From an uncultured bacterium (lineage in GTDB: Bacteria > Cyanobacteriota > Vampirovibrionia > Gastranaerophilales > Gastranaerophilaceae), in NCBI GenBank assembly GCA_902796305.1, contig CADBOJ010000112.1, positions 1-34,973 on the forward strand: a stretch of 34,973 nucleotides of DNA, written 5' to 3'. A program made the position numbers and the translations under genes. The notes beneath the pieces were generated by a model. That model was given only the letters and a program-made list of their open reading frames with translations. It was not told the origin of the DNA and did no database searches. This document shows, piece after piece, positions 1 to 34,973 of the stretch. Each line of letters begins with the position of its first letter. Position 1 is the first letter of the stretch.

Positions 1-44
1 AACAATAAAATAAAATTTAATAACAAATAACTGCTTTTTTTACT

Positions 45-77
45 CTGCAAATATTCAATTTGCAGATTTTTATTTTG
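45..77 (+). terminator. Rho-independent terminator of a gene left of the window
   Basis: An 8-bp inverted repeat (CTGCAAAT, 5-nt loop, ATTTGCAG, 45-65) is followed by a T-rich tail. The T-tract lies only on the plus-strand side, so it would end a plus-strand transcript entering from outside the window. The minus-strand yqeG transcript would read into an A-rich flank instead. Confidence 0.5.
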
Positions 78-82
78 TTTGG

Positions 83-565
83 TTAAATTCGTTTAATGGA
101 TAATCTTTCCAAAAATCTTACAAAACGAACAATCGGACTTTCTTCATTTTTCGAAATAGAATCCACAAGAATAGTCATCATTCCTGCTTTTTTACCGCCT
201 AAAATATCACTCAGGGGTCTGTCTCCAATCATTGCTACGTCTTCCGGATAAACGTTCAAATCTTTGCAGGCTTTTAAAAGAACTTTTGTATCCGGCTTTT
301 TTGCATCCGAATATACGGGAATATCCGTTTGCGAACATACTTTTTTAATATAGCTTCTTTTTTTGTTATTCGTAATAATTGCCACCTTAAAATTTGTTCT
401 TAAATCATTAATAAACTGCAATGTTCTGAATGCAAATTTTCCGCTTTTTGACTTCATTATTGTTGAATCCAAGTCAAAAAATAAAGCATGAATATTTAAG
501 TCTTTTAACTCGATTATATCTATATCATAAATTGAATCCAAAATATAATTAGGTTCTAAAAACAT
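83..565 (-). CDS. yqeG: YqeG family HAD-IIIA phosphatase
   Basis: Small haloacid-dehalogenase phosphatase of the YqeG type, 160 aa, close to the usual family length of about 170. Motif I is FDLDST (nucleophile and acid/base Asp in DxDxT), motif II is the TNN after a hydrophobic strand, motif III is the Lys of KKPDTK, and motif IV is GDRPLSD. There is no large cap insertion, as expected for subclass IIIA. The opening with EPNYILDSIYDID resembles the conserved YqeG start. The gene sits 4 nt downstream of the trhP-like gene on the same strand, so they are probably one operon; a weak AGAAG lies before the ATG. The physiological substrate of YqeG proteins is not settled, so family assignment is firm and exact function is not. 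Confidence 0.85.
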   Translation of the reverse strand: MFLEPNYILDSIYDIDIIELKDLNIHALFFDLDSTIMKSKSGKFAFRTLQFINDLRTNFKVAIITNNKKRSYIKKVCSQTDIPVYSDAKKPDTKVLLKACKDLNVYPEDVAMIGDRPLSDILGGKKAGMMTILVDSISKNEESPIVRFVRFLERLSIKRI

Positions 566-569
566 ATTT

Positions 570-1796
570 TTATACTTCTTTCATTCCTTTTGTTCTTGCT
601 AATGCGCAATTGTATTCTTGCTCCCAATCGCTGTTATCACATTCAAATTCTATATAAATCTCATCGTTTGTGTTGGCTCTGTCTTGTTCACCGTTTTTAA
701 CCGAAATTATTTTCTTAACTTTAGCCAAGGTCGAATAATTCGGGGTAATGATTTCTATTTCATCATTTAGCATTATTTTATTTTTGATTAAGAGTTTATA
801 AGTATTGCTTTCTTTCTTTTCAAGAAAAATACCGAGAAAATCAGCTCCGGCAAGTCCTTTGGATATATCGTACGAATAACTTTGAGAATTATTATCATCA
901 AAGAAAAATCCTTCGGTATATCCTCTGTTTCCTGCTTTTTTTAACTCCTGAAAAGCAAATTCGCTATCCCAAATATTATCCAAAACTTTTCTGTATGCTT
1001 TTGCGACACAGGATACATAATATAAGCTTTTAGTTCTGCCCTCAACTTTTATGGAATCAATTCCGAGATTTGATATTTCTTTTACGTATTTTACAAGACA
1101 CAAATCTTTTGTAGACATTATATGAGAGCCTTTATCATCCTGAATTATTTCAAAATATTCGTTTGGTCTTGTTTCTTCGAGAAGTTTATAACTCCATCTG
1201 CATGCCTGCGCACAATTTCCCTGATTTGCCTGACGTTCTCCTTTTGTCATATAGTCGGAAAGCAAGCATCTTCCCGAATATGCCATGCATTGAGCGCCGT
1301 GGACAAATATTTCAAGTTCAATATCAGGAACTTCGCGTCTTATTTTTTCAATTTTTTTTAATGATAATTCTCTTGCAAGGATTACTCTTTTAGCACCAAA
1401 GTCCCTCCAGAACTTTACTGCCTCCGAATTTAATATGTTTGTTTGAGTTGAAATATGAATATCGATATCGGGAAGATATTTTTTTACAATCCGAAGTATG
1501 CCAAAATCACTTATGATAAGAGCATGGGGCTTTGCTTCTTTTATTACATCAAGAACCGAGTATAATTTTTCAATATCCGAATCATAAGCAAAGATATTAA
1601 GAGTGCAATATACTTTTTTATTTAACGAATTTGCAATGTCAACTGCAGTTTTAAGGTTGTTTTCATCAATAAGTTCACCTTTTCTTAACGCCCTAAGGGA
1701 AAAATCAACCAGTCCCAAGTAACAGGCGTCCGCTCCCCAATAGTATGCGTATTTCATTTTTTCTATACTGCCAGCAGGCATTAATAATTCGCTCAT
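570..1796 (-). CDS. trhP: U32 family peptidase-like protein, TrhP-type tRNA uridine hydroxylation factor
   Basis: 408-aa U32 family protein. The signature EIFVHGAQCMAYSGRCLLS is followed by four more family hallmarks: YMTKG, a CAQAC pair, STKDLCLVKYV and the IKVEGRTKS-YYV block. The Cys of HGAQC, GRC and CAQAC match the iron-sulfur cysteines of U32 proteins. Known relatives YegQ/YrrO (TrhP) carry out prephenate-dependent 5-hydroxyuridine formation at tRNA position 34. The sister U32 families RlhA (23S rRNA) and UbiU/V are alternatives, but the YSGRCLLSDYMT block looks most TrhP-like. Start MSELLMPAGS matches the family N-terminus. No Shine-Dalgarno is visible; a TAAAAT hexamer ends 6 nt before the ATG, which suggests a leaderless transcript. 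yqeG follows after 4 nt. Confidence 0.8.
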   Translation of the reverse strand: MSELLMPAGSIEKMKYAYYWGADACYLGLVDFSLRALRKGELIDENNLKTAVDIANSLNKKVYCTLNIFAYDSDIEKLYSVLDVIKEAKPHALIISDFGILRIVKKYLPDIDIHISTQTNILNSEAVKFWRDFGAKRVILARELSLKKIEKIRREVPDIELEIFVHGAQCMAYSGRCLLSDYMTKGERQANQGNCAQACRWSYKLLEETRPNEYFEIIQDDKGSHIMSTKDLCLVKYVKEISNLGIDSIKVEGRTKSLYYVSCVAKAYRKVLDNIWDSEFAFQELKKAGNRGYTEGFFFDDNNSQSYSYDISKGLAGADFLGIFLEKKESNTYKLLIKNKIMLNDEIEIITPNYSTLAKVKKIISVKNGEQDRANTNDEIYIEFECDNSDWEQEYNCALARTKGMKEV

Positions 1797-1799
1797 AGC

Positions 1800-1828
1800 T
1801 TGATTTTATCATGAAAAAAATTTAAAAT
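1800..1828 (+). promoter_or_regulatory. Sigma70-type promoter of the lipoprotein gene
   Basis: TTGATT (1800-1805), a 17-nt spacer and TAAAAT (1823-1828) lie 32 nt upstream of the lipoprotein start, followed by a good AAGGGG ribosome site. The element overlaps the divergent trhP promoter. Confidence 0.5.
1803..1811 (-). promoter_or_regulatory. Extended -10 promoter of trhP-yqeG, apparently leaderless
   Basis: On the minus strand TGA-TAAAAT (extended -10 form TGn plus hexamer) ends 6 nt upstream of the trhP ATG. Initiation 6-8 nt after the hexamer would fall at or next to the start codon. No clear -35 is visible. Confidence 0.4.
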
Positions 1829-1860
1829 ATATTTTACTTAATTTTAAAAAGGGGATTTAA

Positions 1861-2904
1861 ATGGAAAAAATAATACTGGTTTGTCTAACCGTAATTTTAC
1901 TTGCAGGATGTGCATCTTTTGCTAATCCAAAAGACAATGATTTAAGTATTTTAACTTTAATGTCTTCATCTTCAAGCTCCAATGACAGGTTATGGGTTGG
2001 AACTTTTCAGCTTGTTTTTAATGATATGAAAAACAATATAATTAAACACGATGTAAAGTTTTTGGGTGAAAAGCCGACATATGACCTTAACGGATTAAAT
2101 AGGGAAGAATTTACTTCGGATATGCTTGATACTTCTTCATATTATAAAAGCTACGGCAAAACAAGTGTTGAAGAAAAAAATAAAATTAAACAGGCGCTAT
2201 TTGAAAAATTTAATACAAAAAGCGATATTATAGACACTCTTGATTGGTCAGAAGGAAAAGGCAAATATTATGCCTATGCGATGATTAAAAAAGATTTTGA
2301 ATTCTTAAACGAATTTGATAAATTGGAAAAATCGTCTTTTAATAATTCTTCTAAAAAATATGATTTTTTCGGAATTAATGATAAATCGTCAAAAAAGTTA
2401 TATGACAACTTAAATATTTTATTTTACAAAGGAAAAGATAATTATGCCGTCGAACTTCTAACAAAAACAGGCGACAGAATTTATTTATACAGAACAAACA
2501 GCAAAAAGTCCTTTAAAACAATATATAAACAAATAGAAACAGAAAAAGAAAAATACAACGGAAGTAAAAGGTTTAAGAGTGTTGATACTTTGAAAATTCC
2601 CGATTTAAATATCGACGAAATGCGAAAATATAAAGAACTATGCAATAAAACAATAGAGGGAACGGATTTATATTTCAGTGATGCAATCGAAACAATTAAA
2701 CTTGAATTAAACAATAAAGGAGGAAAAGTTAAATCAGAAGCGGTTCTTATGACAAAATTATCGGCTATGCCGTATGTAAGTAAAAAAGATACTCCAAGGT
2801 ATTTTAACTTTGATAAAACCTTTGTTATGTTTCTTATTGATAAAGATAAAAAAGACCCTTATCTTGCGCTTCAAATAAATGATTTAAGCAAATTTACAAA
2901 ATAG
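1861..2904 (+). CDS. Predicted lipoprotein of unknown function
   Basis: 347-aa protein with a clear lipoprotein signal: a short charged N-terminus, a hydrophobic run and the lipobox LAGC with the modified Cys at residue 17. The mature part is Lys- and Asp-rich, begins with a Ser-rich linker (about residues 33-41) and has no further membrane segment, so it should be a lipid-anchored periplasmic or surface protein. No domain is recognised. It has a strong ribosome site (AAGGGG, 6 nt before ATG) and its own upstream promoter. It is transcribed alone, divergent from trhP, and followed by a candidate small RNA and a strong bidirectional terminator. Confidence 0.75.
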   Translation: MEKIILVCLTVILLAGCASFANPKDNDLSILTLMSSSSSSNDRLWVGTFQLVFNDMKNNIIKHDVKFLGEKPTYDLNGLNREEFTSDMLDTSSYYKSYGKTSVEEKNKIKQALFEKFNTKSDIIDTLDWSEGKGKYYAYAMIKKDFEFLNEFDKLEKSSFNNSSKKYDFFGINDKSSKKLYDNLNILFYKGKDNYAVELLTKTGDRIYLYRTNSKKSFKTIYKQIETEKEKYNGSKRFKSVDTLKIPDLNIDEMRKYKELCNKTIEGTDLYFSDAIETIKLELNNKGGKVKSEAVLMTKLSAMPYVSKKDTPRYFNFDKTFVMFLIDKDKKDPYLALQINDLSKFTK

Positions 2905-2914
2905 TTAAAAAACA

Positions 2915-2923
2915 TGTTATAAA
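2915..2923 (+). promoter_or_regulatory. Extended -10 element preceding a candidate sRNA
   Basis: TGT-TATAAA (2915-2923) is an extended -10 match shortly after the lipoprotein stop codon. Only a weak -35 (TTACAA at 2894-2899) is present. Confidence 0.35.
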
Positions 2924-2929
2924 ATAATA

Positions 2930-3048
2930 CAACGTGGAATTTATATAGTGTCGGGTTGACGTTCGTGGAGATAAAATCCCTCGACTGCTTCCCAAAGTTG
3001 ATTAGTTAGTTTAATCAAAGATTAAAAGCCCCCTTACGGGGGCTTTGT
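2930..3048 (+). ncRNA. Candidate structured small RNA or processed 3' UTR RNA
   Basis: This 145-nt space between the lipoprotein stop and the convergent gene has no ORF but is more GC-rich and structured than nearby intergenic DNA. It shows a GTCG...CGAC pairing around 2949-2985, a perfect 7-bp hairpin TTGATTA/TAATCAA (2998-3018) and a strong terminator hairpin (3025-3046). An extended -10 would place a start near 2930, giving an RNA of about 118 nt. It lacks the SRP GGAA-tetraloop motif and does not match tmRNA or tRNA patterns I know. It could equally be a stabilised 3' UTR. Confidence 0.35.
3025..3046. terminator. Bidirectional Rho-independent terminator
   Basis: AAAGCCCCC, loop TTAC, GGGGGCTTT forms a 9-bp GC-rich stem with T-rich flanks on both sides. 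It can end the lipoprotein/sRNA transcript (plus) and the repeat protein-waaA transcript (minus). Confidence 0.85.
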
Positions 3049-3049
3049 C

Positions 3050-3880
3050 TTATTCATCGTATTTTACCAGAAACCCGTCTTTATTAAGAGCGTAATATTC
3101 TCCTAAATCTGCACTGTACGGCATAGAATTTTTTGAATACTCAACAAGTTTTCTGTTCTTAAATGTATAAAATTCTTTGATATATAATCCCGTATTATCC
3201 ATTGACGAGCCCAGCTTGCATTCCGATAGTTTTTGATTTTCAAAATAAAATCCGAGTTTGGTTTTTACATTGTTTCCGCTCTTAATTATTCCTTTTGAAT
3301 ATTCGGCTAATTTGTTATCGTCAAAGTCATATTGTGCACCTATTTTTAAAATATTGCCGATTTGGGTTGTATTTTCAATATAATTCGACAATTTTCCAGC
3401 CTTAAACTTAAAAATTTTTTGCCTCGAAGCATACTTATCCGAATAATCAAGTCCTAAAGAAATTGAATATATCATCAAAGTTTCGGGATTAAAAACTACG
3501 CATTTTGTAACTCGTCCTTTATTGCTTTCATACATTGTACAAAGGCCATTTTCGCTTTTAATAAAGTTTTTTACCACGGTGCCGTCAGTTTCTTTATCAA
3601 AATTATTTCGTTTAGCATCCGAAATTACATCATATGCGCAAATATATTGACCGGCTGCAACTTTCTGTATATGATTTGCTGATTTTATAACATTATCAGC
3701 TTTATCCAGCAATAAATTACCTTTTATGTTTAACAATTTTGATTTAGCAAGAGCACTTTTAGAAATATCAGGGGTATTTTTCCTTGATAAAACCGAAAAA
3801 TCCGGTTTATAATCGCTTTTTTTCCTTTGAAATAATGTGTTATTTTTTAGATTGAAATTTACGGGATTTATTCTGAGCAT
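3050..3880 (-). CDS. Unknown protein with 27-residue beta-type repeats
   Basis: 276-aa protein with no recognised domain. The C-terminal half is built from a unit with the pattern F-x-F-x-x-x-K-L-x-x-Y: FKFKAGKLSNY (157), YDFDDNKLAEY (184), FYFENQKLSEC (211) and YTFKNRKLVEY (238). The spacing is exactly 27 residues, with weaker units near 130 and 264. The pattern suggests stacked two-stranded beta hairpins, reminiscent of MORN or YD repeats but with a different period. The N-terminus lacks a signal peptide and starts with INPVNFNLKNNTLF, similar to the opening of the EF-hand protein at 21538. A strong GGAGG lies 8 nt before the ATG. It follows waaA by 46 nt and may be co-transcribed with it. 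Confidence 0.7.
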   Translation of the reverse strand: MLRINPVNFNLKNNTLFQRKKSDYKPDFSVLSRKNTPDISKSALAKSKLLNIKGNLLLDKADNVIKSANHIQKVAAGQYICAYDVISDAKRNNFDKETDGTVVKNFIKSENGLCTMYESNKGRVTKCVVFNPETLMIYSISLGLDYSDKYASRQKIFKFKAGKLSNYIENTTQIGNILKIGAQYDFDDNKLAEYSKGIIKSGNNVKTKLGFYFENQKLSECKLGSSMDNTGLYIKEFYTFKNRKLVEYSKNSMPYSADLGEYYALNKDGFLVKYDE

Positions 3881-3926
3881 ATAAGTATCCTCCGCAAATA
3901 CAAAATCCGTAAATATTTTTTGTTGC

Positions 3927-5180
3927 TTATAAAAGATCTTTTAATTTTTTTATGATGAAATCCAAAGCCCCTTGCTGATTTTCAAAACATTTTTTACAAT
4001 TTTCTTTTGTTTCGGAATAAAAGTCATCGTCTGTTAAAAGCTTATTTAATACCGTATAAAATTCTTCCTTGTTTTTAACTACAAAGCTTGCTTTTTCACG
4101 CTCCAGTATTGAATAGATGTCCCTGAAGTTTTTAATCGACGGACCTGAAATCGTAGGAACGGAATATACCGTTGCTTCCAGAGGATTGTGACCTCCCGTA
4201 TTATTAAAACTTCCTCCGATAAAAGCAATGTCTGTTATCGAATATATTTTTGACAATTCTCCGAGAGTGTCAAGAATAATAATATCGTTGTCCTTAAATG
4301 TATCTTCTTTTGTCCTGAAGCCAAATCTGAAATTATAATTTTTGAGCAGTTCATTTATTTCATCAAGCCTTGTCAGGTGTCTCGGAGCAAGAATAAGTTT
4401 TAAATCCGGTATTTTATTTTTTAATTTTTTATATGTATTAAAAACTATACTGTCTTCCCCTTTATGAGTCGAACCTGCAATAATAACTTTTGACGAACCC
4501 GCTTCCAAATTTATATCGCATGGCTTCTTTTCAATTTCAAATTTTAAATTTTTCATTACTTCAACCGTGCCGAAATTAGCACCGAGCTTTATAAATCTAT
4601 CCTTATCAAGTTCACTTTGTGCAAAAATTCCCGTATAACAAGATAAAATGAATTTAAAGAAACTTTTTAATCTTAAATAAGAGGGGTATGACTTATCCGA
4701 AATTCTTCCGTTTATAATATAAAGGGGAATATTTTTTTCCTTTGCACAATATGAAAAATTAGGCCATAATTCGGTTTCCGCTATTAATATAACCGATGGA
4801 TTAATTTCATTTAAAAATTTTTCCACTGTTTCATATATATCAAGAGGAAAATATGTGATAAATTCGGCATAACTTGAGTATTTTTTCTTTGCAAGTTCCT
4901 GTCCGGTCACGGTTCCCGTTGTAATTACGAGATTTACCGACGGAAACAATTCTTTTATTTTTTTTACAAGATTTTCTAAGGACATAATTTCGCCAACTGA
5001 CACCCCGTGCAGAAGTATTGTTTTGCCTATAAGGTGAGGGTAATCAATTTCTGCCATTTTTTCCCTTAAAGGAATAGGCGGTTTGTTTTTCAGCTTTCTT
5101 GAAAAATCAATAAGCGGAATGATTTTTTTGGCAAATGATGGTGATATTGATTTATATATTTTAAAAAGTGTATCTTTCAT
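3927..5180 (-). CDS. waaA: 3-deoxy-D-manno-octulosonic acid (Kdo) transferase
   Basis: 417-aa GT30 glycosyltransferase that adds Kdo from CMP-Kdo to lipid A precursor at the cytoplasmic membrane. Family blocks in order: LHGVSVGE (catalytic Glu), YFPLDIYETVEKFL, ETELWPNF, NGRISDKSYPSY, APRHLTR, LGELSKIYSITDIAFIGGSF and GGHNPLEATVYSVP. The length fits the usual 400-430 aa. The N-terminal anchor segment is only weakly hydrophobic. A strong GGGGAG lies 4 nt before the ATG, and a TATAAT hexamer (5201-5206, minus) lies upstream. With kdsA at 22139 it implies that the organism makes Kdo-containing LPS. Confidence 0.93.
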   Translation of the reverse strand: MKDTLFKIYKSISPSFAKKIIPLIDFSRKLKNKPPIPLREKMAEIDYPHLIGKTILLHGVSVGEIMSLENLVKKIKELFPSVNLVITTGTVTGQELAKKKYSSYAEFITYFPLDIYETVEKFLNEINPSVILIAETELWPNFSYCAKEKNIPLYIINGRISDKSYPSYLRLKSFFKFILSCYTGIFAQSELDKDRFIKLGANFGTVEVMKNLKFEIEKKPCDINLEAGSSKVIIAGSTHKGEDSIVFNTYKKLKNKIPDLKLILAPRHLTRLDEINELLKNYNFRFGFRTKEDTFKDNDIIILDTLGELSKIYSITDIAFIGGSFNNTGGHNPLEATVYSVPTISGPSIKNFRDIYSILEREKASFVVKNKEEFYTVLNKLLTDDDFYSETKENCKKCFENQQGALDFIIKKLKDLL

Positions 5181-5320
5181 ATTACTCCCCGATGAAAATT
5201 ATTATACAAGAAAGGCTTTATCGCAAGTATTAACTTTTGTAACAAAATTAATTAAAACCGAAATTATCTACTTTATATATACTTTATATATATGTAAGCA
5301 GTTATTAAAGAGTGGCGAAG

Positions 5321-5494
5321 ATGAAGATGCAGATTACAAATAATTTTGACCAAAAACTTGCAGAGCTTTATTCCTCTAAAGTTACGGTTAATTTAGACAG
5401 TAAATCGCAAATCAATCCCAATGAATTCTGGAATACAATGGAATTAATCGCAGTTAACCATAAGGCTATGATTAATTTTAAAATAAGCAGATAA
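5321..5494 (+). CDS. 57-aa protein of unknown function, faintly HPr-like
   Basis: Short free-standing gene of 57 codons, followed by a strong terminator. The pattern A-x-x-Y-x-x-x-V near residues 13-20, then K-x-x-I-N, M-x-L-x-A and a closing INFKIS loosely follows the beta-strand/helix/strand order of the C-terminal half of HPr phosphocarrier proteins. The active-site His loop would be missing. That likeness is only a reading by eye. An in-frame GTG at 5312 could add three residues; ATG 5321 is chosen because a weak AAAGAG sits 8 nt before it. The upstream stretch contains a tandem ACTTTATATATA repeat that may include its promoter. Confidence 0.5.
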   Translation: MKMQITNNFDQKLAELYSSKVTVNLDSKSQINPNEFWNTMELIAVNHKAMINFKISR

Positions 5495-5522
5495 TAATAT
5501 CACAGAGGAAGTAGAAATTAAA

Positions 5523-5556
5523 AAGCCGTCGTTGAATAAAAACGACGGCTTTTATT
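5523..5556. terminator. Bidirectional Rho-independent terminator
   Basis: AAGCCGTCGTT (5523-5533), a 7-nt loop and AACGACGGCTT (5541-5551) form a perfect 11-bp stem, with a T-tract after it on the plus strand and A-rich bases before it. It serves the mini-gene at 5321 and the Xre gene at 5564. Confidence 0.9.
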
Positions 5557-5563
5557 TATCGTA

Positions 5564-5779
5564 TTAAAATAATTTACTTTGAACGGGTTCTGCCTCAAGC
5601 AAATCTTGTATACCGCATTCAAGAACATCGCACAATTTATCCAAATTCAAATATGAGGGCTGTGTTCTTCCTTTTGCCCATGAATAAACCGTTTGTTCCG
5701 GTATATTTAAAACTTTTGCAAGCTTATACAAGCTGTAGTTCTTCTTTAGCTTAGCGGTTTCTTTAATCTTTACTTTCAT
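5564..5779 (-). CDS. Small Xre-family helix-turn-helix regulator
   Basis: 71-aa Cro/CI-type DNA-binding protein that is nearly all HTH domain: helix 1 with YSLYKLAKVLNI, the turn PEQTVYSWAKGRTQPS (recognition helix), then LDKLCDVLECGIQDLLE. The upstream in-frame ATG at 5815 is less likely because the family begins at about MKVKIKETA. No Shine-Dalgarno is present, and a TATAAT hexamer ends 6 nt before this ATG, suggesting a leaderless message. It is divergent from the exported-TPR/fliW/csrA operon, and the gap contains an 18-bp palindrome that could be its operator. Target and inducer are unknown. Confidence 0.8.
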   Translation of the reverse strand: MKVKIKETAKLKKNYSLYKLAKVLNIPEQTVYSWAKGRTQPSYLNLDKLCDVLECGIQDLLEAEPVQSKLF

Positions 5780-5785
5780 GCCACA

Positions 5786-5791
5786 ATTATA
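5786..5791 (-). promoter_or_regulatory. -10 hexamer of the xre gene, apparently leaderless
   Basis: A perfect TATAAT on the minus strand ends 6 nt before the chosen ATG, so transcription should start at about the start codon. The -35 region is poor. Confidence 0.4.
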
Positions 5792-5916
5792 TAATACATA
5801 TAAATTTAAAACCATAAAAACCCGATAATTTTTTGAATTTTCATGTTATAAATTCTTATTTTTCAACTTTTTAGAGGAAAATTTACGTTAAGTCTTAATA
5901 TTTATCAAAATATTAC

Positions 5917-5934
5917 GTTATAATAAGTTATAAC
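5917..5934. promoter_or_regulatory. Palindromic operator candidate between xre and the fliW-csrA operon
   Basis: GTTATAA-TAAG-TTATAAC is a perfect inverted repeat with 7-bp arms. The octamer TTACGTTA occurs at 5883-5890 and again at 5913-5920, the second copy running into the palindrome. It lies between two divergent genes, one encoding an HTH protein, and just upstream of the plus-strand -10. Confidence 0.35.
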
Positions 5935-5956
5935 ATCTTAGTAAAAAATATACTAT

Positions 5957-5967
5957 TATAATATAAT
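5957..5967 (+). promoter_or_regulatory. -10 region of the exported TPR-fliW-csrA operon
   Basis: Two overlapping perfect TATAAT hexamers (5957-5962, 5962-5967) lie about 30 nt before the first gene. The -35 match is weak, which would fit activator dependence. Confidence 0.4.
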
Positions 5968-5995
5968 GGTTTAAAATCAAGAGGATTTACATAAA

Positions 5996-6835
5996 ATGAA
6001 AAAATACTACCTGTCAATAGCGTTATCACTCGGTCTTGCTCTGGGTTTTTTGATGCATCCGTCTGATGCTGCAACGGTACGCAATAAATATGTAGTACCA
6101 AAAATTCCGACACCGTCAAAAGAGGTAAAAGAAAATATTGATAAATACAGAGCCGGTAATTATGTAGGCGCAATGGTAGGGCTTGAAGAAATCGTTAAAA
6201 AAGATATGAAAAACGAAGTGGCTTTGTATTACCTTGCACTGAGCTATACAAAACTGGGCTATTCCGAAGATGCGCTCAAGGTTTATGATGATTTAGTTTC
6301 AAGAGGTAAAAACGATGCAATAAAATATTATTCGGGGAAAGCTTCTGTCTGCTTGCAAAATCCCGAAAGTGACGAATGTATAAATTACGGAAAACCAAAA
6401 GAACCCGAAGAAAATCAGGAAGAAAACGGCGAACAACAAGAGCCGAGCGACATAGAGAAATTCATTCTGTCGGGTAAGAAAATTCATCCTGCCGCAATGG
6501 ATGCAATTACAAAAGAAAGAATGGAAAGAAAACTTCAGGAAGAACAATATAAACGTATGCAGCAGCAAAATGACGGCGTACCGCTTGACATTCAATCATA
6601 CAATGCAAAACCGACAAATGAAGAAATCGTTGCCGCTCTTGATACTCTGTCAAGAGTAGGTTTAAATCCTTTCAATCAGGGGGTTAACGGTTTAAATTAC
6701 TTTAATCAAAACCCTTTAATAAGCGGACTTGATTATCAAAATGCGGCAAATTTATTCTTATACAGTCAAATGAACCAGAGATACGGTTCACAATTTAACG
6801 GATTTACAAATAACCTTATGGATTACGGACTATAA
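5996..6835 (+). CDS. Exported TPR protein, first gene of the fliW-csrA operon
   Basis: 279-aa protein with a Sec signal peptide: KK, a hydrophobic core, then predicted cleavage after SDA near residue 25. Residues about 45-115 form TPR-like helices (YRAGNYVGAMVGLEEIV, VALYYLALSYTKLGYSEDALKVYDDLV). The middle is Glu/Gln-rich (about 130-190) and the C-terminal third is Asn/Gln/Tyr-rich without clear domains. It is probably a periplasmic or surface scaffold protein. AAGAGG serves as ribosome site. fliW starts 2 nt after its stop, so it belongs to the same transcript, but a flagellar role is only inferred from that position. Confidence 0.8.
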   Translation: MKKYYLSIALSLGLALGFLMHPSDAATVRNKYVVPKIPTPSKEVKENIDKYRAGNYVGAMVGLEEIVKKDMKNEVALYYLALSYTKLGYSEDALKVYDDLVSRGKNDAIKYYSGKASVCLQNPESDECINYGKPKEPEENQEENGEQQEPSDIEKFILSGKKIHPAAMDAITKERMERKLQEEQYKRMQQQNDGVPLDIQSYNAKPTNEEIVAALDTLSRVGLNPFNQGVNGLNYFNQNPLISGLDYQNAANLFLYSQMNQRYGSQFNGFTNNLMDYGL

Positions 6836-6837
6836 TT

Positions 6838-7317
6838 ATGGCAAAAACAAAAAGTAAAGAAAAAAGTACCGAAAAAATAAAGAAATTACAAACATCGAAG
6901 TTCGGAGAAGTTGAAATAAATGAAGATTTAATATTCAATTTTATCAACCCGATAATCGGCTTCAATGATTTAAAAAAATACACAATAATTGATTACAAGC
7001 CTGATTCGCCTTTTAAATGGCTTCAATCAATTGAAGAACCCGAACTTGCTTTTCCTATAACACTTTGCAGTTTCTTTGGTATTGATTACCAGTTTGATAT
7101 TCCCGATGAAGAAGCGGAAAAACTCGGAATAGAATCGGCTGATGATATATTTGTATGTAATATCGCAAATATACCTTCAAGTAACCCCGAGGGCGCAACG
7201 ATAAATATGGTAGCTCCAGTCGTATTGAACTTATCAAATAAAAAAGCTATGCAAATAGTGCTTAAAGACACTAAATTTGAAGTAAGATATAAATTATTTA
7301 AAAAATCGGAAGAATAA
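6838..7317 (+). CDS. fliW: Flagellar assembly factor FliW
   Basis: 159-aa FliW homologue. After a Lys-rich lead of about 20 residues come the family blocks FGEVEINEDLIFNFINPIIGF, the WLQSIEEPELAFPI motif, DYQFDIPDEEAEKLG, DIFVCNIANIP and INMVAPVVLNLSNKKAMQIVL. In known systems FliW binds flagellin and CsrA; free FliW sequesters CsrA and so releases flagellin mRNA from repression. Immediate linkage to csrA (2-nt gap) is the classical arrangement. The basic N-terminal extension is longer than in most relatives. Confidence 0.92.
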   Translation: MAKTKSKEKSTEKIKKLQTSKFGEVEINEDLIFNFINPIIGFNDLKKYTIIDYKPDSPFKWLQSIEEPELAFPITLCSFFGIDYQFDIPDEEAEKLGIESADDIFVCNIANIPSSNPEGATINMVAPVVLNLSNKKAMQIVLKDTKFEVRYKLFKKSEE

Positions 7318-7319
7318 AA

Positions 7320-7604
7320 ATGCTTATATTAACCAGAAAAGTAAATCAAAAATTAATTATAAATGACGATATTGAAGTTGTCATTCTTGAAAGCTATAAA
7401 AATTCCGTTAAAATCGGTGTTAATGCTCCGAGTAACGTACAAATATACAGAGAAGAAATATATAACGAAATCAAAAAATCCAATAAACAGGCAAAAAATA
7501 TTGATATAGATACAATTTCAAAATTAAAACCAAATAGTGTATCAGGCAAGAATTTTGACTTTATGAAGAAAATAAAATCTTATGACAATAATGAATCAAA
7601 ATAG
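7320..7604 (+). CDS. csrA: Carbon storage/flagellin translation regulator CsrA
   Basis: 94-aa CsrA. The conserved core MLILTRKVNQKLIIND, then VKIGVNAPSNVQIYREEIYNEI spans residues 1 to about 50 and contains the Arg6 and Arg44-type RNA-binding positions. A basic tail of about 40 residues extends beyond the usual 60-75 aa; such tails carry the FliW-binding site in FliW-containing bacteria. A GGAAG at the end of fliW supplies the ribosome site, so translation is probably coupled. Its last 23 nt overlap the start of the next gene. Confidence 0.93.
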   Translation: MLILTRKVNQKLIINDDIEVVILESYKNSVKIGVNAPSNVQIYREEIYNEIKKSNKQAKNIDIDTISKLKPNSVSGKNFDFMKKIKSYDNNESK

Positions 7605-8202
7605 TGCATATGACTATTTTTACAAACATCAATATCAAAATGCCCTGAATATATTTATTAACGAAAAAGAATATTACCATGCCGGTCTATGCTCACTGTT
7701 ATTAAAAGACACAAAGAATGCGGAAAAATTTTGGAGAATGAAGAAAAATGTTTGCCCCGCATCTGATTTCGGTTTGTGTGTGCTTGGAATGATAAATTTA
7801 AAAACCGATAAAAAGCCTTCATTTTTTCAAACAAGAGCACAGCTTGAAGTTTATATAAACTTGTTCATAGAAAACAATCTTACCGAATGGGCTGAAAACC
7901 TTATAAGCTGTTCTGATTTTTTATTTTTTTCAAATCCGGAAAGTTATAAATTTATAGCCCGTGCTTTATATGCAAACGGATACTTTCAACTTGCAATTAA
8001 TTTCTGTAAGAAGTCCTTAAATTATATGTATTCAGACCCCGAGGCACTTTTGATAATGTCGCAATGCTATTATTTGCTTAAAGATAACGGAGAAGCACTT
8101 CACCTTGTAAACAAGGTGCTTGATATGGTACCGGAATACTTTCCTGCGATGGTTTTTAAAAAAATCATAAAAGAGGAAATCGAAAAAAAATATAATAAGT
8201 AG
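7582..8202 (+). CDS. TPR protein in the fliW-csrA operon
   Basis: 206-aa cytoplasmic protein made of TPR-like helix pairs: YDYFYKHQYQNALNIFINE and AGLCSLLLKDTKNAEKFW at the N-terminus, and YKFIARALYANGYFQLAINFCKK, ALLIMSQCYYLLKDNGEALHLV near 130-190. It has no signal peptide. It overlaps csrA by 23 nt in another frame, so translation is probably coupled; an internal ATG at 7591 (MNQNS) is an alternative start. Position suggests a partner in flagellar or CsrA regulation, but there is no direct evidence. It converges with secG across 6 nt. Confidence 0.8.
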   Translation: MTIMNQNSAYDYFYKHQYQNALNIFINEKEYYHAGLCSLLLKDTKNAEKFWRMKKNVCPASDFGLCVLGMINLKTDKKPSFFQTRAQLEVYINLFIENNLTEWAENLISCSDFLFFSNPESYKFIARALYANGYFQLAINFCKKSLNYMYSDPEALLIMSQCYYLLKDNGEALHLVNKVLDMVPEYFPAMVFKKIIKEEIEKKYNK

Positions 8203-8208
8203 ATTAAT

Positions 8209-8433
8209 TTATTGTTTAAGCAAATAGCCTAAAATAAAGCTTGAAATTATAAATGTTAATACAAAGAAATATGTTAATTTGTTTAAGCCTTTTTCGGTTG
8301 ATTTTTGAGAAGCAAACAATTGACTTGCGGCGCCGATGGAAGCAAGTCCGTCACCCTTCGGAGAATGCAGCAATACAAGAAAAACCGTTATTATGGCAGA
8401 AAGCATTTGTATTACATAGAAAAATCTAATCAT
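8209..8433 (-). CDS. secG: Protein translocase subunit SecG
   Basis: 74-aa SecG, the small membrane subunit of SecYEG. Two transmembrane helices (about residues 4-21 and 50-71) flank the typical loop SPKGDGLASIGAASQLFASQK, close to the canonical GKG...G...FG pattern. The start is set at ATG 8433 because AAGGA lies about 7 nt before it; an upstream in-frame ATG (8484) would add 17 mostly basic residues not seen in the family. Confidence 0.88.
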   Translation of the reverse strand: MIRFFYVIQMLSAIITVFLVLLHSPKGDGLASIGAASQLFASQKSTEKGLNKLTYFFVLTFIISSFILGYLLKQ

Positions 8434-8514
8434 ATTTTTGTTCCTTTTCCTATACTTTTTAACATAAACAAAACATTTATGCAATTGAAAAGAAATTCAT
8501 GAAATTATATTTAT

Positions 8515-8934
8515 TTATAATTTAGCATTTTCTTTTGTTTCAACGAGCATTTCATCAAGTATCTTAGCGCAATCTGCGACCATATTAATACAGTGTGCTT
8601 TTCTTTCCGGTGAATGAAATTCCTTAAACTCTCTTGTTAAAACCTTGCAGCAGGTTACCTTATGAATTGAAGTAAATTTTTTGTAGAATTCATCGGCAAG
8701 TTTCCTTGCAATATTATCTTCATATTTTCCGTGTAATAATCCGAGTACCATCATAGAACCTGCAACAGCTCCGCATAAACACCCGTTTGACATTCCGCCC
8801 GAAAAACTTGTTGCAATACTTACAAACTTTTCATCCGCATATCCGAGGTCAACCGCTGCTTTTGCAATTGATTCGGAACATGAAAACCCTTGTTTAAAAT
8901 AATCCGGCGCTATATCAATAAAATGTTTTTCCAT
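8515..8934 (-). CDS. C_GCxxG_C_C family protein
   Basis: 139-aa member of the C_GCxxG_C_C family. Conserved Cys occur in FSCSES, NGCLCGAVAGS (the GCxxG core), VTCCKVL and the later HC and DC positions, arranged as usual for this probable redox or metal-binding family of anaerobes. The helical N-terminus (YFKQGFSCSESIAKA) is typical. AGGAAG lies 5 nt before ATG. It is 26 nt downstream of dgkA on the same strand. Biochemical role is unknown. Confidence 0.85.
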   Translation of the reverse strand: MEKHFIDIAPDYFKQGFSCSESIAKAAVDLGYADEKFVSIATSFSGGMSNGCLCGAVAGSMMVLGLLHGKYEDNIARKLADEFYKKFTSIHKVTCCKVLTREFKEFHSPERKAHCINMVADCAKILDEMLVETKENAKL

Positions 8935-8960
8935 ACTTACTTCCTTTAAAATCCTGTTAT

Positions 8961-9341
8961 TTAATTATAATATAAATGATAAATTTTATTTCCGTATATT
9001 AAAAAGGAAATGGTAACACTGGTAATTGCCGAAATAAGTACGGCTCCTGCTGCTATATCTTTTGATAGTTTTGCCAATTTTGCCCATTTATTTTTGTAAT
9101 ATGCATCAATTATAAATTCAACAACGGAATTAATCATTTCGACAACAAGAACAAACATATTTGCAAAAATAATAATGCAAAATTCCACTAATGAAACCCT
9201 TAAGAAAAAGGCAACAGAAAGGGTTAAAATTGCTATCACAAGATGTTTTCTAAAATTTCTTTGTGACTTAAAGGCTAATCTTACTCCGTTAAGTGCATAC
9301 ATTACGCTTTTGTTAAAATTTCTTGACTGAAATTTGTTCAT
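8961..9341 (-). CDS. dgkA: Diacylglycerol/undecaprenol kinase
   Basis: 126-aa integral membrane kinase of the DgkA family, with three transmembrane helices (about 33-50, 52-72 and 96-118). The signature region MINSVVEFIID is followed by KLAKLSKDIAAGAVL, carrying the catalytic Glu and the KD-x-AGAVL metal/ATP site. The Gram-positive relatives phosphorylate undecaprenol for cell-wall lipid recycling. It overlaps the ybeY stop by 4 nt (ATGA), so translation is coupled, in a pgpH-ybeY-dgkA order known from many bacteria. Confidence 0.9.
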   Translation of the reverse strand: MNKFQSRNFNKSVMYALNGVRLAFKSQRNFRKHLVIAILTLSVAFFLRVSLVEFCIIIFANMFVLVVEMINSVVEFIIDAYYKNKWAKLAKLSKDIAAGAVLISAITSVTISFLIYGNKIYHLYYN

Positions 9342-9835
9342 ATTTGTCTTAATACCTTATTTTGAATACTTACAACAAAATCGTAATCCTTTTTTGTTAA
9401 GTGGTCAAATCCGAGCAAATGCAAAATTCCATGGATTAATAATGTCAGTATTTCTTTTCTTAAATCATTATTGTTTTCATCTTTTTGCCTGTATGCCGTT
9501 TCGACCGAAATAATTATCTGACCGAGATTTGCGGTTTTTCTGTAAATAACGGAATTAAAATCATCAAAAAATAAAGAAAATGTAATGACATCTGTTGCTT
9601 TATCTTTATTCCTGTATGTTTTGTTTAATTCTCTAATCGTTTCGTCATTACAAAAAGCAACATCAAAAGAAATTTTTGAAATTTCGCCGTTAAATATTCT
9701 GCTTGAATAAAGCTCTTTTGTATTAAGAATTATATCAAGTATTTTTTTAATTTCCACTCTATAGTCTTTTAAGTATATTTTATGGCTTCTTAAATTTATA
9801 TCATCCAGCTTTGTTAAAGTAAAACTACTTTTCAT
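9338..9835 (-). CDS. ybeY: Endoribonuclease YbeY (rRNA maturation factor)
   Basis: 165-aa YbeY. The zinc motif HGILHLLGFDH with its three His is present near the C-terminus, and the conserved middle block ELNKTYRNKDKATDVITFSL is intact. YbeY acts in 16S rRNA 3' processing and ribosome quality control. ATG 9835 is chosen over 9892 because AAGGA precedes it at 5 nt and the shorter form has the usual length; it then overlaps the pgpH end by 11 nt. Confidence 0.93.
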   Translation of the reverse strand: MKSSFTLTKLDDINLRSHKIYLKDYRVEIKKILDIILNTKELYSSRIFNGEISKISFDVAFCNDETIRELNKTYRNKDKATDVITFSLFFDDFNSVIYRKTANLGQIIISVETAYRQKDENNNDLRKEILTLLIHGILHLLGFDHLTKKDYDFVVSIQNKVLRQI

Positions 9836-12032
9836 CTTCTTCCTTTGTGTTTGATTTTGACTGAAGCTCTTGAATTTTTCTTTCAAATTCAATATCTTGA
9901 GGATTTTGAATGGTTATTTTGTTTTTATCCAATTCATCTATGACTTTTTCCTGATATTTTATTCTGTCATGCTGCATTCCTCTTAATATTTTATTAAAAG
10001 TCATAGCAATAATTTTTATGTCTTTTAAAGTCAGAGGACTATCCGAAAGCTGTCCGTCATTCAATCTTTCGGTAAATATTTTATTTACCATTGCTTCAAT
10101 TTCTTCCTGTGTCGGTTTTTTAAGCGACCGTACAGCACTTTCAAGGGCATCCGCCAGCATTAAAATTGCGGTTTCTTTTGTTTTCGGTTTAGGACCCGGG
10201 TATCTGAACTGTCCTTCTTGAACATTTTCCGCCCCTTCCATTTCAATTGCTTTGTTATAGAAATATCCTGCCAGAGTTTCGCCATGGTGCTGCTGGATAA
10301 AATCAATTACAACCTGTGGAAGTCCGTATTTTTTTGCCATCTCAACGCCGTCTTTAGTATGGAGAGTAATAACCATTTTACTCTGACGTGGAGTTAAGGT
10401 TGCATGCGGATTTTCAACCCCAAAATACGATTGGTTTTCTATGAAGAACAAAGGTCTTTGAAGTTTACCTATATCATGATAAAAAGCTCCGACTCTTGCA
10501 AGAATTGAATCAGCACCGATGGCAGCCGCTGCCGCTTCGCAAAGATTTGCAACCATAAGAGAATGGTGGAAAGTACCGGGAGCAGAGCTTCTCATTTTCG
10601 ATAAAAGTTCTTGGTTTTGGTCTGCAAGCTCAATAAGAGCATAAGGGGATACAATTTTGCATATTTTTTCTATTATCGGAATAAAGAACATTGCAATCAT
10701 TGAAGAAACAAGACCGTTAATCAAGCCCCAGAAAGGATTTTGAATATTATTGTGAATTAATCTTGCAAAAGCTTCGGCTTGAACCTCAAATAACGAGCAG
10801 AAAAACATTGCAAAAAACATTACTGCTCCGACTTTTATTCCGCACCAGATAATATCTAAACGCTTTGCATAAGATATTTTTGAAACAAGATATCCGCTGA
10901 ATAATATTGCACATACAAATACAAAGAACAGCTGTGTATCAAAAAATAAAGTTACGGATAATATTGCAAGCATCATTACCGAAACAAGAAAAGCAAGAAC
11001 GGGATTTGTAAAAATTGCAAGTATAATGGTAAATGCCGAAAACGGCATCAAAAAATTAGACCATACGTCCGAATTGGATATTAAAATACACGCATAGGTT
11101 AAAATTATTGATGACATTGCAATATAAGACATGTATCTTGGTGTATAGTATTTTTTTTCATATTTTTTAATGTACAAAATCAGAGAATACATAGTAAGAC
11201 ATACAAGAGCAAATATACCTAAAATTCCCGCTCTGTTCAATTCAAAAGCATTGTATCCCGATTGTTTCAGTGCATCTCTTTTAACCTGTGTAACTTTTTC
11301 GCCTGATTGAAGAATTTTATCTCCTTTTTTATATGAAACAAGGTAAGGTTTAACCGAGTTTCTTGCATTTTTTTTGGCTACTTCCGTTGCATACTCATCT
11401 ATTATTAGATTTGGTACAATACTATGCTCGATAAGACCTATAATTAAAGGATATTGATTTCTTTTAACATGAACTCCAAGGGTCTTATCTATAAAACCGT
11501 CCGTTATAAAATTTGATACATCCGAATCAAAAATCCCGACATTCAGAAGCTCATTTAAAATATACTTGGTGTTTGTAAAAGCCGAAGTTAATCCCGAGCT
11601 TGAAGAAGATAGAATATAGGATATTGCTTTTGACTTTCTTTCCGTATCATTAATTTCAAGCAAATCAAACAATTCTTTTTGTTTTGTTTGATAAGATTTT
11701 TTATCATTTTTTATTCTTTCAACATCTTCAATAACTTTCTGCAAGTCGGTTTTAATATAATCTCCCTCAACAGGAGCAACTATGTTTCTTATTTTGTTTG
11801 CAACTTCTCTTTTAATAAGTTCTGTTCTTTGTCTGTCTTCTACAACAAAACTGCTTTTAGAATATATTGTTTTTTGAGCTATGCCGTTTGAAATTATATT
11901 TTGATAAAGATAATATCTGACAGACAAAAGCGAAGTTAAAATCACCGCAACAAGAAAAAATGCACAAAAAGATGCAGGTCTTGAAGATTGAAATACGTCC
12001 TCGTTTTTAAAAATGTTATAAAAATTTTTCAT
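9825..12032 (-). CDS. pgpH: 7TM-HD cyclic-di-AMP phosphodiesterase PgpH/YqfF
   Basis: 735-aa membrane phosphohydrolase. One transmembrane helix (about 22-44) is followed by an extracytoplasmic 7TM-HDED region (to about 270), a cluster of about seven helices (270-460) and a cytoplasmic HD domain. The HD motifs are visible: GTFHHSLMVANL (H489-H490), AFYHDIGK (H519-D520), ENPHATLTP and QQHHGETLAGYFY. PgpH in Listeria degrades c-di-AMP, so this implies c-di-AMP signalling or a related nucleotide substrate. It is first in the pgpH-ybeY-dgkA transcript. No strong Shine-Dalgarno is seen before ATG. Confidence 0.9.
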   Translation of the reverse strand: MKNFYNIFKNEDVFQSSRPASFCAFFLVAVILTSLLSVRYYLYQNIISNGIAQKTIYSKSSFVVEDRQRTELIKREVANKIRNIVAPVEGDYIKTDLQKVIEDVERIKNDKKSYQTKQKELFDLLEINDTERKSKAISYILSSSSSGLTSAFTNTKYILNELLNVGIFDSDVSNFITDGFIDKTLGVHVKRNQYPLIIGLIEHSIVPNLIIDEYATEVAKKNARNSVKPYLVSYKKGDKILQSGEKVTQVKRDALKQSGYNAFELNRAGILGIFALVCLTMYSLILYIKKYEKKYYTPRYMSYIAMSSIILTYACILISNSDVWSNFLMPFSAFTIILAIFTNPVLAFLVSVMMLAILSVTLFFDTQLFFVFVCAILFSGYLVSKISYAKRLDIIWCGIKVGAVMFFAMFFCSLFEVQAEAFARLIHNNIQNPFWGLINGLVSSMIAMFFIPIIEKICKIVSPYALIELADQNQELLSKMRSSAPGTFHHSLMVANLCEAAAAAIGADSILARVGAFYHDIGKLQRPLFFIENQSYFGVENPHATLTPRQSKMVITLHTKDGVEMAKKYGLPQVVIDFIQQHHGETLAGYFYNKAIEMEGAENVQEGQFRYPGPKPKTKETAILMLADALESAVRSLKKPTQEEIEAMVNKIFTERLNDGQLSDSPLTLKDIKIIAMTFNKILRGMQHDRIKYQEKVIDELDKNKITIQNPQDIEFERKIQELQSKSNTKEEDEK

Positions 12033-12088
12033 TCCGCAATCCGATAACTTAATACAACTACATTATACAATAAATTGTTTTTTTACTA

Positions 12089-12094
12089 TATACT
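12089..12094 (+). promoter_or_regulatory. -10 hexamer of the GH13 gene, apparently leaderless
   Basis: TATACT ends 6 nt before the ATG, with no Shine-Dalgarno between them. The T-rich stretch upstream has no convincing -35. Confidence 0.3.
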
Positions 12095-12100
12095 ATTTAT

Positions 12101-13651
12101 ATGGGTATTAAAAAAATATTTACGGGAATTTTTACATTTTTTATTTTGCAAAACGTTCTTTATGGTGCTCAAAGAGCAAATTTAAAAGAGCAGTTTAAAA
12201 ATAATGACTCCATAATTTATACAATTAATATAAGGAGCTTTGGTGCCGTTGATAAAAATAATGACGGCATTATAGAAGAAGAAAAAGGCGACATCAGAGG
12301 AACTTTTTTAAATGCAAAAGATAAGCTGGAAGATTTAGCCCGTGAAGGAATAAACACAATATACGTTCTTCCGATAACCAAAACCGGAAAATTAAAAGCT
12401 CTCGGAACGGCAGGCTCTCTCTATGCAATGGACAGTTTTACAATCCTTGCTCCGGAACTTGATGACAAGTCCAACAATTTAACTATTGAGCAAGAGGTTG
12501 AACAATTTACAAAAAAAGCGCATGAGTTAAACTTAAATGTTATAGTGGATTTGCCCAGCTGTGGTTCATACGATTTATCAATTAAAAAACCTGACTGGTT
12601 TTTATATGATGAAAACAACGAAGCGGTAATTCCTGCCGATTGGACGGATGTAAGGCTATTTAAAATATATAACGACGATAATAAAACGCTTTTTGAACCA
12701 AACGTAAAAAACTTTAAAAACTTTATAGACAAAATGCAATCACTGGGGTTTGACGGAATAAGGGCTGATGTTGCGGCAATTAAGCCGTATGCTTTTTGGA
12801 GGGAAATTATAAGCTATGCTAAATCCAAAAACAATAACTTTATTTTTATAGCGGAAGCTACACCCGAATGGAATAATCCCGCACCGAACGGAGTAAAATA
12901 TTATACCAAAGTTCCCGAACTTTTATCCGCAGGATTTAAGGGCTACTATGGTTCGGGTGCAAACTTTAAAAACGTCAAAACAAAAGAAGAATTTGATAAG
13001 AGGTTGAAAAATAACTTAAATATCCTTAAGAAAAATAAAAATTCCGCAATCATGTCATCTTTTGCAACCCATGATATCCAATCTCCGATTTTGAAAGGCA
13101 GAAATTACTGGAATATGATTTTATGGCTTAATGCCACATTACCTGTAAACAGCTATTTTCTTGACGGTTTTTCATCGGGAGACAGCTATATATATCCTTA
13201 TGAAAATTTAAAAGCGGAAAAGAGTTATACCGATGACGAATATTATTTTGTTCATTCGGGCTTGTTTGATATCTTTAATTTTTCAAGACCCGCAATAACG
13301 GGCGGTAAATATTTCAAAAAAGAATTCATAAGAGCTGTTGCATTTAAAAAAGAACATTCTTCCTTAATCAAACCCAAAAATCTGGTTATTTTAAAAACCG
13401 ACAACAGCAAGATTTTTGCATACAAGCTGATTAATTCAAAAAAAGAAATAATAGTGGCAGGTTCTCTTGATGAAGATAACGTTTTAAAAACAAACTTAAA
13501 ATCCAAATACTTAAATTCAACAGACGGCAAATCTAATCAGGCATTATTTTTTACAATAAATTCCAAAAACAAACCCGTAATGCAAAAGAATAATATTTCG
13601 GTTACACTTGAACCTCTTGAACTTGCCGTATATTTAATACAAAAAAATTAG
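12101..13651 (+). CDS. Secreted alpha-amylase family (GH13) protein with altered region I
   Basis: 516-aa protein with a signal peptide (about 1-22) and a GH13 barrel. Visible family elements: a calcium-type loop DKNNDGIIEE (51-60), GFDGIRADVAAI with the nucleophile D223, FIAEATPEW with the acid/base E252, and ATHD with D325. Region I normally reads DxVxNH; here it is DLPSCG (150-155), so the Asn and His are replaced by Cys and Gly. The catalytic triad is kept but a subsite -1 His is missing, so specificity or activity may be unusual. It probably acts on alpha-glucans outside the cytoplasm. It is transcribed alone and shares a 4-bp stop overlap with the convergent RHH gene. Confidence 0.85.
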   Translation: MGIKKIFTGIFTFFILQNVLYGAQRANLKEQFKNNDSIIYTINIRSFGAVDKNNDGIIEEEKGDIRGTFLNAKDKLEDLAREGINTIYVLPITKTGKLKALGTAGSLYAMDSFTILAPELDDKSNNLTIEQEVEQFTKKAHELNLNVIVDLPSCGSYDLSIKKPDWFLYDENNEAVIPADWTDVRLFKIYNDDNKTLFEPNVKNFKNFIDKMQSLGFDGIRADVAAIKPYAFWREIISYAKSKNNNFIFIAEATPEWNNPAPNGVKYYTKVPELLSAGFKGYYGSGANFKNVKTKEEFDKRLKNNLNILKKNKNSAIMSSFATHDIQSPILKGRNYWNMILWLNATLPVNSYFLDGFSSGDSYIYPYENLKAEKSYTDDEYYFVHSGLFDIFNFSRPAITGGKYFKKEFIRAVAFKKEHSSLIKPKNLVILKTDNSKIFAYKLINSKKEIIVAGSLDEDNVLKTNLKSKYLNSTDGKSNQALFFTINSKNKPVMQKNNISVTLEPLELAVYLIQKN

Positions 13652-13836
13652 TCCAGTAAATTTTCAAGAATGCTTGCATTTTTATCGGCATTTTTAGGCT
13701 TAACTCTTGAAGATTTTTTAATATATTCTCTCAAGGCTTCTCTTACAAGCTCTGAACGACTTCTCTGTTCTTTTAGAGCCATTTTATCTATGGTTTTTAA
13801 AAAACCGTCTTTCATTGAAATTAAAATTCTTGCCAT
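13648..13836 (-). CDS. Ribbon-helix-helix (CopG-type) regulator
   Basis: 62-aa RHH protein: beta strand ARILISMKD, helix FLKTIDKMALKEQ, the turn RSRSELVREALREYI and a basic tail. RHH proteins bind DNA as dimers and act as repressors or antitoxins. No toxin gene adjoins it, so a free-standing repressor is more likely. It is divergent from the superoxide-reductase-like gene. Good ribosome site (AGGAG, 8 nt) and an extended -10 upstream. Confidence 0.8.
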   Translation of the reverse strand: MARILISMKDGFLKTIDKMALKEQRSRSELVREALREYIKKSSRVKPKNADKNASILENLLD

Positions 13837-13865
13837 AATTTTAACTCCTGTAGCTATCCTTTAAA

Positions 13866-13874
13866 ATTATATCA
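13866..13874 (-). promoter_or_regulatory. Extended -10 promoter of the RHH gene
   Basis: TGA-TATAAT on the minus strand is a perfect extended -10, about 30 nt upstream of the RHH start. It sits in the 130-nt divergent region shared with the SOR-like gene. Confidence 0.5.
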
Positions 13875-13966
13875 CATTTTTAATTTTTTTATTTACCTAG
13901 TTAAATGCGCTAATTTTCTTTGGAGATTTCCTGTTGTAAAAAATTATAAGAAAGGAAAAAAAGAAA

Positions 13967-14359
13967 ATGACAGTATTAAATGAACTATTCAAATGCAACA
14001 TCTGCGGAAATGTTGTAGAAATCACACACGAAGGCGTAGATTCTCTTGTTTGTTGCGGAGAAGATATGGAAAAGCTAAAAGAAAATGAGGCAAAACCCGA
14101 AAACTTTCATTTTGCACATGTTGAAACAATTAACAAATTTGAAGATTGGGAGGTTAGAAAAATACATTTTAATCACGAAATGACACCCGAACATCATATT
14201 GAATTTATAGAAGCAATATCAAACGACGGAACATACTTAAAAAGAAAATATTTAAAAGAAACCGAACCGGCGGAAATGATATTAAAATGCAAATGCAAGC
14301 AGGGTCTTTATATAAGATTATATTGCAACCGTGATGGAGTATGGACTACAAAATTATAA
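13967..14359 (+). CDS. Desulfoferrodoxin/superoxide reductase-like protein with altered catalytic iron site
   Basis: 130-aa two-domain desulfoferrodoxin homologue. The N-terminal desulforedoxin knuckle is complete: C10, C13 and the C29-C30 pair bind a rubredoxin-like iron. The second domain aligns with the superoxide reductase site: H51 (in AHVETI), H70, H76 (in EHHIEF) and C120 (in CNRDG). Canonical enzymes have EKHVP before the first His and CNLHG at the end. Here the Glu-Lys pair is Phe-Ala (49-50) and the fourth His is D123. It may be a non-canonical iron protein or a sensor rather than an efficient superoxide reductase. AAGGA precedes ATG. The ferritin-like gene follows by 21 nt. Confidence 0.85.
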   Translation: MTVLNELFKCNICGNVVEITHEGVDSLVCCGEDMEKLKENEAKPENFHFAHVETINKFEDWEVRKIHFNHEMTPEHHIEFIEAISNDGTYLKRKYLKETEPAEMILKCKCKQGLYIRLYCNRDGVWTTKL

Positions 14360-14380
14360 GTTTATAGAAGAGGATTTTTA

Positions 14381-14872
14381 ATGGAAACAAAACTTTTACA
14401 GGCATTCAACAGTCAAATTAATCATGAATTTTACGGTGCATATTTGTATTTTGCAATGTCAACATATTTTGATGAAATAGCAATGTCAGGCTTCAGTACT
14501 TTTATGAAAAATAAAGCATCTAAAAAACTCCTGAATGCACAAAAAATTTACGATTATATTATTTTAAGAGATGAAAAATTGACGTTCTTAAAAATTGAAG
14601 AACCAACAGCCGATTGGATAAACGTATCGGATATATTCTCCTGCGCTCTGTCGCATGAAGAATTTATGCTATCCCAAATTCAAGAATTGTATAAAATAGC
14701 TCACGAATATGATGATGCAGGAGCGCTTGAATATATTTTCAAATTGATAAACGCTCAAATACTCGAAGCGGGTTATTTTAGAAAACTTGTATTCAGGATA
14801 AAAAATTGCAGTATGTTCCCGTCTAATATTGAACTTTTAGAAGAAGCCATATTGAAACAAAGCTTAAACTAA
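14381..14872 (+). CDS. Ferritin-like protein with incomplete ferroxidase centre
   Basis: 163-aa four-helix ferritin-fold protein of FtnA size. Alignment by eye to bacterial ferritin keeps E16 (NHEFY), E93 (SHEE), Q126 and E129, but the helix-B iron ligands are gone: canonical E-E-x-x-H reads K48-K49-x-x-N52, and the later EQxEEE run is AQILEA. So site A lacks two of its ligands (E50- and H53-type). The fold markers AYLYFAMSTYF and KIYDYI are clear. It probably forms a cage or a partner subunit with reduced or altered iron oxidation. It is 21 nt after the SOR-like gene, so they are co-transcribed, and shares a 4-bp stop overlap with nth. Confidence 0.8.
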   Translation: METKLLQAFNSQINHEFYGAYLYFAMSTYFDEIAMSGFSTFMKNKASKKLLNAQKIYDYIILRDEKLTFLKIEEPTADWINVSDIFSCALSHEEFMLSQIQELYKIAHEYDDAGALEYIFKLINAQILEAGYFRKLVFRIKNCSMFPSNIELLEEAILKQSLN

Positions 14873-15507
14873 AAACATTTTTTACAATATTTTGAAACGG
14901 AGCAAATTGAACAATTCGGTTTTTGAGGCTTGCAAACATTTTGTCCGTGATTTACAAGAAGTGTATTATAATTAATCCAGTATTTTTCGGGTAAAATCTT
15001 CCTCAATACCATCTCCGTTTCATCTGGAACTTTGGTTTTTACATAACCCAGACGGTTTGAAATCCTGTGAACATGGACATCCACACATATTGCAGGTTTA
15101 TTAAATCCCTTTGTCAGAACGAGGTTTGCGGTTTTTCTTCCGACACCTTTGAATTTAATAAGCTCATCAATTGAATCGGGGACTTTTGAATTATATTTTT
15201 CAACAAGTATTTTTGAAAGCTCAATTATTTGTGAAGCCTTGTTTTGATAAAATCCGACAGGATAAATCAGCTCACTAAGCTCGTCGGGCGACAATTTTAT
15301 CATATCTTCGGGAGTTTTTGCTTTTGAAAGCATTCTTTTTGCGGATTTAATCGTTATTTTATCGTTCGTCCTTAAAGACAAAATACAGCATACAAGAACA
15401 ATATAGGGGTCTTTAACATTTTCCATAAAATCCACAAATTCGCTATGGCGTTCTTTATGCTCTTCAAAATCGATTTCCAGTAACTTTATGATTTTATCAA
15501 TATCCAT
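14869..15507 (-). CDS. nth: Endonuclease III
   Basis: 212-aa base-excision DNA glycosylase/AP lyase for oxidised pyrimidines. The helix-hairpin-helix FKGVGRKTANLVL carries catalytic K125, VDVHVHR holds D143, and the C-terminal cluster C192-x6-C199-x2-C202-x5-C208 binds [4Fe-4S]. ATG 15507 gives the normal length; an ATG at 15564 would run into trxA on the other strand. No Shine-Dalgarno, and a TACTAT hexamer ends 6 nt upstream, suggesting a leaderless message. Confidence 0.93.
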   Translation of the reverse strand: MDIDKIIKLLEIDFEEHKERHSEFVDFMENVKDPYIVLVCCILSLRTNDKITIKSAKRMLSKAKTPEDMIKLSPDELSELIYPVGFYQNKASQIIELSKILVEKYNSKVPDSIDELIKFKGVGRKTANLVLTKGFNKPAICVDVHVHRISNRLGYVKTKVPDETEMVLRKILPEKYWINYNTLLVNHGQNVCKPQKPNCSICSVSKYCKKCF

Positions 15508-15519
15508 GTTAAAATAGTA
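15507..15519. promoter_or_regulatory. Overlapping divergent -10 elements of nth and trxA
   Basis: The start codons of nth and trxA are only 31 nt apart. On the plus strand TGT-TAAAAT (15507-15515) is an extended -10 for trxA. On the minus strand TACTAT (15514-15519) is 6 nt before the nth ATG. The two would interfere, so expression may be mutually exclusive. Confidence 0.35.
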
Positions 15520-15538
15520 GCATAAAAAGGAGTACATC

Positions 15539-15862
15539 ATGACACAGATAGAAGAAACCAACAAAGATAGCTTTCACCAGATACTAAATTTAAAAGTACC
15601 TGTTCTTGTTGATTTTTATGCAAAATGGTGCGGGCCATGCAGAAAGCTTACTCCTGTTTTAGAACAACTTCAAAACGAATATAAAGATTTAATAAAAATA
15701 TATAAAATAAACAGCGATGATAATATAGAAATCTTAAAAGAATATGGCGTTATGGGTCTGCCTACGCTTCTTTTATTTCAAAACGGCGAAGTAAAAGAAG
15801 TTATGACCGGCATGATTCCAAAAAGCGCCATAGTATCAAATATTAAAAAACTTTTAAACTAA
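15539..15862 (+). CDS. trxA: Thioredoxin
   Basis: 107-aa thioredoxin, a cytoplasmic dithiol reductant. The active site is WCGPC (C31, C34) in FYAKWCGPCRKLTP, and the cis-Pro loop is GLPTLLLF. Length and fold markers are standard. AAGGAG lies 6 nt before ATG. Its stop overlaps that of the convergent grxC by 4 bp, and it stands beside the glutaredoxin and SOR/ferritin-like genes. Confidence 0.95.
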   Translation: MTQIEETNKDSFHQILNLKVPVLVDFYAKWCGPCRKLTPVLEQLQNEYKDLIKIYKINSDDNIEILKEYGVMGLPTLLLFQNGEVKEVMTGMIPKSAIVSNIKKLLN

Positions 15863-16131
15863 TCGAAAGTTATTTCTTTGCTTGAATATTTTGCAATAAG
15901 GTCGCTGTATCCGCCTATATGAACTCCGTCAATGACTATTTGAGGAAATGTTGCAAGTTCTTTCAAATTGAATTTTTCTTTTAATTCAACCCTTTTGTTT
16001 TCTTCGTCATCCTCGCATTGAATCTCATCATAAGGAACGTGATGTTCGTTTAAAAATATCTTAGCTTTCTGGCAATAAGGGCAATAATCAAGAGTATAGA
16101 TTTCTGCTTTTTTTGATTTTGTTTCCGTCAT
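15859..16131 (-). CDS. grxC: Glutaredoxin
   Basis: 90-aa dithiol glutaredoxin with active site CPYC near residue 17, the TFPQIVIDG segment with the cis-Pro, and GGYSDL near the end. It is the GrxC/Grx3 type rather than NrdH, judged by the acidic ECD-like linker and GGYSDL. The ATG overlaps the stop of the upstream TPR gene (ATGA), so the two are coupled. Confidence 0.9.
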   Translation of the reverse strand: MTETKSKKAEIYTLDYCPYCQKAKIFLNEHHVPYDEIQCEDDEENKRVELKEKFNLKELATFPQIVIDGVHIGGYSDLIAKYSSKEITFD

Positions 16132-16589
16132 TTTTTAATCCTATCTAATATTTTACTAACCGCATCTTTTTCATCTTCGGTTATATCCAAATTCAGATAG
16201 TCTTCAAAATATTCTGCAGCCGAAATTTTATCATTTCTGCCAAGGAAAAGCACACCTGCTTTTTTATATGCGGGTGCAAATTTTTCATTAAGCATTATTG
16301 CTTTTAAATATGCACCGATTGCTCTATCTATTTGATTATCAGCCTGATAAGCTTCGCCTAACATATAGTAGAGAAGATGACTTCTTGTCTTTTCCGTTAC
16401 TAATTCTAAATTAGAAATAGCGGAAGGATAATTGCCCATCTCCATAAATATTCTGGCTAATTCATAATTATAGTCCACATTATCAGGTTCTTCATCCGAT
16501 GCAATTTGAAGCAACTCAAGCGCATCATCATACCTGCAGTCGGCAATAAGTTCTCTTATGTATTCTAAACGTGATAATTCTTCATTCAT
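16128..16589 (-). CDS. TPR repeat protein
   Basis: 153-aa cytoplasmic protein with about four TPR units: EYIRELIADCRYDDALELLQIA, YNYELARIFMEMGNYPSAISNLELV, LYYMLGEAYQADNQIDRAIGAYLKAI and YKKAGVLFLGRNDKISAAEYFEDYL. It has no signal or catalytic motif. It overlaps grxC by 4 nt. A perfect 12-bp inverted repeat abuts its start codon and there is no Shine-Dalgarno, so initiation may be structure-controlled. Function is unknown. Confidence 0.8.
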   Translation of the reverse strand: MNEELSRLEYIRELIADCRYDDALELLQIASDEEPDNVDYNYELARIFMEMGNYPSAISNLELVTEKTRSHLLYYMLGEAYQADNQIDRAIGAYLKAIMLNEKFAPAYKKAGVLFLGRNDKISAAEYFEDYLNLDITEDEKDAVSKILDRIKK

Positions 16590-16616
16590 AAATTTATTTT
16601 AACATAAAATAAATTT
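16590..16616. repeat. Perfect 12-bp AT-only inverted repeat at a start codon
   Basis: AAATTTATTTTA and its exact complement, separated by ACA, fill the gap between the RipA-like gene and the TPR gene. On the minus strand the hairpin ends directly before the TPR ATG. It could be a weak terminator/attenuator or an initiation-control element. Confidence 0.6.
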
Positions 16617-16617
16617 A

Positions 16618-17103
16618 TTATATTGACTGATTTAAAAGTGCTACACTAACCCATTTTGTAACATAATATGTCATAGTTACAAAATAAATACATGCAATAA
16701 TCAAAGCGAGAATTTTCTGAAAATCACCGAATACTATTAAGTTTTTATTTTTCTTGATTTCCGAATAATCAACATATTCTTTGTGATACGGTTGTTCAGG
16801 TAATTTTGTTTCCAAATATTCAAGAACTTTCGCATACTTTATTTTAATTAAAAGCTGATAAGAATCTATGTTCATCCACCATAGCAAGGTTGCTGAAACA
16901 CCTATGATGCTCATTACTATCATAGACTGTTCTTTAGCTGTTATTGCAATTGTTTCAACAATAAATATTGCAATCAGTATGCAAATATTCAAAATAAGGT
17001 AAAATCTGTTTGTTGCAAATTCCCTGTCAACAAATTTGTCTTTTGATTCCGAATAAATTCTGTATTGTTCTAAAATTAAATATTTCTCGTCTTTTTGATC
17101 CAT
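16618..17103 (-). CDS. RipA-like small membrane protein
   Basis: 161-aa protein with about three transmembrane stretches (about 32-52, 61-77, 130-152). The arrangement EQYRIYSESKDKFVDREFATN-R-F then WWMNIDSYQLL and AKVLEYLETKLPEQPYHKEY resembles the RipA family of octameric membrane proteins (N-terminal helix, paired helices, WW-x-x-I-x-SY, then a LE-x-x-LP segment). The family's role is poorly defined. GGGAG lies 9 nt before ATG. Assignment rests on remembered family pattern only. Confidence 0.5.
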   Translation of the reverse strand: MDQKDEKYLILEQYRIYSESKDKFVDREFATNRFYLILNICILIAIFIVETIAITAKEQSMIVMSIIGVSATLLWWMNIDSYQLLIKIKYAKVLEYLETKLPEQPYHKEYVDYSEIKKNKNLIVFGDFQKILALIIACIYFVTMTYYVTKWVSVALLNQSI

Positions 17104-17328
17104 TGATTTATACTCCCTATAATCAAGAATAGTTTATCATATTTTGCAATTACTTGTTTAATATAAAAGTATGATTTTAAGGAAAAAAAATGGGGTTATT
17201 ACCCCAATTCGCATACTAGCCGAAGCATTAACAACATAATAATGATACATTTAATATTACAAAAAGAAAATATAATATTAAGAAATGTAATACAAATGGA
17301 GGATAATGTTTATGAGTTTAAATCCTTT
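17104..17328. other. Intergenic region with mini-ORFs and a CsrA-like site
   Basis: No ordinary gene fits here. On the plus strand there is AAGG, then a 9-codon frame (MGLLPQFAY, 17190-17219) containing a TGGGGT/ACCCCA hairpin, and later ACAAATGGAGG (17292-17302) with a GGAGG 9 nt before a 25-codon frame (17312-17389) that runs antisense into the end of the PLP-enzyme gene. These may be a leader or a remnant of a lost gene. Confidence 0.3.
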
Positions 17329-18576
17329 TTATGCTTTATTTAGCAATTCTTCAACAACACTTCTTAGCGCAATTTTCACATGGAAATAATTCAATCCGCC
17401 CTGAAGATATATTGCCCATGGCGCTCTTACGGGTCCGTCTGCCGATAATTCAATGGTTGATCCTTCGATAAAACTTCCCCCTGCCATTAATAAATCGCAG
17501 TCATATCCCGGAACAGTGTCCGGAATAGGTGTAAGGTAGCTTTCAACCGGCGAATTTTTTTGTATCATTGTACAAAATGCCTGTTGCTCTTTTTCATTGT
17601 TAAATTTGATTGTTTGTATTAAATCCGTTCTTTTGTCTTTTGAGGATGGGAAAGTATTAAAACCCATATCTTCAAAGATTTTTGCTGCAAGTATTGAACC
17701 CTTAAGCGCACTGTTTGTTACTCCGGGCGCCATAAAGAAGCCTTGAAGAATAATTCTTGTTTGATTATGCATAGCTCCGCCTTCAGCACCAATTCCCGGA
17801 GCAGTCAATCTTCTTGATGCCATATCGACGTATTTTTTTCTGCCTGCGATATATCCGCCTGCTTCAACTATTCCTCCCCCCGGATTTTTAATAAGACTTC
17901 CCGCTATTAAATCCGCACCAACTTCGGTCGGTTCAAGTTTTTCAGTAAATTCTCCGTAGCAATTATCAACAAAACAACATATTTCAGGATTTACTTTTTT
18001 TACGATTTCTATAATCTTTTCAATATCAGCTATGTTCAACGGTTTTCTTAAAGAATATCCTCTGGAACGCTGAATTAGAACCATTTTTGTATCAGGAGTC
18101 AGATATTTTTCGATATTATCGTAATCAACTTCAACCCCGTCTTTAAGAGGAACTTCGTCGTATTTTACACCGTGCCCCATTAGACTGGTATCAAAATCAT
18201 CACAGTTTGGTCTTGAGCCTATAATTTGCTGCATTGTGTCGTATGGTTCGCCTGCAATCGATACAAGTTTATCCCCGTAATGCAAAACTCCAAACAAAGC
18301 ACATGCTATCGTATGAGAACCTGACACAAAATGAGGGCGGACAATGGCGCTTTCTGTTTTGAATACATCAGCAAAAACGTTGTCAAGCGCTTCTCTCCCG
18401 ATATCATCATGCCCGTATCCCGTAACCGTATAAAAATGCTCTTCGCCGATTTTGTTTTTACAAAAAGCTTTCAACACTTTTTCTTGGTTATACTCAGCTA
18501 TTTTATCAAGCTCCTTAAATTGAAATTCAAGAGAGTCTTGTGCTTTATTAACTATCTGTTCAGCTTCTGTTTGCAT
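17329..18576 (-). CDS. Methionine gamma-lyase/aluminium-resistance family PLP enzyme
   Basis: 415-aa fold-type I PLP protein of the YnbB (Met_gamma_lyase/alum_res) family. Markers: YGHDDIGREALD, RPHFVSGSHTIACALFG, a DNCYGEF block with the PLP-contacting Asp (D204) and GSLIKNPGGGI with K230 as Schiff-base lysine. These proteins are annotated as cystathionine beta/gamma-lyase-like, with uncertain substrate. ATG 18576 (AGGA, 5 nt) is preferred over 18630, which would run into yajQ. It follows yajQ by 19 nt. Confidence 0.85.
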   Translation of the reverse strand: MQTEAEQIVNKAQDSLEFQFKELDKIAEYNQEKVLKAFCKNKIGEEHFYTVTGYGHDDIGREALDNVFADVFKTESAIVRPHFVSGSHTIACALFGVLHYGDKLVSIAGEPYDTMQQIIGSRPNCDDFDTSLMGHGVKYDEVPLKDGVEVDYDNIEKYLTPDTKMVLIQRSRGYSLRKPLNIADIEKIIEIVKKVNPEICCFVDNCYGEFTEKLEPTEVGADLIAGSLIKNPGGGIVEAGGYIAGRKKYVDMASRRLTAPGIGAEGGAMHNQTRIILQGFFMAPGVTNSALKGSILAAKIFEDMGFNTFPSSKDKRTDLIQTIKFNNEKEQQAFCTMIQKNSPVESYLTPIPDTVPGYDCDLLMAGGSFIEGSTIELSADGPVRAPWAIYLQGGLNYFHVKIALRSVVEELLNKA

Positions 18577-18595
18577 GTTTATCCTGATTTCCTTT

Positions 18596-19093
18596 TTAGC
18601 GGTAATTAGTGAATTGCAACGGAGCATCAATTTCGTTTTCTTTTTCTCTTATTGCTTTAATTACATTCTGCAAATCATCCCTGCTTTTCCCCGTTACTCT
18701 TACACTGTCACCCTGAATTGAAGCCTGAACCTTTAATTTTGTATCTTTTATATAGCCCGTAATCTTTTTTGCAAGCTCGGTTGATAAGCCCTTCTTAAGC
18801 TTTATTTCCTGCTTAACATTACCGCCCAGAGCATTTTCAACCTTTTGAGGATCTAATATTTTAAGGCTCAAGTTTCTTTTAATCAGTTTTGACTGCAGAA
18901 TATCAAAAATATTTTTTAATTTCATTTCGTCATTTGTTGTTATATTTATTGCCTTATCATCCAGAATAATATCAGAAGAAGAATCTTTAAGGTCAAATCT
19001 TGTTGATAATTCACGTTTTACTTGATCAACAGCATTTGTAAGCTCTTGTTTGTCAAAATCCGAAACAATATCAAAACTTGCATCTTTTGCCAT
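18596..19093 (-). CDS. yajQ: YajQ family nucleotide-binding protein
   Basis: 165-aa YajQ. Two ferredoxin-like halves start with MAKDASFDIVSDFDKQEL and end with the IREKENEIDAPLQFTNYR signature. Members bind RNA or, in Xanthomonas, cyclic-di-GMP. The start is set at 19093 because GGAGG is 6 nt upstream and the sequence matches the family N-terminus exactly; an ORF start at 19192 would add an unlikely segment. It is co-oriented with the PLP enzyme. Confidence 0.93.
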   Translation of the reverse strand: MAKDASFDIVSDFDKQELTNAVDQVKRELSTRFDLKDSSSDIILDDKAINITTNDEMKLKNIFDILQSKLIKRNLSLKILDPQKVENALGGNVKQEIKLKKGLSTELAKKITGYIKDTKLKVQASIQGDSVRVTGKSRDDLQNVIKAIREKENEIDAPLQFTNYR

Positions 19094-19248
19094 AATATCC
19101 TCCTTTTTTTCAATCAGTATACCATGGATAATTTGCAGTATTGCAAATATATTCTTGCTTTGTAAAATTATGTTAAAAGGGTAGTTAAGCATTATTTACG
19201 TAGTAAAATATAGTAAAAGGCACAAAAAGAGGAAAGGACACAAAAACG

Positions 19249-21408
19249 ATGCTAAGTAAAATTATGAAACCCAAATCAATTGCCGTTATTGGTGCTTCAA
19301 CCAAAGAACATACAATTGGTTCGGACATTATGAAAAGATTACAGGAATATAAATTTAAAGGTTCAATTTATCCTGTTAACCCGAAAGGCGGAATTATCGA
19401 AGGACTTCAAGCTTATACAAATGTTCTTGAAATTCCCGGAGAAGTTGACCTTGCAATTATTGTAGTTAACGCAAAATTTGTGCTTGATACAATCGATCAA
19501 TGCCATCAAAAAGGTATTAAAGGTCTTTGCGTTATTACGGCAGGATTTAAAGAAACAGGTGCAGAAGGTGCCGAACTTGAAAAAGCTTTATTGTCTAAAG
19601 TTAAAGAATACGGTATGAGATGCGTTGGTCCTAACTGCCTTGGTGTAGTTAATACATTACCTGAAGTAAGTATGGACGGATGTTTCGCAGAATCTCTGCC
19701 CGAAAGAGGACATATCGGTTTTGTTTCTCAATCCGGAGCTTTAGGCGGAGGTATTTTAAATATACTTAAAGATTTAAACCTTGGTTTTGCACAATTCATT
19801 TCAATTGGTAATCAGGCTGATGTTAATGCCGAAACTGCATTGGAATACTGGGAAAACGAAGAAGATGTTCAACAAATTCTTCTTTATATGGAATCAATTC
19901 AAAATCCTGCTAACTTCAGAAAATTAGCTTCAAGAATTTCTAAAAAGAAACCTATTTTAGCATTGAAAGCAGGACGCAGTGCTGCAGGCGCTTCGGCAGC
20001 TTCTTCTCATACAGGTTCACTTGCAGGTGCCGATAAAGCAGCTAATGCATTGTTAAATCAATCAGGTGTAATAAGAGAATATTCTTTGAAGAATTTGTTT
20101 GCAACAGCTAAAGTTTTTGCAAATTGCCCGATACCGAAAGGCGACAGAGTTGCAATTATCACAAATTCAGGTGGTCCCGGAATTATGGCAACAGATGCAG
20201 TTTGCGAATACGGTATGCAAATGGCTAAAATCACCGATGCTACAAAAGAAAAATTAAGAAGCTTTTTACCGAGTGCAGCTTCGGTTAAAAACCCGATTGA
20301 TATGATAGCTTCAGCTCCGATTGAGCACTACAAGCAAACTCTTGAAACGGTTATTGCAGATGAAAATGTAGATATGATTATGGTTATCTACTTACCGTTC
20401 TTGGGATTAAAAGATATCGATGTAGCTCGTGCTGTTATGGAAATCAAAGCTCAATATCCTCATAAACCAGTTATCGGCGTATTTATGACAAAGAGCGAAT
20501 TCTTTACTAAACTTTCCGATATGGATGTTAATATGCCGTTCTTTATGTATGCGGAAGAAGCAGCTGACGGCTTTAACAGATTAAATCAACAAAGATTATG
20601 GATGAATCGTCCCGAAGGAAAAACTCCGAACTACAATGTAGACAGAGCTAAAGCTGAAATGATTATTAAACAATCGTTATCGGAAGGCAGAGCTCAATTA
20701 ACAACTCGTGAATCAATCGATGTACTTGATGCATACGGTATCAGAGTATGTAAATCAGGCTTTGCAACAAATATTGACGAAGTTGTTGAAGTTGGAAACC
20801 GTATAGGTTACCCTGTTGTTATGAAGATGACATCCAAAACAACATCACATAAAACCGATGTCGGCGGTGTTAGAATTAATATCCAATCCGAAGAACAATT
20901 AAGAAACGAATACAATGACTTAATTGCAAAATTAACAGAAAAAGGCTTAATTGACGGTCTTGAAGGTGTAATTATTCAGGAAATGGTTAAAGGCAACCGT
21001 GAAATGGTTTGCGGTATTGCAACAGATCCGCAATACGGTCCGATGATGATGTTCGGTTTGGGTGGTGTATTTATTGAAGTTATGAAAGACGTAACATTCA
21101 GAATTGCACCTTTAACCGATGTTGATGCTTCCGAAATGATTAAATCAGTTAAAGCATACAAATTATTAGAAGGTGCAAGAGGCACAACTCCTGCTCAAAT
21201 GGATCAAATTCAGGAAACTTTATTGAGATTATCTCAACTGGTTACTGATTATCCGTTCATTGATGAATTGGATATCAATCCGTTATTAATCTCTGAAAAG
21301 ACAGGTGAAGGTATAGCGGTTGACGGACGTATTAAAGTAAGAATGGAAGAAGCTATGCAAATGCTTGGCGGATGTACTTGCGGAACATGTGCAGGCTGCT
21401 GCCAATAA
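19249..21408 (+). CDS. ADP-forming acetate/acyl-CoA synthetase, fused alpha-beta form
   Basis: 719-aa single-chain NDP-forming acyl-CoA synthetase that converts acetyl-CoA, ADP and phosphate to acetate, CoA and ATP, an energy-yielding step in anaerobes. Order: CoA-binding Rossmann domain (IAVIGAS-x-x-x-TIG, about 10-100), succinyl-CoA-ligase-like domains (VGPNCLGVVNT; SSHTGSLAG with the phospho-His H254), then an ATP-grasp domain (about 480-700; YPVVMKMTS, MMMFGLGG, DINPLL). The odd part is a Cys-rich end with C709, C711, C714, C717 and C718, not expected in the family. Its codon use looks more regular than that of its neighbours, which fits high expression. Confidence 0.9.
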   Translation: MLSKIMKPKSIAVIGASTKEHTIGSDIMKRLQEYKFKGSIYPVNPKGGIIEGLQAYTNVLEIPGEVDLAIIVVNAKFVLDTIDQCHQKGIKGLCVITAGFKETGAEGAELEKALLSKVKEYGMRCVGPNCLGVVNTLPEVSMDGCFAESLPERGHIGFVSQSGALGGGILNILKDLNLGFAQFISIGNQADVNAETALEYWENEEDVQQILLYMESIQNPANFRKLASRISKKKPILALKAGRSAAGASAASSHTGSLAGADKAANALLNQSGVIREYSLKNLFATAKVFANCPIPKGDRVAIITNSGGPGIMATDAVCEYGMQMAKITDATKEKLRSFLPSAASVKNPIDMIASAPIEHYKQTLETVIADENVDMIMVIYLPFLGLKDIDVARAVMEIKAQYPHKPVIGVFMTKSEFFTKLSDMDVNMPFFMYAEEAADGFNRLNQQRLWMNRPEGKTPNYNVDRAKAEMIIKQSLSEGRAQLTTRESIDVLDAYGIRVCKSGFATNIDEVVEVGNRIGYPVVMKMTSKTTSHKTDVGGVRINIQSEEQLRNEYNDLIAKLTEKGLIDGLEGVIIQEMVKGNREMVCGIATDPQYGPMMMFGLGGVFIEVMKDVTFRIAPLTDVDASEMIKSVKAYKLLEGARGTTPAQMDQIQETLLRLSQLVTDYPFIDELDINPLLISEKTGEGIAVDGRIKVRMEEAMQMLGGCTCGTCAGCCQ

Positions 21409-21435
21409 TCAGTTATTGAATTAACAAATTATTTT

Positions 21436-21465
21436 AACCGGACTAGTTTTAGTCCGGTTTTATTT
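21436..21465 (+). terminator. Rho-independent terminator of the acyl-CoA synthetase gene
   Basis: AACCGGACT (21436-21444) pairs with AGTCCGGTT (21451-21459) and is followed by TTTATTT. It lies 27 nt after the stop codon. Confidence 0.85.
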
Positions 21466-21537
21466 ATAGTTATATTGCAATAATGTGGTGGAAATAAAAC
21501 CATATAACGGATTTGTTAAATAAAAAGGATTTTATTT

Positions 21538-22137
21538 ATGTTATCAAATATCAAGGATAGTTCTGATATTAATTTTGGCTTTGGAATAAAAAATTCTTCT
21601 TTTAAGCCAAAGCAAAATGCATCTTTAAAAATAAACAATAAACTCAACAATCAAATTAATAAATTAAGTAAAGATGTATGCTATTACGCTAAAAAAGGCG
21701 AACCCATCTATGATAAAAAAATGGATACGGATGAAGACGGCGTTATAACTTTCGACGAATTAAAAGAATATTGCGAAAATAATGATGTAGACGCTGAAAA
21801 ACTCTTAAAAAACTGGCTTGTGTACAGAACCGTTCAAAATGAAGAAAAAGTCACAAAAGAAATTATGAAAGATGTTGATGATAAAGAAGAAAGTGACGAA
21901 AAAAGCGAAATTATCTATGCAAGAAAGGGAGATGAAAAATATGATGAAAAGATGGACGTCAATAACGATGATGTTATAACTTACAAGGAATACATTAAAT
22001 ATTGCGAGGAGCACGCACTGCAAAAAGATAACGATGAAAAGCAGGCTAAAATAGATGCTGATACCAAAAAAGCGCTGGATAAATATACCGAATACAATTC
22101 CAAGTCAACGGATGGTATGGTTGAAACAGAAGCTTAA
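21538..22137 (+). CDS. Tandem EF-hand protein
   Basis: 199-aa highly charged protein without signal peptide. It contains two copies of one unit of about 33 residues: YAKKGEPIYDKKM-DTDEDGVITFDE (EF loop D63, D65, D67, E74) and YARKGDEKYDEKM-DVNNDDVITYKE (loop D140, N142, D144, E151). Both have Ca-ligand positions; the second has Asp for the usual Gly at position 6. Between them is an acidic coiled stretch (about 98-125). The N-terminus INFGFGIKNSSF recalls that of the 27-residue-repeat protein at 3050. Probably a calcium-binding protein of unknown role. AAGGA precedes the ATG. The convergent kdsA stop is 1 nt away. Confidence 0.85.
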   Translation: MLSNIKDSSDINFGFGIKNSSFKPKQNASLKINNKLNNQINKLSKDVCYYAKKGEPIYDKKMDTDEDGVITFDELKEYCENNDVDAEKLLKNWLVYRTVQNEEKVTKEIMKDVDDKEESDEKSEIIYARKGDEKYDEKMDVNNDDVITYKEYIKYCEEHALQKDNDEKQAKIDADTKKALDKYTEYNSKSTDGMVETEA

Positions 22138-22138
22138 T

Positions 22139-22957
22139 TTACTTTTGAACGAGTTTAAATATATCGTTGCATATCTTAAATATATTTTCGCATTCATCAA
22201 CAGGAAGCATATTATCCCCATCGCATAATGCTTTATCGGGATTTGGATGCACTTCAAAAAACAATGCCTTAGCTCCTGCTGCAACTGCGGATTTTGCAAG
22301 CAGGGGAACAAATTTCCTGTCTCCCGATGAACTTCCTCCGTGTCCTCCGGGGATTTGAACACTGTGAGTTGCATCAAACACATAAGGATAATGAAGCTCT
22401 TCCTGAATAATTTGAACGCCTCTCATATCAACAACAAGGTTATTATACCCGAAAGTTGTTCCTCTGTCGGTTATTAAAATTTTATTGTTTCCCGAATCTG
22501 CAACTTTTTTTGCAATTGATTTCATTTGATAGGGAGATAAAAATTGACCTTTTTTAATATTAACAATCTTTCCTGTTTTAGCGGCAGCCACAAGTAAATC
22601 CGTCTGACGGCATAAAAAAGCGGGAATTTGGATAATATCCGCAACTTTAGCAGTTATTTCAGCTTGATATGGTTCATGGATATCCGTTACAACGGGAACC
22701 TGTAATTCTTTTTTAATTTCAGACAGGATTTCCAATCCCTTTTCCATGCCAAGTCCTCTGTATGATTCAAGGGAGGAGCGGTTTGCTTTATCAAAAGATG
22801 TTTTAAAAACAAAATTAATATCAAGCTTTTTACATATTTCTTTCAGCTTACTTGCTGTTTCAAAAGAAATTTCTCTGCTTTCGGTAGCACATGGACCTGC
22901 CAGAATTGTAAGCTTATCTTTTCCGATTTCAAAATCATTTAATTTAACTGTATTCAT
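22139..22957 (-). CDS. kdsA: 3-deoxy-D-manno-octulosonate 8-phosphate synthase
   Basis: 272-aa KdsA, condensing phosphoenolpyruvate and arabinose 5-phosphate to Kdo-8-phosphate for LPS. Blocks: LAGPCATESRE, FKTSFDKANRSSLESYRG, TDIHEPYQAE, the IPAFLCRQTDLL core, RGTTFGYNNLVVDMR, FDATHSVQ-x-PGG and EVHPNPDKALCDGDNML. Cys in AGPC (C23), where E. coli has Asn, indicates the metal-dependent class. Partner of waaA at 3927. No Shine-Dalgarno, and the -10 hexamer ends 7 nt before ATG. Confidence 0.94.
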   Translation of the reverse strand: MNTVKLNDFEIGKDKLTILAGPCATESREISFETASKLKEICKKLDINFVFKTSFDKANRSSLESYRGLGMEKGLEILSEIKKELQVPVVTDIHEPYQAEITAKVADIIQIPAFLCRQTDLLVAAAKTGKIVNIKKGQFLSPYQMKSIAKKVADSGNNKILITDRGTTFGYNNLVVDMRGVQIIQEELHYPYVFDATHSVQIPGGHGGSSSGDRKFVPLLAKSAVAAGAKALFFEVHPNPDKALCDGDNMLPVDECENIFKICNDIFKLVQK

Positions 22958-22964
22958 AGAAATA

Positions 22965-22993
22965 ATTATACAATAACAATTTGATTAATTCAA
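22965..22993 (-). promoter_or_regulatory. Sigma70 promoter of kdsA with predicted leaderless start
   Basis: TTGAAT, 17-nt spacer, TATAAT on the minus strand, with the -10 ending 7 nt before the kdsA ATG. It is the best-supported of the leaderless candidates in this window, since both hexamers match. Confidence 0.55.
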
Positions 22994-23020
22994 AAATTGA
23001 TAAAATTGTAAATGTTACTA

Positions 23021-23049
23021 TTGACAGAAACAAAAAAATTTGTTATACT
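23021..23049 (+). promoter_or_regulatory. Consensus sigma70 promoter of trpR-trpB
   Basis: A perfect TTGACA, 17-nt spacer and TATACT lie 28 nt before trpR. The strong core overlaps an operator palindrome, the usual layout for a repressible promoter. Confidence 0.7.
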
Positions 23050-23068
23050 GTTTCTATAAATAGAAACA
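23049..23068. promoter_or_regulatory. Palindromic operator, probable TrpR site
   Basis: TGTTTCTATAAATAGAAACA is a 20-bp inverted repeat (8-bp arms) starting on the last base of the -10 and covering the expected transcript start. An extra half-site AGAAACA lies just after the -35 (23026-23032). Position predicts autorepression of trpR-trpB. Confidence 0.55.
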
Positions 23069-23077
23069 AATTAAATT

Positions 23078-23353
23078 ATGGAAAACATTTTAGAAATATC
23101 TGAAATATTTACAAAATTAAAATCAAAAGAAGAAGTTTACTCGTTTTTACTTGAGCTTTTGACCGAATCCGAGCTTATTGATATATCCAAGCGATGGCGT
23201 ATTTTAAAAATGCTTTGGGATGGGTGTACGCAAAGGGAAATTTCATCCGAATTAAATGTAAGTTTATGCAAAGTCACCCGCGGAGCAAAAATAATAAAAA
23301 ACAAAAATGCTGTTACTACTAAATATTTAAAGGATATAAACCATGATAAATAA
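23078..23353 (+). CDS. trpR: Trp repressor (TrpR family)
   Basis: 91-aa TrpR family repressor. The segment [20 protein letters not shown] aligns with E. coli [20 protein letters not shown], and the helix-turn-helix [20 protein letters not shown] with NELGAGIATITRGSNSLKA. Co-repressor residues are kept: T29 (T44), R39 (R54), R68 and G69 (R84, G85); position 88 is Ile instead of Ser. The TRG segment is closer to genuine TrpR than to the Firmicute YerC form. No Shine-Dalgarno precedes ATG. Its end overlaps trpB by 11 nt, so it is probably an autoregulated tryptophan-responsive operon. Confidence 0.85.
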
Positions 23354-24533
23354 AATTGAAAACTACGAACAAATTAACGGATTTTTTGGCGAATACGGCG
23401 GTCAATATGTAGATGAAGAATTAAAAGAAGAATTTAACAAAATTTATGATGAATTTTTAAAATTGACAAAATCGGAAGATTTTAAAAATGAATTAAACGA
23501 ACTTTATAAACAATATTCGGGCAGACCGACGCCAATTTATTTTGCAAAAAATTTATCAAAAAAATACGGGAATGAAATATATTTAAAAAGAGAAGACTTA
23601 AACCATACAGGTGCTCATAAAATTAATCACTGTCTCGGAGAAGCTTTACTCGCTAAAAAAATGGGCAAGAAAAAAATCATAGCAGAAACGGGCGCAGGAC
23701 AGCACGGAGTTGCAACAGCAACGGTTGCGGCACTGTTAGGGCTTGAATGTGATATTTATATGGGCGAGGTTGATATAAATAAAGCAATTTCTAATGTTAA
23801 TAAAATGAAATTACTCGGAGCTAATGTAATATCTGTTACATCAGGCTCAAAAACTCTTAAAGAAGCGGTTGATGAAGCTTTTATCGCATATAAAAAAGAA
23901 TACAAAACCGCATTATATGCAATCGGTTCAGTTGTAGGACCTCATCCTTTTCCTGCTATTATTGAATATTTTCAATCAATAATCGGGCGGGAGGCAAGAA
24001 GCCAGTTTATTGAAATGAAAAATTGTCTTCCTGATTACGTTATAGCATGTGTTGGCGGTGGTTCAAATGCTATTGGTATGTTTGACGGATTTTTAAATGA
24101 CAAAAGCGTTAAAATAGTAGGAGTTGAGCCTCTTGGGAGAGGGGAAAAATCAGGTGAAAATGCGGCAAGTATAAATTACGGAAAAGACGGTATTATTCAC
24201 GGGTTTAAATGTAAACTTTTACAGGATAATGCAGGAAATCCGATAGAAGCTTACAGCATTGCAAGCGGGCTGGATTATCCCGGAGTAGGTCCGAAACACT
24301 GTTACTTGAAAGATATCGGAAGAGTAGACTATGAAACAATAAGTGATAAAGAAGCGCTTGATGCTTTCTTTGAGCTCTCTAAAACCGAAGGGATAATTCC
24401 TGCTCTTGAAAGCTCTCATGCTGTTGCTTACGGAATAAAACTTGCAAAAAATAATCAAAATAAAAAAATTCTTATTAACTTATCCGGAAGAGGGGATAAA
24501 GATATTGATTTTATTTTAAGCAACTGTAAGTAA
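23343..24533 (+). CDS. trpB: Tryptophan synthase beta chain
   Basis: 396-aa TrpB1-type PLP enzyme condensing indole with serine. Signature blocks: [32 protein letters not shown] (PLP Lys), [13 protein letters not shown] (catalytic Glu), [10 protein letters not shown], the [12 protein letters not shown] phosphate loop, [12 protein letters not shown] and ALESSHA. Length and motifs are intact. AAGGA precedes ATG inside the trpR end. No trpA follows; gyrB is next. So either trpA lies elsewhere or this enzyme works on salvaged indole, as in the chlamydial trpRBA setting. Confidence 0.95.
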
Positions 24534-24539
24534 ATATTT

Positions 24540-24567
24540 TTGCAAATATTTCCCTTTATAGTAAAAT
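24540..24567 (+). promoter_or_regulatory. Promoter of gyrB
   Basis: TTGCAA, 16-nt spacer and TAAAAT, 32 nt upstream of the gyrB start, followed by AAGGGGAG as ribosome site. Confidence 0.45.
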
Positions 24568-24587
24568 ATAGTTAAGATACTAAATAA

Positions 24588-27050
<2,463 letters not shown>

Positions 27051-27059
27051 AAAATATTG

Positions 27060-27092
27060 CAGGCAGAGCATTTATTTTGCTTTGCCTGTATT
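27060..27092 (+). terminator. Probable terminator of gyrB
   Basis: CAGGCAGAGCA (27060-27070) pairs with TGCTTTGCCTG (27078-27088, one G-T pair) around a 7-nt loop. The T-tract after it is poor, so efficiency is uncertain. Confidence 0.5.
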
Positions 27093-27095
27093 TAA

Positions 27096-27141
27096 ATAAA
27101 AAAAACCTGTTAAATATCTAAAACAGATAAATAAACAGGTT
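27096..27141 (-). terminator. Terminator of the secreted HExxH protein gene
   Basis: On the minus strand AACCTGTT (27134-27141) pairs with AACAGGTT (27104-27111), with an inner ATCT/AGAT helix, followed by a run of eight T. It lies downstream of the convergent gene at 27175. Confidence 0.75.
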
Positions 27142-27174
27142 AAAACATAAAAAGAGTGGGAAAGGGAAAATAAA

Positions 27175-27741
27175 TCAGTTTAATCCGGCGTATACAGGGT
27201 TTGTTGCTATAAGGCTGTTAATGCCTTGAACGCCTTTCTTTGCTTTTAGTTTAGCTATATAGTTCTCTCTTTTAGCCAGCGGCTCTGTTGCATAAGCAAG
27301 AGTTTTATTTCTTTTTGTAAATTCGCTCCATGCTTGTGTTTCAGACATCCATGCCCTCAATTCTTCGACTCTGGAATTTGTAAATGTGTGGTGTTGTGAT
27401 TCGTGTGCAAGTAAACATGCTATACATTCAGGGCTTGCACTTCTGTGTTCTGCGTTTATATAAATAACAAGACCATTATTTTTTGTTTTAACCGTAAGTG
27501 CTTCACAATCCCCGTAGCCATACATTTTAAAATCTCTAAACATTACTCTGATTGGTTTTTTTGTTGCATTATATCCGTTTAAAATTGCAATTACGTCTTT
27601 TCTTCCGATAGTTTCAAGGGAAGTTATGGCGCTTGTCAATTTAGCATTGGTTGTAATTTTGGTATAGTCGGCTGCGAATAAATCCTGCGTACCGAATAAT
27701 AACGCAAAAACAACATATAGGGAAATGAGAATTCTTTTCAT
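27175..27741 (-). CDS. Secreted HExxH putative metallopeptidase-like protein
   Basis: 188-aa protein with a Sec signal peptide (about 1-23, cleavage after LFA). The motif HESQH (H113-E114, H117) in CLLAHESQHHTF fits a zincin HExxH, with candidate third ligands E126, E127 or E134 in the following helix. Three Cys (C79, C106, C109) may form a disulfide. The small size resembles minigluzincin-like peptidases, but no known family is certain. AAAGG lies 7 nt before ATG, and it is alone in its transcription unit. Likely periplasmic or extracellular. Confidence 0.65.
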   Translation of the reverse strand: MKRILISLYVVFALLFGTQDLFAADYTKITTNAKLTSAITSLETIGRKDVIAILNGYNATKKPIRVMFRDFKMYGYGDCEALTVKTKNNGLVIYINAEHRSASPECIACLLAHESQHHTFTNSRVEELRAWMSETQAWSEFTKRNKTLAYATEPLAKRENYIAKLKAKKGVQGINSLIATNPVYAGLN

Positions 27742-27942
27742 TGTAATACCTTTAAATAAAAAATATTTTTACTTTATATAACTTGTATATCCTTACGTAA
27801 TATTCTTATCGGCATTTTTATTTTTAACTTTAGTATTTAGTGTCAGATTTACATTATTTATTTACAAAAGTTAATATTGTTTTTTCCGCTCCCAAAAAGG
27901 GCGATTAAAACTTACTATAAATGGGTTTAACCTTAATAAACC

Positions 27943-28497
27943 ATGATTAAAATTCAACACATTAAATTTCAAATATTATTTTGCTTATTTTATTCTATAA
28001 TCTTGTATTCAATTTTTATTCCTCTGGCATGCTGGTGTTATGAACCCGTTCAAACCGTAGTTATTACAAAAGAGGATATACTTAACGCAAAACCAACACC
28101 CTACAAAGTGCAATTTTCGGATAAAGAAAGACATATAATTGAGGTTATGGAAAAGAGACATTTTCCGAGGACTTATCCGGAGTTTGATGATGCCTTGAGG
28201 CTTAAAAATCTTGAATATGAACTTCTCGGGCGAGTTTGGGAGTTTACTCCGAAAGAAACAAGAATAAAAAAACTCAAAATCGCTTCATCTAATACAATGC
28301 TTATAGGTACAGCTCTTCCGCCATCTATTAACTCAAGAAGGAACGCAAGAAGAATGCGTAATGATTCCGTTCAATTAAGAAAAAGGGACGACGTTGGGTT
28401 AATAGACGGATTTTTAAGGTTGATTAATCCCGAAAAATATGAAGAATACAGAAAATACAGTGAAGAACTATATAATAAATACGATACCGAATATTAA
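27943..28497 (+). CDS. Membrane-anchored protein of unknown function
   Basis: 184-aa protein with one N-terminal hydrophobic segment (about 10-30) ending in PLACWC, either an uncleaved anchor or a poor lipobox. The rest is strongly charged. Two similar segments, RLKNLEYELLGRVW (about 86-99) and RIKKLKIASSN, suggest a short internal repeat of R-x-x-x-L. No domain is recognised. There is no Shine-Dalgarno, and a GGTTTA/TAAACC inverted repeat (27924-27942) touches the ATG. A TATAAA at 27916-27921 could be the -10. It stands 73 nt before nrdG. Confidence 0.65.
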   Translation: MIKIQHIKFQILFCLFYSIILYSIFIPLACWCYEPVQTVVITKEDILNAKPTPYKVQFSDKERHIIEVMEKRHFPRTYPEFDDALRLKNLEYELLGRVWEFTPKETRIKKLKIASSNTMLIGTALPPSINSRRNARRMRNDSVQLRKRDDVGLIDGFLRLINPEKYEEYRKYSEELYNKYDTEY

Positions 28498-28570
28498 TTT
28501 TGTTAATTATAAATTTACTTCCGATTACATGCTGTGCTAAAATACATGTCATAAGAGGAGTTTATTTTTT

Positions 28571-29077
28571 ATGAATTACCATAACATCACCAAAGATGAC
28601 ATGTTAAACGGTGACGGTCTTAGAGTTGTTCTTTGGACTGCGGGTTGTACACATTGTTGCGAGGGGTGTCAAAACCCTCAAACTTGGGATGTCTCAGGCG
28701 GTATACCTTTTGACGCTAAAGCCGAAGAAGAACTTTTTTGTGATTTAAATAAAGATTATATTTCTGGAATAACCTTTTCGGGCGGAGATCCTATGCATCC
28801 TTTTAACAGGGAAGAGGTATTAAGGCTTGCTAAAAAAGTAAAAGAATTATATCCGAAAAAGACTGTTTGGCTATATACGGGATTTTTATTCGAGGAATTA
28901 AAAGATAAAGTTGATTTATCAAATATTGATGTTCTTGTAGACGGAGAGTTTAAAAAAGAATTGAATGATAATAACCTCCATTGGGTTGGAAGTTCCAATC
29001 AAAGAATAATTGATGTGCCTAAAACTCTTGAAAAGGGTGAAGTTGTGCTTCACTGCGAACTGACCGATAAAAAATAA
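28571..29077 (+). CDS. nrdG: Anaerobic ribonucleotide reductase activating protein (NrdG-type)
   Basis: 168-aa radical SAM activase that installs the glycyl radical in NrdD. The cluster motif CTHCCEGC is C26-x3-C30-x2-C33, followed by NPQTWD and the ITFSGGDP SAM loop. WLYTGF-x-x-EEL and the closing GSSNQR-x-IDV are NrdG features. The length fits the family. No nrdD lies nearby. A bidirectional terminator follows directly. Confidence 0.92.
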   Translation: MNYHNITKDDMLNGDGLRVVLWTAGCTHCCEGCQNPQTWDVSGGIPFDAKAEEELFCDLNKDYISGITFSGGDPMHPFNREEVLRLAKKVKELYPKKTVWLYTGFLFEELKDKVDLSNIDVLVDGEFKKELNDNNLHWVGSSNQRIIDVPKTLEKGEVVLHCELTDKK

Positions 29078-29104
29078 AAAATCGAGATATTGCTCTCGAT
29101 TTTT
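29077..29104. terminator. Bidirectional Rho-independent terminator
   Basis: AAAAATCGAGA (29077-29087), loop of 6 nt, TCTCGATTTTT (29094-29104). It separates nrdG from the convergent gene at 29132 and can act in both directions. Confidence 0.85.
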
Positions 29105-29131
29105 GGAGTCTAGAATGTATAGGTTAGTTTT

Positions 29132-30241
29132 TTATGCGAATATTTTGAATGTTTTTTCTACGTTATCTTCAATTACCTTGTTTACGGCATCCATTTCGGT
29201 TTTGATTGCGTTTTGTTCGGTATCCAGCTGATTTAATTTTAATTCAAGATTTTGGTCTTCTTTTTGTATGATTTCCGTTTTGCTGTTTATATCAGATATG
29301 GTTTTTTCATATACGGATTTTTGATATTCATATTCGTTAAATGCGTCATTATATCCTTGTTCATCGTATTCTTTTTTGGTTGAAAGCGAGAATTCTTTAC
29401 CTTTTAATTCTTCGGGGTAGCTTTCATCATTTGAAATTACTATATTGCTTAATCTTCCGTTTTTAGATTTGGTTAATTCCCCGATTACGGTTGTTGTTGA
29501 ATCTTTGTAATATGTATATGCATTACGAGGTGCAACCTTATTATTTTCTTCGGTAGGATTCATCATGGCATCAAGTTCTCTATCCGTAACAAAGTGATTA
29601 ACACCTTTTGAATCCTGATAGAAGTAATATGTTATAGGTGTATCATCATCATATTTTTCTTTAGTGCAGCAAGTGCCGTAACCGTCAATTAAAGTGGTAT
29701 TTGCGGGTACTTTATAGATTTGGCTCGGGTCACTGCTTGTAGCACCCTTATTTATGCTGAGTTCTCCTTTTTCATTTAAAGGATTGTCATTATTCGGGTC
29801 GTATATTAATTTTTGAGTATAAGAAGAAGCCGTACTTTCATTTGAGCCGTTTTGTCTGGTTAAATTTATTTTATAAATACCGTCTTCTACCGTAGGGGTA
29901 TTAATTGTGTATGTTGTAGTTGTTTCTTTTTGTATTTCTTCTTTTCTGCTTAATGTGATTTTATATTGATTTTCAGCAGTATAAGTTTTTGTGTAGTTTA
30001 CGATTGTATAATCTGATGATGCATAATCACCTGCAGAACCGTCAAGAGAATATACATAATTATAATATTCAGATTGAACAGGAGGTGTCGGTACTTCAAG
30101 ACCCATCATCTGATTTAAAAGATTGGCGCTTTCGTTTGCTAAAGCGGTTCTTTCTTGGTTAATCTGCTGACCTTGATATTCAACATTACTTTTTCTTGAT
30201 GTTAAACCCAGGAATCTTGCCTGGCTTGCTGCCATACCCAT
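29132..30241 (-). CDS. Unknown protein with a MAASQAR-type N-terminus, possibly flagellar-associated
   Basis: About 369 aa, mostly Asn/Thr/Tyr-rich. The first 50 residues (MAASQARFLGLTSRKSN, then EYQGQQINQERTALANESANL) form a helical block of a kind I associate with lineage-restricted Melainabacteria proteins near flagellar genes. The C-terminus (about 300-369) is a long coiled coil (SKTEIIQKEDQNLELKLNQL). No signal peptide is present, so it could leave through a flagellar-type exporter; this is inferred. The chosen ATG 30241 has GGAGG 11 nt upstream; a first ATG at 30259 sits on the GGAGG itself (ATGGAGG). Confidence 0.55.
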   Translation of the reverse strand: MGMAASQARFLGLTSRKSNVEYQGQQINQERTALANESANLLNQMMGLEVPTPPVQSEYYNYVYSLDGSAGDYASSDYTIVNYTKTYTAENQYKITLSRKEEIQKETTTTYTINTPTVEDGIYKINLTRQNGSNESTASSYTQKLIYDPNNDNPLNEKGELSINKGATSSDPSQIYKVPANTTLIDGYGTCCTKEKYDDDTPITYYFYQDSKGVNHFVTDRELDAMMNPTEENNKVAPRNAYTYYKDSTTTVIGELTKSKNGRLSNIVISNDESYPEELKGKEFSLSTKKEYDEQGYNDAFNEYEYQKSVYEKTISDINSKTEIIQKEDQNLELKLNQLDTEQNAIKTEMDAVNKVIEDNVEKTFKIFA

Positions 30242-30327
30242 TACTGTCATCGCCTCCATTGTTATTGTTTACATATAGAGTTACGGTATATATTTAATGA
30301 AACTTGAGGAAATTAAATAATAATTTT

Positions 30328-30359
30328 ACAAAAATTAATGAAACTTCACAAAAATTAAT
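30328..30359. repeat. Direct repeats overlapping the pflA promoter
   Basis: ACAAAAATTAAT occurs at 30328-30339 and 30348-30359, 20 nt apart (two helical turns). TTAATGAAACTT occurs at 30294-30305 and 30335-30346. The copies flank and cover the pflA -35, as expected for a regulator site. Confidence 0.45.
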
Positions 30360-30373
30360 CAATATGTTATAAT
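30345..30373 (+). promoter_or_regulatory. Promoter of pflA
   Basis: TTCACA, 17-nt spacer and a perfect TATAAT, with TG one base before the -10 (TGT-TATAAT). It starts 28 nt before pflA. Confidence 0.65.
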
Positions 30374-30401
30374 TAAATTTCATAAGACAAGAATAATTAT
30401 T

Positions 30402-31154
30402 ATGGCTCAAACAGTAGGAAATATTCACTCAATAGAATCTTTAGGAACGGTTGACGGACCCGGTATACGCTTTGTTGTATTTTTGCAGGGATGCCCGATG
30501 AGGTGCATGTATTGCCATAATCCTGACACCTGGGATTTTAATATAAAACAAAAAATGAATATTGATGAAATATTAAAAAAATACGACTCGGTTAAAGAAT
30601 TTTTAAAAAACGGCGGATTAACGGCAACCGGAGGAGAACCTCTTGCGCAAATTGAATTTGTAACAGAGTTGTTTAAGCAGGCAAGAGCAAAAAATATTCA
30701 TACCACTCTTGATACTTCAGGGATAACTTTCAGGGAAGATAATCTTGAAAAATTTGATGAATTAATTAAATATACGTCACTTGTTATGCTTGATATTAAA
30801 CATATTAATAACGAGGAGCATGTTAAATTAACAGGACATTCCAACCAGAGAATTTTAAGTTTTGCAAAATATCTGTCGGAAAAGAAAATTCCTGTTTGGA
30901 TAAGGCATGTTGTAATTCCCGGAATTACATACAACAAAACATATTTAAGACAGCTTGGTGAATTTTTGTCGACATTAAACAATATACAGGCGCTTGATGT
31001 TTTGCCTTATCACAATATGGCAATTGTAAAATATGAAAAATTGAAAAAAGAGTATCCTTTAAAAAACATTCCGCCTCTTACAAAAGAACAGGCAACTGAT
31101 GCAAGGAATGTAATCCTTGATGCCATGAGAGAAGCGAAAAGAAACCAAGGATAA
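30402..31154 (+). CDS. pflA: Pyruvate formate-lyase activating enzyme
   Basis: 250-aa radical SAM enzyme that introduces the glycyl radical in pyruvate formate-lyase. Motifs: SLGTVDGPGIRFVVFLQGC, the cluster C31-x3-C35-x2-C38 (CPMRCMYC), then HNPDTW, TATGGEPL and TLDTSG, plus KLTGHSNQRI and the late YHNMAIVKYEKL. Length is standard. No pflB lies in the window. The start has no clear ribosome site. Convergent flhB ends 3 nt away. Confidence 0.93.
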   Translation: MAQTVGNIHSIESLGTVDGPGIRFVVFLQGCPMRCMYCHNPDTWDFNIKQKMNIDEILKKYDSVKEFLKNGGLTATGGEPLAQIEFVTELFKQARAKNIHTTLDTSGITFREDNLEKFDELIKYTSLVMLDIKHINNEEHVKLTGHSNQRILSFAKYLSEKKIPVWIRHVVIPGITYNKTYLRQLGEFLSTLNNIQALDVLPYHNMAIVKYEKLKKEYPLKNIPPLTKEQATDARNVILDAMREAKRNQG

Positions 31155-31157
31155 TAT

Positions 31158-32333
31158 TCAGTTATTGTTTTCGGGCGGGTTTTTGAAAAAATTTTCTTTG
31201 TTTTTTTTGATTTCGTTTGTTGCTTGAATGTCGCCTTTTTTCTTGGCTGTTTTTTCGATTTTTCTTTGTTCTTGTACCGTTGTTTTCTTGAGTTTATAAA
31301 CAAAGATAAGAATTTCCGCTATTGCTTTATATAAGTCAGGCGGAATTTGCCTGTTGATTTCAACAAATCTGAATAAAGCACGGGCAACGGGCGGATTTTC
31401 AATAACCGGAATATTATGCTCGCGGGCAATAGTTTTAATTTTTTGCGCAAAAAGTTCTGTACCTTTTGCAACAAGCATCGGACTTTCCATCTTTTCAGCA
31501 TCGTATTTAACAGCACATGCTATATGTGTCGGATTGGTTACAACAAAATCACAGGTTGTAACGGCGTCCATCATTTTTTGCTGGAGAAGCTGCTGTCGTC
31601 TTTGCCTTAAGGCTGCTTTTACGTTGGGGTCGCCTTCCGAGTTTTTGTATTCATCCTTCACTTCTTTAAAAGACATTTTCTGGTCTTGCAGGAATTTCCA
31701 TTTCGTGACCCCGTAGTCGGCTGCCGCTATTACAAGAAATGCAATTCCGGCTTTCAAGACAAAATCCAGCAAAAGCGAGCCGAATTGAATTAATACCGCA
31801 AAATGGTTATCAATTGCGGCAAGTGCAAGAATTGCTTCAAAATGGCTTGTATATACCATATATCCGATAACACCGAGAACAATTACTTTTAAAATATTTT
31901 TTAATAAATCAAAAAGCGTTTTCGGATTGGCAAGATTTTTGAAATATTTTGCAGGATTGAATTTATCGGCATTAAATTCCATTGGTTTTGTCGTAAATAA
32001 AGGGCCGATTTGAATCATATCTCCCATAATACCCACAAATGAGGCAAGAAGAAGTATCGGAAGCAATATAAGAGCCGTCGGGATAACGGTTTTTGTAAAA
32101 AGATAGGCATAACCTATTTCATCCAGATGTTTGTTTGGAATTTGCTCGTATATTATTGTGAATAATGCGGTAAGCTGTCCCCAAATAATCGGGGCAATAA
32201 GATAAATTGCACTAAACATGATAATTATTGCAATAGCAGTGGATAAATCCTTCGATTTTACCACCTGACCGTTTTCACGTGCTTTTCTTAGTTTTTGCTG
32301 GCTTGCTTCAAATTGTTTATTTTCGTCACCCAT
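31158..32333 (-). CDS. flhB: Flagellar type III export gate protein FlhB
   Basis: 391-aa export-switch protein of the flagellar secretion gate. Basic N-terminus (QKLRKARENGQVVKSKDL), four hydrophobic helices (about 31-58, 83-105, 145-165, 182-207), then the cytoplasmic domain with KMSFKEVKDEYKNSEGDP and the self-cleavage site N267-P268-T269-H270. Cleavage at NPTH switches substrate from hook to filament. A Lys-rich tail (about 355-391) extends past the usual end. It begins 7 nt after the HerA-like/Tudor gene, so the two are co-transcribed. Confidence 0.92.
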   Translation of the reverse strand: MGDENKQFEASQQKLRKARENGQVVKSKDLSTAIAIIIMFSAIYLIAPIIWGQLTALFTIIYEQIPNKHLDEIGYAYLFTKTVIPTALILLPILLLASFVGIMGDMIQIGPLFTTKPMEFNADKFNPAKYFKNLANPKTLFDLLKNILKVIVLGVIGYMVYTSHFEAILALAAIDNHFAVLIQFGSLLLDFVLKAGIAFLVIAAADYGVTKWKFLQDQKMSFKEVKDEYKNSEGDPNVKAALRQRRQQLLQQKMMDAVTTCDFVVTNPTHIACAVKYDAEKMESPMLVAKGTELFAQKIKTIAREHNIPVIENPPVARALFRFVEINRQIPPDLYKAIAEILIFVYKLKKTTVQEQRKIEKTAKKKGDIQATNEIKKNKENFFKNPPENNN

Positions 32334-32340
32334 AAATTAA

Positions 32341-34692
32341 TTATTGCTCTAATGTAATATTTGCAATTTTCGGGTCGAGAAGTTTAATTCCCGCTGTTTC
32401 AAAATTAACCTGTATTATTTGCCTTTGTTCATGCTGTAATGTCTTGATAATAACGCCTTTTCCGTATGTTCCGTGAGATATTCTGTCTCCTTTTTTGAAT
32501 GAAATTTTATTATCATCCTCAGGAATTTCTTCTTTAAAAATCGGAAGTTCTTCTTCTTTTTCTTCGGATTTAACCAGGCTTGAATCAAGCACAACATCTT
32601 TATCAAGTTTTATTCCCTGTACTTCTTCCGTGGAGTCCGAATTGATTATGTCATTGAAACTGTCATTTACCGATTTATTTACAACATCGTTTAAATCTAT
32701 TTCTTCATCATTTGTATCAACGGGTTCAGTTTCTGCTATCAGTTCAGGTTTACTGTCGGAAGCGGCTTCTTTTGATGCAAATTGGAAAAAGTCAAGCTCA
32801 TCATCGGAAATATCGGCTTCGGTATGAACTTCTTCCGTTTTTTCTTCCGGAGTTGCTTCCGCCGTTTTAGCTTCTTCTTTATCTTCTTCTTTATCTTCTT
32901 CTTCAATTTCCAGTGTTTCATCGTCTTTGAGAAGTTCCAGAATTGCCGTATCCGCATCAAGATTTTCGTTATTTAATTCTATTGCCGGTACATCATTATC
33001 ATCATCTTCTTCTTCAGGCTCTTTTTCTTGAGGAGCTGTTTCTTCTTCCGTATCTTCTTCTTGAGATAATACACTTAAATCTATATTATCAGTTTCTTCT
33101 GTTTTTGAAGTATCCTCAATATTTTCATTTACTTCCGTCTTAACGGAATTATCAAGTTCCTGAAAATCATCTTTTGATGATGAGTTTGAGTGTTCTTGAA
33201 TATCATTGTTTTTTTCAACACCCACTATGCCTTCAAAATAATCTTTTTCCTTTGCTTTAGGTTTTTCTTCTTTTTGAGGCTCTTCTTCAAATTCTTCCAA
33301 ATCTTCAACCGAAACTTGCTTTGCAGTACCTCTTTCTTCATCAAATTTATTTAATTCATCAAGAAGTTTTTTTGTATCCTGTTGTTGTTTTAAGTCTTCG
33401 TCGACTGAAATATCATTTTTTTCATCTTCATCATCAAGAAGCGACAACGCAATTTTTCTGTATTGAGCTCTCTTTTCCGGAATCTTTAGTTCATAATCTT
33501 TTGCAAGATATAAAAAATTATCCGTGTTTTCGCCAAATAAAATACAATCATGTGCAACAAGGTTTGCAAGTGCAAAGTTAGCATTTAAAAAGTCCGTGCG
33601 CTGGTATAAACTCTGCATAAGTATGTAATTCTTGCAATATTGAACAATTGACGGCAGCTTCTTATAATTATAAGAAACATTCGGAATAAATTTTATGTTT
33701 TGTTTAGCGCAATAAATTTTGTTTATTAAATCAACATCGCAATTCTTATCGTTTATTCTTGTTATAAGGTAAACTTCATCTTTAATTCCGTCTGTTATGT
33801 ATTCAAGAAAGGCTTTTTGCCAGAATGAATCGATGCTTGACATGTCAATTAAAGTAATCTCATTTTTGCTTATTGCTTTAAAAAGATTTTCATAATCTTT
33901 TTTGTTTCTTGCAAAAATTTCATCCATCTGATAATTCTTTAATTTTGCAATTAAAAGCTTAAGCTCTGTATAAGGTGTAGCATTATATTGCTCCATTAAA
34001 ACTCTTGTAAATGTGTTGAACGGAATAAATTCATGCTCTTGATTTCTTGCAAATTTTTTAATTTCATTAATTATTGCTCTGCTTGATGCCTGAAATTCAA
34101 GAGTTGCATCCGCTAAGCACTTATCAAATATAAAATCTATTGTTGAATAATTTAAAGGAAGTTTAAAATCTTTTGAAGCTTTGATTTTTTTTGCCTCATC
34201 AAATTCCAATATTCCTGTAGAATCAATAATTACAGAATGTTTTTCGGTTGATAATTTTTTTGCAAGACTGATTGAAAGAGAATTTGCATAATCTATTTTG
34301 TCTGCTATTATTACCGCATTTTGATTGAAAAAATCATATTGTATATTTAGTGGTTCGGAAGTTTTTGAATTAATACCGAATACAAAAGTCTTTTTATTTA
34401 CATTTAAGTATGATTCAATATCTTCCTGTTTAATTTTTATAATTTCACATTCTTTGTTCGGTGTGAAATTATCATACGGCATGACTTCGTTATCTTTGCT
34501 GATTTTATAAAATAATTTGAGCCTTGCAACATCCTGTGAAGCATCAAACTTGTCGTTATAAATTTCGGTTATTTGAGCAACATATCTTTCTTTTTGAGAT
34601 TTTACCATCAAAAAATCAAATAACTTAAACGCTTCGACTTTAGGATTAAAAAGTATACGTATCTCATTGTTTAATGTATTAGAAACTTGCAT
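32341..34692 (-). CDS. HerA-like ATPase-fold protein with degenerate P-loop and C-terminal UvrD/PcrA-type Tudor domain
   Basis: 783-aa protein in three parts. Residues 1 to about 115 look like a HAS-barrel (FLMVKSQKERYVAQITEIY then KECEIIKI). About 115-420 follows the HerA/FtsK pattern (NAVIIADKIDYANSLSISLAKKL, then SVIIDSTG and ITLIDMSSID), but no GxxGxGK[ST] is present, so it is probably ATP-inactive. About 420-720 is acidic low-complexity. Residues 734-783 (GDRISHGTYGKGVI to the end) match the C-terminal Tudor of UvrD/PcrA, which contacts RNA polymerase. An alternative reading is an unrelated N-terminal domain. Ends 7 nt before flhB. Confidence 0.6.
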   Translation of the reverse strand: MQVSNTLNNEIRILFNPKVEAFKLFDFLMVKSQKERYVAQITEIYNDKFDASQDVARLKLFYKISKDNEVMPYDNFTPNKECEIIKIKQEDIESYLNVNKKTFVFGINSKTSEPLNIQYDFFNQNAVIIADKIDYANSLSISLAKKLSTEKHSVIIDSTGILEFDEAKKIKASKDFKLPLNYSTIDFIFDKCLADATLEFQASSRAIINEIKKFARNQEHEFIPFNTFTRVLMEQYNATPYTELKLLIAKLKNYQMDEIFARNKKDYENLFKAISKNEITLIDMSSIDSFWQKAFLEYITDGIKDEVYLITRINDKNCDVDLINKIYCAKQNIKFIPNVSYNYKKLPSIVQYCKNYILMQSLYQRTDFLNANFALANLVAHDCILFGENTDNFLYLAKDYELKIPEKRAQYRKIALSLLDDEDEKNDISVDEDLKQQQDTKKLLDELNKFDEERGTAKQVSVEDLEEFEEEPQKEEKPKAKEKDYFEGIVGVEKNNDIQEHSNSSSKDDFQELDNSVKTEVNENIEDTSKTEETDNIDLSVLSQEEDTEEETAPQEKEPEEEDDDNDVPAIELNNENLDADTAILELLKDDETLEIEEEDKEEDKEEAKTAEATPEEKTEEVHTEADISDDELDFFQFASKEAASDSKPELIAETEPVDTNDEEIDLNDVVNKSVNDSFNDIINSDSTEEVQGIKLDKDVVLDSSLVKSEEKEEELPIFKEEIPEDDNKISFKKGDRISHGTYGKGVIIKTLQHEQRQIIQVNFETAGIKLLDPKIANITLEQ

Positions 34693-34863
34693 TAATGTAA
34701 CTTTCTCTATAAATTTAACTAAACCCTACTAACAAAATATATCTTATCCAATGTGGTTAGTACTATCTTCCAATAATATTACATCAAATCAAGTATTTTT
34801 TGCAATAGCGATTTGCCACATTTTAAATTTATTTATAAAATGGTTTTTACTTCAAAATAATTC

Positions 34864-34892
34864 TTGACAGTTTTTTGTGTCTACAATAATAT
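34864..34892 (+). promoter_or_regulatory. Promoter of tRNA-Thr
   Basis: Perfect TTGACA, 17-nt spacer and TAATAT (34887-34892), ending 9 nt before the mature tRNA 5' end, typical of a strong stable-RNA promoter. Confidence 0.6.
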
Positions 34893-34901
34893 ATACATAG
34901 T

Positions 34902-34973
34902 GCCGATGTAGCTCAATGGTAGAGCAACGGTTTTGTAAACCGTAGGTTGCGGGTTCGAGTCCCATCATCGGCT
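34902..34973 (+). tRNA. tRNA-Thr (anticodon TGT)
   Basis: Acceptor stem GCCGATG pairs with CATCGGC (34966-34972) and the discriminator is T (34973). The D arm is AGCTCAATGGTAGAGC, the anticodon arm ACGGT-TTTGTAA-ACCGT gives anticodon TGT (codon ACA), and the T arm is GCGGG-TTCGAGT-CCCAT. The T stem has one G-T pair and one C-A mismatch. The window ends at the discriminator, so whether CCA is encoded cannot be seen. Confidence 0.95.

Follow-up and report, generated by a model that had tools for sequence, protein, structure and literature searches.

A conserved HerA-like protein without ATPase motifs, joined by an acidic linker to a PcrA-type Tudor domain, in the Gastranaerophilales

The window analysed here is a whole stretch of 34,973 nucleotides (contig CADBOJ010000112.1) from an uncultured bacterium of the order Gastranaerophilales, and one gene in it raises the question of what a protein may do that is built like HerA, lacks the motifs for ATP chemistry and ends in a Tudor domain. 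A preliminary description had placed an open reading frame here with coordinates that proved exact, but the coding strand is the minus strand (Table 1). On the sequence comparisons given below, the three-part architecture of pseudo-HerA, acidic linker and PcrA-type Tudor is real. We found no report of HerA joined to a UvrD Tudor in the open-access literature, in line with the earlier statement that no protein with this order of parts had been described, and the order is not described in the family libraries scanned either.

Table 1. Positions of the pseudo-HerA gene, its parts and the adjoining flhB in the window.
Feature	Position	Strand	Basis or remark
Whole gene, pseudo-HerA–linker–Tudor protein, 783 aa	32341..34692	-	ATG at 34692, stop at 32341-32343
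HAS-barrel-like N-terminal region, residues 1 to about 123	34324..34692	-	Aligned with HerA by hhalign, residue 2 onwards
HerA/DUF87 RecA-like core and tail without catalytic motifs, residues about 124-405	33478..34323	-	
Walker A position, residues 128-142, sequence IIADKIDYANSLSIS, Walker lysine position = A136	34267..34311	-	Register with 4D2I ATGSGKS; table over 61 orthologues
Acidic low-complexity linker, residues 421-725	32518..33432	-	
PcrA/UvrD Tudor, residues 735-783, contact positions H740, Y743, K770, L772	32344..32490	-	PF21196; alignment to UvrD C-terminal domain
flhB, start 7 bases downstream of the pseudo-HerA stop	31158..32333	-	Same strand

The window protein alone gave no significant match to DUF87, so that its relatives were needed to settle the question of HerA. 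A profile of the family aligned by hhalign with eight bona fide HerA proteins at a probability of 97.8% (E = 6.8e-13, 402 aligned columns), and the alignment takes in the HAS-barrel region and the core and reaches the conserved tail Gly, in agreement with the HAS-barrel/HerA order suggested earlier for the N-terminal half. Against the PDB, HerA 4D2I was the only significant match (E = 1.2e-6), with LILSDKQENKNN of the pseudo-HerA in register with ILAATGSGKSN of 4D2I. Several orthologues from other families of the order exceeded the Pfam cut-off for DUF87 (the best at 40.8 and 37.5 bits), their matches mostly starting past the P-loop part of the model. The Pfam HAS-barrel model matched nothing in the window's genome or in the listed genomes of the family; hhalign aligned the N-terminal region from residue 2 onwards.

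As negative controls, we compared the family profile with ComM, an AAA+ P-loop ATPase, and with FlhB, obtaining 0.2% and 0.1%, respectively; HerA itself against ComM gave 1.7%. Values this close to zero indicate that the match is specific to HerA and does not reflect generic P-loop similarity. A comparison with an alignment of cyanobacterial HerAs alone also gave 0.2%, and the same subfamily matched the other HerAs at 98.7%; the failure is probably due to the small diversity of that alignment. AlphaFold models from two-sequence alignments had a pLDDT of 43 for residues 1-424 and 47 for the Tudor, too low to bear on the fold. Judged by the profiles, residues 1-405 are homologous to HerA.

Compared with HerA of the DUF87 (HerA/FtsK) superfamily, as represented by 4D2I, the D. 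radiodurans enzyme and the HerA of SIR2-HerA defence, the pseudo-HerA retains the alignment from the region of the HAS-barrel to the tail, the DUF87 core and the Asp of the D-x-x-G-E-Y beta-strand, which is invariant in 61/61 orthologues, but it lacks Walker A, the Walker-B DE, EGRK and QRP. A P-loop motif occurs in none of the 61 orthologous N-domains, which confirms the absence of Walker A noticed at the outset, and the window protein reads VYLITRIND at the Walker-B Asp-Glu position and PNVSYNYKKLP at that of QRP. The column of the Walker lysine holds mostly A, T or S, with R in two orthologues and K in five, all five being deep ones (L026, L027, L029, L030, L086); these lysines in deep families suggest that catalysis was lost stepwise. 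The pseudo-HerA also differs from HerA in its much smaller insert and in the added linker and Tudor, and no NurA or SIR2 gene was seen beside its gene.

Other HerA proteins occur in these bacteria. A SIR2-HerA defence-type HerA with a P-loop, separate from the pseudo-HerA, is present in some genomes of the order (L062, L063), and a P-loop-bearing HerA of 540-580 aa (L090-L109, L130) is widespread elsewhere in the phylum and was seen in one genome of the class (G050). A role in defence was considered for the pseudo-HerA and rejected: it had no PADLOC match, and a true HerA from the same order (L063) scored 616 bits.

The gene was found in 38 of 39 relatives from seven families of the order, at identities down to 22-29%, and in 51/52 of the same-family genomes drawn in the search of the class. 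The same search gave no match in about 94 genomes from the rest of the class, beyond this family; the listed ones include no member of the order. Outside the class, the searches covered plasmids, phages and viral contigs and gave no match, and an origin from a virus or plasmid was rejected on this basis. The reading frame is open wherever the gene was found, and dN/dS against the nearest relative was lowest in the N-domain (0.059), higher in the Tudor (0.130) and highest in the linker (0.278). As far as these substitution patterns tell, the protein is a conserved pseudoenzyme under purifying selection and not a relic.

The stretch between the two domains, described earlier as about 300 acidic low-complexity residues, has the composition claimed for it, with 37% D/E and 10% K/R over 294 aa in the window protein. 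Acidity is common to the linkers of 62 orthologues (23-46% D/E), whose lengths range from 120 to 450 aa, and composition thus appears to be maintained while length and sequence drift.

At the C-terminus, the UvrD/PcrA-type Tudor proposed earlier is confirmed by PF21196, which matches residues 735-779 (E = 3.3e-7; score 30.5 bits, cut-off 23.9). All 13 orthologues scanned also match this model with E values no higher than 0.1, a few scoring under the cut-off. The domain is also present in the aligned full-length orthologues. The PcrA residues H681, W684, K712 and L714, mutated to test binding to RNA polymerase (PMC5397179), correspond in the HMMER alignment to UvrD to the contact positions in Table 1. 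Over the orthologues, the aromatic residue is kept in 61/61 and H in 53/61, and nearly all have K or R ahead of LLDP. The likeness to PcrA/UvrD lies in the Tudor, which belongs to one Pfam family in both, stands at the very end of the chain after a long linker and has the same contact positions, whereas the body is HerA-like and not a superfamily-1 helicase, the domain ends in K/R-LLDP and the linker is strongly acidic. With the RNAP-interaction domains of Mfd and CarD the protein shares a Tudor-like fold and a weak profile match in 7/13 orthologues, but wherever its score was read this match stays under the curated cut-off, and the PcrA-type model scores better.

The Tudor of PcrA docks on a TGE-tipped hairpin found in UvrB and in a lineage-specific insert of RpoB, the docking motif in both being [VIL]-D-x-x-T-G-E-[VIL]-[VILT] (PMC8318588). 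The UvrB of the window's genome reads IDALTGEII; over the order, the strict motif is present in 16/30 UvrBs and a TGE or SGE core at the docking hairpin in 27/30, the exceptions being two proteins of family f3 (TGH, TGD) and one of f6 (TAQ) (L134, L139, L150). In RpoB, the strict motif occurs in 0 of the 30 sequences readable in the order, that of the window's genome included, and the insert (model positions about 210-293) is absent from all of them. The earlier label of an RNA-polymerase-type Tudor is thus right for the contact surface but does not extend to a docking motif in RpoB. Loss of the insert together with retention of the UvrB hairpin favours an adaptor directed to UvrB over an RNA polymerase factor. 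It should be noted that a second, PcrA-sized ORF in the window's genome bears a Tudor of the same type, which raises the possibility of a partner shared or contested between the two proteins.

Loss of the ATP-binding parts with retention of the fold, a tether carrying a docking domain and conservation throughout the order together indicate that the protein is probably a passive adaptor in DNA repair or transcription. The version to which we incline, with reserve, is a HerA-derived pseudo-ATPase serving as an adaptor whose Tudor would dock most likely on UvrB. The N-terminal body would form a HerA-like oligomer, possibly a ring around DNA, unable to translocate; a ring without ATP is plausible by analogy with D. 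radiodurans HerA, which is a hexamer without nucleotide or DNA (PMC9960219). The acidic linker would be a long, flexible arm, and the TGE-tipped beta-hairpin on which the Tudor settles would most likely belong to UvrB, so that the body would be held at repair sites marked by UvrB, at a docking point shared or contested with the genome's own PcrA/UvrD. Three features weaken this proposal. By the motif rule UvrB is not the partner everywhere, because three UvrBs lack the key glutamate in genomes that keep the protein; PcrA alone may account for the conservation of the UvrB hairpin; and the gene neighbours vary by family (nadD-yqeK, divergent comM, flhB) with no consistent pointer to repair.

The main rival has RNA polymerase as the partner, with the Tudor on another site of the beta subunit, such as beta-1, the site of Mfd and CarD, and with the dead HerA body acting on transcription complexes. 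Retention of the residues by which the PcrA Tudor contacts RNAP speaks for it, as do the 7/13 orthologues that weakly match the CarD/TRCF RNAP-interaction model and a relaxed motif in 30/30 RpoBs, which in those printed reads VNRD[ST]GEIK near residue 100, presumably within the contact region of Mfd and CarD. We nevertheless regard this reading as unlikely: the insert with the PcrA-Tudor motif is missing from the order's readable RpoBs, and, since PcrA does not compete with Mfd on RNAP (PMC8318588), beta-1 is not where a PcrA-type Tudor would be expected. An inactive subunit of a mixed ring, or a regulator of an active HerA/FtsK-type ATPase of the same cell, would agree with the lysine at the Walker position of some deep orthologues, since its loss from an active enzyme may have been stepwise; it is made improbable by the lack of any HAS-barrel protein in the window's genome, where DUF87 matches are weak and below the cut-off, and of a second HerA beside the gene. 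Least credible of all is a decaying relic without function, which would explain why the catalytic motifs are gone but not the low dN/dS of the N-domain, the open frames and the order-wide retention; it is refuted unless the signal of selection is an artefact.

The neighbourhood of flhB suggests yet another role, in flagellar or type III export. The two genes lie on the same strand with a gap of 7 bases, and flhB adjoins the gene in 23/23 gene-bearing genomes of the genus; both are missing from one genome of the same family that is 99% complete (G132), which has no FlhB match of any kind. However, the adjacency is found in 0/15 genomes of other families and in none of the sampled sister genera, where nadD and yqeK lie upstream; comM is nearby and divergent in several other families, sometimes with a small gene. 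The link is thus local to the genus and says little about function, and we rejected it as functional evidence; the single transcript claimed earlier is probable within this genus only. Nor is a phylogenetic profile of much help, as pseudo-HerA and flhB are both near universal and their co-occurrence has little power, and the protein has no export-related domain. A part in export is very improbable, having been largely refuted by synteny.

Several observations concern the export genes and neighbours themselves. Two FlhB paralogues are frequent in genomes of the order (window 31158-32333; G000:C18:9374-10411), and at least one FlhB is present in 59/60 genomes of the family. Most genomes of the order then known carried only a flagellar subset (PMC4040986), and a reduced non-flagellar export apparatus is possible in the order. 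A 375-aa ORF on the minus strand (window 29132-30259), whose only profile matches are weak and coiled-coil-like, is conserved close to flhB in two further genomes of the genus (cluster 12), and its product may serve as an export substrate. Three genomes of other families encode a protein of 150-160 aa (L082:3889-4374, cluster 15) upstream of the pseudo-HerA gene, with comM nearby, and in one relative the pseudo-HerA gene has near it a homologue of LdpA, which is typical of cyanobacteria.

Taken together, our results describe an order of domains that we found neither in the open-access literature nor in the scanned family libraries and that is conserved across a bacterial order, and they indicate that the HerA fold can be retained by selection after the loss of its ATP chemistry. 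In its boldest form, which we consider doubtful, the pseudo-HerA would be a former DNA pump turned into a passive ring or clamp, held by its acidic arm to UvrB (or RNA polymerase), as a repair-coupling factor without a counterpart elsewhere. Loss of the RpoB insert with retention of the UvrB hairpin makes this order a test of the targets of PcrA-type Tudor domains in lineages without the RNAP site.
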